From a virus, in the IMG/VR virus record IMGVR_UViG_3300023179_000070, positions 18,053 to 82,052 of that record: 64,000 bases of DNA, one strand, 5' to 3'. Numbering within the stretch: position 1 is the first letter of the stretch; each line of letters begins with the position of its first letter. The position numbers were made by a program, and so were the translations under genes. The notes under the pieces were generated by a model that had not been told where the DNA came from, did not search any database, and was given only the letters and a program-made list of their open reading frames with translations. Below, piece after piece: positions 1 to 64,000 of the stretch.

Positions 1-519
1 AGTTAATACAAGAAAAGAATAAATTTCTTTTTGTTTAAAATATTCTTTATTTATTAGAAATTTTATATTTAAATAGTCACTACTTCTATAAATTTTATTA
101 AATAGATCGTTTTTGCTTATATTATCTATTTCTGGATATTCACCTTCTACTCTAAAATCTTCTTGATTATCATTATTATAATCAATTTCAAATAAAAGAT
201 TTTTAAAAAATCCAAGTTTATTATTGATTCTTTTATATGATTCATAATTATTTAAAAAATCATATTTAAATATATTTTTAGCTTTATTTTTTAGTAAATT
301 AGAGAAATATTTTGTTTTCTTGGCTCCTTCTAAACTTTCCATTCTATGTTCGATTATTGGTTCATAATTTTGTAGACCCGTATAATTTTCAATTAATGTA
401 TTATCTTCATTTCTTATTTTAATATTATAACTTGGAAATGGTTGATTTATATCTATATAATTAGGAATATCTCTTAAAGTCTCCCATTCTAAAGTTAAAT
501 TGATATTTTTAATTTTCAT
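1..519 (-). CDS. Probable tail-associated protein, partial (C-terminus beyond window)
   Basis: An open frame runs from an ATG at 519 to the left edge without a stop (173 codons). It begins MKIKNINLTLEWE. The ATG lies one base after the stop codon of the J-like gene, the same tight spacing seen between the tail genes upstream, so it is the next gene of the tail operon. I recognise no family. The start, with alternating hydrophobic residues and an LEWE motif, could be a beta-sandwich like those in tail-tip or receptor-binding proteins, but that is inference. Confidence 0.6.
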   Translation of the reverse strand, partial: MKIKNINLTLEWETLRDIPNYIDINQPFPSYNIKIRNEDNTLIENYTGLQNYEPIIEHRMESLEGAKKTKYFSNLLKNKAKNIFKYDFLNNYESYKRINNKLGFFKNLLFEIDYNNDNQEDFRVEGEYPEIDNISKNDLFNKIYRSSDYLNIKFLINKEYFKQKEIYSFLVLT

Positions 520-520
520 T

Positions 521-3500
521 TTAATATATATTATATCCTGAAGCAATTACTCTATCTAATGTTGCTTGAGTAGTTAAAGAATATAACCCAGTTGCAGCAA
601 CAGATCTTTCGCCAATTGAATTTTCAGCAAATACTCTAAAGTAATAGTTTCCAGTATAATATGGAGTTAAAAATGGAGGTATTGTTCCAGTCGTAAAATA
701 TCCAATAGATACTCCAGTATTTAGTAAATTGGATGATATTACATTATATAAATATTGCTCTGTGTTGTTACTTATATCAAAATTTGTTCCACTTTTAATA
801 TATACATAATATAATGTATTTGATTGATAATTCCCAATTGGTCTAATATTATACATTATGCTATTAACACCACCTTGATTACTTGTATAAATAGTTGTGC
901 AATTTGCATCTGCGCAATATGAATTTGAAGTCGGACTTCTAAAAATTCCACTTAAAAATAAATCTGGAGTTACTGGTGCATTTGGTCTTACTGGAACGTT
1001 TACCAAAAGTGCAGCGTTATCAATATCTGCATATTTTTGATCATTATATTCTAAAGCATTAACATTAAAAATTGTTGGATCTTTTTCTGTTATATTTAAT
1101 ACTCTATATTTTTTAGGTTTATTTAGATATGATTCTAAATAATATCCTGGATATGCTTCTCTAGAAGTATTATTAATTGGAGATCTTATGTCTAATCCTC
1201 CAGATATACCGCCATATCCAGTAGTAGATATATCTATAGACCAAACTGTATTTTGAATTAAGCCATATGGCGCATTTAATTGACTTGGGAATGTTAATTT
1301 TATATTATTTGAATATATACCAGTTCCACTAGATACTAGACTAATAAGATTACTATCAAAATTTATTGATTGAATTTGAGATTTTCTTATAAAAGAACTA
1401 TTTAATCCTGTAACTCCAGAAGATGTAATATCAAAACCAGTAGCGTATAAATCCCCAAGAGATGTTCCTAAATTTAAATTATAAGTAGGTACAAGAACAT
1501 TAAATTTAAATGAACTATTTACTCCAGTAAGTGCATATAAATTATAAGGATTATAAGGGGTATCTAATACTACACTTCCAGATGTTAATTCTAGAGTTCT
1601 ACCTGCATAAACTTGATTTTTTCTATATTGATCATAAATTGATATAATATCTCCTGGTTTTATATAGTTTCCATCAATTCCAACTTGAAAATCTACAAGT
1701 TCAGTTTCTGTATTTTCTGTTGCTAAAATCCATCTTCCAGCTCTTCTAGCTTGATTTTTACTCGTACAACCAAAAGCTGTAATTTCTGTTTCTCTAATTC
1801 CATATTTTAGAATTGCATCTTTATTTTCTACATATTCAATAGCTGGCTTGTAACTATTATTTTCATCATTATATCTTACATATGCTACAGTTTTTCTTGC
1901 TTTTTTTGATGCGTCAGAATAATTAAATGAACCATTTATTACATTACTATTATTGAATATATATATTGGATCTTTTAAAGAATCTTGAGATACTGTTATT
2001 TGCCCAGCAGAATAATATACTATAGCATTAAAAAGACTAGCCATATCATTTAAAACTTTATATGCTTCTTCTTTATTTGCTATATATAAATTGCATCTAA
2101 ATCTTGGTTCTAAGCCACCCATGCCATCTGCAACTAATTGATCACAATATTGTCCAATTTCATATAATGACCATTTATCTGTTAAATTTGAATCTATATA
2201 TTTTCCTAATCCAAATCTATTATTTGTTAATAAATCATAAAAACACCAAGCTGGATTATCTGTCCATGCTACTTTAAACTGTCCATTCCATGCTCCACTA
2301 TATGTTTTTGATATTGGATCATAATTTGTTGGAATTTTAACTTTTAAAAGTCTAACTTTATAACTTCTTTTGGGGATATCACTAAAATATCTTGCATCGA
2401 ATTTAGAAAAAACCATAGCTGTATCTGGATAAACAAATCGATCCGAATATACTTGAGTAATGCTGTGAACTTCTGTAGAATTACTTAAGCTACTAGAAAC
2501 TCCTTCATAAACACTTTTAATCACATCTATCGCCCATCCAATTTGATTTGGAAATAATTCAAACCATGGACTATTTTCTGCAAAAGGTCTTAAAGTAATT
2601 TCATATGTAAAAATCAAAGGATTTGATATTTTTCCTCTGGCCCCAACTTCATCATAAGAATAATAATTTGATATATATGGCGAATATTTAGATGTATCTA
2701 ATTGAACAACCTGACCATCTTTTAAAACCCTCCATGTTGCAAATCTAAATGATAAATTTTGTCTTTCTACATCTCCAGCATTTGATCCAGTCAATATTTG
2801 TTGATATAAAGAATTAACTTTTATATTTACTTTTAAAGCAGAAACATTTGTATTATATACATAATATCTTTTTGGAGTTAGTATTTGAGTTGCATATGCA
2901 CTTCCACCGCTTACCAAGTATGCACCATATAATGTTTCTCCTATACTTTCGGTAACTGATGTTTCTAATGGATATTTATTTATATCAACTTTTTTACCAA
3001 AATAGTCTCTTCTATCTTCATAAAGATTTAAATATGGATTATAAATCGTATGATCATTTGTTTTTTCTCCGTAATTATATTTATAATCAACAAATTGAAA
3101 ATTATAATAACCTCTAAAATCTGTTATAGGTACATCATCATAAAAAATTGATCTTGTTTCTGGATTAGAAATTGTTTGTCCATATGGTTGAAAAGTAACA
3201 CTAGTATAACCAATATCTCCAGTATTTTTTCCACTAATATTTGGGATATAGGTTCCAGATACAAATCCTTCAATTGGTCCCTCACTTATTAAATCTAAAA
3301 TATTTACTTGTGTTATAGAATTGTAAGCCCTACTATCTCTAAAACTTTGTGGAACAGCATTTTCTGTTGCTAGCGTTGTACTTGATCTAAATATTGTTTT
3401 TAAATCTGGACTATTTAATACAAGGTCATTTTTTTGCGCACCAGTAATAGCTACTCCATTAAATCCAATAATTGGATTTCCAGTTAAAACTGCAATTGGT

Positions 3501-3715
3501 GTAAAAACTGTATAATAACCACTAGGTCCATAATTGTATTTTATGGTTGTTCCTCCGAATGGAAGAGTGCTTCCACTAAAAGATAAACAAACAGCTCCAC
3601 CAGCTAAATCCATAGCTGTACTTTCTGGAAAATTATATCCACAAGCACCCATTCCCATATTTCCTGGAAAAAGGAGATATTCTAAACCATCAGCGTATTT
3701 ATTTGCATTACCCAT
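521..3715 (-). CDS. Tail tip attachment (host specificity) protein, lambda gpJ family
   Basis: 1064 aa, close to lambda J (1132 aa). Proteins of this family form the distal tail tip and contact the receptor. Family landmarks are visible in order: a conserved segment near residues 130-150 (ITQVNILDLISEGPIEGFV), a YDDVPI stretch, the WCFYDLLTNNRFGLGKYI block near residue 490, and a beta-rich central region (RFRCNLYIANKEEAYKVL). The C-terminus resembles fibronectin-III-like repeats and probably decides host range. The gene sits at the end of an M-L-K-I-J order as in lambda, directly after the I-like gene. The family call is strong; the host range role of the C-terminus is inferred. Confidence 0.9.
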   Translation of the reverse strand: MGNANKYADGLEYLLFPGNMGMGACGYNFPESTAMDLAGGAVCLSFSGSTLPFGGTTIKYNYGPSGYYTVFTPIAVLTGNPIIGFNGVAITGAQKNDLVLNSPDLKTIFRSSTTLATENAVPQSFRDSRAYNSITQVNILDLISEGPIEGFVSGTYIPNISGKNTGDIGYTSVTFQPYGQTISNPETRSIFYDDVPITDFRGYYNFQFVDYKYNYGEKTNDHTIYNPYLNLYEDRRDYFGKKVDINKYPLETSVTESIGETLYGAYLVSGGSAYATQILTPKRYYVYNTNVSALKVNIKVNSLYQQILTGSNAGDVERQNLSFRFATWRVLKDGQVVQLDTSKYSPYISNYYSYDEVGARGKISNPLIFTYEITLRPFAENSPWFELFPNQIGWAIDVIKSVYEGVSSSLSNSTEVHSITQVYSDRFVYPDTAMVFSKFDARYFSDIPKRSYKVRLLKVKIPTNYDPISKTYSGAWNGQFKVAWTDNPAWCFYDLLTNNRFGLGKYIDSNLTDKWSLYEIGQYCDQLVADGMGGLEPRFRCNLYIANKEEAYKVLNDMASLFNAIVYYSAGQITVSQDSLKDPIYIFNNSNVINGSFNYSDASKKARKTVAYVRYNDENNSYKPAIEYVENKDAILKYGIRETEITAFGCTSKNQARRAGRWILATENTETELVDFQVGIDGNYIKPGDIISIYDQYRKNQVYAGRTLELTSGSVVLDTPYNPYNLYALTGVNSSFKFNVLVPTYNLNLGTSLGDLYATGFDITSSGVTGLNSSFIRKSQIQSINFDSNLISLVSSGTGIYSNNIKLTFPSQLNAPYGLIQNTVWSIDISTTGYGGISGGLDIRSPINNTSREAYPGYYLESYLNKPKKYRVLNITEKDPTIFNVNALEYNDQKYADIDNAALLVNVPVRPNAPVTPDLFLSGIFRSPTSNSYCADANCTTIYTSNQGGVNSIMYNIRPIGNYQSNTLYYVYIKSGTNFDISNNTEQYLYNVISSNLLNTGVSIGYFTTGTIPPFLTPYYTGNYYFRVFAENSIGERSVAATGLYSLTTQATLDRVIASGYNIY

Positions 3716-3716
3716 A

Positions 3717-4496
3717 TTAGAAAGGAAGAGTTTTTAAAGAATCTTGAGAAGCTAAATAACATTTACTATTGAATAAATATTGATTACTTCCAGTAAAACT
3801 TATTTCTAAAGTAGAACTATCATAATTTGCCATATATGCTCTATATAAAATATCATAACTGCTAAATACATTATTTCCGCCAATAATTAATTCCCCATAT
3901 CCAACTGGAACTGCTCCACCTTCTCCAACTGTATTTACTGGTCCATTAAAAAGATAAGATGTTGGTCCACCAGACTCTCCTTCTCCAGCGATAGGATTAA
4001 CTTGTTGAGCTGTAAAAGGTACACTTGGTGGAGGTTTAGAAAGCAATTGACTAGTTCCTGCTGCAATTAATCCTAGTCCTGCAAAACCAATTGCAACTGC
4101 AGGTAATACAAAAGGCGTAAATACAGCTAAAGCTACTGCGCCAACTAAAGCAAATGCACCAAGAACAATTTTAGCGATTCCGCCTCCAAAAAATCCACCC
4201 GACCCTATAATTGATGGTACAATATCTATTGTTTGTACTTTGCCTTTTATATTTAAACAAAATTCAGAATTTTTAATTTCTTCAAGATTTTTAAATTCTT
4301 TATTTTCAGTAAATAAATTAGTTTTATCAATTAAGATTTCATATTCATATTCATCTTTATAGTCAATTAACCATTTTCTTAATTTTTTAGTATTAACATC
4401 TATAGCTCTAAGAGCTTCAGAGACAGTAGATACATCTAAATCCCAAGATTCGCCAATATCTTGCCCTAATTTACCATGTAAATTTACTCTTATCAT
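3717..4496 (-). CDS. Tail assembly protein, lambda gpI family
   Basis: 259 aa. The N-terminal 80 residues (RVNLHGKLG, then an EALRAID helix) fit the beta-grasp fold of the lambda I family. A Gly/Ala-rich hydrophobic stretch at about residues 100-155 could span a membrane. The C-terminus carries the conserved NPIAGEGESGGPTSYLFNGP segment and GGAVPVGYGELIIGG, both typical of I-like proteins. The family works with K and J during tail-tip assembly and is absent from, or minor in, the mature virion. It lies between the K-like and J-like genes with one-base gaps. Confidence 0.88.
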   Translation of the reverse strand: MIRVNLHGKLGQDIGESWDLDVSTVSEALRAIDVNTKKLRKWLIDYKDEYEYEILIDKTNLFTENKEFKNLEEIKNSEFCLNIKGKVQTIDIVPSIIGSGGFFGGGIAKIVLGAFALVGAVALAVFTPFVLPAVAIGFAGLGLIAAGTSQLLSKPPPSVPFTAQQVNPIAGEGESGGPTSYLFNGPVNTVGEGGAVPVGYGELIIGGNNVFSSYDILYRAYMANYDSSTLEISFTGSNQYLFNSKCYLASQDSLKTLPF

Positions 4497-4497
4497 A

Positions 4498-5217
4498 TTA
4501 TGCCTTTCTATAAACTAGCTCCGTATGCCTCTTATAGAAATTACAATAATTTTCTATTTTTGAGAAACTAAGGGTAGGTTGATGTAGTATTCTATCATTT
4601 CCCATATAAAGTGCAAAATGTTTTCCTGCATTAGTTTGTAAAATTAAAACATCATTTTTTTCTAAAGATTTTTTATTTTCTATTAATTTAAATCCTTTTT
4701 TTTCTAAAAAATTTAAAGATAAATTTTTATTAAAAACATTTTGAGCATCAATAAAATCTGTATAATGAGTAATTATCGCTGAAATATCTATATTTAATTC
4801 ATTTTTCAAAAAATCTTTAATTAATGTATAACAATCATATTTTCCTATTTGAAAATATCTTCCAATATAAGATTTATTAATATTTATTGGTTCATAAATT
4901 TTAAATATCTTTTTATTTATATTATACATTATAATGGGTAAACAAAGATTTTCAGAACAAATAATATCTTGTTCACTGAAATTTTCATTATCATTAATAT
5001 GACTATGATAAATATAAAGAATTTTATCAGAATAATTCTTTATTTTTAGATAATCTATAGATGATATCATAAAATTTTCTTTTTTATTCGTAGCAATATT
5101 TTTGCATGGTATAGATATAAAATTATTATTTTTTAAAACTATAAATCCACAAATTTCTTGTGATGAATTTTTTAAAGATTCTTTTATAATAAAATTTTTA
5201 TTTTTTTTATCTATCAT
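4498..5217 (-). CDS. Tail assembly protein K: JAMM domain plus NlpC/P60 peptidase
   Basis: 239 aa when started at the ATG at 5217, one base past the L stop. A longer frame from 5271 would overlap L by 53 nt and is less likely. The N-terminal half is a JAMM/MPN metalloprotease-like domain with YHSH and a following Asp (HSHINDNENFSEQD). The C-terminal half is NlpC/P60-like, with the catalytic Cys in GKYDCYTLIKDF, His in KHFALYMG and a third polar site near ILHQP. Such proteins cut peptidoglycan cross-links during DNA entry or help tip assembly. The two-domain order matches lambda K. Confidence 0.88.
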   Translation of the reverse strand: MIDKKNKNFIIKESLKNSSQEICGFIVLKNNNFISIPCKNIATNKKENFMISSIDYLKIKNYSDKILYIYHSHINDNENFSEQDIICSENLCLPIIMYNINKKIFKIYEPININKSYIGRYFQIGKYDCYTLIKDFLKNELNIDISAIITHYTDFIDAQNVFNKNLSLNFLEKKGFKLIENKKSLEKNDVLILQTNAGKHFALYMGNDRILHQPTLSFSKIENYCNFYKRHTELVYRKA

Positions 5218-5218
5218 A

Positions 5219-6583
5219 TTAGACTTGTGGTTGATTTGTTCCAGGAAATCCACCAAATGGTAAAAATCCATTTAAATAATTTCCTTGATAATCTTTTGGT
5301 ATACCATGCGCGCGTTCTGATGTAGGGTCTTCTGCTCCAGGTCTTCTTGGGAAAAGAAATCCTGTATTAAAAGGATCATATTTAAATAAAGAATACTCAC
5401 CAGAAGAATATAATCTAATAAGTCTAAGAACAAATTGATTATAATCTTCTCCATTTCTATTTGTTGGCCAAATTACTGGTCTAAATGCTGGATTTTTTAA
5501 CCATCTTGATCTACAAGAAGAAATACTTTTGGCGCATGAATCTCCTACCCAATAATTAATGTTTGGAGGAGCATTAAATACATTTGATGTATGATTATTA
5601 ATACATACATAATAAAATTTTAATCCATTATTTTCTAAATAAATGAAATCTCCAGAAACATAATTTCCACTTTGTTGCCATAAACCAGAATTACCTAAAC
5701 CACCACTTATACGAAATATTGCGCCCGTGCTAGTTCCAGTTGTTGCAAAAACTCCACCAATAAATAATTGATCATTAGCTGTTGCAACTGGAGGAGCAGT
5801 TTGTAAACCTCTAATTGTTACTGGATTAGTAGTATTAGCATAAATTCCACTATGTAAATATGTTAATCTACTATTATACTCATAAAGACATCCTTCCCCT
5901 CTATATTGAAATGGACATCTATTTGATAAAATTGTACGAGCTGGTAAAACTGCATTTTCAACATCTAAAACAGATGCCAATTGATATTCTATAATATCTC
6001 TATTTTCTATTGTTTTTCTATCAATGTAATAAATATCTTTAGGTAGTTCTATTTCATAAATTCCAGTATTTGGATTATATGGATTAATATTTCCAGAAAA
6101 ATTTGACCCATCTAAATATTTTAAAAAAGTTTTAATTCTAGTAAATTTTGCTCCAATAATATCTCCCAAAGATTGAATTTCCATCCTAATATATTTATAA
6201 AATGAGTTATAAGAATTATCTGCGGATAAATTAGATATTGATATTTTTGGAGTAGGTAGTGTTCCAGCAGAAGAATATTCAAATCCTTCTGAAAAAATTG
6301 GAAATGGATAATAATAATTACCTTGCCATTTTATAGTACCATAAGGATTTGAACTAATATTAAACAAATTATAATCATTATATACTCTGAAAATACTATT
6401 ACTTATTGGTTGACTATTAGTTGTTGATTGATTTTGGTTATAATTAATTATTGATGGGGCAATTTTAGAAAGATCTATTTCATAAAATTGAATTTGCGTA
6501 GATGGAGTTAATGAAGCTATTTCTTTATTTAAAGAAGAACTTCCGCTTACAACAAGATTATAAATTTCTGAAGAAGTTGGCAT
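5219..6583 (-). CDS. Minor tail protein, lambda gpL family, Fe-S type
   Basis: 454 aa, longer than lambda L (232 aa). The diagnostic motif is NRCPFQYRGEGC near residue 220, followed by CAKSISSC near residue 350. In the family these four cysteines bind an iron-sulfur cluster in the tail tip. Between the Cys pairs lies an insert of about 120 residues (GGVFATTG to WVGDSC) that resembles a carbohydrate-binding or beta-sandwich module. It is the second gene of the minus-strand tail operon. The family call is firm; the nature of the insert is inferred. Confidence 0.88.
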   Translation of the reverse strand: MPTSSEIYNLVVSGSSSLNKEIASLTPSTQIQFYEIDLSKIAPSIINYNQNQSTTNSQPISNSIFRVYNDYNLFNISSNPYGTIKWQGNYYYPFPIFSEGFEYSSAGTLPTPKISISNLSADNSYNSFYKYIRMEIQSLGDIIGAKFTRIKTFLKYLDGSNFSGNINPYNPNTGIYEIELPKDIYYIDRKTIENRDIIEYQLASVLDVENAVLPARTILSNRCPFQYRGEGCLYEYNSRLTYLHSGIYANTTNPVTIRGLQTAPPVATANDQLFIGGVFATTGTSTGAIFRISGGLGNSGLWQQSGNYVSGDFIYLENNGLKFYYVCINNHTSNVFNAPPNINYWVGDSCAKSISSCRSRWLKNPAFRPVIWPTNRNGEDYNQFVLRLIRLYSSGEYSLFKYDPFNTGFLFPRRPGAEDPTSERAHGIPKDYQGNYLNGFLPFGGFPGTNQPQV

Positions 6584-6592
6584 AATTAAAAA

Positions 6593-7141
6593 TTAAATAG
6601 GTACTTCTATAAATTTTGCTTCAATTGTATAATTATTATAAGAAATATATGAAGGAGACCATTCTGGACAAATAAATCTTGTGGTTAAATTTGATGAAGA
6701 TTTTGAAAAAATAGTTGGAATATTATATATGAAACTTTCTTGTCCGTTTCTTTGTTTTAAAAAATGAAGAATTGAAACTGTTTCTAATTCTGATCGGTTT
6801 TCAAATGCTAAATTAAATTCAATTAAGTTATTATTTAAACCATCAACAATTCTTTGTTCATATCCATTTCCAAATTTATTAATCTTAATTCTTGGATTAA
6901 CATTAATTTTAGCATTATATGAGGGTTTCCACCAAAAATTAGGTATTAAATTTCCATTTAAAATAATATATCCATCCCAATCAACTTGAAGATTAGTAGG
7001 AGTTACTGGATTATTCCCTGCTCCTACATTAGAATCAATTATTGAATAATAATATTTACTATCACTACCAAGTACTATACTGTACTTATTATAAGTAGTA
7101 GACTGGTTCCAAGTCGGAACTGTATCATATATACTAGCCAT
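6593..7141 (-). CDS. Minor tail protein, lambda gpM family
   Basis: 182 aa. The segment NPRIKINKFGNGYEQRI, then WNQSTTY at the N-terminus and a C-terminal beta-rich half ending in FIEVPI, match the phage minor tail protein M family. These proteins act early in tail-tip assembly. It is the first gene of the M-L-K-I-J run. The start is supported by purine-rich AGAGG and AAAGG stretches 5-15 nt upstream, which are rare here. A class B GTGTAA box lies 27 nt upstream, so this gene, unlike its neighbours, probably has a short leader. Confidence 0.87.
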   Translation of the reverse strand: MASIYDTVPTWNQSTTYNKYSIVLGSDSKYYYSIIDSNVGAGNNPVTPTNLQVDWDGYIILNGNLIPNFWWKPSYNAKINVNPRIKINKFGNGYEQRIVDGLNNNLIEFNLAFENRSELETVSILHFLKQRNGQESFIYNIPTIFSKSSSNLTTRFICPEWSPSYISYNNYTIEAKFIEVPI

Positions 7142-7162
7142 ATACCTTTTACCTCTTATATT

Positions 7163-7183
7163 TTACACTTAAAAGTAGTGTAA
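7163..7183. promoter_or_regulatory. Divergent pair of class B (GTGTAA) promoter boxes
   Basis: TTACACT (7163-7169) and AGTGTAA (7177-7183) form a perfect inverted repeat with a 7-base spacer between the divergent tail operon and the gene at 7193. The plus-strand box lies 15 nt upstream of ATG 7193, the usual class B spacing. The minus-strand box lies 27 nt upstream of ATG 7141. This looks like two back-to-back promoters; a repressor operator is an alternative reading. Confidence 0.6.
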
Positions 7184-7192
7184 TTATAATTA

Positions 7193-8002
7193 ATGTTTAA
7201 TGTATATTCTATAGAAAATCAGAACTTTTATCTAAATGATTCTTTAATATCTGGAATCCAAAGTTTAGGAATTAGTTATGATAATAATATAAATCCTTCT
7301 ATAGCCATCGATAATTCTAATTTGAATTATTTTGTAGGTAAACCAGTTACAGCGAATCTTGATTTAGCCTATATATTAAGTTCTAATGATAAATTTATAA
7401 GTTATACTGGCTCTAATTCATTTAGTGGTAAAGTTGAGTATGGTAACAATTATTTTACATTTTCAAGTGGATATTTAACAAATTACTCTTTAAATTATAA
7501 ATTTGGTGAATATCCCGAAGTTAATACAAAAAGTTTTATTTTAGGTGAACTTGGAAATACTTCTGGTACTTTTTCTTATACTCCAAAAGTTTTAAATAAT
7601 TTTGATATTGGTGATAATTGTTATGTAGATTTAAATTTAGCGGAAGCAGATCAAAATAATAGATTAGAATCATTTGGAATAAATATAGATATTCCAAGAG
7701 CAACAGTTTATACTATTGGAAATTATTTACCAACAAATGTAATCGTAAAATATCCAATTTCTATATCTTTAAATTTTCAATTTTCTATGAGTAATTATAC
7801 TCAAGAAAAAGTAACGAATATTTTTACTGGTATTGCCTCTAGAAATTTAACTTTAAATTTCAAAAAATATGGCACAAATCAAAACTTGTTATCTTTAAAT
7901 TTATCAAATCTAATAAATAGTGAAACTCAATTAAGATATAGTACATCTGATGATGCTAAATTAAATCTCAATTTTCAAACATATATCTTAAGCGGAATAT
8001 AA
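7193..8002 (+). CDS. Probable virion protein, possibly tail tube-like
   Basis: 269 aa, rich in Asn, Ser, Thr, Leu and Ile, with alternating hydrophobic patterns that suggest an all-beta fold. It has no signal peptide and no recognised motif. The ATG lies 15 nt after a GTGTAA box, the spacing shared with other virion-like genes in this window, and the gene starts divergently from the tail operon. A tail tube or tip component is a reasonable guess from position and composition; I do not recognise the family. Confidence 0.55.
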   Translation: MFNVYSIENQNFYLNDSLISGIQSLGISYDNNINPSIAIDNSNLNYFVGKPVTANLDLAYILSSNDKFISYTGSNSFSGKVEYGNNYFTFSSGYLTNYSLNYKFGEYPEVNTKSFILGELGNTSGTFSYTPKVLNNFDIGDNCYVDLNLAEADQNNRLESFGINIDIPRATVYTIGNYLPTNVIVKYPISISLNFQFSMSNYTQEKVTNIFTGIASRNLTLNFKKYGTNQNLLSLNLSNLINSETQLRYSTSDDAKLNLNFQTYILSGI

Positions 8003-8044
8003 AATTAATAGAAATATTATTTATATTATATATAATATTAATAT

Positions 8045-8506
8045 ATGACATTTCAAAAATTATTAGATTCTCAGGCATTTTTTAATATTTTTATTAAAAA
8101 TGATATTTTTTTTAATTCTTTAAAACAAAAATTTCCAGAAATTTTAGCAGATCTTACTAGTTCTAGAAATAATCCAAATTGTTCATGTAAAAATCGAGTA
8201 AAAGCTTATTTGGAATCAAAAATTACTAATGAAGTAAATTATTTTAACGATTTAATAAATATTGAAGAAATTAAAAAATTAATATCAGAAAAAAACGAAG
8301 AAATTATAAATTCTATTCCATCAAAACTAAGTCATCTTGATCAAATATATAATTTGCATAAAAATAGTGGTGGAAAAATATTTCAAATTGGCAAAACCGA
8401 ACAAGATTGGGCAAATCTTGCTAAAAAAATAACAGATGAAAGAATCAATTTTAAATCTTTTTCTATTATTGAAAAAGAAGATAAATTAGTGGTTTATTTT
8501 ATTTAA
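8045..8506 (+). CDS. Hypothetical protein with NPNCSCKNRV motif
   Basis: 153 aa. The middle carries NPNCSCKNRVKAYLESKI, with two close cysteines. The flanks are charged and probably helical, and the C-terminus returns to a beta pattern (FKSFSIIEKEDKLVVYFI). Its stop codon abuts the ATG of the next gene (TAA then ATG), so the two are co-translated. I do not recognise a function. The start lacks a Shine-Dalgarno sequence and follows a long A/T run. Confidence 0.6.
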   Translation: MTFQKLLDSQAFFNIFIKNDIFFNSLKQKFPEILADLTSSRNNPNCSCKNRVKAYLESKITNEVNYFNDLINIEEIKKLISEKNEEIINSIPSKLSHLDQIYNLHKNSGGKIFQIGKTEQDWANLAKKITDERINFKSFSIIEKEDKLVVYFI

Positions 8507-8803
8507 ATGTTTTATCAATTTTTATTGTATTTATTTCTTTGTTTAGCAGTAACTTATGCTTGGAGTGATACGCAAATCGCTATACCATTTCGTAATTTTA
8601 TAGCAAAAATACCTTATATTCATAAACCATTACTTTGTCATGAGTGCTCTAGCTTTTGGATATCTTTAGCTATTAGTTTTTTTATTAATCCATTTGTTGA
8701 ATTAACTTATCCTTATTTTAGCAATATATTTAGTGCTTTTTGTGGATTTTTTATTAATCTTTACTTTGTTAGGAATCAACTTGTCAGGTATAAAGATTAT
8801 TAA
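8507..8803 (+). CDS. Small membrane protein with CxxC-SSFW motif
   Basis: 98 aa with three hydrophobic segments (about residues 3-20, 50-68 and 72-90). Between the first and second is LLCHECSSFWISL. A CxxCxxFW motif ahead of a membrane helix is typical of small DUF1360-like membrane proteins found in phages and bacteria, whose role is unknown. It is probably in the host inner membrane. It ends convergently with the minus-strand gene at 8800, overlapping by 4 nt. Confidence 0.6.
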   Translation: MFYQFLLYLFLCLAVTYAWSDTQIAIPFRNFIAKIPYIHKPLLCHECSSFWISLAISFFINPFVELTYPYFSNIFSAFCGFFINLYFVRNQLVRYKDY

Positions 8804-9606
8804 TCTTTCACTTTCTTAAGTCTATCAATTAGTTCGAATATTTTAACTTTTGATATATCTGAAATAGAGTTAATATTCTCTGCATTTTCAAATTTTTCTT
8901 TGATAAGCCTTTTTTTAAGACTTTCAAAATTAACACCTTTATCTTTCATAACTTTTTCAAGTAATGCTTGAGGGGATGTAGGATTTTCATTAATAGATGA
9001 AGAATCATCGATAAGCTTTGCATCCCCTAATTCTTCTTGAGAAACAATATTAATTTTTAAGAAATTACGTACACAACGAACAAATGCTCTATTCTCCGCA
9101 ATTGCAGCCAAAAAGAATCTAGCAAAACTCTTTGTATTATTTATAGTAGCGTCAGCAAGAGATTCAAAAACTACTTCTCTTCCTCCAGTTTCATAATTTG
9201 GTAGCCAAGTAATCCTACAACTCGTTGCAAAATAGCTTTCAGATGCTGCTACTACTTTGTATTCTACGCTAGTATAGCCTCTAATTTGAGCTAATTCTTT
9301 GATTCCACCTAAAAGTATTAAAAGATCTTTATCTTGGAGCTTTGAAACATCTGTTTCTTGAGTTTTTTGACGATTAGGAACAAGATGTTCTACTTTGACC
9401 ATCTTGCGCCAATTAATTGTTCCATCATCATTAAATATATAATTAAGATTGGTATCTTCAACCAGACCATATTGATTTCTAGTAATCAAGTTTGGAGGTA
9501 TAACTTTATTTGTAATTTGCTCTTGCTGAATAGCAGTTACTCCTTCGAATAACTCTGAACTACCAATTGAAATAGTATTTTCTTCTGATTTAATTTTAGG
9601 GCTCAT
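8800..9606 (-). CDS. Putative recombination/annealing-type protein (uncertain)
   Basis: 268 aa. The central block (GYTSVEYKVVAASE, then ITWLPNYETGGREVVFES, then FLAAIAENRAFVRCVRNFLKI) resembles the pattern of Rad52/Sak-type single-strand annealing proteins, where an invariant Arg-rich helix follows a beta sheet. The C-terminal 60 residues (SPQALLEKVMKDKGVNFESL) form a separate helical tail, as in many such proteins. Its ATG has a perfectly spaced class A promoter and it lies at the edge of the replication block. The annealing role is a weak inference and needs a profile search. Confidence 0.4.
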   Translation of the reverse strand: MSPKIKSEENTISIGSSELFEGVTAIQQEQITNKVIPPNLITRNQYGLVEDTNLNYIFNDDGTINWRKMVKVEHLVPNRQKTQETDVSKLQDKDLLILLGGIKELAQIRGYTSVEYKVVAASESYFATSCRITWLPNYETGGREVVFESLADATINNTKSFARFFLAAIAENRAFVRCVRNFLKINIVSQEELGDAKLIDDSSSINENPTSPQALLEKVMKDKGVNFESLKKRLIKEKFENAENINSISDISKVKIFELIDRLKKVKD

Positions 9607-9612
9607 TTAGTA

Positions 9613-9641
9613 ATGATACTATACATTGTATATTAAGTCAA
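9613..9641 (-). promoter_or_regulatory. Class A promoter for the gene at 8800-9606
   Basis: On the minus strand TTGACT (9641-9636), 17-bp spacer, TATCAT (9618-9613), then 6 nt to ATG 9606. The expected start of transcription coincides with the start codon. Confidence 0.7.
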
Positions 9642-10775
9642 CTTAAAAATATAGAAATTATCGGCTTCTTTCCAAAATTCTGGATCATCTACTACTTTAT
9701 CTCCATTTTTATTAATCCAATCATATCTAGAGATAAATTTACCTTCTGCCCCATATAATGTTCTTGAAGATTTGTAATGAAGATTATTTATATTTTTAAT
9801 ATTAAAATCTTCTTTTGTTTTATGTTTTTTATTTATAATTAAATTATAGTCGAGATAATCTAATTTAAATTTATTTAAAACTTCTTCAGCCAAAAATGAA
9901 AGCAATATATAATTTATAGAATTTATTTTTAATAATTTTACAAAATTAGGACTATTTTCTTCTTCTATTATATAAATTATTTGATTTATATTGCTTTTGT
10001 ATTTTTCAATTATTTCCTTTTTAATTGGTTTATTTGTAAATATAATACATTTTTTCTGCTGTAATAATTGTTCTAAAACTATTTCATTAAAGCAGTAATC
10101 CATTCTGACGATAGGATTTTCTACTAGAAAATTAGTTAAATTAATATTATCTTCTGGAATTATTTCATAGCTTTGTAGATTATAATCAGAACCAAAATTA
10201 ATTGTTTCTTTATTGTTATTAAATTTAATATTTAAAAGTTTTAATACTGAATAAGCTATTTCTTCTGGTTTTATATTATTGATACTTTTAGGATTTTCTT
10301 CTGCGGAATAAGATGGTTTTTTATCTCTATTAGAAGATATTAATATTTTATCTTGTTTTTTTGTCCAATATGGGCAAGCATTTTCAATATTGCTATTACT
10401 ATAAAGTGCTACTATTTTTTTATCATAACCAGAAGCAATATGTACGCCAAAACTATCTGCACCTAAATGAAGAATTGAATTTTTTATTATATATGCTGCT
10501 TGATTTATAGTTGTTTGACCACCTAAAAACGCAGTATTTAAAAATTGTTTATCATTTTTTGTTCCAATTTGGACAATTTTAATATTATATTCTTCTAAAT
10601 ATGGAATTAATATTTCTAATACTTCTTGCCAATAATCATAATTTTTAGAATTATATTTACTAAAAGGTTGAAAACATATATATTTTTCTATTGGTAATGG
10701 AAAAAATTTTTCATAAATAAAAGGTTTTCCAATTTTAACCCCACAAGATGTTGCGTATCTTTCAATTAAATGCAT
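9633..10775 (-). CDS. C-terminal half of a GT9 glycosyltransferase (split gene)
   Basis: 380 aa. Residues 25-180 match the nucleotide-sugar-binding domain of family 9 glycosyltransferases (ADP-heptose transferase type): YICFQPFSKYNSKNYDYW, then VQIGTKNDKQFL, then LHLGADSFGVHIASGY. It lacks the N-terminal Rossmann domain that every complete GT9 has. That missing half is at the C-terminus of the upstream gene, one base away. Residues 200-380 are of unknown fold. The two products may assemble, or one gene has split in two. It is probably involved in sugar decoration. Confidence 0.7.
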   Translation of the reverse strand: MHLIERYATSCGVKIGKPFIYEKFFPLPIEKYICFQPFSKYNSKNYDYWQEVLEILIPYLEEYNIKIVQIGTKNDKQFLNTAFLGGQTTINQAAYIIKNSILHLGADSFGVHIASGYDKKIVALYSNSNIENACPYWTKKQDKILISSNRDKKPSYSAEENPKSINNIKPEEIAYSVLKLLNIKFNNNKETINFGSDYNLQSYEIIPEDNINLTNFLVENPIVRMDYCFNEIVLEQLLQQKKCIIFTNKPIKKEIIEKYKSNINQIIYIIEEENSPNFVKLLKINSINYILLSFLAEEVLNKFKLDYLDYNLIINKKHKTKEDFNIKNINNLHYKSSRTLYGAEGKFISRYDWINKNGDKVVDDPEFWKEADNFYIFKLT

Positions 10776-10776
10776 A

Positions 10777-12696
10777 TTAATCCTTTATATTGAATTGTAT
10801 ATTAGTTTTACCATTATGTAAATAATCTAAAAATCTTTGTGTACCTACATGTGGTAAAAATGCTATTTCAAAATAACCTTTATGATCTTGAGATCCTTCT
10901 AGCCAAATTAATTGATCCATTTGAGGTATATAATTTAAAAGCCTATGAATATGAGGATTTCCATCTAATATTTCAAAATATTCCTGCTTTACAGCAACAT
11001 AAAGATTATATTCTGGATATTGTTTTTTAATATTTTCGAATAAAGAAGTAGATAAAAATATATCTCCTATGCTTTCTGGCATTACATATAAAATTCTTTT
11101 ACCTTTATCATTTTGATCTAATAAGTCTTCAAAATTAATTTTCTTTAATTTTTGATTTTCTTGTACGGCTACATTTCTAAAATAATTTTCAATGTCTTGT
11201 CTTTTAGCACCCTTTGATAATTCGTTCATCCAATATTTACAACCATCATCATTTTGATCAACCTCTTTCATTTTCAAAATATTATGATACATAAATAATA
11301 ACCATTCAATATTATTTGGAATTTCTGGAATTTGGAAATATGGATCTTTTTCTTCTTTGCTTTCTGAAATTTTTGACCAATCTATAAATTCTTTGCTATC
11401 AATAAATGATTCTATTTGTTTGCATATATTTTCTACACCAAAGTTTTTAATTGTCCATTCTCTAGCCTTTGCTCCCATTTCTTTTCTTTTTTGAATTGGC
11501 ATTTTATAAACAATATTTAAATTTTTTGCTATTGACTCTGGAGATGTTGAAGCTTTAATAAACTCTGTTCCATGTTCTCTATATTCTGACCACTCAAGAG
11601 ATAATGAATGAGCTTCTTTTTCGCACATTTCTTCTCCACAGCTATAATTTGTAACTAATGTAATAAGCTCTGTTAATTTTGCTTCTTGAATTGGTATTTC
11701 TTGTCCACCACTAGTAAATGGATGACAGTATATATCCATTAAATTATAAATTTCATTTAATTTTTCTTCTGATACTCCTAATCCAACGTTTGTAGTTATT
11801 TGAGTTTTTTGACTTTTACAAAATCTGCAATTTAAATCTTGACCACTAAAAGGTTTTACTTCATATTCTCCGCAATTTTTACATACATAAGTAGTTAATA
11901 TTTCTTGTGGATTTACTCCAATTTCACCAGCTAATTTATGTATGTTCCAACCTTCTCCCCAATGAGTATGGAGAAGAAGGTATGTATTTTTAATCTCTGG
12001 ATTTTGTTTTTTCCATAGCGCATATCCTTGAAGCAAATTAGGAACACTTTTTCTTAATTGATTTCTAAAAACAAAACCTATAACAAATGCATCTGGAGGT
12101 ATATTATTTCTTTTTCTAAGTTGATTTCTATCAAAATCAGAAAGTCTATAAAAATCTTTATTTTCTAATGCTCCATGAAGAGTTTTTACGTGAGGAAATC
12201 CAAGTTTATGCAAAGCTTTTGTAGCGAAATCACTCCAAATCCAATAATTTTTTACTTTTCTTGCCGCTTGTATTGCCGATTCAAGAATTGGTAAAGAATC
12301 TAATGTTGTCCATATAACAGAATTGATTTTATTAAACCAAGGCTTTTCTATTGCAAAATCTACTCCCCAAATATCTTGGACTGCAATATAAACATCTGGT
12401 TTTTCTTCATTAATTACCTTGTCTAAAAGATGTGCTCCATAACTAGCCATTCTAGCCAAGTGTGGATCTCTATTTAATTGATCTAATTCTTGTTGAGTAT
12501 TTGGTAAAGAGCCTACTGTTTTCCAAGGAGTTTTACCAAAATCTGGATGATTATAAGTCATCCCACATGCATAGTGTACAATATCGTATTTATTTTTTAA
12601 ATATAAATTTTTTAATATAGCTCTTGCACTTCTTCCAAAGCCTGTTTTAGCTAAAGAAAAATCAGTTTGTATTAAAATTTTCTTTTTTCGTTCCAT
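10777..12696 (-). CDS. GT4-like glycosyltransferase fused to DUF4214-like linker and N-terminal half of GT9
   Basis: 639 aa in three parts. Residues 1-440 are a GT-B glycosyltransferase (TDFSLAKTGFGRSARAIL at the start; MDIYCHPFTSGGQEIPIQEA donor-site motif), with an inserted zinc ribbon near 275-305 (YVCKNCGE and CRFCKSQ). Residues 465-515 resemble a DUF4214-type linker (WLLFMYHNILKM, DGCKYWMNEL). Residues 535-639 are a GT9 N-terminal domain (RILYVMPESIGDIFLSTSLF). The GT9 C-terminal domain continues in the next gene. It overlaps the start of the upstream gene's stop by one base. Confidence 0.75.
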   Translation of the reverse strand: MERKKKILIQTDFSLAKTGFGRSARAILKNLYLKNKYDIVHYACGMTYNHPDFGKTPWKTVGSLPNTQQELDQLNRDPHLARMASYGAHLLDKVINEEKPDVYIAVQDIWGVDFAIEKPWFNKINSVIWTTLDSLPILESAIQAARKVKNYWIWSDFATKALHKLGFPHVKTLHGALENKDFYRLSDFDRNQLRKRNNIPPDAFVIGFVFRNQLRKSVPNLLQGYALWKKQNPEIKNTYLLLHTHWGEGWNIHKLAGEIGVNPQEILTTYVCKNCGEYEVKPFSGQDLNCRFCKSQKTQITTNVGLGVSEEKLNEIYNLMDIYCHPFTSGGQEIPIQEAKLTELITLVTNYSCGEEMCEKEAHSLSLEWSEYREHGTEFIKASTSPESIAKNLNIVYKMPIQKRKEMGAKAREWTIKNFGVENICKQIESFIDSKEFIDWSKISESKEEKDPYFQIPEIPNNIEWLLFMYHNILKMKEVDQNDDGCKYWMNELSKGAKRQDIENYFRNVAVQENQKLKKINFEDLLDQNDKGKRILYVMPESIGDIFLSTSLFENIKKQYPEYNLYVAVKQEYFEILDGNPHIHRLLNYIPQMDQLIWLEGSQDHKGYFEIAFLPHVGTQRFLDYLHNGKTNIQFNIKD

Positions 12697-13238
12697 TACC
12701 AGAGTTCGCTGTCTTCTTGGTTATCAGGATTAACTTCTTTAGTATCTTTTGTTGAATTTTTAGCTTTTTTAATAGCTTCAATTCTTTGAGCTTCAAAAAC
12801 GGAATTTAAAGAGTAAGTTAAAAATTCTTTTAATAACCTAGCTTCGTTAAAATAAAATCCAATTAAATATGATTGTTTATTTTCAACATTTTGTTTATCT
12901 TCTTTATTGACGCTATATGAAAAACCTACTTGTTTTTCATCTTTAATATAAGGCGCAAGTTTAATTTTTGTAATTTGTTTTTCAGAAGTATGATATGCTG
13001 AAAACTCTACATTTCTTTCTAGAGCATCAAGAAGTCCAGCCGCTTCTGTAAGTGAAAATTTAACTTTAACACTTTTATTAGGGTTATTTTGATTTTCTGA
13101 AAAAGATCCGATTTTTTTAGCATCGTTCCAAGAACTTTGCTTAATTAATGATCCCCATACTGAATTATCTTTAGAATTTACGCTGAAACTACAAGCTGTG
13201 CCTGTATTTTTACTATTTGGTTTATAAAATGATATCAT
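12696..13238 (-). CDS. Putative single-strand DNA-binding protein with acidic tip
   Basis: 180 aa. The body is beta-rich (TACSFSVNSKDNSVWGSLIKQ, then VKVKFSLTEAAGLLDAL) and is followed by a charged linker and an acidic, aromatic end (NQEDSELW). That layout, globular beta domain plus acidic tip, is how SSB proteins recruit partners, and the gene sits just upstream of the polymerase. No OB-fold signature is clear, so the SSB role is an inference from layout and context. A class A promoter precedes it. Confidence 0.45.
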   Translation of the reverse strand: MISFYKPNSKNTGTACSFSVNSKDNSVWGSLIKQSSWNDAKKIGSFSENQNNPNKSVKVKFSLTEAAGLLDALERNVEFSAYHTSEKQITKIKLAPYIKDEKQVGFSYSVNKEDKQNVENKQSYLIGFYFNEARLLKEFLTYSLNSVFEAQRIEAIKKAKNSTKDTKEVNPDNQEDSELW

Positions 13239-13246
13239 ATTAATCT

Positions 13247-13275
13247 ATGTTACTAATTATATTTAAAAATGTCAA
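13247..13275 (-). promoter_or_regulatory. Class A promoter for the SSB-like gene
   Basis: Minus strand TTGACA (13275-13270), 17-bp spacer, TAACAT (13252-13247), then 8 nt to ATG 13238. The -35 box overlaps the last codons of the polymerase gene. Confidence 0.55.
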
Positions 13276-15854
13276 TTATTTTTATCTGTCTTTTTTAGAT
13301 CATTTAATTTCATATAAATTTGATGATCTTGAATAGCTATTAAGTCTCCAAATACGCAATCATCTCTTTTTGAACCTTTGCAAATAACTATATTTCCTTC
13401 TTCAAAAGTCCTGTTATTTAATAATTTATTATTTTCAATATTATCATTAAATATTAATACGCTAATTGATGATGTTTCGTCTGATATCTTTAATCTTACA
13501 TATCTAGTTTTCTTTTCATTTTTGGAAACGCCAGTAAATACTTCTTCAATTTGACCTACAAACGCTACTTTATTATTTATTGGTTCATCTATAATCTCGC
13601 AAATATATTTTAAATTTTCTCTTTTCTCTGAGAAGATTTCCTTAAGATCTTTATTATAAGTATATCCTAAAAGTTTCTTTTCGTAATACCAATTTGCAAA
13701 ACTTTCACTTTTGCTATTTTGATTATAAATTTGTAAATATGGATCATATTTACTTTTAATCGTTTTTAATCTTGTATCTTTGATTACTACATGATTTTTT
13801 TCATCAGTAAATTTATTTAAATGTTTAATAATCTTAATAAGATCATAATCAAATTTTTCTGCGAATGAAATTGCATATTTCTTTTCTTTAGCAGTTAAAA
13901 TATTCCATAGTTGGGCTTCTAATACGATTTTACTTCTAGATTGATTAAAACCACTTAATGCTCCAGCTTGTATAAGTGCAGATAATACTCCAATATTAAG
14001 ATCTGCTTCTTCTGCTGCTTGAAAAATTTCAAATTTATTGGAATACTTATTTCTAAAACTATTAAGTTTTTCAATTGATTTATCGCTAATACCTTTAATT
14101 GACAACAATCCAAATCGGATGTCTTTTTGTTCAATTGAAAAATCCATTTCAGATTTAATGATATGAGGAGGAAGTAATTGAATATTAAATTCATGCATTT
14201 CTTTTTGAATTTTAGAAATTTCACCAATTGGATCTGGTTCATTTCTGCTCATTTTTAAAAGAGATAAGAAGAATTGTTGTGGATAATTAAATTTTAGATA
14301 AATTGTAACTGCAGCTAAGGCTGCATATGCAAGCGAGTGAGATTTATTAAATGAATAATTTGCTGAATCTTCCATGATTTTCCATAGAATTTCTCCTACT
14401 TCTTTTGGTAGTTTATTTTGTTTTACTTTTTCTTGAATCTTCTTTTGCCATGCTTTGATTTCTTCGGTTTTCTTTTTACCTACGATTCTTCTTAAAATTT
14501 CTGCTTCATCAAGAGTGAACCCAATTTTATGCGCCATTTGCATAAGCTGTTCTTGGTAAAGCGCAACTCCACCAGTTTGCTTTAAAATATCATCAAAGAA
14601 TGGATGAATACTTTCATGTTCACCATAATTTGTATATTTAGCATATTTGTCTACGAATTGAAGTGCTCCAGGTCTAGCTAAAGCAAGAACTCCACTAAGT
14701 TCTTCTAGATTTTTCGGTTTTACTTTTTGGCATACTTTAAAATTTGTATCTGCTTCAATTTGAAATAGTCCATGAGGCGATTTTAATTCTTGTAAATTTC
14801 TATAAATAGATTCATGAGACAAATCAATATCTTGGACTTTGACACCAATACTTTTGCAAACGTCATCTACAACAGAAACACTTCTTAATCCAAGAATATC
14901 AAGTTTAATATTAAATAAACTAACCCAATTCATATCAAAACTTGAAACGGCTTCTTTATCACTTGAAAATTCAGTTGGACATACTTTTTCAAGGTTATTA
15001 TAAGATAAAAGAACTCCAGAAGGATGAACTCCTTTATTTTTAATTAAATCTCTAAGTTTTAAAGCAATTTCATAAACCTCTTTATTTTCATCGCACCATT
15101 CTTTAAATTTTTCAATTTCCTCGTAAGCAGTTGTAATATCTTTGACTTGACCGAATACCTTTGGAATAAGTGAGGAAATATTCGTCATTTCTTCTTCACT
15201 TTTTTCCCCTACAATCTTTCCGCACTCTTTAATAAGTAATTTTCCACTAAGAGTATTAAGAGTTAAAATTTTACTAGTTTTGCCTTTAAATTTAGTCTCA
15301 AGATATTCAAGTACTCTATGACGATTATAATAACAAATATCCAAATCAACGTCACACATTAATGAACCATCTAAATAGGTTATTCCATCTACAACTTGCT
15401 TTTTAGCTCGAATCTTGGATATAAATCTTTCAAAATAAAGGTTATATTTAACTGGATCAATTCTAGTTACTCCAATAAGATATAAAATTAATGATCCAGC
15501 AGCAGAACCTCTACCTAATCCAACTGGAATATCATGAGTTTTACAAAAGTTAATAACATCCCAAACTAGGAGGATGTAATCAATAAATCCAAGTTCTTTT
15601 AATGTTTCTAGCTCATATTTTGCTCGATCAATATATTTCTTATAATCTAAAGAATTTTTATGAATATTTAAATCTTTAAATCCATTTAAAGCTAAAGCTC
15701 TTAAAAAATCATAATTCGATACATCTTCGCTAACATTTAAATGTCTTTTCGATTCGGCATCAATCGTAAATTCTGGTAATCTAACACCATGCAGCCCAAG
15801 ATCAACGTCTTGAAATTTTGATGAAAATACTTTATCTTCTAAAATATTATTCAT
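13272..15854 (-). CDS. DNA polymerase III alpha subunit, catalytic core without PHP domain
   Basis: About 860 aa against about 1160 in E. coli DnaE, because the PHP domain is missing. The C-family core is intact: palm GLGRGSAAGSLILYLIG near residue 115, catalytic Asp pair in CDVDLDICYYNRHRVLEYL near 170, third Asp in FNIKLDILGLRSVSVVDDV near 320. A helix-hairpin-helix region follows, then an OB-fold (VAFVGQIEEVFTGVSKN). Three ATGs lie at 15863, 15857 and 15854; the last gives the least overlap with the upstream 72-aa gene. The PHP part is a separate gene at 16705-17451, with the exonuclease gene between. It replicates phage DNA. Confidence 0.92.
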   Translation of the reverse strand: MNNILEDKVFSSKFQDVDLGLHGVRLPEFTIDAESKRHLNVSEDVSNYDFLRALALNGFKDLNIHKNSLDYKKYIDRAKYELETLKELGFIDYILLVWDVINFCKTHDIPVGLGRGSAAGSLILYLIGVTRIDPVKYNLYFERFISKIRAKKQVVDGITYLDGSLMCDVDLDICYYNRHRVLEYLETKFKGKTSKILTLNTLSGKLLIKECGKIVGEKSEEEMTNISSLIPKVFGQVKDITTAYEEIEKFKEWCDENKEVYEIALKLRDLIKNKGVHPSGVLLSYNNLEKVCPTEFSSDKEAVSSFDMNWVSLFNIKLDILGLRSVSVVDDVCKSIGVKVQDIDLSHESIYRNLQELKSPHGLFQIEADTNFKVCQKVKPKNLEELSGVLALARPGALQFVDKYAKYTNYGEHESIHPFFDDILKQTGGVALYQEQLMQMAHKIGFTLDEAEILRRIVGKKKTEEIKAWQKKIQEKVKQNKLPKEVGEILWKIMEDSANYSFNKSHSLAYAALAAVTIYLKFNYPQQFFLSLLKMSRNEPDPIGEISKIQKEMHEFNIQLLPPHIIKSEMDFSIEQKDIRFGLLSIKGISDKSIEKLNSFRNKYSNKFEIFQAAEEADLNIGVLSALIQAGALSGFNQSRSKIVLEAQLWNILTAKEKKYAISFAEKFDYDLIKIIKHLNKFTDEKNHVVIKDTRLKTIKSKYDPYLQIYNQNSKSESFANWYYEKKLLGYTYNKDLKEIFSEKRENLKYICEIIDEPINNKVAFVGQIEEVFTGVSKNEKKTRYVRLKISDETSSISVLIFNDNIENNKLLNNRTFEEGNIVICKGSKRDDCVFGDLIAIQDHQIYMKLNDLKKTDKNN

Positions 15855-16065
15855 CATCTTCATCCTTTTGATTTATTTTGTCAATTTCTTTATTAAATTC
15901 ATTTAATCCTGTTGAAAGAATTTTCATAGAAGCCTTATCCTTCAAAGAAAAGAAAACATCAGCTTTTCCAGTTTTCTTACCTTTTTGAATAGTAATAAGT
16001 AGATATTCTATACCAGAATCATCTAGATTTTGAAGCATATCATAAATATTATCTAATGATGCCAT
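15847..16065 (-). CDS. Small acidic-tailed protein between exonuclease and polymerase
   Basis: 72 aa: a short helix, a beta hairpin (YLLITIQKGKKTGKADVFFSL), a helix, then an acidic tail (NQKDEDDE). It is coupled to both neighbours, with its ATG one base after the exonuclease stop and its stop within the polymerase start region. The position suggests a replisome accessory protein or a linker remnant of an ancestral PHP-exonuclease-polymerase arrangement. I recognise no family. Confidence 0.55.
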   Translation of the reverse strand: MASLDNIYDMLQNLDDSGIEYLLITIQKGKKTGKADVFFSLKDKASMKILSTGLNEFNKEIDKINQKDEDDE

Positions 16066-16066
16066 A

Positions 16067-16705
16067 TTAAATTTCTACCTGCCATTTCAATTTATTCCAT
16101 ACTTTTAAATTTAAGTCAAGATCATTTATTGCATCATGTAGTTTATCATAATCATGTTCAATACCATTTTCTTTACCTAAAGCTGTTAAAGAACTTTTAA
16201 TACCTTTTTTTCTTGTATGAAAAATCTTGTATTGATATTCAATTAAACTTTCTTTTGCATTATATGGGCTTCCATATTTAATACCTCTGGCTATAGTGTT
16301 AGTATCAATAAATTTATTAATGAGGTGATGCCAATTACATCCCATATGCTTATAATATTCTTTAATTAAATAAATATCAAATCCAAGAGTATTATGACCT
16401 ACGATATAATCTGCATGATCTAACCAATCTTTAATAGTTGGAAATATTTCTTTAGGATCATGTCCTTCTTTTTGGACTTTTTTATGATCGTATCTTGTTA
16501 TTCTAGCTGCGTCTTGGCTAATTTTTAAATCTGTTTGCCATTTTAGATAAAAATTCTTTTCGTCAACTTTTTTATCACCTTGAACTTTAATCATAGCAAT
16601 TTGCCAAGGAATATTGTGACAGAAGTTAAGACAAAGATTAAATGTCTCGCAATCAATAAATACCAAAGTCTTTTTCTTGTTATATCTTAATAAATGCTCA
16701 TCCAT
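16067..16705 (-). CDS. DnaQ-type DEDDh 3'-5' exonuclease (proofreading subunit)
   Basis: 212 aa. Exo I is FIDCETFN (Asp and Glu) near residue 18; Exo II is GHNTLGFDIYLI near residue 100; Exo III is HDAINDLD near residue 187, giving the DEDDh set. This is the proofreading fold of DNA polymerase III epsilon. The gene lies between the detached PHP-like gene and the polymerase core, overlapping the PHP stop by one base, so a proofreading role for this polymerase is well supported by context. Confidence 0.88.
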   Translation of the reverse strand: MDEHLLRYNKKKTLVFIDCETFNLCLNFCHNIPWQIAMIKVQGDKKVDEKNFYLKWQTDLKISQDAARITRYDHKKVQKEGHDPKEIFPTIKDWLDHADYIVGHNTLGFDIYLIKEYYKHMGCNWHHLINKFIDTNTIARGIKYGSPYNAKESLIEYQYKIFHTRKKGIKSSLTALGKENGIEHDYDKLHDAINDLDLNLKVWNKLKWQVEI

Positions 16706-17451
16706 TATTTTGTTCCTAAATAACTTTCAAAAGAAAATTCATTACTAGACATATGCTCTAATTCTGGTTTATTTAAAATACTTCTATTATTTATACAACG
16801 GAATGTAAGATATGTTTTAAAATCTTTTCTTTTATTATAATAAATACTTTTAGTCTTGTAAAGTTCTAAATTATTTTCTTGAGCATATTTTTCAATTTTG
16901 TTTTTAACAATAAGATCAAATGGTAAATCATTATCTTCAATAAAGACTATAGGTTTTGTAAAATCAAATTGTGGAATACATATAAAGTTTTTTAAAGCAT
17001 TATTAAATATAAAAGAATCATAAAATGGAATACAAAGTAATAAATCATCTGTCCAGTTTTGTTTAATAGTTTCATAATCAAGCCTTGGTTCATAATAAAA
17101 ACCAGTTTTTGCTGCTGTACTAAATAATTTAGTTAAAAGCTCATGACCTTGTTTGTTTCTAAAAAATATAACTATTTTTGAATTTTTCTGGCGAGATTCA
17201 TCTGTTTTATCATTAATAGACTCCGTGACTGTAACTCTTAATCCATAATTTAACTTAATATTATTGTTTTTCGTGTTTGTATACGCCTCAAGAAAAGATG
17301 ACATATTATCTTCAACTAAAAATATCTCTTTAAGGTTATTTTGTTTGGCGATTTGAATTATAGAATCTGGATAATCATCTGCTTCATTTTTATCCTCAAG
17401 AGTCAAAATAGATCTACCTAATGAATAATGGGATTTAAATAATGGTATCAT
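16705..17451 (-). CDS. Detached, degenerate PHP domain of DNA polymerase III alpha
   Basis: 248 aa matching the first quarter of DnaE. The start SHYSLGRSILTLED aligns with the usual HxHSxYSLLDG block but lacks the metal-binding histidines. IFLVEDNMSSFLEAY aligns with the usual ALTDHGNMFGAVEFY block, with the TDH motif lost. GLRVTV aligns with the GCEVYV strand. A metal-dependent activity is therefore unlikely; a structural role in the holoenzyme is more plausible. It is the first gene of the polymerase operon and has its own promoter. Confidence 0.75.
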   Translation of the reverse strand: MIPLFKSHYSLGRSILTLEDKNEADDYPDSIIQIAKQNNLKEIFLVEDNMSSFLEAYTNTKNNNIKLNYGLRVTVTESINDKTDESRQKNSKIVIFFRNKQGHELLTKLFSTAAKTGFYYEPRLDYETIKQNWTDDLLLCIPFYDSFIFNNALKNFICIPQFDFTKPIVFIEDNDLPFDLIVKNKIEKYAQENNLELYKTKSIYYNKRKDFKTYLTFRCINNRSILNKPELEHMSSNEFSFESYLGTK

Positions 17452-17458
17452 TATCTTT

Positions 17459-17487
17459 AATATAACAACTTTTTAAAAAGTAATCAA
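17459..17487 (-). promoter_or_regulatory. Class A promoter for the polymerase operon
   Basis: Minus strand TTGATT (17487-17482), 17-bp spacer, TATATT (17464-17459), then 7 nt to ATG 17451. It partly overlaps the 3' end of the RecB-like nuclease gene. Confidence 0.65.
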
Positions 17488-18446
17488 TCTAAAAATTCAT
17501 CTTTTGTTTCATCAAGAAAATCATCTTTTTTGATAGGTGTTTGAAATCTAGGACATCCTTCATATTGTCGAGTTTCTATTTTAAATCCTTTTATATCTTT
17601 AAAATTATCTTCTAAACTAGTTTCTATAATTTCATTTTTATCATTAAGCTTAACGTAATATGTATATGGATCTTTGTATGGACATTTCCATCCTCCGACT
17701 TGACACATCCATTTATTTTTTTGATTATCTATTGCAAAATTAGATCTAGCAGATTCTTCATTAAATTTATTGATATAATCATTAATATGTTCTAAATAAT
17801 GTTCAAATCCTTTAATTTGATTATCATCAAATGATAATTCTTGGATAGGTTGTTTTGGAAATCTAAGAAATAAGAATTTTACTATTGGTTTTAATTTTGG
17901 CCATAATTTTTTGCTAGCAAGACTATACATCATCGCTTGAATATTAGCTTCAAGGTCATCACCCCTAAACTTATATTTGGAGCTTTTGTAGTCAATTATA
18001 TGCATTTCTTTTTTAATTTTAATAGGTTTATCTATAAAACCCTTAATATGATATTTAGGTTCTTCATTTACAATATCAAAAGAATATTCTGGTTTAACTA
18101 TTTCGCCACCTTCACCAAAGAAATCATTTTTAAGCCCAACTAGTATCATATCATTTAATAATTTATAATTACTTTCATCTAATTTGACTTTTGCAGCTAA
18201 TTTTTTGACTAATCTTGAGACTCCTTTATCGCCATCTATAGAATTTTTCTTGATAATTCTTTTATAGTTTTTAAGATGTCTTTTATTTAATAATAATTCA
18301 AAAATAGTATGACAAATCGTACCACGATCACTTCCATCATTAGATCTTTGTGGAATTTTTAAATGATAATTTAACCAATATGTCCATGAACATGTTTCGA
18401 GAGTTTTTATTCTTGAAGCAGATAAAGTTTTATTTTGATGGGTCAT
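17484..18446 (-). CDS. PD-(D/E)XK nuclease, RecB/Cas4-like, probable Fe-S
   Basis: 320 aa. The nuclease core is IKGFIDKPIKIKKEMHIIDYKSSK near residues 130-153, with the Asp and the D-x-K catalytic pair, preceded by DRGTICHTIFELLL. Four cysteines are placed as in Fe-S nucleases of the AddB/Cas4 type: one near residue 18 (LETCSWTY) and three near the end (WMCQ, GWKCPY, EGCPRF). It lies between primase and polymerase genes. Processing of DNA ends during replication or recombination is the likely role. Confidence 0.82.
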   Translation of the reverse strand: MTHQNKTLSASRIKTLETCSWTYWLNYHLKIPQRSNDGSDRGTICHTIFELLLNKRHLKNYKRIIKKNSIDGDKGVSRLVKKLAAKVKLDESNYKLLNDMILVGLKNDFFGEGGEIVKPEYSFDIVNEEPKYHIKGFIDKPIKIKKEMHIIDYKSSKYKFRGDDLEANIQAMMYSLASKKLWPKLKPIVKFLFLRFPKQPIQELSFDDNQIKGFEHYLEHINDYINKFNEESARSNFAIDNQKNKWMCQVGGWKCPYKDPYTYYVKLNDKNEIIETSLEDNFKDIKGFKIETRQYEGCPRFQTPIKKDDFLDETKDEFLD

Positions 18447-18476
18447 AAATTTTTTTTACCCTTTTTGCTCCACTAT

Positions 18477-19382
18477 TTAGAGATTGTTTTTCCATTGTAA
18501 AATTTCTTCTTTGTTCATTTCTCCAAAATCTTTTTTAGTTGGTAAAGCTATTTTTAATTGTTTATCATCAAAATATCTTTTTAATCTTGAATGAGTTTTT
18601 TCTGCGCCAATATTACCCGCGTTATTTTTATTTGAATCATTATTTAAACTAATATAAATTTTTTTAATATCAATTCTTAAAAGATAATTTAAAATACCCA
18701 AACTAAGACTTGTTCCAAATGTTACTAAAATATTTTTAATTCCAGCTTGATATAAACTCAACATATCGCCAATACTTTCTACAAGAATAATCTCTTTCTG
18801 AGATTGTATGGCTTCTGAATTTAAAAATAATGGATAAAGAAAATCACTTTTTTCTCCAAGATGTTTCCACTTAATTTTAGAAAGATTTGTAATATCTCTG
18901 CCAGAAAATCCTATAATATTATTTTTAATATCAAATATTGGGAAAACGTATCTGTTTTTCATTTTTCCAGCTTTTCCTACTCCACCTTTAAATTGATCAA
19001 GAGTCTCATTATTAATTCCTCTTTTATTCCAATATGAATTATCGTTTTCTAAATTAGATAAAAGATCCAAATCAAACTTCTTTGTTGATTTAAGAAGTGG
19101 TTTGGAAATTTCTTTAGGTTGATGAAATGCAAAATTTTTATCTTTTAACCATTCTTTAGCTTTATTCGGATCTTCTAGTTTTAATGTCATTCCCACTAAT
19201 GAACTAAAATCGCCACTAATATTTTCTTTAAAATCAAACCAATGACCAGTATCTTTATAAATTTTTAATACAGTGTCATTATCACTATCTCTATAAAGAG
19301 GTTTAGCTCTATACTCTTTTCCAAAATCTTTTAACTTATATCCTAAATCAGTTAAAATTTGATAAACATTTACTTGATCCAT
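18477..19382 (-). CDS. DnaG-like primase with TOPRIM, no zinc-ligand cysteines
   Basis: 301 aa. Residues 1-60 follow the CHC2 pattern (YRAKPLYRDSDNDTVLKIY, then GHWFDF) but contain none of the Cys or His zinc ligands. Residues 105-170 give GGVGKAGKMKNRYVFPIF and IIGFSGRDI, as in DnaG cores. The TOPRIM domain has ILVESIGDMLSLYQAG near 195 and the following acidic motif near 245. It makes RNA primers for the DnaB helicase encoded two genes upstream. It overlaps thyX by 13 nt. Confidence 0.82.
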   Translation of the reverse strand: MDQVNVYQILTDLGYKLKDFGKEYRAKPLYRDSDNDTVLKIYKDTGHWFDFKENISGDFSSLVGMTLKLEDPNKAKEWLKDKNFAFHQPKEISKPLLKSTKKFDLDLLSNLENDNSYWNKRGINNETLDQFKGGVGKAGKMKNRYVFPIFDIKNNIIGFSGRDITNLSKIKWKHLGEKSDFLYPLFLNSEAIQSQKEIILVESIGDMLSLYQAGIKNILVTFGTSLSLGILNYLLRIDIKKIYISLNNDSNKNNAGNIGAEKTHSRLKRYFDDKQLKIALPTKKDFGEMNKEEILQWKNNL

Positions 19383-20026
19383 TCTAATGCCTCGCTTATT
19401 ATAGGAAATTCTTTAATAAAGATTTTTTTACATTTTTCAGCAATCATTCTATGTTCTTTTTGAGTATTTTGTTCGGTTCTCAATTCAATATAATGAATCC
19501 AACTTCTTAAAGATCCTTTCATATACATTGTAGTTTGAGTGCTCAAAGGTAATATCATTCTTGCTACTTCTTTTGCTACTCCATTTTCAATCATTGTATC
19601 ATAACAATGCTGTGAAAGCGATAAAGATTCTACTAGAAGTTCATTAATTTTATCATATGCATCAGTATTTGTAGGCATAAGTATCTCTCCTACTTGTCTA
19701 TTTTTATCTCCTTGCAAACGAAGCTCAACATCTTCAAATTCATTTGCAACACTATATCTTTGACTAAACTCTTGAAAGCTAAATGATCTATGCCTAAGAA
19801 TTTGCGCTGCAATTCCTCTGCTAGTTTTTATTTCAACGCACATATCAACAAGTTCAAATGGACTCCAATGCTTATGCTTGATTAAAAATTTTAATAATTT
19901 CGGAGCAGTTTCTACATTCATTTGATTAGATGGATTACTAACTCTAGCACAAAATGCTACTAAATCTTCTGGATTTTTAATTCCTTTAATTTCTGGTTTT
20001 GTAATTGATATTAAATCTACATTCAT
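19370..20026 (-). CDS. thyX: FAD-dependent thymidylate synthase ThyX
   Basis: 218 aa, normal length for ThyX. The signature RHRSFSFQEFSQRYS (residues 78-92) is the flavin and dUMP-binding ThyX motif RHRxxSxxExSxRY. The distal ELRTEQNTQKEHR segment is the second conserved block. It makes dTMP from dUMP with methylene-tetrahydrofolate and NADPH. It is embedded between dnaB and primase with 4- and 13-nt overlaps, so it is expressed with the replisome. Confidence 0.93.
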   Translation of the reverse strand: MNVDLISITKPEIKGIKNPEDLVAFCARVSNPSNQMNVETAPKLLKFLIKHKHWSPFELVDMCVEIKTSRGIAAQILRHRSFSFQEFSQRYSVANEFEDVELRLQGDKNRQVGEILMPTNTDAYDKINELLVESLSLSQHCYDTMIENGVAKEVARMILPLSTQTTMYMKGSLRSWIHYIELRTEQNTQKEHRMIAEKCKKIFIKEFPIISEALEWIK

Positions 20027-21507
20027 AATAATTCTCCATCATTTGCATTTGCATCATTAAGTTCATATTGTTCTCTTTGACGCTCTGCTACATCTGCGAG
20101 TGATCCTCTTTCTTCGATATTAAAATTTTGAACATTATAGTTTAGATAATTTTGCGACCAGATTTCTTTACCTGTGCAATCTAATCTTCTTACTAAATCT
20201 TGATGACCCGCCGCATCTTTTCCTTGGAATCTAGTTTTAGTTGGAATCAATTTGTGCGTTCCAAATGTTTGACCATCAAGAGTAATTTCATCTAAAGTTT
20301 TTCTTCTAAAGATTGCTACGAATGACGCAAACCATTGTAATCTATCTGAAAGAGAAATTACAGAACTATCATCCACAACTTCTGAACCTTTTCTATTAAA
20401 ACTTTCGCCAGTTCTATTTAATTGCATAGCTGTAATAATTGGACAATGAATTTCTTCTGAAATTCTTTTTAATTTATCAATCTTGTCGCCAATAGCTTGA
20501 TGCTCTGCCCAATTTTGACCCACTTTTTCTCCAGTCAATTTGATATAATCATAAGCAATCATAGCTTGATTACCTCTGCCGACTTTAGAAAGATACCATC
20601 TACGAATAATAGAGCATACTTGATCAATATTTTTATTTCCTACATGATAATGAAAATATTCATATTTCTTGACTTTATCCCAAGCTTCTCTTACTTTTTT
20701 TGTCATTTCTTCATTTTTACGCCAATTACCAGTTTCAAGATACCAAACTGGAACTCCACTTAAAGACGCAACCATTCTTAATTGAATATCTACTGTTTGC
20801 ATTTCAGTATCAAGAATAAGAGTTTTAGTTTTGTTTTTAGGATTAATTGAAGTTTTAAAACAGATATCATTTAACCAAGTTGATTTTCCTTGACCTGGTC
20901 TACTTGCAATTGCATAAATATTACCATTTTTTAATCCACCATACATTCTATTAAATTCGGAATATGGAGTTATCAAGCCAGTATCTTCTTTAGGGCTATT
21001 TCCAATTTCTTCAACAAGATCTTCAACTCCTTCAAAAATATTAATTGGCACATCATTTTCTGAATATGATGATATCTTTTTATTATAAATTTGATCAATT
21101 TTACCAATGATCTCATCCATTGAATCTTCGGAGTTTTTATTTACATATTCTTTTAATTTATCTGCCGTTTGAGATATTTCTCTACGAACTCTTAATTTAA
21201 TTAACTCTTTACAAGCGTTCATTGTGGCTTCTTCTGTAATCTGTGAAAAGCTTAAATTGTCAATATAATCAAATATATTAATTTCGTCTTTGAATGTAAT
21301 CCCAAGATTCTTAATCTTTTCAGCCAATAAAACTTTATCTACATTTTCACCTTTATGCTTAATATTTTTAAATACAGTATATATTGATGAATGAACATCA
21401 TTATAAAAGTCATTTTCAGTTAAAAATACATCAATATCAGCAAAAAGATCTTGATGCCTTAACAAGCCGCTTAATACATGTCTTTCTACTTGAAGAGAGT
21501 AAATCAT
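20023..21507 (-). CDS. dnaB: Replicative DNA helicase, DnaB family
   Basis: 494 aa. The N-terminal helical domain (ERHVLSGLLRHQDLFADI) matches DnaB. The RecA-like motor begins with GGLKNGNIYAIASRPGQGKST near residue 188 (Walker A GxxGxGKS), followed by TLILDTEMQ and a Walker B strand near MIAYDYIKL. The DnaB-specific LKRISEEIHCPIITAMQLNR block is present. It unwinds DNA at the phage fork. It is the first gene of the dnaB-thyX-primase group and has a class A promoter. Confidence 0.94.
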   Translation of the reverse strand: MIYSLQVERHVLSGLLRHQDLFADIDVFLTENDFYNDVHSSIYTVFKNIKHKGENVDKVLLAEKIKNLGITFKDEINIFDYIDNLSFSQITEEATMNACKELIKLRVRREISQTADKLKEYVNKNSEDSMDEIIGKIDQIYNKKISSYSENDVPINIFEGVEDLVEEIGNSPKEDTGLITPYSEFNRMYGGLKNGNIYAIASRPGQGKSTWLNDICFKTSINPKNKTKTLILDTEMQTVDIQLRMVASLSGVPVWYLETGNWRKNEEMTKKVREAWDKVKKYEYFHYHVGNKNIDQVCSIIRRWYLSKVGRGNQAMIAYDYIKLTGEKVGQNWAEHQAIGDKIDKLKRISEEIHCPIITAMQLNRTGESFNRKGSEVVDDSSVISLSDRLQWFASFVAIFRRKTLDEITLDGQTFGTHKLIPTKTRFQGKDAAGHQDLVRRLDCTGKEIWSQNYLNYNVQNFNIEERGSLADVAERQREQYELNDANANDGELL

Positions 21508-21516
21508 TCAATATAT

Positions 21517-21545
21517 ATAATACCAGAACAAAAATTAAAAGTCAA
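21517..21545 (-). promoter_or_regulatory. Class A promoter for dnaB
   Basis: Minus strand TTGACT (21545-21540), 17-bp spacer, TATTAT (21522-21517), then 9 nt to ATG 21507. The -35 box directly abuts the divergent GTGTAA box for the gene at 21561. Confidence 0.65.
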
Positions 21546-21551
21546 GTGTAA
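21546..21551 (+). promoter_or_regulatory. Class B GTGTAA box
   Basis: GTGTAA lies 15 nt upstream of ATG 21561, followed by TATTAATAT. The same box and spacing precede the 14-codon relic at 50630. Confidence 0.6.
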
Positions 21552-21560
21552 TATTAATAT

Positions 21561-22220
21561 ATGCCATGCGCTTTAACATCTAATACAGATTATCCAGGTT
21601 ATATTAAGGCGATCCTTAAGGAAATCGATGCTGGAAATGATGAAACATTAAAAGCTTGTGCTTGCTCTCTTAAAACTCCAGTAACAGATGAAGGATGTCC
21701 TATTCTTGATGAAGATGGTAAAGTTGGAGCCTTTCCATTTTGTTGGACACAAAGTGATATTAGTGGGGTTGGAGCTAATACACGCTGGCCAGTAGGTGTG
21801 AGTTTAAAGCAAGCTATGAACTTATATTGGAATACTTTAGGATTTAGCATAAAAACTAATCCACCTCCTAGATGTGCAGGAATAGGTCCTGGATGCGCTG
21901 ATATTTTAAATATAGGAGCAAAAGGAATAGATCGAGGCCTTCCAGAAGGTTTTGCTAAAAAAGAATTAGTATGTTTTCATCCATTACTACTTTTATCTAG
22001 TTCAACATCTAGTAGTGTATGTAGTTATAGCTTTCATGTTGAAGACCCTTGGCCATTTGGATGGATTTATTATCCATATGATGTGCAGAAAATAGTTAAA
22101 CAAGGCGACAATTATACATTTTACCCTTGCGCAGGTGATTTTTCATTTAACTGGAGCTACGGTTGCCAAGATTTTTGGAGCATGAATATAGAGAACGAAG
22201 GATCTTTAAAATTTACTTAA
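21561..22220 (+). CDS. Cys-rich protein, paralogue of the gene at 52809-53633
   Basis: 219 aa. The N-terminal 90 residues match the 274-aa protein at 52809-53633 at most positions, with shared ACxLKTP, DEGCPILDEDGKVGAFPFC, GVGxNT and SLKQAM. The C-terminal halves differ. There is no signal peptide or membrane helix. The family is not recognised. The late-type GTGTAA box suggests a virion-associated or late role. A third, broken copy of the first 12 codons lies at 50586-50630. Confidence 0.65.
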   Translation: MPCALTSNTDYPGYIKAILKEIDAGNDETLKACACSLKTPVTDEGCPILDEDGKVGAFPFCWTQSDISGVGANTRWPVGVSLKQAMNLYWNTLGFSIKTNPPPRCAGIGPGCADILNIGAKGIDRGLPEGFAKKELVCFHPLLLLSSSTSSSVCSYSFHVEDPWPFGWIYYPYDVQKIVKQGDNYTFYPCAGDFSFNWSYGCQDFWSMNIENEGSLKFT

Positions 22221-22227
22221 AAAAATA

Positions 22228-22503
22228 TTAATTTTTATCTTCTTGATTATCGTCAAAATCGTCTTCTTGATTTTTTCTGGCTATTTGATCTGTAGTTGCT
22301 TCTAAATTTAATTGATCTATACTTTGACTCCATGTATTTACATAATATAGAAGTGCCATAGCGTTTATTTGATTATCAAATTTCGTAAATACTTGAGGTT
22401 CTCCTTTACTTGAAAAATTAAATAATATATATCCTCCAAAACTGCATTCATCTATTTGCTTTAAAAGAGAGTCTGGTATTTTAAATTTTTTTTTATTAGT
22501 CAC
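22228..22503 (-). CDS. Small acidic-tailed hypothetical protein
   Basis: 91 aa from the GTG at 22503; a GTG at 22506 adds one codon. The 22503 start is preferred because it lies 15 nt after a GTGTAA box (22518-22513), the usual class B spacing. The N-terminus is basic (TNKKKFKIPDSLLKQI), and the C-terminus is very acidic (EDDFDDNQEDKN). Function unknown. It lies convergent to the gene at 21561 and just before the nuclease-recA genes. Confidence 0.5.
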   Translation of the reverse strand: MTNKKKFKIPDSLLKQIDECSFGGYILFNFSSKGEPQVFTKFDNQINAMALLYYVNTWSQSIDQLNLEATTDQIARKNQEDDFDDNQEDKN

Positions 22504-22518
22504 CACAAATTTTTACAC

Positions 22519-22938
22519 TTAAATAATTAAAATTCCACACTTTTCTTCTATATATTGTGGCGATAGATTTTTCAAGTCATTTTCATAGAGTTCTAAAAAT
22601 TTAAATCCATTCATTTCTAACCATTTTTCTTTTTTTACATCTCTTTTTATACTTTGAAGATATTTTAATCTAGAATTATCATGAAAAAATTTATTGAAGC
22701 TTTCATGTTGATTACCCTGTATTTCAACTGCTATTTTTTTTGTTGCATTTAATAAATCTACTTTAAGCATGCTTCCATAAACTGGAAATTCTTCATAAAC
22801 TATATGATTTTTCCAATATGGATAAAAGAATTGCTTGAATTTAAATTGTAATTTGCTTCTGGATTTTCCAGACCAATCTATTTCGTAGTTTCTTACATTT
22901 TTATTAACGAGAGTTCCGTTAATATTTAATAATCTCAT
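22519..22938 (-). CDS. PD-(D/E)XK endonuclease, VSR/DUF559-like
   Basis: 139 aa. The core is KVDLLNATKKIAVEIQGNQH, with Asp followed by E-x-Q, then a basic segment (RLKYLQSIKRDVKKEKWLE) and NGFKFLELYENDL. This is the layout of very-short-patch-repair-like or Holliday-junction-type nucleases. The gene overlaps the recA stop by 4 nt (ATGA), so a DNA repair or recombination role is likely. Substrate not determinable from sequence. Confidence 0.65.
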   Translation of the reverse strand: MRLLNINGTLVNKNVRNYEIDWSGKSRSKLQFKFKQFFYPYWKNHIVYEEFPVYGSMLKVDLLNATKKIAVEIQGNQHESFNKFFHDNSRLKYLQSIKRDVKKEKWLEMNGFKFLELYENDLKNLSPQYIEEKCGILII

Positions 22939-24077
22939 GATGCAAGAGTATTAATAAATTTATTATAAAAATAGTCTACGATTGGTTTATTTTCTTCAAG
23001 ATAGGATCTTAGATTATCTATTCCTTGATGTTGCTTCTTAAGCTCTAGATCTACTTTTTTGAGTTCTTCAATAATTTCATCAGAAAAAGTAACCCATGCT
23101 CCTTTTGCTGTTGCAAATTCCCAAGCTAAAATTTGATCAATAACTTCATATTCTCTCCAAACTGAAGATCCATCTTTACGACCATATTTGATTGGATATT
23201 GAATCTTAGAATTCGTAGATTCATTTGTAGATTTTTTAATAACAATTTTAACATTGTGTCCAATAATCTTATTCTTAACTGGATCATATTTATCATTTGG
23301 TTTTTCAAGAATAAGATCTTTATTAAACTTTGGTTCAAATTCGAGAATCCAATTAGCAAAATGTAATAGTGCATTTCCACCAGTTGCAGTAGTTTGACGA
23401 ATATCTTTATTCGCTGCATAGGGATCAAGTTTAATATCAGATCTGACTTGGCTGATAAAAATAGCCATGTGACCACGCTTCGAAAGTGCAAGAGAAATCT
23501 TTTTCATCAACATTGATGATATAACCGCTCCTCCTGCAACTTTTGTGGCTTCTGTCATGCTTTTTTGAGCATCACCTTTAGTCATCAATCCGTCAACTGA
23601 ATCAAGAATAAATATATACCTCTTATTCTCATCATTAGATTGAATAAGATCTTTCATCAATTCTGAAACTGTTTCAAAAATATTACATTCAAATACAAAA
23701 CAAGTTCCATCAACCCATTCTTTAGGATTGGTTACAAACTTAATTCCAGAACGATCCTTAATTTCTTTGCTCAATCTTCCTTCTGCTTTAAAAAGTAAAG
23801 CTCTTGAATTATCTACTGATTTAAGAAAGTTTTTTGTTACCTCAAGGGCTTCTGAAGTTTTGCCTCCTTCATTCATGCCAATAAATCTATGCAAACCTGG
23901 GCATAAACCACCACCTGTAGCGATATCCAGGTTTAAACTACCAGTAGATACCTTATAATATACTTCATCTTCAAAATTATAATGATCTTCCTTATTGTCT
24001 TTCAAGAATGATAACAGTCTATCTGATGCGCTTGGACCAGATGATTCAATAATTTCTTCTTTAGGTTTTCTTGCCAT
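22935..24077 (-). CDS. recA: RecA-family recombinase
   Basis: 380 aa. The core begins TGSLNLDIATGGGLCPG, then a variant Walker A GMNEGGKTSEAL near residue 70. Walker B is YIFILDSVDGLM near 140, and IFISQVRSDIK with a later TGGNALLHFAN follow, as in RecA. It forms filaments on single-stranded DNA for strand exchange. The C-terminal 60 residues are a short helical domain. It is downstream of a 112-aa gene that overlaps its start by 17 nt and upstream of the nuclease gene. Confidence 0.92.
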   Translation of the reverse strand: MARKPKEEIIESSGPSASDRLLSFLKDNKEDHYNFEDEVYYKVSTGSLNLDIATGGGLCPGLHRFIGMNEGGKTSEALEVTKNFLKSVDNSRALLFKAEGRLSKEIKDRSGIKFVTNPKEWVDGTCFVFECNIFETVSELMKDLIQSNDENKRYIFILDSVDGLMTKGDAQKSMTEATKVAGGAVISSMLMKKISLALSKRGHMAIFISQVRSDIKLDPYAANKDIRQTTATGGNALLHFANWILEFEPKFNKDLILEKPNDKYDPVKNKIIGHNVKIVIKKSTNESTNSKIQYPIKYGRKDGSSVWREYEVIDQILAWEFATAKGAWVTFSDEIIEELKKVDLELKKQHQGIDNLRSYLEENKPIVDYFYNKFINTLAS

Positions 24078-24399
24078 ATCTTATAAATTCTAACAGAGTT
24101 TTAGGCTTTTGGCAAATCTTTTTATCATTTTGCACTTTATTTTCTTCTAATTTTACTGTTTCTGTATTTAAATTTAAATTAAAACTTTCATATTCTTTTA
24201 GAATAAAAGCTTTTCCTTCTGCTTTAAGAAACCAAGCTAATGAAGGAGGTGGACTACCTAATTCTTTAAGATTATCCCAAAAATCAAAAGAATTAAATCT
24301 TTTAACTAACTTTTGGGCTATTTTAATCTCTCTTGGCCAATTAATATTTCCTTTGACAAATTTTTTAACTATAAATTGACAAAGTTTATGATTATGCAT
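24061..24399 (-). CDS. Hypothetical protein upstream of recA
   Basis: 112 aa. A helical N-terminal half (NINWPREIKIAQKLVKRF, then FWDNLKELGSPPPSLAWFLKAEGKAFIL) and a polar C-terminus. The start overlaps nothing and a TATTAT hexamer lies 7 nt before the ATG. The 3' end overlaps the recA start by 17 nt, so the two are co-translated. It could be a recombination mediator or helicase-loader-like protein, but nothing in the sequence proves this. Confidence 0.55.
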   Translation of the reverse strand: MHNHKLCQFIVKKFVKGNINWPREIKIAQKLVKRFNSFDFWDNLKELGSPPPSLAWFLKAEGKAFILKEYESFNLNLNTETVKLEENKVQNDKKICQKPKTLLEFIRYGKKT

Positions 24400-24425
24400 T
24401 ATTAGTATAATACAATAAATAAATA

Positions 24426-25502
24426 TTAATTACAATCAATTTTTATTCTTTTTTTCCAAGAATCGGCTATTTCAGATAAGATTGAATCTAAGGATTTTGT
24501 TATTTTCCAATTAGGAAAATGTTCTTGAATTTTTGATAAGTCTGATATATAGCAAATATGATCGCCTTCTCGATTTTTTTCCATATATTCATATTTCATT
24601 TTTTTGCCAGTTATAGTCTCTATTTTTAAAAATGCTTCTAATATTGAACAGCTATTATCCCTACCTCCTCCTAGATTATATACTTCTCCAATTTTTGGAG
24701 ATTCTATGAAATTCATCATAAAATTAACTACATCTATAGAATGAATGTTATCTCTAACTTGTTTTCCTTTATATCCATAAATTTTAAATACTCTCTCTTC
24801 TAAATTACATTTTATTAAATATGATAAAAATCCATGTAATTCAACCCCACTATGATTTGGTCCAGTAAGGCATCCTCCTCTTAAACAGCAGGTTTTCATA
24901 TTAAAATACTTGCCATATTCTTGAACCATTATATCTGATGCTAGTTTTGATGCGCCAAAAAGTGAATGTTTGCTATTGTCTATAGAAAAGTTTTCATTAA
25001 TCCCATTTGTATAATTTACATCTTCATAATCCCATCTTGTTTCTAATTCTTTTAATTTTATTTGATTTGGTCTATCTCCATATACTTTATTAGTAGACAT
25101 ATGTATAAAAATCACATCTGGACAAAATCTTCTGGAAGCTTCTAGTAAGTTTAATGTTCCAACTGCATTTGTATCAAAATCTTCGAATGGAATTGTGGCT
25201 GCTAAATCATGACTTGGTTGCGCTGCGGTATGGATTATAATGTCTGGTTTTAATTTTTCTATTAAATTCAATATACCATTTCTATCTCTGATGTCTATTT
25301 CGTGATGTATGAAATTTTTATATTTCTTTTGAATTTCTAATTGATTCCAACGAGTATCTCCATTTGGACCAAAAAATATTGCTCTTTGATTATTATCTAT
25401 ACCATGTACTTCGTAATCTTGTGAATAAAAAAATGCTACAGTTTCGGATCCAATTAAACCCGAAGACCCTGTTACTAAAATTTTTTTTTTAAAGTTATTC
25501 AT
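24426..25502 (-). CDS. NAD-dependent epimerase, CDP-paratose 2-epimerase-like
   Basis: About 358 aa from the ATG at 25502; an ATG at 25517 adds 5 codons. Extended short-chain dehydrogenase: NAD site [13 protein letters not shown], then [12 protein letters not shown], then LFGASK as the active-site Tyr-Lys equivalent (here Phe replaces Tyr). The C-terminal [13 protein letters not shown] and [10 protein letters not shown] blocks are typical of tyvelose (RfbE-type) epimerases. It likely makes a rare deoxyhexose. Overlaps the dehydratase gene upstream. Confidence 0.78.
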
Positions 25503-26634
25503 TGTTTTTAATATCATTATCTATCATTTTCTTAATAAGATCATCAAATGAAATTTTGGGTTTCCAGTTTAATTCTTTTCTAGCTTTATCTGATGTTCCA
25601 AGTAAAAGATCTACTTCTGCTGGCCTATAGAATTTTGGATTGATTTGAATTAATATTTTCTTGTCCTTGGAAAGATATACTTCATGTTCTTTTTCTCCAA
25701 TCCATTCACCAATAATCCCAGCATAAGTAAAAGCTTTTTCTGCAAATTCTCTAATTGTATGAGTTTCATTAGATGAGAAAATATATTCTTTTGGTGTTCC
25801 ATCGTAATTTAGATTGTATTTATCTTGATTTAACATCATCCAAACACCTTCTACAAAATCCTCTGCATCACTCCAATCTCTTTTTGCATCTATATTACCT
25901 AATTCAAGTGGTTTAAATTCCTTATTATCTTTAATTGCATTATAAATTCTTGCTACATTTTTTGTAATTTTTCTAGTTACAAACTCTTCACCTCTCCTTG
26001 TACCTTCATGATTAAATAACCATCCTTGAATAGCATAAATATTATAAGATTCTCTATATACTTTCACTAATTGCCTAGAGGCAGCTTTACTTGCTCCATA
26101 TGGGCTTCGAGGTTTTAATGGATGATTTTCGTCTTGTGGGGTATATTGAACATTTCCAAATTCTTCGCTAGATCCAGCTTGATAAAGCCTACAAGATGGT
26201 TTATAGAGCCTAATGGCTTCTAAAATATCGAGTACTGCTGTAGAATTAGTTTGCCAAGTTTGTCTGGCAAAATCCCAACTACTTGCTACAAAGCTTTGAG
26301 CTGCAAAATTAATAAAATAATCTGGCTGTAGTTTTTCTACTGTTCTAGATATAGCGTGAGAATCAGTTAGATCAAAATTAATAAGATAAAATCTATTTGA
26401 ATTGATATGTTTAATATTTTCATGATTATAAACACTCAATCTTCTTACTCCGCCAAAAATAACATAATCTGTATTTTTGAGTAAAAAATCAACCATATGA
26501 CTTCCATCTTGACCAGTTACTCCAGTTATTACTATAGTCTTTCTTCCATTGATTAATTTACTGGCATCTTCAATATTTAATATATTGGCAGTATCTATTT
26601 TTTTACCATAATAGGTTTCTTGAATATTATTCAT
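25495..26634 (-). CDS. gmd: GDP-mannose 4,6-dehydratase-like
   Basis: 379 aa, close to Gmd (about 373 aa). NAD site [17 protein letters not shown], then [34 protein letters not shown] with the catalytic Ser/Thr-Glu and Tyr-Lys, and [19 protein letters not shown] and [12 protein letters not shown] are Gmd hallmarks. It makes GDP-4-keto-6-deoxymannose from GDP-mannose, the precursor of fucose, rhamnose and perosamine. No clear GDP-fucose synthase is in the window. It lies in the ten-gene sugar cluster. Confidence 0.88.
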
Positions 26635-26656
26635 TATATAATAGTATTAATTTAAT

Positions 26657-27649
26657 TTATTTTTTCCAAAAAGAGTACATATTTTTATCTATTTCATAAT
26701 TCATATATTCTACTTTTTTATTTGGAAATTGAATATAATATTGGTACATTTCAGTTATAAGTTTTTCTAAATCGGTATTATCTTCAAATTTTAGTAAATC
26801 TTTAGCTTTTTGATGATCGCAGAATGCATGCACAACTTCTCTTCTTTTTTCAAGAAAAACAATTTTTGATTTATCAAAACCGAATTTTCTTCCAACATTT
26901 AAAACTAATTCGGCTCCATCTTTTATGGTAATTGGTGAATCTGATCCAATATTGAAAAAATGATCATCATAATTAGTTAGTAATTTTTCTATTGGATCAC
27001 ATAAAAATTGGCAATCAGAAAAAGCTCTAGTTTGTAATCCATCTCCAAAGATAGTAATATCTTCGCCAAGTGAAGCTTGTCTAATCCAAATTGCTATTGC
27101 ATTTCTATATTTATCCCAATAGTTTTGATATTTTGATACTACATTATGAGGCAATATTGTTGAGTACTTTAATCCGAAATGCTCATAGGCTTCTTTTAGA
27201 TCCATTTCAATTGCTAATTTTGCTATTCCATATGGATCTTTTGGATTTCTTGTGTCGCTTTCCTTGAATGGAGGGTTACCATCCCCATAAGTTGCAAAGC
27301 TAGAAAAATTAATTAATTTTTTAACATTATGATTTATACAAGCATTTATAATGTTAATTGAGCCTACGAGATTATTCTCATAGTTATATTTTCTAATAAA
27401 AGGGCTTAAAATTTCTGCTGCATAAGCTGCGCAATGTATCACATAGTCTGGTTTTTCTATTTCAAATATTTTATTAATCGAATTAGAATCACAAATATCA
27501 TTTAAATAAAATTTAATATTATCTGGTAGATTTTCCTTAAATCCTCCACTTAAATTATCTAAAGAGATAACATTATATTTTTTATCTAAAAAATATCTGG
27601 ATAAAACACTACCAATCATTCCAGCTCCACCAGTTATTAATATTTTCAT
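26657..27649 (-). CDS. NAD-dependent epimerase/dehydratase, GalE-like
   Basis: 330 aa. NAD site LITGGAGMIGSVLSRYF, a SSFATYGDG segment with the active Ser/Thr, and DPYGIAKLA with the Tyr-Lys pair. The C-terminal half (FGDGLQTRAFSDCQFLCDPI, FFNIGSDSPITI) is a sugar-nucleotide binding pocket of the UDP-hexose 4-epimerase type. The exact substrate cannot be assigned. It overlaps the methyltransferase-like gene by 4 nt. Confidence 0.78.
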   Translation of the reverse strand: MKILITGGAGMIGSVLSRYFLDKKYNVISLDNLSGGFKENLPDNIKFYLNDICDSNSINKIFEIEKPDYVIHCAAYAAEILSPFIRKYNYENNLVGSINIINACINHNVKKLINFSSFATYGDGNPPFKESDTRNPKDPYGIAKLAIEMDLKEAYEHFGLKYSTILPHNVVSKYQNYWDKYRNAIAIWIRQASLGEDITIFGDGLQTRAFSDCQFLCDPIEKLLTNYDDHFFNIGSDSPITIKDGAELVLNVGRKFGFDKSKIVFLEKRREVVHAFCDHQKAKDLLKFEDNTDLEKLITEMYQYYIQFPNKKVEYMNYEIDKNMYSFWKK

Positions 27650-28176
27650 TTAATATAAGCTATTAAAATATCATTACTTTCTACGCCATTTTCGAAAGTA
27701 ATTTCATAATTTTGATTAATTTCTTTTAGTTTATTAATTATTTGAGGAATGGTCATTTCATAATAACCTTCTCTAACATATCTTAAATCATCAATCATAA
27801 TAGTGTGATCGTTTCTTTGATGATTATGTATTTGGTTTAATTCTTCAATAATTGGAGAAATTTTTTTACCTTTTGCGGTATGATCTCCAGAAAAATGACC
27901 ATCTAACCAGAAAGTAATCTTATGATTTATATCTTTTGTAATATCCTCTAGTACTTCAGAGCTATCGCCAAAAAATATTTTAATATTACTATTATTTTTA
28001 AATTTCTCTACACAAAAATCATATAATGGCTGAAAAAGCTCGATACTATATAATTCTTTAAAATTATATTTTAGAGCTTCTTCTATTCCTTCTCCTTTAT
28101 ATGTACCAGTTTCAACAAATGCTTCTGATCCATTTGAATATTTATGGAATAAATCTTGTCTTAATGTTGTTGCCAT
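27646..28176 (-). CDS. Class I methyltransferase-like protein
   Basis: 176 aa. SAM-site-like VETGTYKGEGIEEAL, then SIELFQPLYDFCVEKF, then FFGDSSEVLEDI and FWLDGHFSGDHTAKG, the pattern of small Rossmann methyltransferases often found in sugar clusters. The acceptor is unknown. Its ATG overlaps the upstream region and its stop overlaps the epimerase gene. It likely methylates a sugar residue. Confidence 0.65.
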   Translation of the reverse strand: MATTLRQDLFHKYSNGSEAFVETGTYKGEGIEEALKYNFKELYSIELFQPLYDFCVEKFKNNSNIKIFFGDSSEVLEDITKDINHKITFWLDGHFSGDHTAKGKKISPIIEELNQIHNHQRNDHTIMIDDLRYVREGYYEMTIPQIINKLKEINQNYEITFENGVESNDILIAYIK

Positions 28177-28179
28177 TTA

Positions 28180-28956
28180 TTAATGATAGTTAGATATGTC
28201 ATTTATTTCAAGATATTTTGTTTTAATATACTCTTTAAATTGTGGGGTTCCGTGATGTATTGTTGGTATTCGAATATAGTTTAAATTTTCTAGCATTAAA
28301 AATATAGCGCAGTATCTTTCAAAAAATCCAGCTTGAATTCTATATTGATTATTTTCATCAAACCAATTCCATTTATTTGAAAGTATCATTACATATAACC
28401 AATTCATCAATTTAGTATAAATTTCTGTTTTTACAATAAATGCGGAGCATAGAGCTATTTCTTTATGCCAATGATCTTCAAGTTTATGATCAGTTTTAAA
28501 AAAATAATTATAATCTTTAATAATTTGCTTATAACAATTATAACCATCTCCACATAATTTATTTCTTTGATTAAGATCCATTAGAATATTTTGATTGTAA
28601 TCCTTAAGAAGCGTAGAATATTCAAATCCTAAAAGATTATTTGGTTGTATATAATTTTCGAAATCTTTATATGGTATTAAAAATTGTATATCATATTGCC
28701 CAAACCCTATGTATTCAGATTGAGTATAAATCTGCGGATTTAAAAATAAATTAAATAAAACTTGTCCTTCTGCATAGCTTTGTGATAATTGAAAATAATT
28801 AGGCAAAGAATTTAATTCTAGCTTTTGTAGTTGTTTTCTGATTTTAGATTCTCCAAAACCTACTTTTGTAAAAATTTTTATATCATTAGGCATAGAATCT
28901 GAAAAAGATTCTTCTACTGTAGAATGATATACGATATAATAATTTAATTTTTTCAT
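28180..28956 (-). CDS. Putative glycosyltransferase (DUF4422-like)
   Basis: 258 aa. Start KLNYYIVYHSTVEE, then EGQVLFNLFLNPQIYTQSEY and FGQYDIQFLIP, which resembles small sugar transferases with a DxD-like motif. C-terminal part rich in aromatic residues (NWFDENNQYRIQAGFFERY). Without a clear catalytic signature the family stays open. It overlaps the next gene by 4 nt, so it belongs to the sugar operon. Confidence 0.5.
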   Translation of the reverse strand: MKKLNYYIVYHSTVEESFSDSMPNDIKIFTKVGFGESKIRKQLQKLELNSLPNYFQLSQSYAEGQVLFNLFLNPQIYTQSEYIGFGQYDIQFLIPYKDFENYIQPNNLLGFEYSTLLKDYNQNILMDLNQRNKLCGDGYNCYKQIIKDYNYFFKTDHKLEDHWHKEIALCSAFIVKTEIYTKLMNWLYVMILSNKWNWFDENNQYRIQAGFFERYCAIFLMLENLNYIRIPTIHHGTPQFKEYIKTKYLEINDISNYH

Positions 28957-29684
28957 ATATTATTTATATTATCTAGATAAAATTTTTCGTATGGATATAG
29001 ATTTGCGTCTGGTATATTTTGAATTACTGGATAATCAAACATTCCTTTAATTCCATTTGAATTTGTTGAATATTTATGGTCAAACATAAAAGCTCTATTA
29101 AATAAGGAATATTTGCCTATTCCTTTTTTCATATTGTCTTGATTTTCATTAGAAGATATATTGAGTAAATTTTGAGAAATTATATTTTTGGGATATTGCT
29201 TGTATTTATTTATATATCTAAATACCATATCTCCATCTTCTTCTCCAACCCCAAGCAATCTTTCATCAAAAAAACCTAATTCTATCATTTGAGTTCTATT
29301 AGCTACAAAATGTGACCAGCTTCCATTTATCGTAAATAAATCATTGGTTAAATTTTCTTCTACATCTTGAAAGAATTTTTTATCAGAAATTTTAACATCA
29401 TCATTTAATATTAAGATATTATCTTTTGTCGAGTTAATTATAAGATTATTCCATAATTTGCTTAATGATCTAAAAGATGTAAATATCATTGGATATACTT
29501 TGTCATATTCTGCTAGTAAATTAAGTAATTCTTTTCTATATTTTTGATCAAAATCTTCTCTAAGTGAACCATTTATGCATACTATAACTTCTAAATCTGA
29601 ATTATCTTTGATAAATTTAATTAAAGGTTTAAAATAACTATCAAATCTTTTATTAAAGGATACAATTCCTATACAATAATTCAT
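28953..29684 (-). CDS. GT2-like glycosyltransferase
   Basis: 243 aa. N-terminal IGIVSFNKRFDSYFKPLIKF strand-loop-helix, then a DxD-like motif near residue 95 in ILILNDDVKI, and MIELGFFDERLLGVGEEDGDMVFRY, where the ED/DM pair fits the acceptor-side motif of GT2 enzymes. It transfers one sugar from a nucleotide donor. Overlaps both neighbours by 4 nt. Confidence 0.72.
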   Translation of the reverse strand: MNYCIGIVSFNKRFDSYFKPLIKFIKDNSDLEVIVCINGSLREDFDQKYRKELLNLLAEYDKVYPMIFTSFRSLSKLWNNLIINSTKDNILILNDDVKISDKKFFQDVEENLTNDLFTINGSWSHFVANRTQMIELGFFDERLLGVGEEDGDMVFRYINKYKQYPKNIISQNLLNISSNENQDNMKKGIGKYSLFNRAFMFDHKYSTNSNGIKGMFDYPVIQNIPDANLYPYEKFYLDNINNI

Positions 29685-30523
29685 ATTATTGATTTTATTA
29701 TATTATAGATATTGTATTTTGTAAAGTATATTGTTTTTAGCTCTTGCAGATTAAATGTATTATTGTTATTTAAGGCATTAAATACTTCATCTACAGTTAA
29801 ATCTTTTAATTGTATAAAATTATTTTGATCATATATTTGATGAATATTTGGGCATCCATAATAAATTGGCACAGTACCGCATAAGAAACAATCAAAAAAT
29901 TTTTCTGTTACGTAATTTTTTTCTCTACTATTTTCTATAGCTACAGAATATTGATAATCAATTAAACCATCTTTTTTATCTACAATTTGACCCCTTATTC
30001 TTGCGTCAAAAATTGGCCAATTATTTCCATATATATGAAAATTTAAATTTGTATTCAAAAGTTCTAATGCAAGTTTTGTTCTTTTTCCATATAGGTAATT
30101 ATCATTGTTTGGAGTATAACTTGTTGTGAAGCTTAAAAGATGTTTTTTAGGAAAATTTGTATTTAAAAAATAATTAATATTATTAAAATAAAGCATATGA
30201 TATAATAAACACGCTGGATGTTCTTGATAAACTTCAATATTTTTAACTTTATCATCTAATAAAGATAAATCGTGAAAAAATACTTTATTACAATAAACTC
30301 CCAATTCTCTGTCCCAATTATTTGACCAACTTGGCTCCATGATAAATCCAAACGTATTTTCTCTTGAACATTTTTGTTCACAAGTTTTTTTATTAAAAAT
30401 TACTAAATGAGTATAATCATTTTTGTATGTAATTTCTGGTATTTCATAACCAATATAATTAGATATAACTCTATCATAGATAGATTTATCATCTGTCCAA
30501 TTACAATTAAATTTAATTTTCAA
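29681..30523 (-). CDS. GT10-family alpha-fucosyltransferase-like
   Basis: 280 aa. The diagnostic block is YSVAIENSREKNYVTEKFFD followed by CGTVPIYYGCPNI near residues 190-235, which is the GDP-fucose donor site of family 10 transferases. TFGFIMEPSWSNNW and a RIRGQIVDKKDGLIDY stretch precede it. It would transfer fucose or a related 6-deoxyhexose, which fits the Gmd-like gene in the same cluster. Confidence 0.85.
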   Translation of the reverse strand: MKIKFNCNWTDDKSIYDRVISNYIGYEIPEITYKNDYTHLVIFNKKTCEQKCSRENTFGFIMEPSWSNNWDRELGVYCNKVFFHDLSLLDDKVKNIEVYQEHPACLLYHMLYFNNINYFLNTNFPKKHLLSFTTSYTPNNDNYLYGKRTKLALELLNTNLNFHIYGNNWPIFDARIRGQIVDKKDGLIDYQYSVAIENSREKNYVTEKFFDCFLCGTVPIYYGCPNIHQIYDQNNFIQLKDLTVDEVFNALNNNNTFNLQELKTIYFTKYNIYNIIKSII

Positions 30524-31280
30524 GATTTTTTATATAATAATTATTTACAACTGTTGGTCGAATTATACTTTTATCTTCTTGCGCGATTTTAACTTGATTG
30601 AGGTATAGGTCTTTATCTTTTGTATCTAATATTGTTACCTCATTGATTCTTGCGTGTTTTATATGTAAGAAATAAAAATCCATATATTCTTGTTTTATCC
30701 CCATTCTTTGTAGTCTATATGCTATATCATTATCTTCTCCACCCCAAACAGTAAATCTTTCATCGTAACCACCCATATTTTTTAAAGTTAAAAAATCAAC
30801 AAGAAAAAATCCACTAGCATCACTCGATCTAATTGTCTCTATTGGCATATTATCTGAATGAGTATAGTTGTTAAAATCAAAAGCGTTGCGATCCGCTGAA
30901 TCGTACCACCTTGCTGTTAGAAATTTTTCTTTAAAATTAGTATTTTTTACATATTCAAGAAAATTATTAAAATCTCTATCTAATGTAAAAATATCAGAAT
31001 CTAAACAACAAAAAATCTCTGGTTCTTGATTTTTTATTATTAAATCTTTAATGGCATAATTTATTTTAAATGATCTATAATATTCTAATGATTCTAAATT
31101 GATATGATTACTATCATCTGTTAATTTTTCTTTTCCAAAACAATATGGGAATACTTGCGAAGAGATTCCATTATAATTTAAGAAATTTGAAAGTTTTTTT
31201 ACTCTATTCAAAGAGAATTTAAAATTTTCTTTTCTTTCTTGAGCATCTCCCCATGTTAAAATAACAAAAGCTATTTTCAT
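30513..31280 (-). CDS. GT-A glycosyltransferase, galactosyltransferase-like
   Basis: 255 aa. DxD motif in FCCLDSDIFTLD near residue 95 and the C-terminal block MGGYDERFTVWGGEDNDIAYR near residue 170, matching GT7/GT27 C-type acceptor domains. Overlaps the fucosyltransferase gene by 11 nt. Substrate unknown. Part of the sugar cluster. Confidence 0.78.
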   Translation of the reverse strand: MKIAFVILTWGDAQERKENFKFSLNRVKKLSNFLNYNGISSQVFPYCFGKEKLTDDSNHINLESLEYYRSFKINYAIKDLIIKNQEPEIFCCLDSDIFTLDRDFNNFLEYVKNTNFKEKFLTARWYDSADRNAFDFNNYTHSDNMPIETIRSSDASGFFLVDFLTLKNMGGYDERFTVWGGEDNDIAYRLQRMGIKQEYMDFYFLHIKHARINEVTILDTKDKDLYLNQVKIAQEDKSIIRPTVVNNYYIKNLEN

Positions 31281-32056
31281 TTTACAAAAGGATATTTATT
31301 AAAAAAGTAAATCGGTCTGGATACATCATTGGCTTGATCAAGTTGCGTTGGAAATTTTTCTTCATTTAATTGCGGTAAGTTATCAAATTCATTTTTTCGA
31401 ACAAATGTTAATTCAAAGTTTTCTGGCATTGTCAAATTATTAAATTTACATGTTGAGCTACAGTTATTGTGATGAAAATGAATCGCGTAGTGAGTTTTGT
31501 TAATTTTTTCTATCATACGCCATTTTATTTTTTCATAAGGTTCATGAAGTTCTATCGCTATTTGTTTAAATTTCAATAATTGATTTTCATTAATTGTATT
31601 AATCCAAAGATACTCATCTCCTTCTATATCCATTTTTAAAAAAATATTATTAAAATCATTTATATAATTATGTAGATTATCTTCATTTTCAGAATTAATG
31701 TCAGATATTTGTTTTTTAATAAATTTTATTTTAGGATTATTGGTTGGTAATTCTTGGATGGAGTGATCAAAAGCCGTGCAGTTTAAGTTATATTTCTGAA
31801 TAAAAGCTTCTTCAAAAGAAATATCATCTTTTACTCCACAACTTATAAAACTATCATAATTATTTAAGTCGGCAATAATATAGCCTCCATCATTATCTTT
31901 ACCAAGTCTAATTTTTGAAAATGGTGATTTATGTATTTCTAAACATTTTAATGGAAAATCTTCTCTTATATGCTTAAATTTATCAAGTCTAACTATATCT
32001 GCAATATCTATTCCCAATTGATTTGCAAATATTATATATTGGTTTGGGATTGTCAT
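31277..32056 (-). CDS. FkbM-family methyltransferase
   Basis: 259 aa. SAM site IRLGKDNDGGYIIADL near residues 50-65 and VKDDISFEEAF; then IFLKMDIEGDEYLWIN near residue 140, the FkbM signature with the acidic DIEGDE block; the tail HFHHNNCSSTCKFNNL has a Cys pair. These enzymes O-methylate sugars. Overlaps the next gene by 4 nt. Confidence 0.8.
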   Translation of the reverse strand: MTIPNQYIIFANQLGIDIADIVRLDKFKHIREDFPLKCLEIHKSPFSKIRLGKDNDGGYIIADLNNYDSFISCGVKDDISFEEAFIQKYNLNCTAFDHSIQELPTNNPKIKFIKKQISDINSENEDNLHNYINDFNNIFLKMDIEGDEYLWINTINENQLLKFKQIAIELHEPYEKIKWRMIEKINKTHYAIHFHHNNCSSTCKFNNLTMPENFELTFVRKNEFDNLPQLNEEKFPTQLDQANDVSRPIYFFNKYPFVK

Positions 32057-33021
32057 ATTAAATTATCTATGAAATTTTTTAATTTTTCAAATTCTTTTTG
32101 ATTGTCTATTATCTCCCTAACTATTTTAGCTGATTGTTCTTGCATATAATATCTTAATTCCTTACTTTCCATATAATATAAAATTTTCATTTTAAGGTCA
32201 AGTTCTGTGTCGAAAAATAATGCTGTTTTATTTTCTAAGCACCATTGTTTTAAGCTTTTATTTTCTGAGTAAGCTCTACTTAAAAAGACTGGTCTTCCAG
32301 TAGCAAGGCTTTCTATAACAGAATATCCATAACCTTCAAGATGTTTTATGTGTATTGTACCAATGCTATTTTTTAAATTTTCAAGCATTTCTGGTCTTGT
32401 ACATTTATCGCATGGTTGAAATTGCACTTCTTTTATGCTGTTCATAAAATTAAAGCAAAATTCATAATCATGTGGAAATCCTGTTTTATAATTATTTATA
32501 TATGATCCAAAAATATTACCATCACTAACTCCTTGATATTTAAAAAAATCATAATTTACTTCTGGTTTATAGTATAAATAATTTAATTGATACTTTAAAG
32601 ATAGGAGATATCCAGTAAAATCTGCACAAAGATAATTTTTAATAATAGAAAAATCATAAGCTCCATCCCAATAATCATTTCCACTGTAGGCTACTAATTT
32701 ACTTGTATTTTTTAAATGTGGATATAATTCATTAAAAATTTCTGGTTGGGATTCTACGCATGTTAAGAATATTATTTCTGGTTTAATGTCTAAAATTTCT
32801 TGTTTTGATAATGTTAAAATATTATCACCAATTTCTTTATTTGCTTTTTCTTGATTCCAATACGTGTTCCATGCCCATATATTTTTTTTATTTTGCCATC
32901 GAACATGATGAGTTGGCTTATATTGATCTGATGGGATAATTAATGTATGGCCCATTTTTTTAAATGCAGAAGCCATATTTTGAGTTAAATAAATATGTGT
33001 ATCTGGCCAAAGTATATTCAC
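32053..33021 (-). CDS. GT-B glycosyltransferase-like
   Basis: 322 aa from the GTG at 33021. The N-terminal half has NILWPDTHIYLTQNMASAF and PSDQYKPTHHVRWQNKK. The C-terminal GTIHIKHLEGYGYSVIES and LATGRPVFLSRAYSE blocks match the donor-binding end of GT-B transferases (E-x7-E-like). It is the promoter-proximal gene of the sugar operon. The start codon lies inside an inverted repeat (33017-33037). Confidence 0.72.
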   Translation of the reverse strand: MNILWPDTHIYLTQNMASAFKKMGHTLIIPSDQYKPTHHVRWQNKKNIWAWNTYWNQEKANKEIGDNILTLSKQEILDIKPEIIFLTCVESQPEIFNELYPHLKNTSKLVAYSGNDYWDGAYDFSIIKNYLCADFTGYLLSLKYQLNYLYYKPEVNYDFFKYQGVSDGNIFGSYINNYKTGFPHDYEFCFNFMNSIKEVQFQPCDKCTRPEMLENLKNSIGTIHIKHLEGYGYSVIESLATGRPVFLSRAYSENKSLKQWCLENKTALFFDTELDLKMKILYYMESKELRYYMQEQSAKIVREIIDNQKEFEKLKNFIDNLI

Positions 33022-33037
33022 TAATTATTTTAGTGAA
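33017..33037. repeat. Inverted repeat over a start codon
   Basis: TTCACTAA (33017-33024) and TTAGTGAA (33030-33037) are perfectly complementary with a 5-base loop. The minus-strand GTG start at 33021 is inside the first arm. It could mask translation of the sugar operon, or act as a weak terminator for the gene at 33066, but no U-run follows on either strand. Confidence 0.5.
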
Positions 33038-33065
33038 ATTAATAGTTTTTATCTATATTTTTTAA

Positions 33066-34544
33066 TTAAGAGAGAGAATAGCCATTGGTATCACCATCGC
33101 CACCATCTCCACTACCACTGCCACCTCCACCACCACCGCCTCCACCACCGCCTCCACCACTAAATGTATTATCATCAGGGAAAACTATAACTGGAGGAGG
33201 AATTCCTGGAAAAAATGGACTTAAATCTGGAGCTACATTTATTGGTATGTCATGCCCACCTTGTCCTGCTCCATTCGCTGGAGCTGGAATAAGCTCTGGA
33301 GCAACTGGAACAACTGTGCTAACTGGAATTTCTGGATTTAAACTAACTGGAGTAGTTGAAGTTGCTGGAGGAATAATAGAAGCTTGTGCAGCAGCCCATG
33401 CAGCATATGCGCTTTTTTGATTATTTTCAAATTCTCTGGCTCTTGCAGCATATTGTTGCCATATTCCAATTTCTTGAGTCAATCTTGCAATATTTAAATC
33501 CATTACTACAATTTTACTATTCCAATATAATCCACCCTCGCCAAATGGCACAATTAATTGTATATTAAATACTCCACGACCAGAACCAGTTAATCCATAT
33601 TTAAACCATCCATTACCTTCACTTCGTATCACAGTTGTTCTGTTTGCGTACCATTCAGAAAGCCATCGAGCATATCTTGCGGCGTTTTGCGCTGCATAAG
33701 CTTGCTGTTCCATTAATGTTAAATTCTTATAATATCTTGCTTCCATATCTGCAAAAATTAGGGATTTACTTGATACTACTGAATTAAGTGTTGAATTTCC
33801 GAAATCACTTGCTAAATTTGAATCCCAATAACTTGTATTTACATCACTTGCGCTCTGAACTGTATTATCTAATGTAAATTCAAAATTAATTTTATCTTCT
33901 CCAAGAAGCAATAAAGTACTTAAACATTCTTTCTTTTCTTGACCATTCGCTGGCTTATAAGTCATTGTAGCAAAGTCTGCTTTATTTGAACATGTTATAA
34001 TTTTAGGCCTAATATAAAGTTTGCCTGTTATTGTTTTTTTCTCATTCAGCGCCATGCCTCTTCCCATTTTTTTATGTGCTGCAAAAATTTCAGATAATTC
34101 ATTCGCTGCATTTTGACTTCTATACATCGTTCTTTTTGAATAATCAAAATATTCTTTTATTTTCTTTTTTATTAACTCTTCTTGTGTTACTTCTAATTCT
34201 TTCAACATTCCCTCAATTTCTTCATCCAAAGAGTTATCCATATTTTTTGCGCATCCATCTTTATGCGTATTATAATATTCTTTAATTTTAGGATCTAAAT
34301 GAGTTAATTTAGTAATTTTTACATCCCCAACTGTTTTCCATTTCCATTGAATAGCATCATTAATATCTGAACTTATAAAAGCTTGACTAAATTGAAAATC
34401 TAAAGTCCATGTAGCAATTTGAAATTTATCATTTATATATAATGGAGTATATGTACAATCACAAGAATTTGCAGATTGAGTTGATATGGTAGATTTTTGA
34501 TAGGTTTCTAATGGACCTACTATATATTTTCTAGTGTCTGCCAT
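33066..34544 (-). CDS. Probable virion protein with polyglycine tail
   Basis: 492 aa. N-terminal half beta-rich (QIATWTLDFQFSQAFI, then IQWKWKTVGDVKITKL); a Tyr/Arg-rich helical stretch (QQAYAAQNAARYARWLSEWYAN); a Pro-rich linker; then a run of 13 glycines and an acidic end (GSGSGDGGDGDTNGYSLS). The long low-complexity tail and the class B box suggest a structural, late protein, possibly a fibre or decoration. Not recognised. Confidence 0.55.
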   Translation of the reverse strand: MADTRKYIVGPLETYQKSTISTQSANSCDCTYTPLYINDKFQIATWTLDFQFSQAFISSDINDAIQWKWKTVGDVKITKLTHLDPKIKEYYNTHKDGCAKNMDNSLDEEIEGMLKELEVTQEELIKKKIKEYFDYSKRTMYRSQNAANELSEIFAAHKKMGRGMALNEKKTITGKLYIRPKIITCSNKADFATMTYKPANGQEKKECLSTLLLLGEDKINFEFTLDNTVQSASDVNTSYWDSNLASDFGNSTLNSVVSSKSLIFADMEARYYKNLTLMEQQAYAAQNAARYARWLSEWYANRTTVIRSEGNGWFKYGLTGSGRGVFNIQLIVPFGEGGLYWNSKIVVMDLNIARLTQEIGIWQQYAARAREFENNQKSAYAAWAAAQASIIPPATSTTPVSLNPEIPVSTVVPVAPELIPAPANGAGQGGHDIPINVAPDLSPFFPGIPPPVIVFPDDNTFSGGGGGGGGGGGGGSGSGDGGDGDTNGYSLS

Positions 34545-34552
34545 ATAAGTAT

Positions 34553-34558
34553 ATACAC
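34553..34558 (-). promoter_or_regulatory. Class B box, variant GTGTAT
   Basis: Minus strand GTGTAT (34558-34553) lies 14 nt upstream of ATG 34544. Confidence 0.5.
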
Positions 34559-35109
34559 TATTTTTTAATTAAATTTATAAAATTAACCATTTGATCTTTT
34601 GTAAAATCATTTTTCATTACATTAATACAATAACATACAAATTCTACATTTCCTTTTATATATCCTATATTCGGATCGATTCTATCTAGGCTTGCTTTTG
34701 TAGGAGTTTTTTTAATATCTTCATCGCCACTTGTTCTACTTAGTTCCATTTGTATTTTTGTATATGGACAAATCCCATTTTGTTTATCCCAAATTTCTTT
34801 TAAATATTCTGTAGTTAAATCTGTTATGTATCCTTTTTGTTTACTTCGTGATCTAGCTTTATTTGCGTGATACTTAAATGGACTATATTGATCTAACCTA
34901 TTAGCTTCGTGTCCTTTTAGTAAAGATATATTACCTTTATTTTTTTCTAGTTTACTTGGATTGTTTTTATAATCTGCTTTTCCAGAGCATTTTAAGCTAC
35001 AATAAAATTTATTTTGACCAGCTTTTGCTTTTCTTTTATAATCGCTCTGTCTTATTTCGTGCTCTTTATTGCATTGAGCACAGATTATTTTTGTCTTTTT
35101 TATGTTCAT
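34558..35109 (-). CDS. HNH endonuclease with N-terminal zinc ribbon
   Basis: 183 aa. Zinc ribbon near residues 10-40 (ICAQCNKEH, then FYCSLKCSGK). HNH-like core near residues 105-165 (NGICPYTKIQMEL, then ASLDRIDPNIGYIKGNVEFVC). It belongs with the protein at 61227, which has the same SLDRID and GY-x-x-NV core. Such free-standing enzymes are homing endonucleases. It lies 65 bp downstream of the tmRNA gene on the same strand. Confidence 0.75.
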   Translation of the reverse strand: MNIKKTKIICAQCNKEHEIRQSDYKRKAKAGQNKFYCSLKCSGKADYKNNPSKLEKNKGNISLLKGHEANRLDQYSPFKYHANKARSRSKQKGYITDLTTEYLKEIWDKQNGICPYTKIQMELSRTSGDEDIKKTPTKASLDRIDPNIGYIKGNVEFVCYCINVMKNDFTKDQMVNFINLIKK

Positions 35110-35174
35110 ATAAAATTATATATAATATAAATATAATTGTCTAATAAAAATGCAGACACAGGGATTCGTTTACT

Positions 35175-35562
35175 TGGACCCGAGAGGAATTGAACCTCTG
35201 TCTTTTAAAAATCTAAATTAAAATACTACAAGTTTAGTTCTTTTTGTTTTTAGCTTTATATAGATAAAGAACAAACATACTTAGCGATTTTATTTTTAAT
35301 ACTTAATATTAATAGAATAAAAAAACTATTAATAATAAGACATCTAATTCCGCAACTATCCAATAGATGTGTCAAGGTAGTCACGCTGTAGAACTTAGGC
35401 TACAGAAGCGGTCATCTCAACAAGAGGAACTCTTGCAGAGATATGACCTTTATATTTTGCTGTTTTGGCAGTTAATATAATTGAAACTTTTTAAGGAGTC
35501 CTCGATTCAACCTCCACTTGCATTTCAATTTATTTTCTTAAAATCGAAACCAGTACGGGCCC
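35175..35562 (-). ncRNA. ssrA: Transfer-messenger RNA (tmRNA)
   Basis: 388 nt. The 5' end GGGCCCG (35562-35556) pairs with CGGGTCC (35182-35176), including the G3-U70 wobble that marks alanyl-tRNA and tmRNA; the discriminator is A (35175). A 5-bp T arm with a TTCAATT loop lies at 35199-35183. The usual 5' motif TACTGGTTTCGA is at 35555-35544. The tag frame runs 35469-35398, starting AKTAKYKG and ending MTASVA, then TAA at 35397-35395. CCA is not encoded. It rescues stalled ribosomes and tags unfinished proteins. Confidence 0.88.
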
Positions 35563-35590
35563 AATGTTAAAGAACTAACTAATATTACAC

Positions 35591-35619
35591 ATTATAAAGC
35601 TTTTAATAATTTTTGACAA
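35591..35619 (-). promoter_or_regulatory. Sigma-70-like promoter for the tmRNA
   Basis: Minus strand TTGTCA (35619-35614), 17-bp spacer, TATAAT (35596-35591). The start of transcription would be near 35584, about 22 nt before the mature tmRNA 5' end, which fits 5' processing. Confidence 0.65.
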
Positions 35620-35634
35620 TCTTTTTTTAAATTA

Positions 35635-36573
35635 TTAATCGCCGCAATCTTCCTTATCGTCATAATCATGTTTTGATGTTTTTTGGGCGCAACCCATAAA
35701 ATTTTCATCATTTACAGTTCCCGAATCTTTTTGAGAATTATTTGAACCTTTTGTTTCTAATCCGTCTTGGGTAATTGCAACTACTTGATGTACATAATAG
35801 GATTCTGTTCCATCTCCATTATTATGAATAAATTCAATTGTATCGCCAATTCGTACATCTTCTAAATCACAAAGAAGATTTGTTATTATTTGTTCGCCAG
35901 ATTTTAGATCTGGGTGCATCGAAGAACCCTTTATTTTAGAAATCTTAAATCCTCTTTTTAGTTTAAGTTGCGATCTTCTTGGAAGAGTATTTTGTGGATG
36001 GTTTGTTTCTTTATATGGATCGCAATCATTTTTTGAATCTTTTGGTTTCATATCTTTTGCTGCCTCAGTTAATTCTTTTGTTTGATCTTTATCTGCTAAT
36101 TCATTACATGATGGACAATCTGCTCCACAATCATGCTCATTTTCGTAAGATTCTATTCTTGTGTCGTATTGTATTTTTATTTTATATTCAGCTAACATTG
36201 CGGCTGGTATATCATCTCCTGTTTCACAATTTACCCATGAATAATTTGTGAGACATTGATCAAAAGTTGCATCAATATCTTTAATGTCTGGTGGATTTTG
36301 ATTTTTTGTTATCAATGTTCCTCCGCATGTATTTATGCACGCTTTAGAATCTTGATTTGAATTTTTAGGAATAGAATTCTCTATTTTAACTCCAGATTTT
36401 TTATCTAAGATAATTTTCGGAGGTAAAACTCCTGAAGTGCCCTGATTTTTTTTAAGTGTCCAGGGCCCAGGAGGTCTAGATGGAATAGTTTTTAAACCAC
36501 CAATGCGCTCACCATATATAATTGCATCTGTAGTTATAGTAGTCCATTTAGTTTTTCTTTTACAACATCCCAT
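35635..36573 (-). CDS. Cys-rich protein with S26 signal-peptidase-like domain
   Basis: 312 aa. Residues 215-290 hold a peptidase S26-like fold: GSSMHPDLKSGE with the nucleophile Ser, GDTIEF, VHQVVAI with His, and TKGSNNSQKD. In Sec11-type enzymes the last block is normally TKGDNN with a catalytic Asp, which is Ser here, so activity is doubtful unless the nearby Asp substitutes. The first 200 residues are rich in Cys (CCKRK, CINTCGG, DCGADCPSC) and resemble no family I know. It follows the 496-aa virion-like gene by 7 nt, preceded by a GGAAAGGA stretch. Confidence 0.55.
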   Translation of the reverse strand: MGCCKRKTKWTTITTDAIIYGERIGGLKTIPSRPPGPWTLKKNQGTSGVLPPKIILDKKSGVKIENSIPKNSNQDSKACINTCGGTLITKNQNPPDIKDIDATFDQCLTNYSWVNCETGDDIPAAMLAEYKIKIQYDTRIESYENEHDCGADCPSCNELADKDQTKELTEAAKDMKPKDSKNDCDPYKETNHPQNTLPRRSQLKLKRGFKISKIKGSSMHPDLKSGEQIITNLLCDLEDVRIGDTIEFIHNNGDGTESYYVHQVVAITQDGLETKGSNNSQKDSGTVNDENFMGCAQKTSKHDYDDKEDCGD

Positions 36574-36580
36574 AGAATTA

Positions 36581-38071
36581 TTAGTCCTTTCCTTTATTTA
36601 AAAAGTTTTGTAATTTTCTATATTTTTTATTTTTTATTATAAGTTCTGGTATATTATTTTTAATAATTTGACGAATTTTATTTGAAATAGTATATCTTGC
36701 ATTTTTTTTCGCTGCATCTAGTGATGCATTTATATTATTTCCATATCCTCTACCAATTGCGTTTATATTATAATTAATAATTTCTACATTAGTATTATTA
36801 ACTTTTCCTTGTGAATTAAAAGAAGTTTCATCATAATTTAAAATTAAATTCTCTCTAATATAATAATTTATTTTTTGATCTAAAGCATCATCTGTTCCAA
36901 ATCCAGAGTATACAATATGAAATTGATTGTGTGTTCCAATTTTTTTATTTAATTCTGTTGAAATTAATTCTATTGTAAAATTAGTGTAAGCTGGAATTAT
37001 TCCATTCCAAGTGCCTGTATTAAATGTTTTATTTCCAGTATATAAACCTGTATAAAATTTATAAAATAAAGTATCTTTAATTGGTATATTTTGTGTTAAA
37101 TGTTGATTTTTATCTAATGAAATAAAATTATATATTCCAGTTTTTGGAAAAATATCTCCACTATAATATTCGCTTCCTAAAGTTAATGCTGGAATTTTAA
37201 TTCCTGATGAAATTTTTGTATTTATGGTAGTGGTCTTTTTATTAATTGTATTTATATTGTATACTAATGTATTTTGATATCCAGTATGAATTCCATGGGG
37301 AGAAATATAGCATATATTATATTTTTCTCCATTCCCAGTTGATATTAAAATTATTCCATTCAAATTTTTAGAATTAGTTTGATTTGTATCTAAATAATTA
37401 TATATTGGCGCAATTTTTGTATCACAAATATATGCATTATATTGCCAATTTTGTAAAGAACTTGGATAACTTAAATAAAAACCACTATAACTAGGATTTC
37501 CAGGAATTGCTCCAGAAGTATTGGATTTTGTCCATGCTCTATAAAATGTACTATTTGTAAAATCTAATCCTGTAAAAAATCCTGAAATTAAACTTGGATT
37601 ATATTTTTGATTATATTCACCTGTTAGTATTTTTGAATTTGAAAAATCTTTTGTAAAAGTAGCTCTAATAAATGTTTCATTTTTATTTAAATTAGTTATT
37701 TTTGGTTTTGTTTTATAAAATTGTTGAAAATAATCATAATTATTTGAATAAAAAATATATTCATCTGGAAAAAAATAAGATAATTGTCCAATTAATGGAA
37801 TTTCTAATTTATAATTTGTATAATTTTTTTTAAATTCTATAGGTATATGATAAGTTTGATAACTTTCTGAATTTTTTTTTGATTCAATTTTATTTTTTAA
37901 AATAAGTTCTAATTCTGGATTTTTTAAAGTACCTACATTAATTATATCTAATTTGACATTTTGTAAAGATTTATGTGTTATTTTTTCGTCATCAATAAAT
38001 TGTGATTCAGAATTTACTTTAAAAGTACTCCCAAATCCTAATTTAATTAAATCTTGTTTTGAAATTGACAT
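36581..38071 (-). CDS. Probable virion protein downstream of a group I ribozyme
   Basis: 496 aa, rich in Asn, Tyr, Ile and Thr with a strongly alternating pattern, as expected of a beta-structured tail or fibre protein. The last 70 residues (INYNINAIGRGYGNNINASLD, then basic helix) are different. No family recognised. The ATG has no ribosome-binding site. Upstream on the same strand lies a group I intron-like RNA, and beyond it a GTGTAA box, so the transcript probably begins with the ribozyme. Confidence 0.55.
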   Translation of the reverse strand: MSISKQDLIKLGFGSTFKVNSESQFIDDEKITHKSLQNVKLDIINVGTLKNPELELILKNKIESKKNSESYQTYHIPIEFKKNYTNYKLEIPLIGQLSYFFPDEYIFYSNNYDYFQQFYKTKPKITNLNKNETFIRATFTKDFSNSKILTGEYNQKYNPSLISGFFTGLDFTNSTFYRAWTKSNTSGAIPGNPSYSGFYLSYPSSLQNWQYNAYICDTKIAPIYNYLDTNQTNSKNLNGIILISTGNGEKYNICYISPHGIHTGYQNTLVYNINTINKKTTTINTKISSGIKIPALTLGSEYYSGDIFPKTGIYNFISLDKNQHLTQNIPIKDTLFYKFYTGLYTGNKTFNTGTWNGIIPAYTNFTIELISTELNKKIGTHNQFHIVYSGFGTDDALDQKINYYIRENLILNYDETSFNSQGKVNNTNVEIINYNINAIGRGYGNNINASLDAAKKNARYTISNKIRQIIKNNIPELIIKNKKYRKLQNFLNKGKD

Positions 38072-38084
38072 ACATTTATGTTTA

Positions 38085-38377
38085 ACCTTAACCCACCCAC
38101 TTCGCCCGTTTTAACTACTAGCTTTTCTGGGGCAGGTCTAAATCATTTTGTTATCGTTAAATTGTTTATATTTAACATCTTTATATCACTATAAAGTTCA
38201 GACTATATCTTCTTACTTTCGTAAGTTTGGGCGCTCGTGGGCAATGTTATTGTTGGAACTCAATCGCCTAGTCGTTACACCTTACAACCTATCTTTCCCA
38301 GTTGTCTTGGCTCGGTATAATCTATTTTAGATTTCCACCGAATTCACCCAAAATGGTCATTTATTTAATAAAGAACT
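38085..38377 (-). ncRNA. Group IA intron-like ribozyme in the 5' leader of a virion gene
   Basis: All core helices are visible on the minus strand. P3 is TTGGGTG (38351-38345) with CGCCCAA (38233-38227). P4 is TCGGT (38341-38337) with ACCGA (38316-38312). P5 is AATCTA/TAGATT. P6a is ACAAC (38305-38301) with GTTGT. P7 is GACTA (38273-38269) with TAGTC (38205-38201). A P7.1 helix (GGCGAT with ATTGCC, 38268-38240) places it in subgroup IA, as in T4 introns. P8 has a GAAA loop (38225-38212), P9 a GTGA loop (38196-38179). A 3' stem CCTGCCC/GGGTGGG closes at 38136-38092. It contains no ORF. P1 and both splice sites are not resolved. Confidence 0.82.
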
Positions 38378-38385
38378 ATTTTTTA

Positions 38386-38410
38386 TTACACTATTTTTTT
38401 ATTTGTGTAA
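38386..38410. promoter_or_regulatory. Divergent class B boxes
   Basis: TTACAC (38386-38391, minus-strand GTGTAA) and GTGTAA (38405-38410) face away from each other. The plus box is 15 nt before ATG 38420. The minus box predicts a start near 38377-38376, where there is no start codon but the ribozyme begins. Confidence 0.6.
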
Positions 38411-38419
38411 TATAAATAT

Positions 38420-38998
38420 ATGCCTAATTTATTACCATATAGAGATTACAATGAGCACGATGTAATTAATTTATATACTTGCGTGACAGTTGCAAATAAA
38501 GGTATATTAGTTAAACCAATAACTTCCCCAAAAGATGATAATGGGACAGATAACTCTAGCGCTGGTCCATTAAAACTAACTTCTGATGGAGTTGGTGAAA
38601 GATTTAAAAATACTATAAGTGATTTATTTGAAATTGTAGGAGAGGTTTCTCCAGTTGTCAATTATAATGACGTTCCAGGACCAATAGGTATTTTATTGTA
38701 TGATGTTAGGGATTTAGATGAAAATGGTGAAAAATTAATATATAATCCACGAAAAATGGCAGAAAAAAATATAGTTCTTCCAAAAGTTCAAGCGGCACCA
38801 ATTTTAACTAAAGGAATTATTTTAATAAATGATATAGATACTTTGAGTAAAACTGGCGGTGGAGGATTACCTTCTATTGGTGCAGCTGCTTATGTTGGTG
38901 ATGATGGTAGGATAGGAACTGATGGAATAATAGTATTAGGAAAATTTTTAAGTAAAATAGATCAAAATGGTTACTGTTTGGTTAAATTAAATATTTAA
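38420..38998 (+). CDS. Putative head decoration or other virion protein
   Basis: 192 aa. The C-terminal half (KGIILINDIDTLSKTGGGGLP, then AAAYVGDDGRIGTDGIIVLGKFLSKIDQNGYCLVKLNI) has the GKFLS-x-x-D-NGY-LVK end common in capsid decoration proteins. The N-terminal half is mixed. The ATG lies 15 nt after GTGTAA, as in other virion-like genes. Decoration is an inference. Confidence 0.5.
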   Translation: MPNLLPYRDYNEHDVINLYTCVTVANKGILVKPITSPKDDNGTDNSSAGPLKLTSDGVGERFKNTISDLFEIVGEVSPVVNYNDVPGPIGILLYDVRDLDENGEKLIYNPRKMAEKNIVLPKVQAAPILTKGIILINDIDTLSKTGGGGLPSIGAAAYVGDDGRIGTDGIIVLGKFLSKIDQNGYCLVKLNI

Positions 38999-39193
38999 TA
39001 AATTTTGACAATCTTTTTTATAAACAAAATTAAATTTAACTCTTGATCCATTTATATCAGAAATTAGCTGGGGTATTGCGATACATGGATATTGCTCTGG
39101 TTCATCATAAATATTCTCATTAGAAATATTATAATGCTTAACACATTTATTTGCATAAGCTGACCATCTGGCTTTATTTTTTATAATTTCCAT
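38987..39193 (-). CDS. Small hypothetical protein
   Basis: 68 aa from the ATG at 39193; an upstream TTG at 39220 would put the start inside a strong plus-strand promoter and is unlikely. The protein has three Cys and a mixed helix-strand pattern (NKARWSAYANKCVKHYNIS, then VKFNFVYKKDCQNLL). It ends convergently, overlapping the decoration-like gene by 12 nt. Function unknown. Confidence 0.45.
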   Translation of the reverse strand: MEIIKNKARWSAYANKCVKHYNISNENIYDEPEQYPCIAIPQLISDINGSRVKFNFVYKKDCQNLLNI

Positions 39194-39213
39194 TAATATA
39201 TTATAAAAATAAT

Positions 39214-39242
39214 TTGACAAAACTTCAAACTTAATATATTAT
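39214..39242 (+). promoter_or_regulatory. Consensus promoter for a non-coding RNA
   Basis: TTGACA (39214-39219), 17-bp spacer, TATTAT (39237-39242), the strongest promoter in its region. There is no start codon downstream; transcription from about 39249 enters the structured non-coding stretch. Confidence 0.7.
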
Positions 39243-39248
39243 AAGTTT

Positions 39249-39575
39249 ACATAGTTCCCAATTAGAGCAGTTTGTTGATGTCAAATAATCAACTATCAAT
39301 CCTTGAGATAGCAATGTCCTAAGGGCTGACAACTATTAAAACCTTCATTTGTACATAATATGGCTAAAGAAGGAAATGTAGCTATAGGCATCGCAGAATG
39401 TAGTGATCGAAGCTACCTCTGATCCGTAAGTGCGATGGCCCATTCATCACTGAGATCGTGGTGAAATTTGGAGTCAAAAGAAAAGTTGGATTGATAATAC
39501 CCAACTTCAGATATTTAAAATCTGGAGGTAAAGCCCTTTTGGATATCAAAGAAAAGTTAAATAATTAGGATATCG
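39249..39575 (+). ncRNA. Unrecognised structured RNA, about 330 nt
   Basis: No sensible ORF on either strand. Perfect helices are visible: GTTGAT/ATCAAC (39274-39293), GTAGCT/AGCTAC (39378-39416), TTCATCAC with GTGGTGAA (39443-39465), AAGTTGG/CCAACTT (39483-39507), CAGAT/ATCTG (39508-39524). Long-range pairs are AAGGGCT (39321-39327) with AGCCCTT (39532-39538) and CATCGCA (39389-39395) with TGCGATG (39431-39437); the last would be a pseudoknot. A GATATC repeat at 39542-39574 may close the 3' end. The promoter fixes the strand. It lacks RNase P, tmRNA, 6S and group I signatures. 3' end uncertain. Confidence 0.7.
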
Positions 39576-39577
39576 TA

Positions 39578-40093
39578 TTAAAACCAAACTTCATTATGTA
39601 TTATTCTTAATATTTTAATCCAGTCTTTAAGATGTTCTGATATATGTATTTTGTCTGAATTTTCAAATCCATTTTTTGCTATATTATAATATATATTTTC
39701 TGATGGATAAGCTCTTCTTGCTTTATGTAAGTTTTTATAAAAAAATCCTAAAAATACTAAAAGTGATTTAGCTGTATCTTCGTCATGTTTGAATTCTAGT
39801 ATAGATTTTTTAAAAATAGGCTCTCCAATTAAATCATAGAATTTTAAACCAACTGCTTCTGAGACATATTCTTTTTCTTCAAATGAATATTTTAAATCTT
39901 TACTATATTTTATAATAGTTATTTCTGCAAATACTGGAAAACTTATATCAACAATCCCATCTATATCTTCTTCTGAAATTTTATTTAATATTTCTGGCAA
40001 ACAATCTGGATCTTGGATTAGTAAAAATGCTTTTTCTGGAGATAAGTCCAATTTTTTAGCAAAGAAATCAATATCTCTTTCAGATACTATCAC
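39578..40093 (-). CDS. Hypothetical acidic protein
   Basis: 171 aa from a GTG at 40093, chosen because ATGTAA (a class B variant) lies 14 nt upstream. Helical, acidic N-terminal half (VSERDIDFFAKKLDLSPEKAFLLIQ, EILNKISEEDIDGIVDI) and a basic C-terminal half. No family recognised. Confidence 0.5.
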   Translation of the reverse strand: MIVSERDIDFFAKKLDLSPEKAFLLIQDPDCLPEILNKISEEDIDGIVDISFPVFAEITIIKYSKDLKYSFEEKEYVSEAVGLKFYDLIGEPIFKKSILEFKHDEDTAKSLLVFLGFFYKNLHKARRAYPSENIYYNIAKNGFENSDKIHISEHLKDWIKILRIIHNEVWF

Positions 40094-40101
40094 TAATATT
40101 A

Positions 40102-40120
40102 TTACATTTTAAAAGTGTAA
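40102..40120. promoter_or_regulatory. Divergent class B boxes
   Basis: TTACAT (40102-40107, minus-strand ATGTAA) is 14 nt from GTG 40093. GTGTAA (40115-40120) is 21 nt from ATG 40136, longer than usual, so the right-hand box is less certain. Confidence 0.5.
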
Positions 40121-40135
40121 TTTAGATTAAATATT

Positions 40136-41122
40136 ATGTTTAAATATATACTTGGATTATCAGCCTTCTTATTAGCTTCTTGCGCAGCATTCTTTTCAGT
40201 TAAAGGAATAGCTCTACTTTTTGCAGCTAGTTTTTGGAGCGTTGGAATAATGGCTGGAAGTTTAGAAATAGCAAAATTAGTTAGCGCAAGTTATCTTTAT
40301 AGATATTGGTCAGTAATACATGATTTACTTAAAAAATATATGCTATCTGCTACGATATTACTGATGTGCATAACAAGTCTTGGTATTTTTGGTTTTCTTT
40401 CTGATGCTTTTCAACGTAATTTTTCTCAATATTCTTTAAACTTAAATAAAATTCAAAGTTTAAAATCTCAACAAAATTTTTATATTTCTCAAATAGATTT
40501 CAATAAAAGCAAATTAAAAGATTTAATTGAATTACAAAAAACATATCAAACATCTCTAGATAATGCCGTTAAACAAGATGTGACTACAACTAAAACTACT
40601 GGCGGTGGATTTTTCAGTTCCGCTAAAACTGAAAAAGTAACAGATATTAAATTAGTAGAAAGTAAAAATAAAATAGTTGAAGGATCTCAAGTTAATATCA
40701 ATAACTTATTTTCTCAAATATCTACAGTAACTTCTGATCTTCAAAATTTAGAAAAACAAAGTCTAGAAAATAGTCAAGAAATAATGAGACTAGAGAGTGA
40801 TAATACAAAAGGCGAAATTGGTACATTTAAATTTGTAGCTGATGCATTTGGATTAAAAATAGAAACTGCAGTAAGAATATTTATTATATTAATTGTTATT
40901 GTTTTTGATCCATTAGCAGTATGTTTAGTTATAGCTTACAACTCAATTATTAAAAAAGTAGAAAATCAAGAATTGCAAAAAACAGAACAAAAAATTAAAA
41001 ATATTATAGATAAACCATTAGATACTTTTAAAGTATTTTATGAAAATCTACATAAAAATTTTAAACGTGGTACAAAAATGCAACATAATCCAGAATTAGC
41101 TGACCCAAATATCAAGCATTAA
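40136..41122 (+). CDS. Phage membrane protein with coiled-coil insert
   Basis: 328 aa. Membrane helices at about 5-25, 28-48, 68-92 and 238-265 surround a periplasmic or cytoplasmic coiled-coil domain (residues 95-230, rich in Gln, Lys, Leu, Ser). A FWSVGIMAGSLEIAKLVSASYLYRYW block and a FDPLAVCLVIAYN helix are distinctive. A GGGFFSS loop lies in the middle. Probably inner-membrane; the role, perhaps in host takeover or lysis, is unknown. Confidence 0.6.
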   Translation: MFKYILGLSAFLLASCAAFFSVKGIALLFAASFWSVGIMAGSLEIAKLVSASYLYRYWSVIHDLLKKYMLSATILLMCITSLGIFGFLSDAFQRNFSQYSLNLNKIQSLKSQQNFYISQIDFNKSKLKDLIELQKTYQTSLDNAVKQDVTTTKTTGGGFFSSAKTEKVTDIKLVESKNKIVEGSQVNINNLFSQISTVTSDLQNLEKQSLENSQEIMRLESDNTKGEIGTFKFVADAFGLKIETAVRIFIILIVIVFDPLAVCLVIAYNSIIKKVENQELQKTEQKIKNIIDKPLDTFKVFYENLHKNFKRGTKMQHNPELADPNIKH

Positions 41123-41298
41123 TATTTTTTAATTTTATAATTTTTAGTTGTAGGATCTAATTTAAGAACATGAGCTTTAGCTTTTATTAAGCCTTCTTTT
41201 GATGGAGGAAAAATTCCATGAAGAAAATTATCACTTTTACTATAAACAGCGTAATATTTAAGTTGTTTCTTCTTTTTTGTTTTGATTTTCTTTTTCAT
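41119..41298 (-). CDS. Small basic protein, 59 aa
   Basis: ATG at 41298, TAA at 41121-41119. The product begins MKKKIKTKKKKQLKYYAVYS and has a beta-rich middle (NFLHGIFPPSKEGLIKAKAHVLKLD). It overlaps the last 41 nt of the SEC-C gene in another frame and the stop of the plus-strand membrane gene. The overlap makes its reading frame less certain, but the frame is open and protein-like for its whole length. Confidence 0.5.
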   Translation of the reverse strand: MKKKIKTKKKKQLKYYAVYSKSDNFLHGIFPPSKEGLIKAKAHVLKLDPTTKNYKIKKY

Positions 41299-41527
41299 TT
41301 GTAATTTTTGTAAGATGCTCTCTTAGAGAGTCTCTAGCTTTTTCGCAGAAATCTTGATTTAATTGACCACAACAGTTTTTGAATTTTTTACCAGTATATG
41401 GGCAAATTGTATTTCTTGGTACTTTTGGATATATTCTTACTATTGGACTGAACTCTGTTGCCCTAGCATATTCAATCGAAGTTAATTTGTCTATATTTTC
41501 TTTATTCATTTTAATATTATAAGGCAT
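41258..41527 (-). CDS. SEC-C motif protein
   Basis: 89 aa. The middle is ICPYTGKKFKNCCGQ, a variant of the SEC-C zinc motif (CPCGSGKKYKKCCG) in which the second Cys is replaced. The rest is charged and helical (KARDSLREHLTKITNEKENQNK). SEC-C is found at the end of SecA and in many small proteins of unknown role. Operon partner of the IMPDH-like gene, 17 nt downstream. Confidence 0.65.
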   Translation of the reverse strand: MPYNIKMNKENIDKLTSIEYARATEFSPIVRIYPKVPRNTICPYTGKKFKNCCGQLNQDFCEKARDSLREHLTKITNEKENQNKKEETT

Positions 41528-41544
41528 TTATTAATTTAAATCAA

Positions 41545-42654
41545 TTATTTTCCATGAGCGAATCCTTCATACATGCTATTTGGGCTATTTCTAACAGCTT
41601 GTATGGTATTATTCCATAAACCACCGCGCATATCTTGTAAATTCCTGAAACCAAGATAACTCATAGAGCTTCTCAAACCATTAGTAAAATCATATACAAT
41701 ATCCTCAATAGATTTATTTTCAATAATTGGAATCAAAGTATTATCTCCTTCGACAAATAAATTCTTTTTGGTTCCATCATATAAATCATAATCTTCTACA
41801 ACATCTTGGCTAGCCATTCCTCTGTATTTAGCAAATCTTTTACCATCAATTTCAATAATATTTTCATCGTCTACAACATCAGACAGTCCAGCGAAAATTC
41901 TACCACAAATAACAGCATCGCATCCACTAGCGATAGCTTTTACTAAGTCTTTTGGATATCTAATGCCACCATCAGCCAGAATACTTGGTCTATGAGATGG
42001 GTTAGGTTTGTCTTGTTTAAATAAATCAACTTGAGAAAGTTCCCAATTCCTCACAGCCTTCCAAGCGTAATAGTTTCCAGTTAGACTTGGACATCCAATT
42101 CCAGTTTTAACTTGAGTTAAGCACATAGAACCTGGACCAATCAAATGTCTAAATCCGTCTGATTTAAGATTAGCTAATCTATAAACGCTTTCTTTCGTTA
42201 AAGTATTACCAACTATAACATCTTGTGAAAATCCAGCAGTTTTATACCATCTTAAAAAATCTTCTACGTTTTTAGCTAAACCATTAGCTGTATCTAAAAA
42301 GTAAACATTAGTAAAAGTACTAGTAGCTCTAATTCTTTCTTCTGCATCTTTTAAACCAATAGCAGTAACACAAAAATCACTTTCATTTTTAATAATTTTA
42401 GCTTTAGCTCTCTGATCATCAACACTCATAAATCTATGCAAAACTCCAGCTGCACCAAGTTTATTCATTTTAATACAAGATTTAACAGATGATACTGTAT
42501 CCATAGGAGAAAGAATAATTGGAATTTTGATACTACAATTTCTTGAAATTTTAGTAGTAGTATCTACTTCTTTTCTTGAGGTAATATTTGAAAAATTTGG
42601 AAGTAATGAAATATCATCATAACTTAAAGCTTCTTTGAATTCTTGTTTTTGCAT
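41545..42654 (-). CDS. IMP dehydrogenase-like enzyme without CBS domains
   Basis: 369 aa, the length of an IMPDH barrel without the CBS pair. Active-site loop IGPGSMCLTQVKTGIGCPS with the catalytic Cys near residue 178; ADGGIRYPKDLVKAI binds phosphate; KYRGMASQDVV is the flap motif (YRGM is typical of IMPDH, GMP reductase has FYGM); LHRFMS near residue 70 also favours IMPDH. It would oxidise IMP to XMP toward GTP. GMP reductase is the alternative. It is the first gene of the minus-strand pair and has its own promoter. Confidence 0.78.
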   Translation of the reverse strand: MQKQEFKEALSYDDISLLPNFSNITSRKEVDTTTKISRNCSIKIPIILSPMDTVSSVKSCIKMNKLGAAGVLHRFMSVDDQRAKAKIIKNESDFCVTAIGLKDAEERIRATSTFTNVYFLDTANGLAKNVEDFLRWYKTAGFSQDVIVGNTLTKESVYRLANLKSDGFRHLIGPGSMCLTQVKTGIGCPSLTGNYYAWKAVRNWELSQVDLFKQDKPNPSHRPSILADGGIRYPKDLVKAIASGCDAVICGRIFAGLSDVVDDENIIEIDGKRFAKYRGMASQDVVEDYDLYDGTKKNLFVEGDNTLIPIIENKSIEDIVYDFTNGLRSSMSYLGFRNLQDMRGGLWNNTIQAVRNSPNSMYEGFAHGK

Positions 42655-42660
42655 TTCTTT

Positions 42661-42689
42661 ATATTAAACTATTCTTCTCAAACAATCAA
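42661..42689 (-). promoter_or_regulatory. Class A promoter for the IMPDH-like gene
   Basis: Minus strand TTGATT (42689-42684), 17-bp spacer, TAATAT (42666-42661), then 6 nt to ATG 42654. Confidence 0.65.
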
Positions 42690-42697
42690 GAAAATAA

Positions 42698-42726
42698 TTG
42701 ACTTAAAAATAAAAAAGTTTTAATAT
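42698..42726 (+). promoter_or_regulatory. Class A promoter for the dCMP deaminase operon
   Basis: TTGACT (42698-42703), 17-bp spacer, TAATAT (42721-42726), then 6 nt to ATG 42733, the start of a 23-codon membrane gene. Confidence 0.7.
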
Positions 42727-42732
42727 GTCTTT

Positions 42733-42804
42733 ATGTTTCAAACAGTTGCATGTATCATAATGGGTATTATAATATCTTTATATTGGCATTTTTCTACAAA
42801 ATGA
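42733..42804 (+). CDS. Membrane microprotein, 23 aa
   Basis: ATG at 42733, TGA at 42802-42804. The product (MFQTVACIIMGIIISLYWHF then STK) is one hydrophobic helix with a short polar end. The stop overlaps the ATG of dCMP deaminase (ATGA), so the two are translationally coupled. The start was predicted only by the class A rule of 35 nt from the -35 box, which this gene fits exactly. Role unknown. Confidence 0.6.
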   Translation: MFQTVACIIMGIIISLYWHFSTK

Positions 42805-43214
42805 ATAATAGAATATCATTTATTGAAGCAGCAATTCATACTGCTCAGATTTGGTCGAATAGATCAGAAGATCCATATAAAAAAGTTGGAGTATGTATCT
42901 TAAATAAAGATGGAAGAGTATTATCTGTTGGATATAATGGTCTTTTACCAAAATTTAATATTAAACAAGATTTTTTTAATGACAGAGATAATAGAAGAAA
43001 ATATATGATTCACGCCGAAATCAATGCATTATCTCTTATAAAAAGAAAAGATGATCCTTATTTATTAGCTTCTACATTATTACCTTGCTCAAATTGTGCA
43101 ACAAATATTGTTGCATATGGAGTTAAAAGTGTGGTATACTCAGAAGAATATGAAAAGGATTCTACAGCAAAAGAAATATTTAAATTTTATAATATAGAAT
43201 TAATTAAAATATGA
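42801..43214 (+). CDS. dCMP deaminase
   Basis: 137 aa from the ATG at 42801, which is coupled to the upstream microprotein; a longer frame from 42750 has no support. Zinc site HAEINAL near residue 74 and LPCSNCATNI near residue 95 give the His, Glu and two Cys of the cytidine-deaminase fold; SNRSEDPYKKVG precedes. It turns dCMP into dUMP, the substrate of ThyX at 19370-20026. Confidence 0.88.
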   Translation: MNNRISFIEAAIHTAQIWSNRSEDPYKKVGVCILNKDGRVLSVGYNGLLPKFNIKQDFFNDRDNRRKYMIHAEINALSLIKRKDDPYLLASTLLPCSNCATNIVAYGVKSVVYSEEYEKDSTAKEIFKFYNIELIKI

Positions 43215-43699
43215 AATATATAATACTATTATCTTTTATAGCTAATTTTGCTATTGCACAATCTGGAGTAGTTTATGAAACATATAAAACTACAGGTAGT
43301 ACTAATGAATCACATGGAACAATTTTTACAAAACCTTTTCAAGAATATAATTATGTCAAAACTGCTAGAGGTATAGAAGTTTATGAAACATATAAAACTG
43401 GAGGAGGAAATTCAACGAATCAATCTCATGGCACAATATTCTCTAAACCTTTTCCAGAGTTTATTATAATTCAAAACAAAATGTATAGAACATATAAAAC
43501 TGATGCAAGCTCTACAAACCAATCTCATGGAACGATATTCACTAAACCCTTTGAGTCTAAGGATATTGATGAAAATGTAGATACAAAAAGTTTAAAAGAA
43601 AATATACAAACTCAAGTACGAACTCAAGAAATTCATACTGGACAAAATTATCCAAAATATGACGGAACTGGAGAAATATCTTATGGAGAAGAAAAATGA
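43211..43699 (+). CDS. Exported protein with three tandem repeats
   Basis: 162 aa. A signal peptide (MKYIILLSFIANFAIA) ends before QSGVVYETYKTTG. Three repeats of about 38 residues share YETYKT or YRTYKT, then STNQSHGTIF(T/S)KPF. The tail is polar. It would be exported or anchored at the host periplasm. It lies in the nucleotide operon, joined to both neighbours by ATGA overlaps. The family is not recognised. Confidence 0.6.
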   Translation: MKYIILLSFIANFAIAQSGVVYETYKTTGSTNESHGTIFTKPFQEYNYVKTARGIEVYETYKTGGGNSTNQSHGTIFSKPFPEFIIIQNKMYRTYKTDASSTNQSHGTIFTKPFESKDIDENVDTKSLKENIQTQVRTQEIHTGQNYPKYDGTGEISYGEEK

Positions 43700-44283
43700 T
43701 AGGATTAACTGGAGTAGCTAGATCTGGAAAAGATACTTTTTATTCAATACTTCAAAAGTATTTAGAAGAAAAAAATATTAAATCTCAAAGAATTGCTTTG
43801 GCAGATAATCTAAAAAAAGAACTTGGAGATTTTACTAAAGAAAAATTTAAAATAGATTTAAATAAATGTGAGGGTAAGGATAAAGAATTAATTAGACCAC
43901 TTATGGTTGCTTATGGTAAATGCAGAAGAGTTCAAACAGAAGGAAAATACTGGACATCTTTAGTAGAAACAGAAGTTAAAAATCTTAAAAAAGACAATAT
44001 TATTCCAATAATTACAGATGTAAGATATATAGAATATAAAGAAGATGAATATTCTTGGCTGAAATCACACAATGGTATTCTTATTCATATTTCTAGAAAA
44101 CTAGACGATGGATCTTTAATTCCTCCAGCTAATATTGAAGAAAAATCTAATGATAATAAACTTAAAGCTGTTGCAGATTACTCGATTTCTTGGGAAACAT
44201 GTCAAGATGTTAATTTTTTATATGAACTTATGCAAAAACAATTAAAAAATATTTATGAAAAATATATGGAGAATAAAAAATAA
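43696..44283 (+). CDS. Deoxynucleoside monophosphate kinase, T4 gp1-like
   Basis: 195 aa. Walker A near the N-terminus (GLTGVARSGKDTF), then IPIITDVRYIEYKEDEYSWL, the conserved TDVR-Y-E block of phage dNMP kinases. These phosphorylate dTMP, dGMP and modified dCMP. Coupled to the exported-protein gene by ATGA. Confidence 0.82.
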   Translation: MIGLTGVARSGKDTFYSILQKYLEEKNIKSQRIALADNLKKELGDFTKEKFKIDLNKCEGKDKELIRPLMVAYGKCRRVQTEGKYWTSLVETEVKNLKKDNIIPIITDVRYIEYKEDEYSWLKSHNGILIHISRKLDDGSLIPPANIEEKSNDNKLKAVADYSISWETCQDVNFLYELMQKQLKNIYEKYMENKK

Positions 44284-44285
44284 TT

Positions 44286-44879
44286 ATGAATATAAATATA
44301 GACGATAATACTTTAGTAAGAAATATACAAGAAAAAAATGATGAAGAATCATTAAAAATGCTTATAAATAAACATTCTGCACTTTGTAATTCTTTGTATA
44401 AAAAATACTCAAATCCTATGGTTACATCTGGAGTTCACGTACAAGATGTAATAGATCAAAAAGATTATATTGTATACAAATCTGCAATGTCTTTTGATCC
44501 TTGTAAAAATTCCAAATTCTCAACTTGGTTGTACAATCAAGTAAGATATCAATGCCTTAATTGCATGAATGAGAATAGTCATTATTTGACACTTGAAACT
44601 GATAAATTAAACTATTTAATAGAAAAAAATACTACTCCACAAAAAGAATATAAAAATATTAATGAATATATTTTTAATATCATAGAGTCATGCTCCGATA
44701 AAAGAGTAGAAAAAATATTCAAAATGAGATATTTAAATAATACAAATAAAAAAATGTCTTGGAATAAGATAGCTAAAAAATTAAAGATTAGTACTCAAAC
44801 TGCTATCAATATTCATAATAAAGCTATCAAACTATTAAAAACGAAAGTTGAGAGTAAAAATTCTTTTGACAAAATATAA
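44286..44879 (+). CDS. Sigma-70-family RNA polymerase sigma factor
   Basis: 197 aa. Region 2 is near residues 70-100 (MSFDPCKNSKFSTWLYNQVRYQ), with the F-STWLY block of group IV sigmas. Region 4 is a helix-turn-helix near residues 155-185 (SWNKIAKKLKISTQTAINIHNKAIKLL). It is small, as are phage late factors such as T4 gp55. It is the best candidate in the window to recognise the GTGTAA class B box. No anti-sigma gene is adjacent. Confidence 0.75.
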   Translation: MNINIDDNTLVRNIQEKNDEESLKMLINKHSALCNSLYKKYSNPMVTSGVHVQDVIDQKDYIVYKSAMSFDPCKNSKFSTWLYNQVRYQCLNCMNENSHYLTLETDKLNYLIEKNTTPQKEYKNINEYIFNIIESCSDKRVEKIFKMRYLNNTNKKMSWNKIAKKLKISTQTAINIHNKAIKLLKTKVESKNSFDKI

Positions 44880-44894
44880 TAAAGGAGATACAAT
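44866..44894 (+). promoter_or_regulatory. Class A promoter inside the sigma gene
   Basis: TTGACA (44866-44871), 17-bp spacer containing AAAGGAG, TACAAT (44889-44894), then 6 nt to ATG 44901. The SD-like AAAGGAG is upstream of the -10 box, so it would not be in the mRNA. Confidence 0.68.
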
Positions 44895-44900
44895 ATAAAA

Positions 44901-45206
44901 ATGAATAATACAAATCAAAATACAAATAAAAATCAAAATGAGCTAGGCGCTCTTTGGAAGAAGAAAAGTAAAACAGGAATGTCATTTCTATCTGGTTATA
45001 TTAATGACCATGATGGTCAAAGAATTGATGTTGTAGTTTTTGCTAATAGTAAAAAGACAAATGAAAAGGCTCCAGATTACAGACTATACGTTTCTAAGCC
45101 ACTAGATAGTCAAAATAAGACTACAGCTTCAGCTCCAGTAGTAAAAACTGCTCCAGCAAGGAAAGCTCAACCAGTTGTTCAAGAGGATGAAGATGACATC
45201 CTATGA
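44901..45206 (+). CDS. Small DUF736-like protein with acidic tip
   Basis: 101 aa. LGALWKKKSKTGMSFLSGYI, then VVVFANSKKTNEKAPDYRLY resemble DUF736-type and ssDNA-binding-like small proteins. The end (VVQEDEDDIL) is acidic with a hydrophobic last residue, as in the SSB tip. It could act in DNA replication; the function is inferred. The ATG and the promoter support the start. Confidence 0.5.
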   Translation: MNNTNQNTNKNQNELGALWKKKSKTGMSFLSGYINDHDGQRIDVVVFANSKKTNEKAPDYRLYVSKPLDSQNKTTASAPVVKTAPARKAQPVVQEDEDDIL

Positions 45207-46288
45207 GTTTAGCGTTTAACTTACCAATAAATTCAGTAAGTTTTGGTCAAGTATCTACATTAATTCTTAGAGAACTATATAATTCTAAGGTTAATGTAGA
45301 TATTTTACCTATGGGTAATATTGATTTATCTACTCAATCAGATTTAACTCAAGAATTCGCTAATTGGTTACAACAATCAATTAATTCTTCTCTTGAAACT
45401 TTTAATAGAAAGAATAAATTATTTAAATTATGGCATTTGAATGGTTCATTTGAAAGTTTTTCGAATGAACAAGTTTTACTTAGTTTTTATGAATTAGATC
45501 AACCAACAAAAATAGAATTAAATATTGTAAAAAATAATAATAAAGTTCTTTTTTCTTCAAGAGAAACAGTCGAACTATTCAATAGTCTTGGTTGTAATAA
45601 TGTAGAATATATTCCATTAGCATTTGATAAATATAATTTTAATAGAATAGAAAAAACATATTTTACAGATGATAGAATTGTTTTTAATCTAGTAGGTAAA
45701 CTAGAAAAAAGAAAACATCACCTTAAATTAATTAAACTTTGGGCTAATAAATTTGGTAATGATAAAAGATATGCACTTCAATGCTGTATTTTTAATCCAT
45801 TCATGAAACAAGAGGATCAAAATACTTTATTATCTCAAGTCTTAGAAGGTAAAAATTATTTCAATATAAATTTCTTACCATTCATGGGGCAAAATAAAAT
45901 TTACAATGATTATTTAAATAGTGCTAATGTAATTATTGGCATGAGTGGCGCAGAAGGATGGGGTTTACCAGAATTTCATTCTGTTGCTATGGGTAAATAT
46001 GGAATTATAATGAATGCTCATGGTTATAAATCTTGGGCAAATAAAAATAATAGTATTCTAGTAGAACCTAATTCTAAAATAGAAGCTTATGATGGAATAT
46101 TTTTTCCCAAAGGTGGACCTTTTAATCAAGGCAATATTTATGATTTTGATGGTAATGAATTTATCGCTGCCTGTGAAGAAGCTATAGAAAAGGTCAAAGA
46201 GAATAATACTAATAAAGAAGGTTTAAAACTTCAAGAAGAATTTACATCTGAAAAATTTGTTGAAAATATAATCTCTCATTTAAAATAA
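45203..46288 (+). CDS. Glycosyltransferase, GT-B type
   Basis: 361 aa. N-terminal half beta-rich (ETVELFNSLGCNNVEYIPLAF), then VFNLVGKLEKRKHHLKLI. Donor site MSGAEGWGLPEFHSVAMGKYGI near residue 250, with the E-x7-E type motif. C-terminal tail helical. Overlaps the previous gene by 4 nt. The sugar and acceptor are unknown; it is away from the main sugar cluster. Confidence 0.75.
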   Translation: MSLAFNLPINSVSFGQVSTLILRELYNSKVNVDILPMGNIDLSTQSDLTQEFANWLQQSINSSLETFNRKNKLFKLWHLNGSFESFSNEQVLLSFYELDQPTKIELNIVKNNNKVLFSSRETVELFNSLGCNNVEYIPLAFDKYNFNRIEKTYFTDDRIVFNLVGKLEKRKHHLKLIKLWANKFGNDKRYALQCCIFNPFMKQEDQNTLLSQVLEGKNYFNINFLPFMGQNKIYNDYLNSANVIIGMSGAEGWGLPEFHSVAMGKYGIIMNAHGYKSWANKNNSILVEPNSKIEAYDGIFFPKGGPFNQGNIYDFDGNEFIAACEEAIEKVKENNTNKEGLKLQEEFTSEKFVENIISHLK

Positions 46289-46642
46289 ATGCCATTGTAT
46301 ACTTATATCCATCCAGAAACTGAAGAAACAATAGATGTTGTGCAATCTGTGCATGATAAGCATATATTTATTGATAAAGATGGAATAGAATGGAAAAGAG
46401 TTTTTACAGTTCCAGAAGTTAATACACAAGGTACATTAAAAGCGGATGCAACAGATAAACAATTTGCAGAATATACAAAAAATCAAAAAGGTTCAATTGG
46501 TGATCTTTGGGATAGAAGTGCAGAGCTTTCTGAAAAAAGAAAAAAAATCTATGGTGGTCAAGATCCAGTAAAGAAAAAGTATTACCAAGATTGGAGCAAA
46601 AAAAGAAAAGGCAGAGTACACCCAAAAAAACATTCTGACTGA
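46289..46642 (+). CDS. FmdB-like protein lacking zinc cysteines
   Basis: 117 aa. Start MPLYTYIHPETEETIDVV has the FmdB beginning (MPxYxYxC), but the four zinc Cys are absent. The C-terminus is basic (KKRKGRVHPKKHSD). The gene starts right after the stop of the glycosyltransferase gene. A small DNA- or RNA-binding role is possible; not recognised in function. Confidence 0.55.
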   Translation: MPLYTYIHPETEETIDVVQSVHDKHIFIDKDGIEWKRVFTVPEVNTQGTLKADATDKQFAEYTKNQKGSIGDLWDRSAELSEKRKKIYGGQDPVKKKYYQDWSKKRKGRVHPKKHSD

Positions 46643-46686
46643 ATTGTTAATAAAGTTTAAAAATTTTCTTTCTTTAGTTTAAAAAA

Positions 46687-46719
46687 TAATGTAATATAGT
46701 TTTTGCGCTAGTTACATTA
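46687..46719. repeat. Inverted repeat at the nrdA start
   Basis: TAATGTAA (46687-46694) and TTACATTA (46712-46719) are perfectly complementary with a 17-base loop. The second arm ends on the first base of the nrdA ATG. It could be an operator or an RNA hairpin that controls translation of nrdA. Confidence 0.6.
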
Positions 46720-48980
46720 TGAATAAAAATACAAATGTTAAAAAAAGAAATGGTTCTACAGAAAAGTTTAATATAGAAAAAATAAACAAAGTAATTAACT
46801 GGGCAATTGATGGTTACAGTGGAGTTAGTTTAACAGATATTGAAATTAATGCTAAGATTAATATCCATGATGGAATTAATACAAAAGAAATTCATAACCT
46901 CTTAATTGAAAGCGCAGCTAATTTAATTTCCATAGAAAAACCAAATTATCAATATGTCGCAGCAAGATTATTAAACTACCAACTTAGAAAAGATGTTTGG
47001 AAAGGTAAACATGCTCCTAGATTATCAGAGTTTTTAAACCAAAATATTAAAAATAAAGTTTATGACTCAAGTATTTTGAATCACTATTCAGAAGATGAAA
47101 TAAATAAGATTGGAGAATTTATTGATCACGATAGAGATTTTATTTTTACTTATGCTGGAATCAAGCAGCTTTGTGATAAATATTTGATTAAGAATAGAAC
47201 TACTGGTCAAATTTACGAAACGCCTCAATTCGCTTATATCTTAATTTCAGCTTATGCTTTTGCAAAATATCCAGCAGAGACGAGACTTTCTTATGTCAGA
47301 AAATTTTATGATGCTATTAGTAAACATAAAATTAATCTTCCAACACCAGTAATGGCAGGAGTTAGAACATCTAGCAGAAATTATGCTAGTTGTTGCTTAA
47401 TTGGAGTAGATGATACAAAAGATAGCATTACAGCTAGTGCTACCGCTGTTAGTATGGCTACTGCTAATAGATGTGGAATTGGTATTGATGTAAGTAAAAT
47501 TAGAGCAATTGGTTCTCCTATTAAGAATGGAGAAGTTGTTCATACTGGTTTAATTCCATTTTTAAAAATCTATGAAAGTAGCGTAAAGGCTTGGCAACAA
47601 AATGGACTACGAGGTGGAAGTGCAACTTGTAATATTCAATGGTGGCATTATGAAATTGAAGATATTGTTGTATTAAAAAATAATGCAGGAACAGATGATA
47701 ATAGAGTTCGCAAACTTGATTATACAGTTGGAATGAGTAAATTATTCTATGATAGAGTATTAAAAGATGAAGATGTTACTCTATTTAATAATGCCGAAGT
47801 TCCAGAACTTTACGAAGCATGGGGAACTAAAGACTTTGATAAAGTATATAAAGAGTGTGAATCTAAAAAATTAAAGATTAAAAAGAAAATATCTGCTCGT
47901 AAATTATTTTCTCTTATTATTAAAGAAAGAGTTGAAACTGGTAGAATTTATATTCTAAATGTAGATCATGCAAACAATCACGGAGCATGGTTAGATAAAG
48001 TTACAATGAGTAATCTTTGTACAGAAGTTATTCATCCAACTATTCCATTAAATGATTATCACGATAAAGAAGGTGAAATTGGAATGTGTATTCTTTCGGC
48101 AGTAAATATGCTAGAAATAAAAAACTGGCAGGATCTTGAAAAGACTTGCGATCTTATCGTAAGATTTCTAGACGAAATTATTGAGCTTCAAGATTATTTT
48201 AATATTGCTGCTGAAAATTTTGCTAAAAAAAGAAGAAGCCTTGGAGTTGGAATTACAAATCTTGCGGCTTTCTTAGCAAAGAATGATATAAAATATAGTT
48301 CAGATAAATCACTATCTGTAGTTGATGAATGGATGGAGCATTTCCAATACTATCTATTAGAGAGTAGCGTTGAACTAGCTAAAGAAAAAGGTAAGTGTGA
48401 AAAATTTGATAGGACTAAATATGCTAAAGGTATTTTACCTATTGATACATATAAAGACAAAGTAGATGAAATAGTTAAAAGAAAGTTATCTCTTGATTGG
48501 GATAAATTAAGAAAAGACATTAAAGAATTTGGATTAAGGCATTCTACATTATCTTCTTGTATGCCTTGTGAGAGTAGTTCGGTAATTCAATGCTCAACAA
48601 ATGGAGTCGAACCTATTCGTAGCCTCATTACTTATAAAACTAGCAAAATGGGAAAACTTCCAGTTATGGTTCCAGGAATTGGAAAATATGATGAGAACTA
48701 TGAATTGGCATATGATCTAAAAGATAATACTGGATTACTTAAAATCAACGCAGTAATTCAAAAATATATTGACATGGCAATATCAACTAATGTATACTAT
48801 AATTATAGCCATTATGAAAATAATATTCTTCCAGATGCAAAAGTCATGAAAGAAATTATATATGCATATAGTCTTGGACTAATTAGTTTATATTATAATA
48901 ATACAGATGATGGAGATAAAGAACAATCCTTAAATCAAAAAGAAGACCGAGACTGCTCTAGTGGAGCGTGTAAATTATAA
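46719..48980 (+). CDS. nrdA: Ribonucleoside-diphosphate reductase, class I alpha subunit
   Basis: 753 aa. An ATP cone is at residues 5-95 (VKKRNGSTEKFNIEKINKV). Catalytic residues: YASCCLIGVDDT (first redox Cys), NLCTEVI (N-x-C-x-E, thiyl site), CILSAVNM (partner Cys), and TNVYYNY near the end (radical-transfer Tyr pair). The C-terminal CSSGACKL carries the Cys pair that re-reduces the site. It converts NDPs to dNDPs. It is next to nrdB, and an inverted repeat lies over its start. Confidence 0.94.
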   Translation: MNKNTNVKKRNGSTEKFNIEKINKVINWAIDGYSGVSLTDIEINAKINIHDGINTKEIHNLLIESAANLISIEKPNYQYVAARLLNYQLRKDVWKGKHAPRLSEFLNQNIKNKVYDSSILNHYSEDEINKIGEFIDHDRDFIFTYAGIKQLCDKYLIKNRTTGQIYETPQFAYILISAYAFAKYPAETRLSYVRKFYDAISKHKINLPTPVMAGVRTSSRNYASCCLIGVDDTKDSITASATAVSMATANRCGIGIDVSKIRAIGSPIKNGEVVHTGLIPFLKIYESSVKAWQQNGLRGGSATCNIQWWHYEIEDIVVLKNNAGTDDNRVRKLDYTVGMSKLFYDRVLKDEDVTLFNNAEVPELYEAWGTKDFDKVYKECESKKLKIKKKISARKLFSLIIKERVETGRIYILNVDHANNHGAWLDKVTMSNLCTEVIHPTIPLNDYHDKEGEIGMCILSAVNMLEIKNWQDLEKTCDLIVRFLDEIIELQDYFNIAAENFAKKRRSLGVGITNLAAFLAKNDIKYSSDKSLSVVDEWMEHFQYYLLESSVELAKEKGKCEKFDRTKYAKGILPIDTYKDKVDEIVKRKLSLDWDKLRKDIKEFGLRHSTLSSCMPCESSSVIQCSTNGVEPIRSLITYKTSKMGKLPVMVPGIGKYDENYELAYDLKDNTGLLKINAVIQKYIDMAISTNVYYNYSHYENNILPDAKVMKEIIYAYSLGLISLYYNNTDDGDKEQSLNQKEDRDCSSGACKL

Positions 48981-48983
48981 TCC

Positions 48984-50048
48984 ATGAAAACAGTTTTAAA
49001 CTTTAAAAATATAGACAGTACTAAACAGCCATTATTTCTTGGTGAAGATTTGAATCTTCAAAGATATGATCGTTTTAAATATCCTATATTTTTTGAATTA
49101 TTCAAAAAACAAAATGAAAATTTCTGGTGGCCTCATGAAATAGCTTTAGGAAAAGATCGTAGTGATTATAAAAACTTAACTGATACAGAAAGATTTGTAT
49201 TTGATAGTAATTTACGGTTCCAAACTCTTGGAGATAGTATGCTTTCTAGAAGTATTCATTCTCTTAAAGATTATGTAAGTAATCCAGAACTTGAAATTTG
49301 TATGAATACTTGGGCACAATTTGAGGGTATTCATAGTTATTCTTATTCTTATCTTTTAAATAATGTTTATCCAGATGCCACTAAATTCTTTGATAGTATT
49401 ATGGAAGATAAAGAGATTACAAGTCGCGCCGAATTGATTAGAAATAATTTTGATAAGATTCTCGGTGATGACGAAAAGAAAGATCCTAAACAAAAGATTT
49501 TTGATGCAATTCTTTCTATTAATGTAATGGAAGGTCTTGTATTTTATGTTTCTTTTGCTTGTTCTTTTTATTTTGGTTACAGAGGTAAGATGGAAGGTAA
49601 TTCTAAAATTATTAAATTTATTCAAAGAGATGAAGCATTACATTTTGCAGTTAGCCAAAATTTACTTAAAATTTTAAAAGAGGAAGATAAAGAAGGATTT
49701 ACTAGTATAGTTAAAAAAAGTGAAGATAAGATATACGCTTTTTATGAACAAGCAGCTAAAAATGAAAGTGAATGGTCTAAATATTTATTTAGTAGAGGTA
49801 GTCTGCTAGGTTTAAATGCAGAAGTATTAGATGGTTATTCTAAATGGCTATGTGATTCTAGGCTAAGAAGTCTTGGATATAAGAAGATTTTTAATCAAAA
49901 AGATAATCCTATATCTGGATGGTTAGATAGCTATCTAGATAGCAGTAAAGTGCAGGTAGCACCTCAAGAAACAGAGATATCTAGTTATAAAGTTGGAGCA
50001 AGGAAAACTGATATATCTGATGATGATTTTGGCGATTTAAAGTTATAA
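48984..50048 (+). CDS. nrdB: Ribonucleoside-diphosphate reductase, class I beta subunit
   Basis: 354 aa. Diiron ligands: EGIHSYSY (Glu, His and radical Tyr), then IQRDEALHFAVSQ (Glu and His). The first Glu-containing helix is NENFWWPHEIALGKD. The protein ends DDDFGDLKL, the beta-subunit tail that binds alpha. It makes the tyrosyl radical. It is 3 nt downstream of nrdA and convergent with the gene at 50043. Confidence 0.93.
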   Translation: MKTVLNFKNIDSTKQPLFLGEDLNLQRYDRFKYPIFFELFKKQNENFWWPHEIALGKDRSDYKNLTDTERFVFDSNLRFQTLGDSMLSRSIHSLKDYVSNPELEICMNTWAQFEGIHSYSYSYLLNNVYPDATKFFDSIMEDKEITSRAELIRNNFDKILGDDEKKDPKQKIFDAILSINVMEGLVFYVSFACSFYFGYRGKMEGNSKIIKFIQRDEALHFAVSQNLLKILKEEDKEGFTSIVKKSEDKIYAFYEQAAKNESEWSKYLFSRGSLLGLNAEVLDGYSKWLCDSRLRSLGYKKIFNQKDNPISGWLDSYLDSSKVQVAPQETEISSYKVGARKTDISDDDFGDLKL

Positions 50049-50531
50049 ATTAAAATTATAAACTGGTTCTTTCATAAGTGGATATTCTATTGTAAATCCT
50101 TTACTTTTTATTTTCTTTTCTAAACTTAAAGGTCTTCCAAGGTTTGTTTTAAAAGCGCAAATGCATTTTTTATTATTAAATCCATCTATAATTAAATCCA
50201 TATATTGTCCATATTCTTTTTTTAATTTATGCTCGTCTCTTAAAGATATACAATTTTTATTTTTTAAACATCCTACATTTACTGAATAAAGCCCTTTTGA
50301 TCCTAAACCTATATTTAAATTTAATTTAAAATCTATTTTTAAATTAGGATAGATTTTTAAAATTTCATTTTTAATAATATCTTCTTTGTTTTGTGGGCAT
50401 ACAATATCTAAATCGTTCCATCCAGTATCTGTTAAATATCCATTTAATATAAATTCTCTTACGTATCCACCAGCAATATAACCATCGTTATTAAAAATAA
50501 TATTTAAAATAAAATTATGATCAAAATACAT
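50043..50531 (-). CDS. Mini nucleotidyltransferase, paralogue A
   Basis: 162 aa. A minimal nucleotidyltransferase head: YIAGGYVREFIL (GG and VRE) near residue 17, then GWNDLDIVCPQN near residue 38, with D-x-D. This is the CCA-adding or poly(A)-polymerase head pattern without an RNA-binding domain. It is paired upstream with a 14-codon relic of the Cys-rich gene, as its paralogue at 52375 is paired with the intact gene. A tRNA-modifying, antitoxin-like or regulatory role is possible. Confidence 0.6.
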   Translation of the reverse strand: MYFDHNFILNIIFNNDGYIAGGYVREFILNGYLTDTGWNDLDIVCPQNKEDIIKNEILKIYPNLKIDFKLNLNIGLGSKGLYSVNVGCLKNKNCISLRDEHKLKKEYGQYMDLIIDGFNNKKCICAFKTNLGRPLSLEKKIKSKGFTIEYPLMKEPVYNFNL

Positions 50532-50585
50532 CTTATTAAGATAAAATTACTATCCATTTTGAAACTAAGAACGCTAGTGCCACAA

Positions 50586-50630
50586 TCATAACCAAGGATA
50601 ATCTGTATTAGATGTTAGAGCGCATGGCAT
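50586..50630 (-). pseudogene. Relic of the Cys-rich gene (14 codons)
   Basis: ATG at 50630, TGA at 50588-50586; the frame reads MPCALTSNTDYPWL. The first 12 codons are identical to those of the gene at 21561 (MPCALTSNTDYP), and a GTGTAT box lies 15 nt upstream. After that the copy stops and does not resemble the full gene. It is a copy of the start and promoter of the 21561 gene left next to paralogue A of the nucleotidyltransferase. Confidence 0.75.
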
Positions 50631-50658
50631 ATATAATATATACACCCTTTTCAAATAA

Positions 50659-50664
50659 GTGTAA
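50659..50664 (+). promoter_or_regulatory. Class B GTGTAA box
   Basis: GTGTAA lies 14 nt upstream of GTG 50673. Confidence 0.6.
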
Positions 50665-50672
50665 TTATATAC

Positions 50673-51005
50673 GTGAATTTAGATATTACATTATTATTTA
50701 ATATAGTTTTAGGATCATTATCCTTTTTAGGTGGATGGTTATTTACTAGAGTATTTTCACTATTTGATAAACAAGAAAAATTAGTTAAAGATATTAATGA
50801 TAAGACTTTTAGTGATTTTATTACTTTAAGAAAAGAAATGGAATTAGAAGGAAGAAAACATCAACAAGAAATAGCAGATTTAGCATTAAAAATAAGTACA
50901 ACTTACGTTACTAAAGAATCTTTTGATGATTATTTTGATAGAATAGAACAAAAATTAGATCGCAATTTTGATATAATACAGCAACATTTAATAAATAAAA
51001 AATAA
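50673..51005 (+). CDS. Small membrane-anchored coiled-coil protein
   Basis: 110 aa from a GTG at 50673. One membrane helix at residues 5-28 (LLFNIVLGSLSFLGGWLFTRVF), then a charged coiled coil (KLVKDINDKTFSDFITLRKEM, then DRIEQKLDRNFDII). The layout is that of small phage lysis-associated or virion-associated membrane proteins such as spanin-like or holin-like ones. The class B box supports the GTG start. Confidence 0.55.
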   Translation: MNLDITLLFNIVLGSLSFLGGWLFTRVFSLFDKQEKLVKDINDKTFSDFITLRKEMELEGRKHQQEIADLALKISTTYVTKESFDDYFDRIEQKLDRNFDIIQQHLINKK

Positions 51006-51007
51006 TC

Positions 51008-51036
51008 TTTACATTATTTTAATATATCAGTATTAT
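51008..51036 (+). promoter_or_regulatory. Class A promoter for the purA-like gene
   Basis: TTTACA (51008-51013), 17-bp spacer, TATTAT (51031-51036), then 7 nt to ATG 51044. Confidence 0.62.
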
Positions 51037-51043
51037 ACTACTG

Positions 51044-52036
51044 ATGGTTAATCATATAGATATTATATTTGGTTTAGCTTGGGGAGACGAAGGAAAGGGC
51101 AAAATAAGTAATGCTATTAGCAAAAATTATGATATTATTTGTCGTTGGAATGGTGGGCCAAATGCAGGTCATACAGTCTATATTAATGATAAAAAATATA
51201 AAACTCATATTATTCCTTGTGGAGTATTTCAAAATAAGCTTAGCATCATTGGTCCAAATTGTGTTATCAATATTGATAAATTTTTTGATGAAATAGATTA
51301 TCTTAAAAGAGAAGGATTTGATACTTCTTTAATTAAAGTAAGTCCAAAAGCACATATTATTACTGAAAGACATATTCAATATGATCTTAAATTTTTAAAA
51401 CCAAAATTAGGTACAACTGGACAGGGAATTGCACCAGCATATGCAGATAAAGCCCTAAGAATAGGTAAATTAGCAGGAAATTATTTAGATAAACAATATA
51501 TTTGGAATGGCGAACTCTATGGTAATATTCTATGTGAAGGCGCACAAAGTTTTTGGTTAGATTTAAATTATGGAGATTATCCTTATGTTACAAGTAGTGA
51601 AACTTTGCCTTATTCTGCTTGTTCATTAGGTTTTAGTCCTAAAAAAATTAGAGATATTATTGGTGTAGCTAAAATTTATGATACAAAAAGTGGAGTAGAT
51701 CCATTATTTCCAGAATCACTTTGGCAAGATGATGAATTAAATATGCTAATAGAAATTGGTCAAGAGTTTGGTTCTACAACTGGTAGAAAAAGGATAGTTA
51801 ATTGGCTAAATTTAAATAAACTAATAGACGCAATTAAAATTTCTGGAGTCAATAAATTAATAATAAATAAATGCGATATTCTTGAAAAAATACATACTTA
51901 TAAATTATTCCAAAATAATAATCTTTATAAATTTAACACATTACAAGCAATGGAATCTTTTATAAGATCTCAAATAAATCACATATTAAATGAGTATATT
52001 GAAATAATTTTCTCTGGAAATAAATCTTTAATTTAA
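51044..52036 (+). CDS. Adenylosuccinate synthetase-like (PurA/PurZ0-like)
   Basis: 330 aa, about 100 residues shorter than PurA of cells. WGDEGKGK near residue 12 keeps the catalytic Asp (PurZ of Z-genome phages has Ser here). NAGHTVYI is the IMP-site His loop; GTTGQGIAPAYADKA the IMP loop; CEGAQSFWLDLNYGDYPYVTSS and FGSTTGRKRIVNWL the GTP-side loops. It would make adenylosuccinate from IMP, aspartate and GTP. The shortening and the variant STRVG-like loop (DTKSGVD) are unusual, so a change of substrate toward dGMP cannot be excluded. Confidence 0.82.
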   Translation: MVNHIDIIFGLAWGDEGKGKISNAISKNYDIICRWNGGPNAGHTVYINDKKYKTHIIPCGVFQNKLSIIGPNCVINIDKFFDEIDYLKREGFDTSLIKVSPKAHIITERHIQYDLKFLKPKLGTTGQGIAPAYADKALRIGKLAGNYLDKQYIWNGELYGNILCEGAQSFWLDLNYGDYPYVTSSETLPYSACSLGFSPKKIRDIIGVAKIYDTKSGVDPLFPESLWQDDELNMLIEIGQEFGSTTGRKRIVNWLNLNKLIDAIKISGVNKLIINKCDILEKIHTYKLFQNNNLYKFNTLQAMESFIRSQINHILNEYIEIIFSGNKSLI

Positions 52037-52038
52037 TA

Positions 52039-52044
52039 GTGTAA
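52039..52044 (+). promoter_or_regulatory. Class B GTGTAA box
   Basis: GTGTAA lies 14 nt upstream of GTG 52053. Confidence 0.58.
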
Positions 52045-52052
52045 ACTATTAC

Positions 52053-52268
52053 GTGAGTAATCTAAGCGAAGCATTGGCTATTTGTTCTGAATTTGCAGAT
52101 GAATATGGTATAGATTCTAAAGATAATAACAAAATTATAGTTTATATGAAAAGTGAATATATTAATGAATTAAAGAAAATGCTTGAAAATAAAAATTATA
52201 AATTAAAATCATTTCAAGTATATGGTGATGAAGCAATAGTTTATTTTATTCCAAAAAAGAGAAAATAA
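52053..52268 (+). CDS. Small hypothetical protein
   Basis: 71 aa from a GTG at 52053, set by the class B box. A short helix-beta pattern (SEALAICSEFADEYGI, then KIIVYMKSEYINELKKML) and a basic end (IPKKRK). Not recognised. Confidence 0.48.
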   Translation: MSNLSEALAICSEFADEYGIDSKDNNKIIVYMKSEYINELKKMLENKNYKLKSFQVYGDEAIVYFIPKKRK

Positions 52269-52269
52269 G

Positions 52270-52341
52270 AGCCAGAAATCGGATTCGAACCGATGACCTA
52301 CGGTTTACAAAACCGTTGCACTACCGCTGTGCTATTCTGGC
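52270..52341 (-). tRNA. tRNA-Thr (UGU)
   Basis: 72 nt. Acceptor GCCAGAA (52341-52335) with TTCTGGC (52277-52271), D stem GCAC/GTGC, anticodon stem ACGGT/ACCGT with loop TTTGTAA (anticodon at 52309-52307), T arm ATCGG/CCGAT with loop TTCGAAT. The discriminator is U rather than the usual A. CCA is not encoded. Decodes ACA, common in AT-rich genes. Confidence 0.9.
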
Positions 52342-52374
52342 TTATTTTTATTATATCTAATATATGATAGATAA

Positions 52375-52809
52375 TCAATTTTTAAATGATAAATAAGGAA
52401 ATTCAATTGTCCAGCCAGTACTTATTAATAATTTTTCACGATCTAACTTTCTTCCGATATGCCTTTTTCTTAAATATATACAAATTTTATTTTTAGCCAA
52501 ATCCACATAATTTTTTTCATCACCAAAATATTCTACAGTTTTAAATTGTCCATCATATTGTAATAAATCACAAGAATATGGACTTTTATATCCAGTAAAT
52601 TTGTTAGGTCTAAAATCTAAAATTATATTTGGATATAAACTATGAATTTCTTTTGCTATTTTTTCTTCAGAATCTAGCGGGCATTTTATATCTATGTCTT
52701 TCCAATTATTATCTGAAGGACTACCATTCCATATCCATTCTCTAACATATCCACCAATTATAATACCATTATTTTTAATAATAGTATTTATTATAAAATT
52801 ATGATCCAT
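52375..52809 (-). CDS. Mini nucleotidyltransferase, paralogue B
   Basis: 144 aa. Same head as paralogue A: IIGGYVREWIWNG near residue 18, then NWKDIDIKCPLD with D-x-D near 38. C-terminal ends differ, with a basic stretch (YLRKRHIGRKLDREKL). Its start overlaps the stop of the Cys-rich gene by one base (TAATG), so they are coupled. tRNA-Thr is 33 nt downstream of its stop. Confidence 0.6.
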   Translation of the reverse strand: MDHNFIINTIIKNNGIIIGGYVREWIWNGSPSDNNWKDIDIKCPLDSEEKIAKEIHSLYPNIILDFRPNKFTGYKSPYSCDLLQYDGQFKTVEYFGDEKNYVDLAKNKICIYLRKRHIGRKLDREKLLISTGWTIEFPYLSFKN

Positions 52810-53633
52810 TAAATAAATTCTAATTTAGAAATTGTACTAGCACCAGAATGCCTACAACTAGGAGTATCTGCAAAGATTTTTGAATAAAATTTTAATGGAG
52901 CTGCTGTTGATTGACCTAAAATTTTTACATTAACACTAAATTCACCATTATCTCTCCATCCAGATGCTCCACCATCACAACCCGCAGCGCCATTAGTAGT
53001 TGTTGATGTACATACACCATATGCACTCATAGCAGTAAAAGTAAATCTTGGATAAAAATAATAAACGTCTCCTTCTTTTTTCATTTTCATTTTAATAGAA
53101 GGCGCAAACATATCAGCAATTACTTGATCTTCACTAACTCCTGTCAATTCTATTCCATTACCAAGATGAGTTTTCGTAAGAATATCAACAGTATATGTAA
53201 AAACGGCAGGACACATTAAAAATCTCTTTTCTATAGGTTCACAAGTTAAAATATTATTTTGTGATATATATGTACATCTCTTTTTTTGAAAAAATTTGCT
53301 AACTGTACCAGTACCACAAGAACTAGTATCAGAAACTATTCCAGAAAATAACCAAGTCCAGGTTTGCCAGTATAACTGCATAGCTTGTTTTAATGAAAGT
53401 TTTAAAGGATATTCTGTATTATCTCCAACCCCATCTGCTTCTAAATTGCAACAAAATGGGAAAGCCCCCACCTTGCCATCCTCATCAAGAATAGGACAAC
53501 CTTCATCATTAGTTGGAGTTTTAAGACCACAAGCACAAGTTTTAAATGCATCATCATTTCCAGAATATACTTGAATCAATATTGTTTTAAGATAATCTGG
53601 ATAATAAGCTGAAAGTAGAGTACCACATGCCAT
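52809..53633 (-). CDS. Cys-rich protein, paralogue of the gene at 21561
   Basis: 274 aa. The N-terminal 90 residues (YPDYLKTILIQVYSGNDDAFK to DEGCPILDEDGKVGAFPFC) match the 219-aa protein at 21561. The C-terminal two thirds are different, Cys-rich and beta-like. GTGTAA lies 17 nt upstream of ATG 53633. The gene and the nucleotidyltransferase downstream form a cassette. Function unknown. Confidence 0.62.
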   Translation of the reverse strand: MACGTLLSAYYPDYLKTILIQVYSGNDDAFKTCACGLKTPTNDEGCPILDEDGKVGAFPFCCNLEADGVGDNTEYPLKLSLKQAMQLYWQTWTWLFSGIVSDTSSCGTGTVSKFFQKKRCTYISQNNILTCEPIEKRFLMCPAVFTYTVDILTKTHLGNGIELTGVSEDQVIADMFAPSIKMKMKKEGDVYYFYPRFTFTAMSAYGVCTSTTTNGAAGCDGGASGWRDNGEFSVNVKILGQSTAAPLKFYSKIFADTPSCRHSGASTISKLEFI

Positions 53634-53650
53634 ATGTATTAAATTTACAC

Positions 53651-53678
53651 TTGTTTTTTATTAAAAAATCAATATAAT
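53651..53678 (+). promoter_or_regulatory. Class A-like promoter
   Basis: TTGTTT (53651-53656), 16-bp spacer, TATAAT (53673-53678), then 7 nt to ATG 53686. The -35 box is a poor match. Confidence 0.5.
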
Positions 53679-53685
53679 ATATAAT

Positions 53686-53898
53686 ATGAAGATATTTTTA
53701 TCTTATATCCTATATGTTATAGGAGATACTATAAGCAGAACATTTATATGTTATTCATTTGGATTTAAACTTTATAATAAAGTTATGCTATGGAGCGTAG
53801 ATTTAGATAAAGAAGGTAAAATTTGGAAATATATCAAACCAAAAAAGGGTAATAAAAATGGCAAGTCTAAAAGAAATTGCAAGTCTAAAATTAAGTAA
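53686..53898 (+). CDS. Small membrane protein with basic tail
   Basis: 70 aa. One membrane segment at residues 2-27 (IFLSYILYVIGDTISRTFIC) and a Lys-rich cytoplasmic tail (KPKKGNKNGKSKRNCKSKIK). The 3' end overlaps the next gene by 41 nt in another frame. Promoter and ATG spacing support the start. Function unknown. Confidence 0.5.
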   Translation: MKIFLSYILYVIGDTISRTFICYSFGFKLYNKVMLWSVDLDKEGKIWKYIKPKKGNKNGKSKRNCKSKIK

Positions 53899-54064
53899 AA
53901 AACAAAAAAAGAAACTTTTGGCGAAAGGTAAGCTAAGAGATCCATTTGAAATATGGGTAGATCATCATAACCATAAACTTGAAATTATTAGAACTTGCAG
54001 CAGTTTTATCGGAATGTTAGTATCATGTTTAGTTATGTTAAAGGTTTTTGGTATATTAAAATGA
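53858..54064 (+). CDS. Small membrane protein
   Basis: 68 aa. Basic N-terminus (SLKLSKKQKKKLLAKGKLRD) and a C-terminal membrane helix (FIGMLVSCLVMLKVFGIL). Overlaps the upstream gene by 41 nt and the next by 4 nt (ATGA). Function unknown. Confidence 0.52.
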   Translation: MASLKEIASLKLSKKQKKKLLAKGKLRDPFEIWVDHHNHKLEIIRTCSSFIGMLVSCLVMLKVFGILK

Positions 54065-54354
54065 ACTGGATTAAAATATTAAATTTTATTGATGGAGTTT
54101 TCGAAGAACAAAAAGATCCACCAGTATTAGGAACTCTTTATAAGATTAAAGGAGAAGATCTACCTTTTAGATATATTAGATTTACTAATGATTTTTTGTC
54201 AAATAAACCAGTATATCATTTCAAACATCATCAATTAAAAGAATACAAATTTAATGATCTTTCTAAAGTTGAAAGAAAAGCTAATCTAGAGGAAATAAGA
54301 ATATATAATCTAATAAAAGACCATATAAATGAAGTTGCAGAGAATAATGATTAA
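54061..54354 (+). CDS. Hypothetical protein
   Basis: 97 aa from the ATG at 54061, coupled by ATGA to the upstream stop; an ATG at 53995 would overlap the upstream gene by 70 nt and is unlikely. Start MNWIKILNFIDGVFEEQ, then beta-rich (YKIKGEDLPFRYIRF) and a helical end. Not recognised. tRNA-Asn follows. Confidence 0.52.
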   Translation: MNWIKILNFIDGVFEEQKDPPVLGTLYKIKGEDLPFRYIRFTNDFLSNKPVYHFKHHQLKEYKFNDLSKVERKANLEEIRIYNLIKDHINEVAENND

Positions 54355-54359
54355 TTTTT

Positions 54360-54431
54360 TGCCTAGTAACTCAATGGTAGAGTGTTTCCCTGTTAAGGAA
54401 GTGGTTCTAGGTTCAAATCCTAGCTAGGCAG
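54360..54431 (+). tRNA. tRNA-Asn (GUU)
   Basis: 72 nt. Acceptor TGCCTAG (54360-54366) with CTAGGCA (54424-54430), D stem ACTC/GAGT, anticodon stem TTTCC/GGAAG with loop CTGTTAA (anticodon 54392-54394), T arm CTAGG/CCTAG. Discriminator G. No CCA encoded. Confidence 0.92.
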
Positions 54432-54437
54432 TATTTT

Positions 54438-54953
54438 ATGAAATATAAAAATAATAATTGTAAATTTTGTAAAAGATTAATTTTAAATAAAGGCTCACTA
54501 GTTTCTCATATGCTATGTTGTATTAAAAATAAAAATAGAGTTAAAAGAATAAGATCCTCAAAAGCTGGTAGAAAGAAAGGGTCAATCGCTTGGAATAAAA
54601 ATAAAAAATTTCCAAATAAAATTTTAAATCGAATACTATTCCAAATAAAATCTGGAGAATATAAACAATTTTGTGAAGCAGTAATAAGAAGAACAGTTAA
54701 ACAATATTTAATATATAAATATGGTAATAAATGCATGATCTGTGGTTTAACAGAATGGCAAAATCAAAAAATACCATTGGTATGTGATCACATTGATGGA
54801 AATCCACAAAATATCAACATAACAAACTTTAGAGTTATTTGTAATAATTGTGATTCATTATTGCCGACATTTAAAGGAAAAAATAAAGGCAAAGGTAGGA
54901 AAGCGAGATATTCTGGAACGATGGCTGAGAGGTCTAAAGCAGAAGCCTACTAA
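54438..54953 (+). CDS. HNH endonuclease overlapping tRNA-Ser
   Basis: 171 aa. Zinc ribbon at the N-terminus (CKFCKRLI, then HMLCC). HNH-like core near residues 95-140 (CMICGLTEW, then VCDHIDGNPQNINITNFRVICNNC). Its last 13 codons run into tRNA-Ser and its stop codon overlaps the anticodon loop. It starts 6 nt after tRNA-Asn. A free-standing homing enzyme between two tRNA genes. Confidence 0.75.
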   Translation: MKYKNNNCKFCKRLILNKGSLVSHMLCCIKNKNRVKRIRSSKAGRKKGSIAWNKNKKFPNKILNRILFQIKSGEYKQFCEAVIRRTVKQYLIYKYGNKCMICGLTEWQNQKIPLVCDHIDGNPQNINITNFRVICNNCDSLLPTFKGKNKGKGRKARYSGTMAERSKAEAY

Positions 54954-55002
54954 GCTTCCGATGGTTTAATATCATCCGTAGGTTCGAATCCTACTCGTTC
55001 CG
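54915..55002 (+). tRNA. tRNA-Ser with ACU anticodon
   Basis: 88 nt, type II. Acceptor GGAACGA (54915-54921) with TCGTTCC (54995-55001), discriminator G. Anticodon stem GAAGC/GCTTC with loop CTACTAA (54947-54953), anticodon ACT at 54949-54951. Long variable arm GATG/CATC and T arm GTAGG/CCTAC. The usual Ser tRNA for AGC/AGU has GCT, so position 34 is A, not G. The 3' end meets the stop of the leucine-rich-repeat gene. Confidence 0.88.
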
Positions 55003-55003
55003 A

Positions 55004-56227
55004 TTAATTTCTTTTTTTGGTAGTTAATTTTCCAGTTCCACCACTTTTTATTATATTATCAGACCAAAGAATTACAGATTTTCCAGCTAAAGTTGAACCC
55101 CAGCCAGTAACAAAATTCTTCTTACGATAAAATCTTAAATTTGCAGGAGTATTTTGAAAAGAATTTGATTGAACAGAAGGGGCATTTCCAAAAAAATTAA
55201 TTCTAGTTAAACTTGTACAATTATTAAACGCAAATCCACCAAGTGTTAATAAATTTTTAGGAAGGGTTATGTTAGTCAATTTTGAACATGATTCAAAAAA
55301 TCTATTACCTAAAGACGTTATTCCATCTGGAATATTAATTTCTTTTAAATTACTACAACCTTGAAAGCAGTTATTTCCCATACTTACTAAGTTTTTAGGT
55401 AAACTTATACTAATTAAATTTGTACAACTTTGAAAAGCTATGTCAGATATAGCTAGAACAGTTTCTGGCACAATAAAATTATTTTGCGGTTTATTTGCTA
55501 AGTATTGAATCAAAGTAGTTATATTTTTATTATATATTACATTATCAATTGAGGAATAAGATGGATTTAAAGGATCAATTATAATAGTAGTTAAACTTGC
55601 GCATCCTTGAAAAGGTGCAGAACCGATAGTTGTAACGCTTGCTGGAATTGTTATACTAGTTAAATTTGTAAAACTAAAAGCTGAAGCTCCAATTGTAGTT
55701 AATGTATTTGGTAAAGATATACTATTTATTGGCGTACGAGTAAAAGCACCTGCCTCAATTATTGTTAAATTATTACTTAGAGTAATATTAGATAAAGTAG
55801 AACAAAGTTGAAATGCTTGACCATTAATAATCGTCAGACTATTCGGAAGAACAATATTATTTAATTGAACGCACCCATAAAAAGCCGAAAATCCAATTGA
55901 ATTTAAACTATTCCCAAATGATATCGTTGTTAAATTACAAGATTCAAAAGCATTATCTTCAATGATAGTGACTCCATTTCCAATCGTAGCCGTAGTTAAA
56001 CGACCACATTGACTAAAAGCCGAAATTCCAATAGAAGTAACATTATCTGGGATGATAATGTTAGATAATGCAGTAAAAGCGAAACAAAAAGATTCAATTC
56101 GAGTTACGGTATTGCCTATTGATACGCCAGTTAATATTTTACCAGAAACTCTACTACTGGAAGTAAGAACCGTATCCGAACTTATACTTGTAGTTCCATC
56201 ATTATAATAAAAAATTGTATCTGCCAT
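55004..56227 (-). CDS. BspA-like leucine-rich-repeat protein
   Basis: 407 aa. Residues 45-375 are about 14 repeats of 22-24 residues with the BspA/LRR_5 pattern (SIGISAFSQCGRL, TTATIGNGVT, NIVLPNSLTI). No signal peptide. The N-terminus begins MADTIFYYNDGTTSISS, and MADT also starts the 492-aa virion-like protein. The tail is basic. LRR proteins bind proteins or glycans. With the class B box this could be a virion or fibre protein that contacts the host. Confidence 0.78.
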   Translation of the reverse strand: MADTIFYYNDGTTSISSDTVLTSSSRVSGKILTGVSIGNTVTRIESFCFAFTALSNIIIPDNVTSIGISAFSQCGRLTTATIGNGVTIIEDNAFESCNLTTISFGNSLNSIGFSAFYGCVQLNNIVLPNSLTIINGQAFQLCSTLSNITLSNNLTIIEAGAFTRTPINSISLPNTLTTIGASAFSFTNLTSITIPASVTTIGSAPFQGCASLTTIIIDPLNPSYSSIDNVIYNKNITTLIQYLANKPQNNFIVPETVLAISDIAFQSCTNLISISLPKNLVSMGNNCFQGCSNLKEINIPDGITSLGNRFFESCSKLTNITLPKNLLTLGGFAFNNCTSLTRINFFGNAPSVQSNSFQNTPANLRFYRKKNFVTGWGSTLAGKSVILWSDNIIKSGGTGKLTTKKRN

Positions 56228-56239
56228 ATATAACTTAAT

Positions 56240-56245
56240 TTACAC
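56240..56245 (-). promoter_or_regulatory. Class B GTGTAA box
   Basis: Minus strand GTGTAA (56245-56240) lies 18 nt upstream of ATG 56227, slightly longer than usual. Confidence 0.5.
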
Positions 56246-56250
56246 TTTAA

Positions 56251-56276
56251 TTTGCTAACAAAAAAATGCCAAATAT
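56251..56276 (+). repeat. TTTGCTAAC repeat, unit 1
   Basis: 26-base unit TTTGCTAAC, AT-rich middle, GCCAAATA. The TTTG and CAAA ends are weakly palindromic. It lies just upstream of the promoter of the gene at 56315. Three more copies are at 56611-56704. Confidence 0.7.
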
Positions 56277-56278
56277 AA

Positions 56279-56307
56279 TTGACAAAATTATAATATACTT
56301 ATATAAT
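56279..56307 (+). promoter_or_regulatory. Perfect-consensus class A promoter
   Basis: TTGACA (56279-56284), 17-bp spacer, TATAAT (56302-56307), then 7 nt to ATG 56315. The strongest sigma-70-like match in the window. Confidence 0.75.
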
Positions 56308-56314
56308 AAATAAT

Positions 56315-56608
56315 ATGAATAAAATTAAAATATTAGCACTAACTCTATTATTTTCTGCTTCTTTAGGCTTAACTGATAGCGGAACTCAAAACGAATCTAC
56401 TCCAGTCGCAGATAGTTTTCTATCTGCTGGAGATCTTGTAGTTGTTCGCCCAATCTCAACCGCAGCTACTATTGGTGCATTTGGAATTTTTGCAGTAATA
56501 GCACCATTTACTGAAATGGCTGGATGCACAGAAGAGACTTACGAGGGCCTTGTAGAAAAGACTGGTAAGTTTTCTTTTGATCGTGATCTTGGCGATTTCA
56601 AAAAGTAA
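56315..56608 (+). CDS. Exported or membrane-anchored hypothetical protein
   Basis: 97 aa. N-terminal signal (MNKIKILALTLLFSASLGLT), then a second hydrophobic segment (TAATIGAFGIFAVIAPF) and an acidic end (DRDLGDFKK). It may be a secreted or membrane factor. It is flanked on both sides by the 26-base repeats. Family not recognised. Confidence 0.55.
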   Translation: MNKIKILALTLLFSASLGLTDSGTQNESTPVADSFLSAGDLVVVRPISTAATIGAFGIFAVIAPFTEMAGCTEETYEGLVEKTGKFSFDRDLGDFKK

Positions 56609-56610
56609 TA

Positions 56611-56704
56611 TTTGCTAACAAGATTTAGCCAAATATAATATTATATTTGCTAATAGAATATTTCCAAATATAGCTCTATTTGCTAACGAAAAAATGCCAA
56701 ATAA
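56611..56704 (+). repeat. TTTGCTAAC repeats, units 2-4
   Basis: Three copies start at 56611, 56646 and 56679, 35 and 33 nt apart, about three helical turns. Unit 4 and unit 1 differ by one base in 23. Ends TTTGCTAA and CCAAATA are conserved, middles vary. No ORF runs through them. Operator sites for a repressor, or small hairpins, are possible. Confidence 0.7.
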
Positions 56705-56902
56705 ATGAACGAAAAATGTTCAAATATGAATCAATGTCAGCCAAATAAAGGGGCTGGAAAAGGTGATAAACCAAGAAATTGTTTCTCTAATAGGTTTAAG
56801 CAAAACTTTGATAGTATAAACTGGTCAGATGAAAAAGATAAGTCGTTGATTAAAAAAGAATTAAAAAACCATAATGGTTCATCAACATACATTTACAAAT
56901 AA
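56705..56902 (+). CDS. Small GAGKGDKPR-type protein
   Basis: 65 aa. CQPNKGAGKGDKPRNCFSNRF followed by DSINW is a pattern seen in small phage and plasmid proteins of unknown role. Three Cys in the first 15 residues may bind metal. It starts at the end of the repeat array (ATG 56705). Confidence 0.55.
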   Translation: MNEKCSNMNQCQPNKGAGKGDKPRNCFSNRFKQNFDSINWSDEKDKSLIKKELKNHNGSSTYIYK

Positions 56903-56912
56903 TATATAAATA

Positions 56913-56941
56913 TTGACAGATTTGACAAAGAGTAATATACT
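56913..56941 (+). promoter_or_regulatory. Class A promoter for the UV endonuclease
   Basis: TTGACA (56913-56918), 17-bp spacer, TATACT (56936-56941), then 6 nt to ATG 56948. Confidence 0.7.
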
Positions 56942-56947
56942 CATAGT

Positions 56948-57844
56948 ATGAGAAAAGGAGTTTGCTGTATCGTTTTAAGTCTTGCTGAACAAGATAATCC
57001 TATCAAGTTCAATACTATGACTTATGCTCGTTTCTCATCTATGGATAGAAAAGAAGCTCTTTCTGCTCTATCTTCTAGAATCCTTAACAATATGATTGTT
57101 ACATATCAATACATAAAGTATTGTGCTGACCATAATCATACTTACCGAATTTCTTCTGACTTATTTCCTCTTATTACTTATGACAAAGCTAATGTATCAT
57201 TACAAGATTTGCCAGACTACGAGAGAATACTAAATCAGTTTAATAATATCAAGAATCTAATTCAATCCAACAACGCAAGAGTTTCTTGTCATCCTAGCGA
57301 ATTTAATGTTCTTGCTAGTGATAATGATAATGCAGTAGACAAAACAATCAAAGAATTAAATCACTATGGTTGGTTTATGACCCAAATCGGTTGCTCACTA
57401 AACTATGATTCTCCTATGAATATGCACATACATAATTCCAAAGGTAATCTAAACGATATAGTAAAAAAGTTTATGAAGAATTTTGATAGACTATCAGATG
57501 ATGTTAAGTCTAGATTAGTCATAGAAAATGATGATAAAGATACTTGTTGGTCAGTTAAGAAACTTATGAAGCATTTTCATTCTGTATCTAATATTCCTAT
57601 CACCTTTGATTATCTTCATCACAAATGCCATCCAGATAATCTATCAGAAGAACAAGCATTTCATCTTGCACGAATTACTTGGGGTAATCATACGCCACTA
57701 TTCCATTACTCTGAAAGTATTGATGGTCACAAAAATCCCAGAAAACACGCCGATTATGCAACTCGTTTGCCAGATACATACGGACATAATGTAGATATAG
57801 ATTTTGAATTAAAGATGAAAGAACAATCTTTTGCAAAACTATGA
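56948..57844 (+). CDS. UV damage endonuclease (UvdE/UvsE family)
   Basis: 298 aa. TIM-barrel motifs in order: YRISSDLFPL near residue 65, NARVSCHPSEFNVLASDN near 115, then MNMHIHNSKG, LVIENDDKDTCWSV near 195, and FDYLHHKCHPDNL near 215. The His, Glu and Asp residues bind the metal cluster. The enzyme nicks DNA next to UV photoproducts, useful for a phage in light. First gene of a coupled group with a 29-codon gene and a phosphoesterase. Confidence 0.9.
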   Translation: MRKGVCCIVLSLAEQDNPIKFNTMTYARFSSMDRKEALSALSSRILNNMIVTYQYIKYCADHNHTYRISSDLFPLITYDKANVSLQDLPDYERILNQFNNIKNLIQSNNARVSCHPSEFNVLASDNDNAVDKTIKELNHYGWFMTQIGCSLNYDSPMNMHIHNSKGNLNDIVKKFMKNFDRLSDDVKSRLVIENDDKDTCWSVKKLMKHFHSVSNIPITFDYLHHKCHPDNLSEEQAFHLARITWGNHTPLFHYSESIDGHKNPRKHADYATRLPDTYGHNVDIDFELKMKEQSFAKL

Positions 57845-57930
57845 CTCATAAAGTATATGAAATGTTTGTTGTTATCCTTGGTGTAATTGCTAACATCGTG
57901 CTTATAATTAACGCAATACATCATTGGTAA
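57841..57930 (+). CDS. Membrane microprotein, 29 aa
   Basis: ATG 57841-57843 overlaps the UvdE stop (ATGA), TAA 57928-57930 overlaps the ATG of the phosphoesterase gene (TAATG). MTHKVYEMFV then a hydrophobic helix (VILGVIANIVLIINAIHHW). A single-helix membrane protein, translated together with its neighbours. Role unknown. Confidence 0.6.
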   Translation: MTHKVYEMFVVILGVIANIVLIINAIHHW

Positions 57931-58592
57931 TGAATAAATATTTAATAATATCAGATATTCACCTTGGAGATAAACATTCCAGAGCAGATTTAGTTTTAAA
58001 AGTATTAAAAGAAAACAAAGCAAAAACAATTATAATTGCTGGTGATCTTTTTGACCACCACAATTTACATAGGTTAAATAAAACCCATTGGAAAGTATTA
58101 TCTAAATTACGCAAACTTTCTAAAAAATGCAAGATAATTTATTTGATTGGCAATCATTGTTTTCTTAAAGCAGAATTTATGAGTATTCTTCTTGGTTTTA
58201 ATTGCAAAGACGAACATATCATAGAATTAAAAGATGAAAAGATATTAGTGGTTCACGGAGATATATTTGATATTTATTTTACAAAATATAAATGGATTAC
58301 TAATTTTATTATTAAGGTATATTACCTAGTTAGACACTATACTCCATTTGCAGATGATTTCTTTAAATTATTTAAACACCATACAAACGATTTTGTAGAG
58401 AAAAGCTCAGATATTAAACAAAATGCCTTGAATTATATTGATATGAATGGATATGATAGTATAATTTGTGGTCATACTCATCTTCCAGAAAATGCTGATA
58501 AATATATAAATACTGGTAGTTTTTGTGAAAAAGAATGTGGATATGTTGTTATAGATAAAAAAGGCAAAATAACATTGACAAAAATTAAATAA
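57930..58592 (+). CDS. Calcineurin-like metallophosphoesterase
   Basis: 220 aa from ATG 57930; a TTG at 57924 would add 2 codons. SDIHLGDKH (D-x-H), AGDLFDHH (GD-x-x-D), IYLIGNHC (GNH), VVHGDIFD and ICGHTHLPE (GHTH) give the five metal motifs. Close in layout to LpxH-type or UDP-diacylglucosamine hydrolases. Substrate unknown; a role in surface lipid or nucleotide chemistry is possible. Coupled to the microprotein by TAATG. Confidence 0.78.
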   Translation: MNKYLIISDIHLGDKHSRADLVLKVLKENKAKTIIIAGDLFDHHNLHRLNKTHWKVLSKLRKLSKKCKIIYLIGNHCFLKAEFMSILLGFNCKDEHIIELKDEKILVVHGDIFDIYFTKYKWITNFIIKVYYLVRHYTPFADDFFKLFKHHTNDFVEKSSDIKQNALNYIDMNGYDSIICGHTHLPENADKYINTGSFCEKECGYVVIDKKGKITLTKIK

Positions 58593-58603
58593 AAGATATT
58601 ATA
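58575..58603 (+). promoter_or_regulatory. Class A promoter at the end of the phosphoesterase gene
   Basis: TTGACA (58575-58580), 17-bp spacer, ATTATA (58598-58603), then 6 nt to ATG 58610. The -10 hexamer is weak but the spacing is exact. Confidence 0.55.
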
Positions 58604-58609
58604 TAATAT

Positions 58610-59257
58610 ATGGGAATGTTTAATTATATTAAGATAGAACAAGATTTACCTCTTAATGACGAGTTAAAAGCTCTTAATATTGATTTTAAAAAAGAAGAAT
58701 TTCAAACAAAAGACCTAGAACCAAACACAATGGATACTTATATTATCCGTGATTATAAACTTTTTGAATTAAAAGTAGAAGGTCATTGGGAAGATAATCC
58801 AGATTATGTAAAAGATGGCACTAGGTTTGGTGAATTTTTTAATAAAAATAAATGGGTAAAAGATAGCGAAGAAGAAGTATTTAGAGATGATTTTACTGGA
58901 ACAATTATTTTTGGTTGCTATATTAGAGGCAAGCATATTTTTGACAATGATCTTTTTCCAGATTGGAAATGCGTTGTAGTCAAAGGTTTAGTAGTAGAAA
59001 TGTCTCTTATTACCCCAATTCATCGTCATTCATCTAAAGATAGAATAGAATCTGATCTTAAATTTCAATTAGATTTAGAAAAACACGAAAGAAAAATGCG
59101 TTGTCCAGTTTATAGTTTTTATTTTAAATATTATATTAAAACTATGAATCTTATCGAATGGAAACTTGATGCTGGAATAAATCAAATTATAAAATTTTTA
59201 AATTGGTTGCGATGGAAAGGTATGAGAAAAGTTATAAGGTTTTTATCTCCAAGATGA
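58610..59257 (+). CDS. Conserved phage protein (MGMFNYIKIE family)
   Basis: 215 aa. The start MGMFNYIKIEQDLP and EFQTKDLEPNTMDTYII belong to a family of phage proteins of unknown role. A GEFFNKNKWVKDSEEE middle, then TIIFGCYIRGKHIFDND. The last 60 residues are hydrophobic and basic (YYIKTMNLIEWKLDAGIN). Coupled to the HNH gene by ATGA. Confidence 0.6.
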   Translation: MGMFNYIKIEQDLPLNDELKALNIDFKKEEFQTKDLEPNTMDTYIIRDYKLFELKVEGHWEDNPDYVKDGTRFGEFFNKNKWVKDSEEEVFRDDFTGTIIFGCYIRGKHIFDNDLFPDWKCVVVKGLVVEMSLITPIHRHSSKDRIESDLKFQLDLEKHERKMRCPVYSFYFKYYIKTMNLIEWKLDAGINQIIKFLNWLRWKGMRKVIRFLSPR

Positions 59258-59841
59258 GAAAAAATTTTAGAGTTGTTCTTGAACTTTGGTCTAGTGCAGA
59301 TAAAATGGATGAAGAATTATTTATTAATTTATCTGAACAATCAGTAACTAAAAGAAAAACTAATCATACATATATTCCTCAAATAAGTGGTGGATGTAAA
59401 TATCCTCAAATTAATTATAGTAGAAAAGGAAAAATAATTAGAATATTATTGCATAATATTTTATTCTATCATAAGCATAGATATTTGCCAGAAGAAATAG
59501 ACCATACGGATTTTAACCCATTAAATAATACAATAGATAATTTAAAGCCATTAACTATGCAAGAAAATAGAAGGAAAAGAAGGAAAAGAGTAAAAGCAAC
59601 ATCTTCTAAATATATCGGAGTAAATTTAGATAAAAAAGCATTAAAACTTAAAACTGGAAAAATTTGGAGAGCAAGAGTTACTATACCAAAAAATCATCCG
59701 AAATACAAAAATCAAAAAGCTATTGAAAAGCATTTAGGTTTTTTTGAAACTGAAGATGAAGCTGGACAAGCGGTAAATAATGCTATAATAGAATTAAATT
59801 TACAAAATATTTCAGTAATGAATAAAATACCTACAAAATAA
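59254..59841 (+). CDS. HNH endonuclease with AP2 domain
   Basis: 195 aa from the ATG at 59254, coupled (ATGA) to the previous gene; a start at 59203 overlaps it more. HNH core near residues 78-110 (EEIDHTDFNPLNNTIDNLKPLT), then an AP2 DNA-binding domain (SSKYIGVNLDKKAL, then IWRARVTIP, GFFETEDEAGQAVNNA). This order is typical of homing enzymes. Confidence 0.8.
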   Translation: MRKNFRVVLELWSSADKMDEELFINLSEQSVTKRKTNHTYIPQISGGCKYPQINYSRKGKIIRILLHNILFYHKHRYLPEEIDHTDFNPLNNTIDNLKPLTMQENRRKRRKRVKATSSKYIGVNLDKKALKLKTGKIWRARVTIPKNHPKYKNQKAIEKHLGFFETEDEAGQAVNNAIIELNLQNISVMNKIPTK

Positions 59842-60029
59842 TGAAAACCCCTATTAAAATTGAAGTAAAAGAAGAAAATGGTTATCAATATATTGAATTA
59901 CCAGATTCTTTAATGAAAAAAATGGGATGGAAAATTGGTGATACGATTGATTGGCACGACAACAAAGATGGCACTTGGAGTTTGTTAAAAGTTACAACTC
60001 CTTCTAAATCAAAAAAAAACAAAATTTGA
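59841..60029 (+). CDS. AbrB/MazE-like small DNA-binding protein
   Basis: 62 aa. The core IELPDSLMKKMGWKIGDTIDW matches the swapped-hairpin AbrB fold, which binds DNA as a dimer. The basic tail is SKSKKNKI. The start overlaps the HNH stop (TAATG). It could be a regulator; no toxin gene is adjacent. Confidence 0.62.
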   Translation: MKTPIKIEVKEENGYQYIELPDSLMKKMGWKIGDTIDWHDNKDGTWSLLKVTTPSKSKKNKI

Positions 60030-60054
60030 CAAGTTGGCTAGTCCAGTATAAACT
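60026..60054 (+). promoter_or_regulatory. Class A promoter for DNA ligase
   Basis: TTGACA (60026-60031), 17-bp spacer, TAAACT (60049-60054), then 6 nt to ATG 60061. Confidence 0.65.
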
Positions 60055-60060
60055 GAGACT

Positions 60061-61173
60061 ATGAAGTTACCTACAATTTATAAAAAGACTAAAACTGGCA
60101 AAGTCCAAGAATGGACTATTGAAGTTAAAGGAAATCAATACCGCACAATTTCTGGTCAAACAGATGGCGAAAAGATTACTAATGAATGGACAGATTGCAA
60201 AGTAAAAAATGCTGGCAGAGCAAATGCGACTACTCCAGAAGAACAAGCTCTTAAAGAAGCAGAGGCAAAGCGTAAGCAAAAACTTGAATCTGGTTATTTT
60301 GAAGATATTAAAGACATTAATAAAAAACAATACTTTGAGCCAATGCTTGCACAAAAGTATGAAGATCACGAAATTGCTTATCCAGTTTATAGCCAACCTA
60401 AACTTGATGGTATTCGTTGCATTGTGACAAAAGATGGAATGTTTAGCAGAAATGGCAAGAAGATTATTTCTGCACCACATATTCGTCAGAATCTAGATTT
60501 ATTCTTTAAAGATTATCCTAATGCAATTCTTGATGGTGAATTATATTGTGATAAGTTTGCTAATGATTTTAATAAAATTTGTTCTCTTGTAAAAAGAACT
60601 AAACCTACTGATGCAGAATTAGAAGAAAGTGCAGATAGTATTCAGTATTGGGTTTATGATGCCCCTAGAATTGGAATCCTAAACGAAAAAGATTTATTTT
60701 ATGAAAGATATGAGTTAGTTTCTAATGCTCTTACTAAAAGAAAATATACAAGTATTGTTGTTGTTACTACTTTAAAAGTAAATAATGAAAAAGAACTTAC
60801 GCAAGCATACGAAATGTATGTAGAACACGGATATGAAGGACAAATGATTAGACTAAATAAACCTTATGAAAACAAACGAAGCAAGCATCTTCTTAAAAGA
60901 AAAGAGTTTATGGATGCCGAGTTTGTAATCAAAGGAGTAAAAGAAGGCGAAGGAAACCGCAAAGGAACTGCTGGTTATATGGAATTTACAAATGCCCAAG
61001 GTAGATATTTTAAGAGCAATATCAAGGGTGATTTTGGTTATCTCAAAGAACTTTACAAACAAAGGAATGAATTAGTTGGTAAGAAAGCTACTATAAAATT
61101 CTTTAATTATACGCCAGATGGTGTTCCGAGATTTGGTTATGTTATAGGTATTGACAGAGAGAGTTACGAATAA
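60061..61173 (+). CDS. ATP-dependent DNA ligase
   Basis: 370 aa. Residues 1-65 resemble a WGR-like N-terminal domain. Ligase motif I KLDGIR near residue 115, III ILDGELY near 155, IIIa YWVYDAP near 200, IV GYEGQMIR near 255, V LLKRKEFMDAEFVIKG near 275. An OB-fold follows (GKKATIKFFNYT). It seals nicks during replication and repair. Confidence 0.9.
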   Translation: MKLPTIYKKTKTGKVQEWTIEVKGNQYRTISGQTDGEKITNEWTDCKVKNAGRANATTPEEQALKEAEAKRKQKLESGYFEDIKDINKKQYFEPMLAQKYEDHEIAYPVYSQPKLDGIRCIVTKDGMFSRNGKKIISAPHIRQNLDLFFKDYPNAILDGELYCDKFANDFNKICSLVKRTKPTDAELEESADSIQYWVYDAPRIGILNEKDLFYERYELVSNALTKRKYTSIVVVTTLKVNNEKELTQAYEMYVEHGYEGQMIRLNKPYENKRSKHLLKRKEFMDAEFVIKGVKEGEGNRKGTAGYMEFTNAQGRYFKSNIKGDFGYLKELYKQRNELVGKKATIKFFNYTPDGVPRFGYVIGIDRESYE

Positions 61174-61212
61174 TAACATATAGGTTATCTTGATTCCGTT
61201 TGTCATTATTTA

Positions 61213-61218
61213 GTGTAA
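61213..61218 (+). promoter_or_regulatory. Class B GTGTAA box
   Basis: GTGTAA lies 14 nt upstream of ATG 61227, which sets the start of the HNH gene. Confidence 0.55.
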
Positions 61219-61226
61219 TCTATTAT

Positions 61227-61739
61227 ATGAAATATAAAATAGGTCAAAAAATAGGAAATTATACTATAACAGAATTAGTCGGAAAAACAAGATGGGATGT
61301 TCCAAAATGGAAATGTAGATGTGGTTGTGGAGCAGAAAGAGTAATAACTCAAGCTGGATTAAATAAAAAAGAAAATAAAGGTGGTTGCAGAAATTGTAGA
61401 TTACGAAGCTATGGAGAAATGCACTTGAGGTATTTCCACAATCTTCGCAGAAAAGCGGGTTATAGAAAAATTAAATGGAGTCTTACACCTAAATATATTT
61501 GGGAGCTTTTTATCAAACAAAAGAAAAAATGTGCATTATCTGGAATGGAAATTTGTTTTGTAAGAAATTTCAGAAATCATAAAGATCAAACTGCATCTCT
61601 AGATAGGATTGATTCTTCTAAAGGATATACAAAAGACAATGTTCAATGGGTTCACAAAAAAATAAATTTTATGAAGCAAGCTCTTGGAGATCAAGAATTT
61701 ATAACTTTTTGCAGAAAAGTAACAGAAAATAACCCTTGA
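61227..61739 (+). CDS. HNH endonuclease
   Basis: 170 aa from ATG 61227; a longer frame from 61200 does not fit the class B spacing. Zinc ribbon near residues 30-60 (WKCRCGCGAER, then GGCRNCRLRSYGE). HNH core near 105-150 (KKCALSGMEICF, then ASLDRIDSSKGYTKDNVQW). Same family as 34558-35109. Probable homing enzyme between ligase and rIIA-like genes. Confidence 0.76.
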   Translation: MKYKIGQKIGNYTITELVGKTRWDVPKWKCRCGCGAERVITQAGLNKKENKGGCRNCRLRSYGEMHLRYFHNLRRKAGYRKIKWSLTPKYIWELFIKQKKKCALSGMEICFVRNFRNHKDQTASLDRIDSSKGYTKDNVQWVHKKINFMKQALGDQEFITFCRKVTENNP

Positions 61740-61764
61740 CCCTAATTAAAATTCAATTTATATT
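61736..61764 (+). promoter_or_regulatory. Class A promoter for the rIIA-like gene
   Basis: TTGACC (61736-61741), 17-bp spacer, TATATT (61759-61764), then 6 nt to ATG 61771. Confidence 0.68.
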
Positions 61765-61770
61765 CAATAT

Positions 61771-63969
61771 ATGAAATTAATCGAAAAACCAATCAATGTA
61801 GTCGAGTCCGATAGTTTTGAATCTGTAAGTTTTGGAATCAAGCAATCTGGACTTCCTTATATCTTTAATATCCTTCGCAATCAGTTGTATTCCAACAAGC
61901 CTCTCGCAGTTTTGCGTGAGATTTCTTGTAATGCACAAGACGCTAATATCGAGGCAAAAAGCAAAAGACCTATTGAAATTAAACTTCCTACCAAGCTAGA
62001 CCCTACTTTAACTATCAGAGATTTTGGTAATGGTCTTTCTGCTGATGATATTAAGAATCTTTATTGTTATTATGGTGAATCTACCAAACGCAATAGTAAT
62101 TCTGCTATTGGATATTATGGCATTGGTAAGTTTGCACCATTTAGCTATGGTGATAATTTTGTTTTGATTTCTTATCACGATGGTAAGAAAACTACTTATA
62201 ATGCTTTTATTGATGAAACTAAAATTGGTAAGATTGTTAAGCTCAAGGAAGAAAAATCTTCCGAGCATACTGGCGTATTAATTTCTGTTCCAATCAAAGA
62301 AGAAGATACTGAAACCTTCTTATATACTGCTAAAAATTTGTTTAAGTATTTCAAGAACAAGCCAGTTATCAAAGGTGCAAGAAAAGAAGATTTGTCTGAA
62401 ATCTATGATCGCACACCAGTATTTAAAGGTAATGGTTGGGCTTATTATAGAAATTCTCAATATGGTTCTGAATCTGTTGCTATTATGGGAGTTGGTTATC
62501 CTATTGATACAAGCGATGTGCAATTCAAAGAAGATTCTGATGAGCAAAGTATTTGCTCTCAAGGATTTGAGGTTGAGTTTGATCTCGGTGAGCTAGATAT
62601 TACTGCAAGCCGTGAGAATCTAGAATATACTGAAAAGACTAGGAAAGCTATTAGAGATAAGTTCCGCAAGATTAAGAAAGAGATGGCAGAATGTATCTCT
62701 CAACAATTTAAAGATGCTACAAATATCTATGATGTTAAAGCTCTTTATAATGAAGTCTTTGGAACTTATGGTAGTTTAGGTTATATTGTTCGTAATGCTT
62801 TGAGCAATAAAGTAAATTGGAATAATAAAACTATTAGTGATAATCATATTGATTTCAATGATAAGATTGCAAAGATGCTAGAGAATGGTAAATTGACCTC
62901 AAAGTTTTACCAGAAGTCTCGCAGAAGCTCAAAATTAAATTCAGAGAATGAAGAAAAAAGGATTCTTTGCGAAAAGACGCACAAGATTCTAGTTAATGAT
63001 ACTGGTTCAGCTATGGGAGTAACTCATCGTCTTGCTACTCTATGGAATGAACTAGGAGATCAAATTGATGGTGCTTATGTATTTACATTCGCAGATCAAG
63101 CAACGAAAGATACTTTTGACAAAGAACTTGGTCTTATTAGTGAAAATTATTTGAATCTATCTGATTATGAGAAGATTACTATTCAGAAGATTAATTCTGG
63201 AACTAGCGTTGTAACTAATAAAAATCCTAAACATTCTTCTCAAATCTTTAGGTTTAATCGTAAAGATGCTAGAAATTGGGGAACAAAATCTTCTAATTGG
63301 GAAACTATGACTATTGATCTTGCGAATGATACTGCTATCTATGTAGAGATTAATAACTTCCAAGCCCAAGGCAAAGAGCACGAATTTAGGAATGGAACTT
63401 TCAAAGATATTCTTGACAAGTATGAAGAACTTACTGGTCAGAAACTTCCAGATATTTATGGAATCAAATCTAAAACTTTTGAATCCAAGAAAAAGATTAT
63501 TAATAAAAATAAAAATCTTACAAACCTCTGGAAACATCTTGAGGATGGAATCCGCAAGGAGTATTCTAAACTATCACAGCAAATCACGGATAAAACCCAT
63601 TGGGATATGCACAATAAGGAAGATAATAATTTTGCTGATCTTGTGCAAGAAATTCAAAAGAAAGGTTTGCACGAATTGATTAAGAATGAAAATTCAGAGT
63701 TTGCTCAATATTTAAGTGCGGTTATGTTCTATGCAAAATCGAACTTTAAGAAAGTTGGCGAAGTCCTTGAATTTTTAAAATTGGCTGAAATCGAAATTAA
63801 ATTCGATAAGGTCAATCCAAGTTATGATTTGAATGTTCTATTAAAAAATATTCAAACCAGATACGAAATTCTTGATGTATTTGTCCCTCATACTTATGCG
63901 TGGCATTACAATGAAAAGAAAGAAATGACAAAGATTGTAAATTACATAAATCTTATTGACAAAAACTAA
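61771..63969 (+). CDS. RIIA-like GHKL ATPase
   Basis: 732 aa, close to T4 RIIA (725 aa). GHKL ATP site: LREISCNAQDANIEA (N box) near residue 48, TIRDFGNGLSADDIK (G1) near 84, YGESTKRNSNSAIGYYGIGKFAPFSYG (G2) near 110-136. The rest is helical and charged. T4 RIIA protects against the Rex exclusion of a lambda prophage and affects lysis timing; the mechanism is not known. Its partner RIIB could be the gene that starts at 63991. Confidence 0.85.
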   Translation: MKLIEKPINVVESDSFESVSFGIKQSGLPYIFNILRNQLYSNKPLAVLREISCNAQDANIEAKSKRPIEIKLPTKLDPTLTIRDFGNGLSADDIKNLYCYYGESTKRNSNSAIGYYGIGKFAPFSYGDNFVLISYHDGKKTTYNAFIDETKIGKIVKLKEEKSSEHTGVLISVPIKEEDTETFLYTAKNLFKYFKNKPVIKGARKEDLSEIYDRTPVFKGNGWAYYRNSQYGSESVAIMGVGYPIDTSDVQFKEDSDEQSICSQGFEVEFDLGELDITASRENLEYTEKTRKAIRDKFRKIKKEMAECISQQFKDATNIYDVKALYNEVFGTYGSLGYIVRNALSNKVNWNNKTISDNHIDFNDKIAKMLENGKLTSKFYQKSRRSSKLNSENEEKRILCEKTHKILVNDTGSAMGVTHRLATLWNELGDQIDGAYVFTFADQATKDTFDKELGLISENYLNLSDYEKITIQKINSGTSVVTNKNPKHSSQIFRFNRKDARNWGTKSSNWETMTIDLANDTAIYVEINNFQAQGKEHEFRNGTFKDILDKYEELTGQKLPDIYGIKSKTFESKKKIINKNKNLTNLWKHLEDGIRKEYSKLSQQITDKTHWDMHNKEDNNFADLVQEIQKKGLHELIKNENSEFAQYLSAVMFYAKSNFKKVGEVLEFLKLAEIEIKFDKVNPSYDLNVLLKNIQTRYEILDVFVPHTYAWHYNEKKEMTKIVNYINLIDKN

Positions 63970-63984
63970 AAAAGGAGTAAAACT
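63956..63984 (+). promoter_or_regulatory. Class A promoter at the window edge
   Basis: TTGACA (63956-63961), 17-bp spacer with AAAGGAG, AAAACT (63979-63984), then 6 nt to ATG 63991. The -10 is weak but the 35-nt spacing is exact. Confidence 0.5.
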
Positions 63985-63990
63985 ATAAAT

Positions 63991-64000
63991 ATGAAGATAC
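63991..64000 (+). CDS. Start of a truncated gene, possibly rIIB-like
   Basis: ATG at 63991 followed by AAG and ATA before the window ends (MKI). It follows the rIIA-like gene and has its own promoter. The rIIB guess is from position only. Confidence 0.4.

What the first reader, a model, noticed from the sequence alone, without database searches (positions are those of the whole stretch)
50043..53633. Duplicated cassette: Cys-rich gene plus mini nucleotidyltransferase, one copy decayed
At 52375-53633 an intact Cys-rich gene is coupled to nucleotidyltransferase B. At 50043-50630 nucleotidyltransferase A has upstream only a 14-codon relic of a Cys-rich gene, still with its GTGTAT box. The relic is closest to the third copy at 21561, 29 kb away, not to its neighbour, so exchange between copies has occurred. 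This looks like an unknown two-gene system under duplication and decay.
Basis: partly seen in the sequence, partly recalled or inferred. Interest (0 to 1): 0.75.

Follow-up and report, generated by a model that had tools for sequence, protein, structure and literature searches.

The report
Phage polymorphic Cys-rich/nucleotidyltransferase gene cassettes
A group of related uncultured phages carries many copies of a gene with a constant front half and an ever-changing back half, often paired with its own small nucleotidyltransferase, and copies the constant front half between genes; the window holds one intact pair, one solo gene and one decayed pair.

Summary
cysB–ntB (52375-53633), ntA (50043-50531), the 14-codon relic (50586-50630) and cysC (21561-22220) are all real; the relic/cysC match is far beyond chance. 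They are not one duplicated cassette. They belong to a dispersed, multi-copy, phage-specific gene family: 11 related viral contigs, 25 full-length or nearly full-length Cys genes, 12 NT genes and several decayed copies. Copies sit in a few intergenic sites that are empty in sister phages, antisense to the neighbouring genes, and nearly all follow a GTGTA[AT] promoter-like box. The first ~60 codons are homogenised inside a genome (up to ~185 nt identical), then similarity falls to background. The hypervariable C-terminal part is co-inherited with its NT (Mantel r=0.90), the N-terminal part is not (r=0.02). NT is a probable active mini-nucleotidyltransferase (CCA-adding-enzyme-like fold, all three motifs, dN/dS 0.1-0.4). 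The Cys protein is predicted confidently (pLDDT 90.7) but matches no PDB or BFVD fold. Best guess: late, virion-associated recognition or delivery proteins (conserved docking domain, variable business end), with the NT as cognate partner enzyme. The function is inferred, not shown.

The parts
52809..53633 (-). cysB: intact type-I Cys-rich gene (274 aa): N-domain residues 1-61, LKQAM.LYW segment to ~92, then a hypervariable beta-rich part
52375..52809 (-). ntB: cognate mini-nucleotidyltransferase type I (144 aa), overlaps the cysB stop (TAATG)
53645..53650 (-). GTGTAA promoter-like box of cysB
50043..50531 (-). ntA: orphan mini-nucleotidyltransferase type I (162 aa), its stop overlapping the nrdB 3' end
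50586..50630 (-). relic: first 12 matching codons of a Cys gene plus 2 and a stop (14-codon ORF)
50640..50645 (-). GTGTAT box of the relic
21561..22220 (+). cysC: solo Cys-rich gene (219 aa), no NT, between a DnaB-like helicase gene and an 86-93 aa gene, antisense to both
21546..21551 (+). GTGTAA box of cysC
44286..44879 (+). phage sigma factor, candidate to read the box (inference)

Best explanation
A polymorphic 'constant front, variable back' gene family of one lineage of tailed phages. SHOWN: (1) most copies are independent units with their own promoter-like box, placed antisense in gaps between replication and metabolism genes; (2) codons 1 to ~35-62 are exchanged between copies of one genome, while the downstream part plus NT, when present, is inherited as a block; (3) copies stand beside decayed older ones, which have lost sequence by deletion, truncation or loss of the start codon. 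INFERRED: the units are expressed late by a phage sigma factor. The conserved N-domain docks the protein to the virion (packaged or displayed). The C-terminal beta-rich part recognises or acts on a changing host target. The NT transfers a nucleotide onto the cognate protein or that same target. The relic is the front module of one such unit that lost the Cys gene but kept box and NT.
For: Pairs recur. Front module: the four full-length G007 copies are identical for 105-185 nt from the ATG, apart from at most single mismatches, then fall to background; G003 neighbours share 165 nt. Cys C-part vs NT distance: Mantel r=0.90, p=5e-5 (n=10); N-part vs NT r=0.02, p=0.40. Box 13-18 nt upstream of 90 genes vs 1.1 expected, 24 of them Cys genes; it also starts the tail operon that ends in a PF10145 tape-measure gene. 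Opposite strand to the nearest core gene in 47/53 cases, vs 41/471 for core-core neighbours. dN/dS (NG86) of NT ~0.1-0.4, of Cys C-part ~0.26-0.76, and dN of the C-part 2-6 times that of NT in every pair compared. NT fold model pLDDT 83.8, best Foldseek hits A-adding/CC-adding enzymes (prob 0.97, E 0.014). Cys model pLDDT 90.7, pTM 0.88, no fold match. No signal peptide or membrane segment evident by reading.
Against: No virion proteomics. No identifiable capsid or baseplate docking partner. N-domain carries no consistent T4-type L-x-E prohead cleavage site. The box also precedes nrdB and other genes, so 'late' is not established. No major capsid gene was identified for comparison (PF07068 search uninformative, its controls did not ring). 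Co-inheritance of adjacent genes can reflect linkage alone.
Confidence: 0.42

Rival explanations
1. Toxin-like effector with a cognate neutraliser: the variable C-part (or the NT) is toxic, and the partner next door neutralises it, as in polymorphic toxins or MNT-type toxin-antitoxin pairs.
For: Variable C-terminus, cognate downstream gene, orphan partner genes (ntA; G007 NT with its own box). Polymorphic toxins recombine C-terminal cassettes (PMC3482391).
Against: About 14 of 24 full Cys genes lack an NT of their own. NT order is not fixed (G001 NT precedes Cys). NT keeps all catalytic motifs under purifying selection, which an immunity protein would not need. No toxin domain found. The Cys fold is not HEPN.
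Confidence: 0.18
2. Receptor-binding or adhesin family with a dedicated assembly helper: conserved N-part attaches to the virion, variable C-part binds host glycans, NT is a fold used as chaperone.
For: Same co-inheritance pattern as tail-fibre tip plus helper; rapid C-part evolution.
Against: NT keeps hG[GS], [DE]h[DE]h and the third acidic motif. Genes are scattered among metabolic genes, not in the tail cluster. No trimeric-fibre features.
Confidence: 0.15
3. Intracellular accessory genes (morons) of late infection, such as superinfection exclusion or counter-defence, not in the virion.
For: Own promoter-like box, antisense insertions, empty sites in relatives.
Against: Does not explain a strictly conserved N-domain on variable C-parts as well as a docking domain does.
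Confidence: 0.2
4. Ordinary old duplication with decay and chance similarity of the relic.
For: ntA/ntB are paralogues.
Against: Relic E 9e-16, 34/35 nt with cysC; same pattern in independent phages.
Confidence: 0.03

Closest known systems
T4 internal proteins (IPI, IPII, IPIII and T-even relatives)
   Same: Short conserved targeting N-terminus on highly diverse C-terminal parts, believed shaped by host defence (PMC3012670).
   Different: Here the conserved part is a ~61-residue Cys-containing domain, not a short cleaved capsid-targeting sequence; there are up to 7 copies in many sites and a paired NT gene; packaging is not shown.
Polymorphic toxin systems
   Same: Constant N-part, exchangeable C-part, cognate adjacent gene, solitary partner genes (PMC3482391).
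   Different: No secretion or toxin domain found; partner gene often absent; partner is an apparent enzyme.
NTase-fold enzymes: class II CCA-adding/poly(A) polymerase head domain, MNT and AbiEii-type proteins
   Same: hG[GS] + [DE]h[DE]h motifs; Foldseek best hits 3wfp/3wfq tRNA A-adding/CC-adding enzyme.
   Different: Single ~145-residue domain with no tRNA-binding body; no significant Pfam or PDB sequence match; partner is not HEPN.
Tail-fibre tip plus tail-fibre assembly gene cassettes
   Same: C-terminal specificity part travels with a small downstream gene.
   Different: Not in a tail operon, no fibre sequence features, partner is an NTase fold. (Analogy from general knowledge.)

Membership tests
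NTase-fold superfamily | hG[GS] motif | tested here: met
   G19 invariant, G/S next, in all 11 aligned
NTase-fold superfamily | [DE]h[DE]h motif | tested here: met
   DIDI/DLDI/DVDV in type I; ELDI/EVDI in type II
NTase-fold superfamily | third catalytic acid (h[DE]h) | tested here: met
   LDF/IDF in type I; IDI or RID in type II by inspection, exact type II position uncertain
NTase-fold superfamily | alpha/beta NTase fold | tested here: inconclusive
   best hits are NTases at prob 0.91-0.97 but E 0.012-0.02, TMq 0.42-0.46
Class II tRNA nucleotidyltransferase | neck, body and tail domains | tested here: not met
   protein ends at 144-162 aa
MNT-HEPN toxin-antitoxin | HEPN partner | tested here: not met
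   partner predicted beta-rich, no Pfam match
T4 internal proteins | conserved N-terminal targeting segment on variable proteins | tested here: inconclusive
   conserved N-domain met; targeting role untested
T4 internal proteins | L-x-E cleavage by prohead protease after the targeting segment | tested here: not met
   LKE not conserved: LIQ, LKT, LKK, LKN in copies (by inspection)
T4 internal proteins | presence inside virions | not testable with these tools
   no proteomics
Polymorphic toxins | constant N-part with exchangeable C-part | tested here: met
Polymorphic toxins | known secretion or trafficking domain | tested here: not met
   no Pfam or PHROG family for cysB/cysC; no significant PHROG match among 23 members
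Polymorphic toxins | toxicity neutralised by adjacent gene | not testable with these tools
   needs experiment

The most novel reading that the evidence does not exclude
A phage-encoded antigenic-variation-like system: a dispersed library of late, virion-associated proteins of a new fold whose constant front modules are homogenised by recombination so that whole C-part/NT blocks can be swapped, with dedicated nucleotidyltransferases that modify the cognate protein or its host target.
Probability: 0.2. Interest if true: 0.88.

Novelty: new variant of a known kind. Interest (0 to 1): 0.64.

Why it matters
Multi-copy, front-homogenised, back-variable gene families are familiar from pathogen surface antigens and polymorphic toxins, but I found no described phage case paired with a cognate mini-nucleotidyltransferase (limited literature search). 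If the C-parts meet host defences or receptors, the family records that arms race in uncultured phages and offers a new protein fold and small nucleotidyltransferases with an unknown substrate.

Tried and rejected
Pfam, PHROGs, PDB sequence and INPHARED searches gave no family for either protein beyond a weak PHROG nucleotidyltransferase hit. One scan of GTDB genome contigs found no relative. A DNA-pattern scan for the box plus start gave 106 stretches, but Cys/NT homologues only in contigs already known. A 3' Cys remnant between relic and ntA was sought and not found. The gp23 capsid search was uninformative because its controls did not ring. Cysteine co-variation was weak and confounded by kinship. 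Foldseek of the Cys model found nothing above TM ~0.2. A chance explanation of the relic was rejected.

Full report
WHAT IS THERE. cysB (52809-53633, minus) is followed by ntB (52375-52809) with a TAATG stop/start overlap. ntA (50043-50531, minus) ends inside the nrdB 3' end. Upstream of ntA is a 14-codon ORF (50586-50630) whose first 12 codons and 15 bp upstream match cysC (21561, plus) at 91.5% over 59 bp, E 9e-16 in the window. Over codons 1-12 the relic has 34 of 35 nt in common with cysC; no other of 25 copies exceeds 28. The box-plus-start pattern occurs three times in the window and never in shuffles.

IT IS A DISPERSED FAMILY. The window belongs to an 82-kb IMG/VR virus record. Related viral contigs carry the same genes. 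Searching the whole records gives 25 full-length or nearly full-length Cys genes in 11 contigs, up to 7 in one (G002), and 12 full-length NT genes, counting the locus shared by G003 and G004 once. No homologue was found in INPHARED phages, and one scan of GTDB genome contigs found none. Core genes around the copies are conserved and syntenic: G000 and G001 align over 70 kb at 93% mean identity, yet at the cysB site the Cys and NT proteins are only 41% and 64% identical.

SITES AND ORIENTATION. Copies sit in a few intergenic gaps: helicase/86-93 aa gene, nrdB 3' end, the 71-aa/70-aa gene gap, the purA neighbourhood, and the guaB-like gene neighbourhood. The nrdB gap that holds ntA in G000 is 30 bp in G001 and also lacks a cassette in G004, G006 and G008, and holds a different Cys gene in G002. 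Cys genes lie on the strand opposite to the nearest core gene in 47 of 53 flanks, versus 41 of 471 core-core neighbours; the six exceptions all adjoin one membrane-protein gene, which bears the same box in all three of those genomes.

THE BOX. GTGTA[AT] lies 13-18 nt before the start of 90 genes in 11 contigs, 1.1 expected; 24 are Cys genes. That distance leaves room for little or no 5' leader if the box acts as a -10-like element (inference). It also begins the operon that leads to the PF10145 tape-measure gene, but also precedes nrdB, so 'late' is likely rather than shown. The window encodes a sigma factor (44286-44879).

MOSAIC STRUCTURE. The four full-length G007 copies share 105-185 nt from the ATG, identical apart from at most single mismatches, with different end points, then drop to background identity; upstream similarity stops at or near the ATG. 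In G003 a neighbour pair shares 165 nt. Synonymous differences are rarer within genomes than between them (codons 16-32: 19% of identical residues use a different codon within genomes, 39% between), which argues for recombination or conversion, not only protein selection. Assembly error is an alternative for any single contig, but G003 and G004, assembled from different metagenomes, show the same arrangement.

PAIRING. Among 10 Cys-NT pairs, distances of the Cys C-part and of NT agree (r=0.90, p=5e-5; r=0.90, p=5.5e-4 within seven type-I pairs), while the Cys N-part does not (r=0.02 and -0.14). Type-II NT (GGF..., ELDI) always goes with type-II Cys (LSYKDAM, WIDK..LIYP) in G001, G006 and G008. 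Linkage alone could cause this, but the equally linked N-part does not show it. About 14 of 24 full Cys genes have no NT of their own, and ntA and one G007 NT are orphans, the latter with its own box. A third, shortened NT-like frame with GGFVRD..NDIDI lies beside a truncated Cys gene in G004.

DECAY. Besides the window relic: a G001 copy with lost start codon, frameshift and fusion to an NT 3' end (CGGWTIKFPYL), next to an intact pair; a G003/G004 copy with ATG changed to ATA but an otherwise open frame; and a G004 copy truncated at 124 aa. So the relic is one case of a general birth-and-death process. No Cys 3' end is detectable before ntA.

PROTEINS. NT: dN/dS ~0.1-0.4 against ~0.26-0.76 for the Cys C-part, dN of the C-part being 2-6 times higher in every pair compared. 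AlphaFold model pLDDT 83.8, with large spread between the five models; best fold hits are A-adding/CC-adding tRNA enzymes (prob 0.97, E 0.014). The three catalytic motifs are kept. Cys protein: six cysteines invariant or nearly so (C3, C33, C35, C46, C61, C141), model pLDDT 90.7, pTM 0.88, three N-terminal helices followed by a beta-rich part, no match in PDB or BFVD.

MECHANISM. Shown: modular mosaic family, box, antisense placement, co-inheritance, decay. Inferred: late expression, virion docking by the N-domain, target-facing C-part, nucleotide transfer by NT. [quoted passage not shown] the nearest in genetics is polymorphic toxins (PMC3482391). Membership in either is not claimed: the T4 cleavage motif and any toxin or trafficking domain were looked for and not found.

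Noticed in passing
window 35174-35562 (-): A tmRNA gene in a phage genome (Rfam RF00023, 105 bits; tag AKTAKYKGHISARVPLVEMTASVA).
   Followed up: partly
genome-wide, e.g. window 21546, 50645, 53650: GTGTA[AT] box 13-18 nt upstream of 90 genes in 11 related phage contigs, 1.1 expected: a phage promoter class with almost no leader.
   Followed up: yes
window 55004-56227 (-): BspA-type leucine-rich repeat protein, boxed and antisense like the Cys genes; other LRR genes with the box occur in G002 and G008, so several accessory families share this lifestyle.
   Followed up: partly
L005 8452-10635 (-): GDP-mannose dehydratase-like gene of 727 aa against 381 aa in L063: an in-frame insert starting at Cys and ending HN-S, apparently an intein.
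   Followed up: no
G003/G004 (L088 14905-15570): Cys copy with start codon ATG changed to ATA but the rest of the frame open: a silent copy or a fresh pseudogene.
   Followed up: partly
L200 / G004 26829-27098 (+): Third, shortened nucleotidyltransferase-like frame (GGFVRDYL..NDIDI) converging on a truncated Cys gene.
   Followed up: partly
L004 7240-8487 and L009 1901-2623: Two other unrelated Cys-rich boxed genes near the cassettes.
   Followed up: no

What the first reader, a model, noticed from the sequence alone, without database searches (positions are those of the whole stretch)
54915..55002. Serine tRNA with an ACU anticodon
The type II tRNA has A34 instead of the usual G34. In bacteria A34 is normally found only in a few tRNAs with inosine made by TadA. 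ACU would read AGU best, which suits an AT-rich genome. Either A34 is left unmodified or the tRNA has a modified role. The HNH stop codon overlaps the anticodon loop, so a mutation could have been shaped by both.
Basis: partly seen in the sequence, partly recalled or inferred. Interest (0 to 1): 0.65.

Follow-up and report, generated by a model that had tools for sequence, protein, structure and literature searches.

The report
Phage serine tRNA with forbidden anticodon
A freshwater-type phage and all of its tRNA-bearing relatives carry a serine tRNA whose anticodon (ACU) is described as absent from all life, most likely a dedicated reader of the AGU codon, and about one in five viral tRNAs of this class in a database sample has it.

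Summary
In detail: window 54915-55002 (+) is an intact type II tRNA-Ser with anticodon ACU (A34 at 54949). It is no sequencing error. Of 79 related viral loci, 43 carry this tRNA and all read ACU, never GCU, while stems and variable arm vary. With one pattern that fits both anticodons, 25 of 120 AGY-serine tRNAs in viral contigs are ACU. In sampled bacterial phyla, ACU appeared only in the genomes chosen because they had it. Cultured phages of Salmonella, Klebsiella, Erwinia and Rhizobium have it too. A published review states that A34 is 'universally missing' from the Ser-Arg box. The best explanation is that A34 stays unmodified and the tRNA reads AGU by Watson-Crick pairing: the loop lacks the G36 that TadA needs, a published E. 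coli test of an ACU anticodon found no inosine and no AGC or AGA reading, invariant arginines in these phages use AGA, and viruses with ACU use more AGU per serine. The HNH overlap is irrelevant: only three loci have that ORF, A34 is in all. Host, charging and benefit are not shown.

The parts
54915..55002 (+). tRNA-Ser(ACU) gene, type II, no encoded CCA
   Evidence: ARAGORN; Rfam RF00005 56.8 bits
54949..54951 (+). anticodon ACU (A34 C35 U36); loop 54947-54953 CUACUAA
   Evidence: invariant in all related loci that carry the tRNA
54960..54976 (+). long variable arm (serine-type)
   Evidence: alignment to RF00005
55002..55002 (+). discriminator base G73 (serine identity base, from general knowledge)
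   Evidence: sequence
54360..54431 (+). tRNA-Asn(GUU); directly adjacent to tRNA-Ser(ACU) in relatives without the HNH ORF (L006, L008)
54438..54953 (+). HNH-type ORF inserted between tRNA-Asn and tRNA-Ser; reads into the tRNA and stops in the anticodon loop
   Evidence: weak partial IscB HNH match; only in window, L004, L033
42750..43214 (+). dCMP/cytidine deaminase-family protein; checked as a possible phage TadA and not one
   Evidence: Pfam PF00383, NCBIfam ComEB-like; no TadA model hit

Best explanation
It is a genuine phage-encoded serine tRNA that the host SerRS charges through its long arm and G73. Its wobble base stays an unmodified adenosine, so it reads AGU by Watson-Crick pairing and reads AGC and AGA little or not at all. 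The host tRNA-Ser(GCU), which reads AGU only by G-U wobble, keeps AGC. The phage tRNA thus tops up decoding of AGU, the preferred AGY serine codon of this AT-rich genome (353 AGU to 116 AGC). Shown here: the gene, its conservation, its enrichment in viruses, the AGU usage, and AGA kept as arginine. Inferred: charging, unmodified A34 in the real host, and benefit to the phage.
For: Intact tRNA by two methods. A34 invariant in all 43 tRNA-bearing relatives while stem and arm sequences change; loop always YUACUAA. 25 of 120 viral AGY-Ser tRNAs are ACU; bacteria almost never. In the ACU loci other G34 tRNAs stay G34 (Asn 41/41, Tyr 18/18, Cys 16/16, Asp 22/25), so it is not a general loss of G34. 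GC-matched ACU viruses use more AGU per serine (0.40 v 0.24, p=4e-8; after dereplication 0.31 v 0.22, p=0.004), while Asn, Asp, Tyr, His, Cys and UCY boxes do not differ. AGA is the main codon at invariant Arg columns of PurA, NrdA and NrdB (1,139 cells) and no AGA or AGG stands in Ser columns, so the tRNA must not read AGA. Published: an ACU-anticodon tRNA in E. coli read AGU at 9.4%, AGC and AGA below detection, no inosine found (PMC11066159); TadA needs YUACGAA and single changes abolish or nearly abolish editing (PMC12255301). Five Patescibacteria genomes with this anticodon have no TadA match.
Against: No RNA data for this phage, and its host is unknown. The published decoding test used an archaeal tRNA-Tyr body, not tRNA-Ser. 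TadA specificity can widen (S. pyogenes edits tRNA-Leu AAG; PMC11472039). TTT/TTC also differs between the virus sets, so part of the codon signal may be lineage background, and AGT/AGC alone is borderline after dereplication (p=0.057). The AGU preference alone does not prove benefit.
Confidence: 0.68

Rival explanations
1. A34 is edited to inosine by a host TadA with relaxed specificity, so that one phage tRNA reads both AGU and AGC.
For: Most A34 tRNAs in nature are edited; TadA has widened its range in S. pyogenes (PMC11472039); the loop differs from the TadA motif at one base only.
Against: G36 is replaced by U36; the ACU anticodon was not edited in E. coli (PMC11066159); I34 could misread AGA, which codes invariant arginines here; some Patescibacteria without TadA use the same anticodon; the phage deaminase is not TadA.
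Confidence: 0.08
2. A34 protects the tRNA from a host defence nuclease that recognises or cuts at the G34-bearing anticodon of tRNA-Ser(GCU), so that serine decoding survives a tRNA-cutting defence.
For: Phage tRNAs have been proposed to evade tRNA-targeting defences by anticodon-loop changes (PMC10264068); the change is specific to tRNA-Ser AGY.
Against: That paper treats tRNA-Ser(gct) as not targeted by known nucleases; no nuclease specific for GCU is known to me; it does not explain the link with AGU usage.
Confidence: 0.15
3. A34 is neutral: since the host GCU tRNA reads AGC, a phage copy may drift to A34 without cost.
For: ACU forms arise sporadically in bacterial genomes, once next to a 99% identical GCU sequence elsewhere (L136/L350).
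Against: Perfect conservation in the lineage while the rest of the tRNA varies; strong enrichment in viruses; other G34 tRNAs carried by the same phages do not drift.
Confidence: 0.12

Closest known systems
tRNA-Ser(GCU), the normal AGY-serine tRNA of bacteria and many phages
   Same: Type II body, G73, loop YU-N-CUAA, U36-A37
   Different: A34 in place of G34, so AGU is read by Watson-Crick pairing and AGC is expected to be lost
tRNA-Arg(ACG), the usual bacterial A34 tRNA, edited to ICG by TadA
   Same: A34, C35 and the U33 context
   Different: U36 in place of G36; split codon box, where inosine would risk misreading AGA (Arg)
Mycoplasma tRNA-Thr(AGU) with authentic unmodified A34 (cited in PMC11066159)
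   Same: Natural tRNA working with unmodified A34
   Different: Four-codon box in a cellular genome; here a split two-codon box in a phage
Phage tRNAs in general (codon compensation, or evasion of tRNA-cutting defences, PMC10264068)
   Same: Phage tRNA gene next to others, matching phage codon usage
   Different: Anticodon described as absent from all life

Membership tests
tRNA-Ser (type II tRNA, RF00005) | Cloverleaf scoring above the curated threshold | tested here: met
   56.8 bits v 29; ARAGORN
tRNA-Ser (type II tRNA, RF00005) | Long variable arm and discriminator G73 | tested here: met
   17-nt arm 54960-54976, G at 55002
tRNA-Ser (type II tRNA, RF00005) | Charged with serine | not testable with these tools
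   needs biochemistry
AGY-reading tRNA-Ser | C35-U36 followed by A37 | tested here: met
   loop CUACUAA, invariant YUACUAA in relatives
AGY-reading tRNA-Ser | G34 | tested here: not met
   A34 at 54949 and in all 43 tRNA-bearing relatives; it is a variant of the class
TadA substrate tRNA (I34) | Anticodon loop YUACGAA (UACG core) | tested here: not met
   YUACUAA; motif requirement from PMC12255301
TadA substrate tRNA (I34) | Inosine in the mature RNA | not testable with these tools
   no RNA data
Codon-compensating phage tRNA | Cognate codon enriched in the phage | tested here: met
   window AGU:AGC 353:116; ACU viruses richer in AGU per serine, GC-matched and dereplicated p=0.004
Codon-compensating phage tRNA | Cognate codon poorly served in the host | not tested
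   host unknown

The most novel reading that the evidence does not exclude
Viruses of bacteria have repeatedly evolved a natural, unmodified-A34 tRNA that breaks the rule that A34 is excluded from the Ser-Arg split box. This AGU-only tRNA lets AT-rich phages divide AGY decoding with the host (AGU by the phage tRNA, AGC by the host tRNA), and it is common across phage families rather than a curiosity of one lineage.
Probability: 0.5. Interest if true: 0.72.

Novelty: new variant of a known kind. Interest (0 to 1): 0.6.

Why it matters
[quoted passage not shown] Here is a large natural set of candidates in viruses, including culturable phages of Salmonella, Klebsiella and Rhizobium. That makes two open questions directly testable: how unmodified A34 decodes in living cells, and why cells exclude it while phages keep it. 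It also gives a sharp test of the codon-compensation view of phage tRNAs, because the prediction is codon-specific (AGU up, AGC unchanged).

Tried and rejected
Sequencing error: rejected, A34 is in every tRNA-bearing relative. HNH-driven change: rejected, only window, L004 and L033 have the ORF. Phage-encoded TadA: the deaminase at 42750-43214 is of the dCMP/ComEB kind. AGA avoidance in ACU viruses: weak at first (p=0.004) but gone after dereplication (p=0.44). Co-occurrence with tRNA-Arg(UCU) as protection of AGA: by eye about equally common in both sets. First viral pattern scan found nothing because of a spacing mistake of mine (7 N in place of 6). Host identification by nearest named phage failed (no close DNA match; structural and polymerase proteins only about 30% identical). 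Number of origins: a tRNA tree gave a minimum of 19 changes over 213 rows, but an 88-nt tree is too weak to trust that number. Literature searches for tRNA-Ser(ACU) in phages found no report; absence in this library is not proof. One GenBank record (Rhizobium phage RHph_TM30) does annotate tRNA-Ser(act) without comment.

Full report
WHAT IS THERE. The window is bases 18053-82052 of an 82,052-base IMG/VR virus record. It encodes lambda-like tail proteins, ribonucleotide reductase, purine genes, a tmRNA and three tRNAs. The tRNA at 54915-55002(+) is found by ARAGORN with anticodon ACU and by Rfam at 56.8 bits over a gathering score of 29. Numbering from the alignment: acceptor 54915-54921/54995-55001, anticodon stem 54942-54946/54954-54958, loop CUACUAA 54947-54953, variable arm 54960-54976, G73 at 55002, no encoded CCA.

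NOT AN ERROR. A search with the phage PurA protein gave 79 related viral loci. ARAGORN finds an AGY-type tRNA-Ser in 43 of them, always ACU and never GCU (tally), over several stem and variable-arm types. Loci without the tRNA are often fragments or carry other gene arrangements. The loop is always CUACUAA or UUACUAA.

THE HNH ORF. It sits between tRNA-Asn and tRNA-Ser in the window, L004 and L033 only; in L006 and L008 the two tRNAs abut. It is an insertion whose reading frame runs into the tRNA and ends at U36-A37-A38. As the ACUAA sequence is fixed in the tRNA anyway, the ORF did not create it. With G34 the codon would be Cys in place of Tyr and the stop would remain.

HOW COMMON. Of these 95 are GCU loci (L267-L361, checked) and the other 25 are loci already fetched by the ACU-only scan, so about 21% are ACU. 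The ACU-only scan of 84,980 bacterial and archaeal species genomes gave 65 stretches. In samples of phyla around three such genomes, the centre genome was the only ACU case: Pseudomonadota 213 of 299 genomes match the two-anticodon pattern and only the centre is ACU among the roughly 155 matches printed; Planctomycetota 55 of 149, only the centre; Patescibacteria, ACU pattern, 1 of 192, the centre. A34 in this box is therefore strongly enriched in viruses. Limits: one pattern, rows cut off, contigs from metagenomes.

CULTURED PHAGES. Salmonella phage Munch, Klebsiella phage fENko-Kae01, Erwinia phage Hallingskeid and Rhizobium phage RHph_TM30 have the ACU loop. Many other phages retrieved by similarity have GCU.

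WHY UNMODIFIED A34. TadA needs YUACGAA in a stem-loop and loses activity, completely or nearly, on single changes (PMC12255301); here the loop is YUACUAA. In E. coli, an orthogonal tRNA with anticodon ACU read AGU at 9.4%, AGC and AGA below detection, AGG 0.36%, and only A was seen at position 34 (PMC11066159). In these phages AGA codes invariant arginines in PurA, NrdA and NrdB in 1,139 cells, and no AGA or AGG falls in serine columns, so a serine tRNA that read AGA would be harmful. Of sixteen bacterial genomes with the ACU tRNA that were tested, the five Patescibacteria G005-G009 have no TadA match and a sixth (G010) a weak one, while the others have it.

WHY IT MAY PAY. The window uses AGU three times as often as AGC (353 to 116). 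Between viral contigs with ACU and with GCU tRNAs, matched to GC 0.33-0.43, AGU per serine is 0.40 v 0.24 (p=4e-8), and 0.31 v 0.22 after keeping one locus per tRNA cluster (p=0.004). The U-ending share in Asn, Asp, Tyr, His, Cys and UCY boxes does not differ, but that of Phe does, so some lineage effect is likely. The change is specific: Asn, Tyr and Cys tRNAs of the same loci are all G34.

WHAT IS KNOWN. [quoted passage not shown] Another paper calls unmodified A34 tRNAs exceedingly rare (PMC11066159). I found no paper that reports tRNA-Ser(ACU) in phages. The tRNA family is old, the variant and its spread in viruses appear unreported, hence 'new variant of a known kind'.

VERDICT. The mechanism is well supported by published decoding data but not shown in this phage.

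Noticed in passing
window 35174-35562 (-): tmRNA gene (RF00023, 105 bits) with an unusual predicted 24-residue tag AKTAKYKGHISARVPLVEMTASVA; near-identical tags recur in many related loci, near PurA.
   Followed up: partly
window 54438-54953 (+), L004 13772-14245, L033 2715-3188: HNH-type ORF inserted exactly between two tRNA genes; its stop codon lies inside tRNA-Ser, so RNase P processing of the tRNA would leave a non-stop HNH mRNA in a phage that also encodes tmRNA.
   Followed up: partly
L033 3191-3279: tRNA-Ser beside the HNH ORF has a broken closing pair of the anticodon stem (C31-U39), with a 5' half like that of the window; possibly partial co-conversion by the endonuclease.
   Followed up: no
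L105, L107, L109, L121, L124, L125 and other Patescibacteria loci: Patescibacteria contigs carry tRNA-Ser(ACU) close to tRNA-Ser(GCU) in genomes of about 0.8 Mb; five tested lack TadA.
   Followed up: partly
L220, L222, L245 (tRNA-Asp AUC), L198 (tRNA-Phe AAA): Other A34 anticodons in two-codon boxes predicted in viral contigs; also held to be absent in bacteria.
   Followed up: no
L088, L116, L130, L132, L142, L145: Polynucleobacter isolates carry tRNA-Ser(ACU), in some next to tRNA-Gly(CCC) and tRNA-Thr(CGU), up to three copies in one genome.
   Followed up: no
window 51044-52036 (+) and 41545-42654 (-): Phage adenylosuccinate synthetase and an IMPDH/GMP reductase-family protein, both far below the equivalog cut-offs of NCBIfam; a possible altered purine pathway.
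   Followed up: no
window 55004-56227 (-): Leucine-rich-repeat (BspA-like) surface protein directly downstream of the tRNA on the opposite strand.
   Followed up: no
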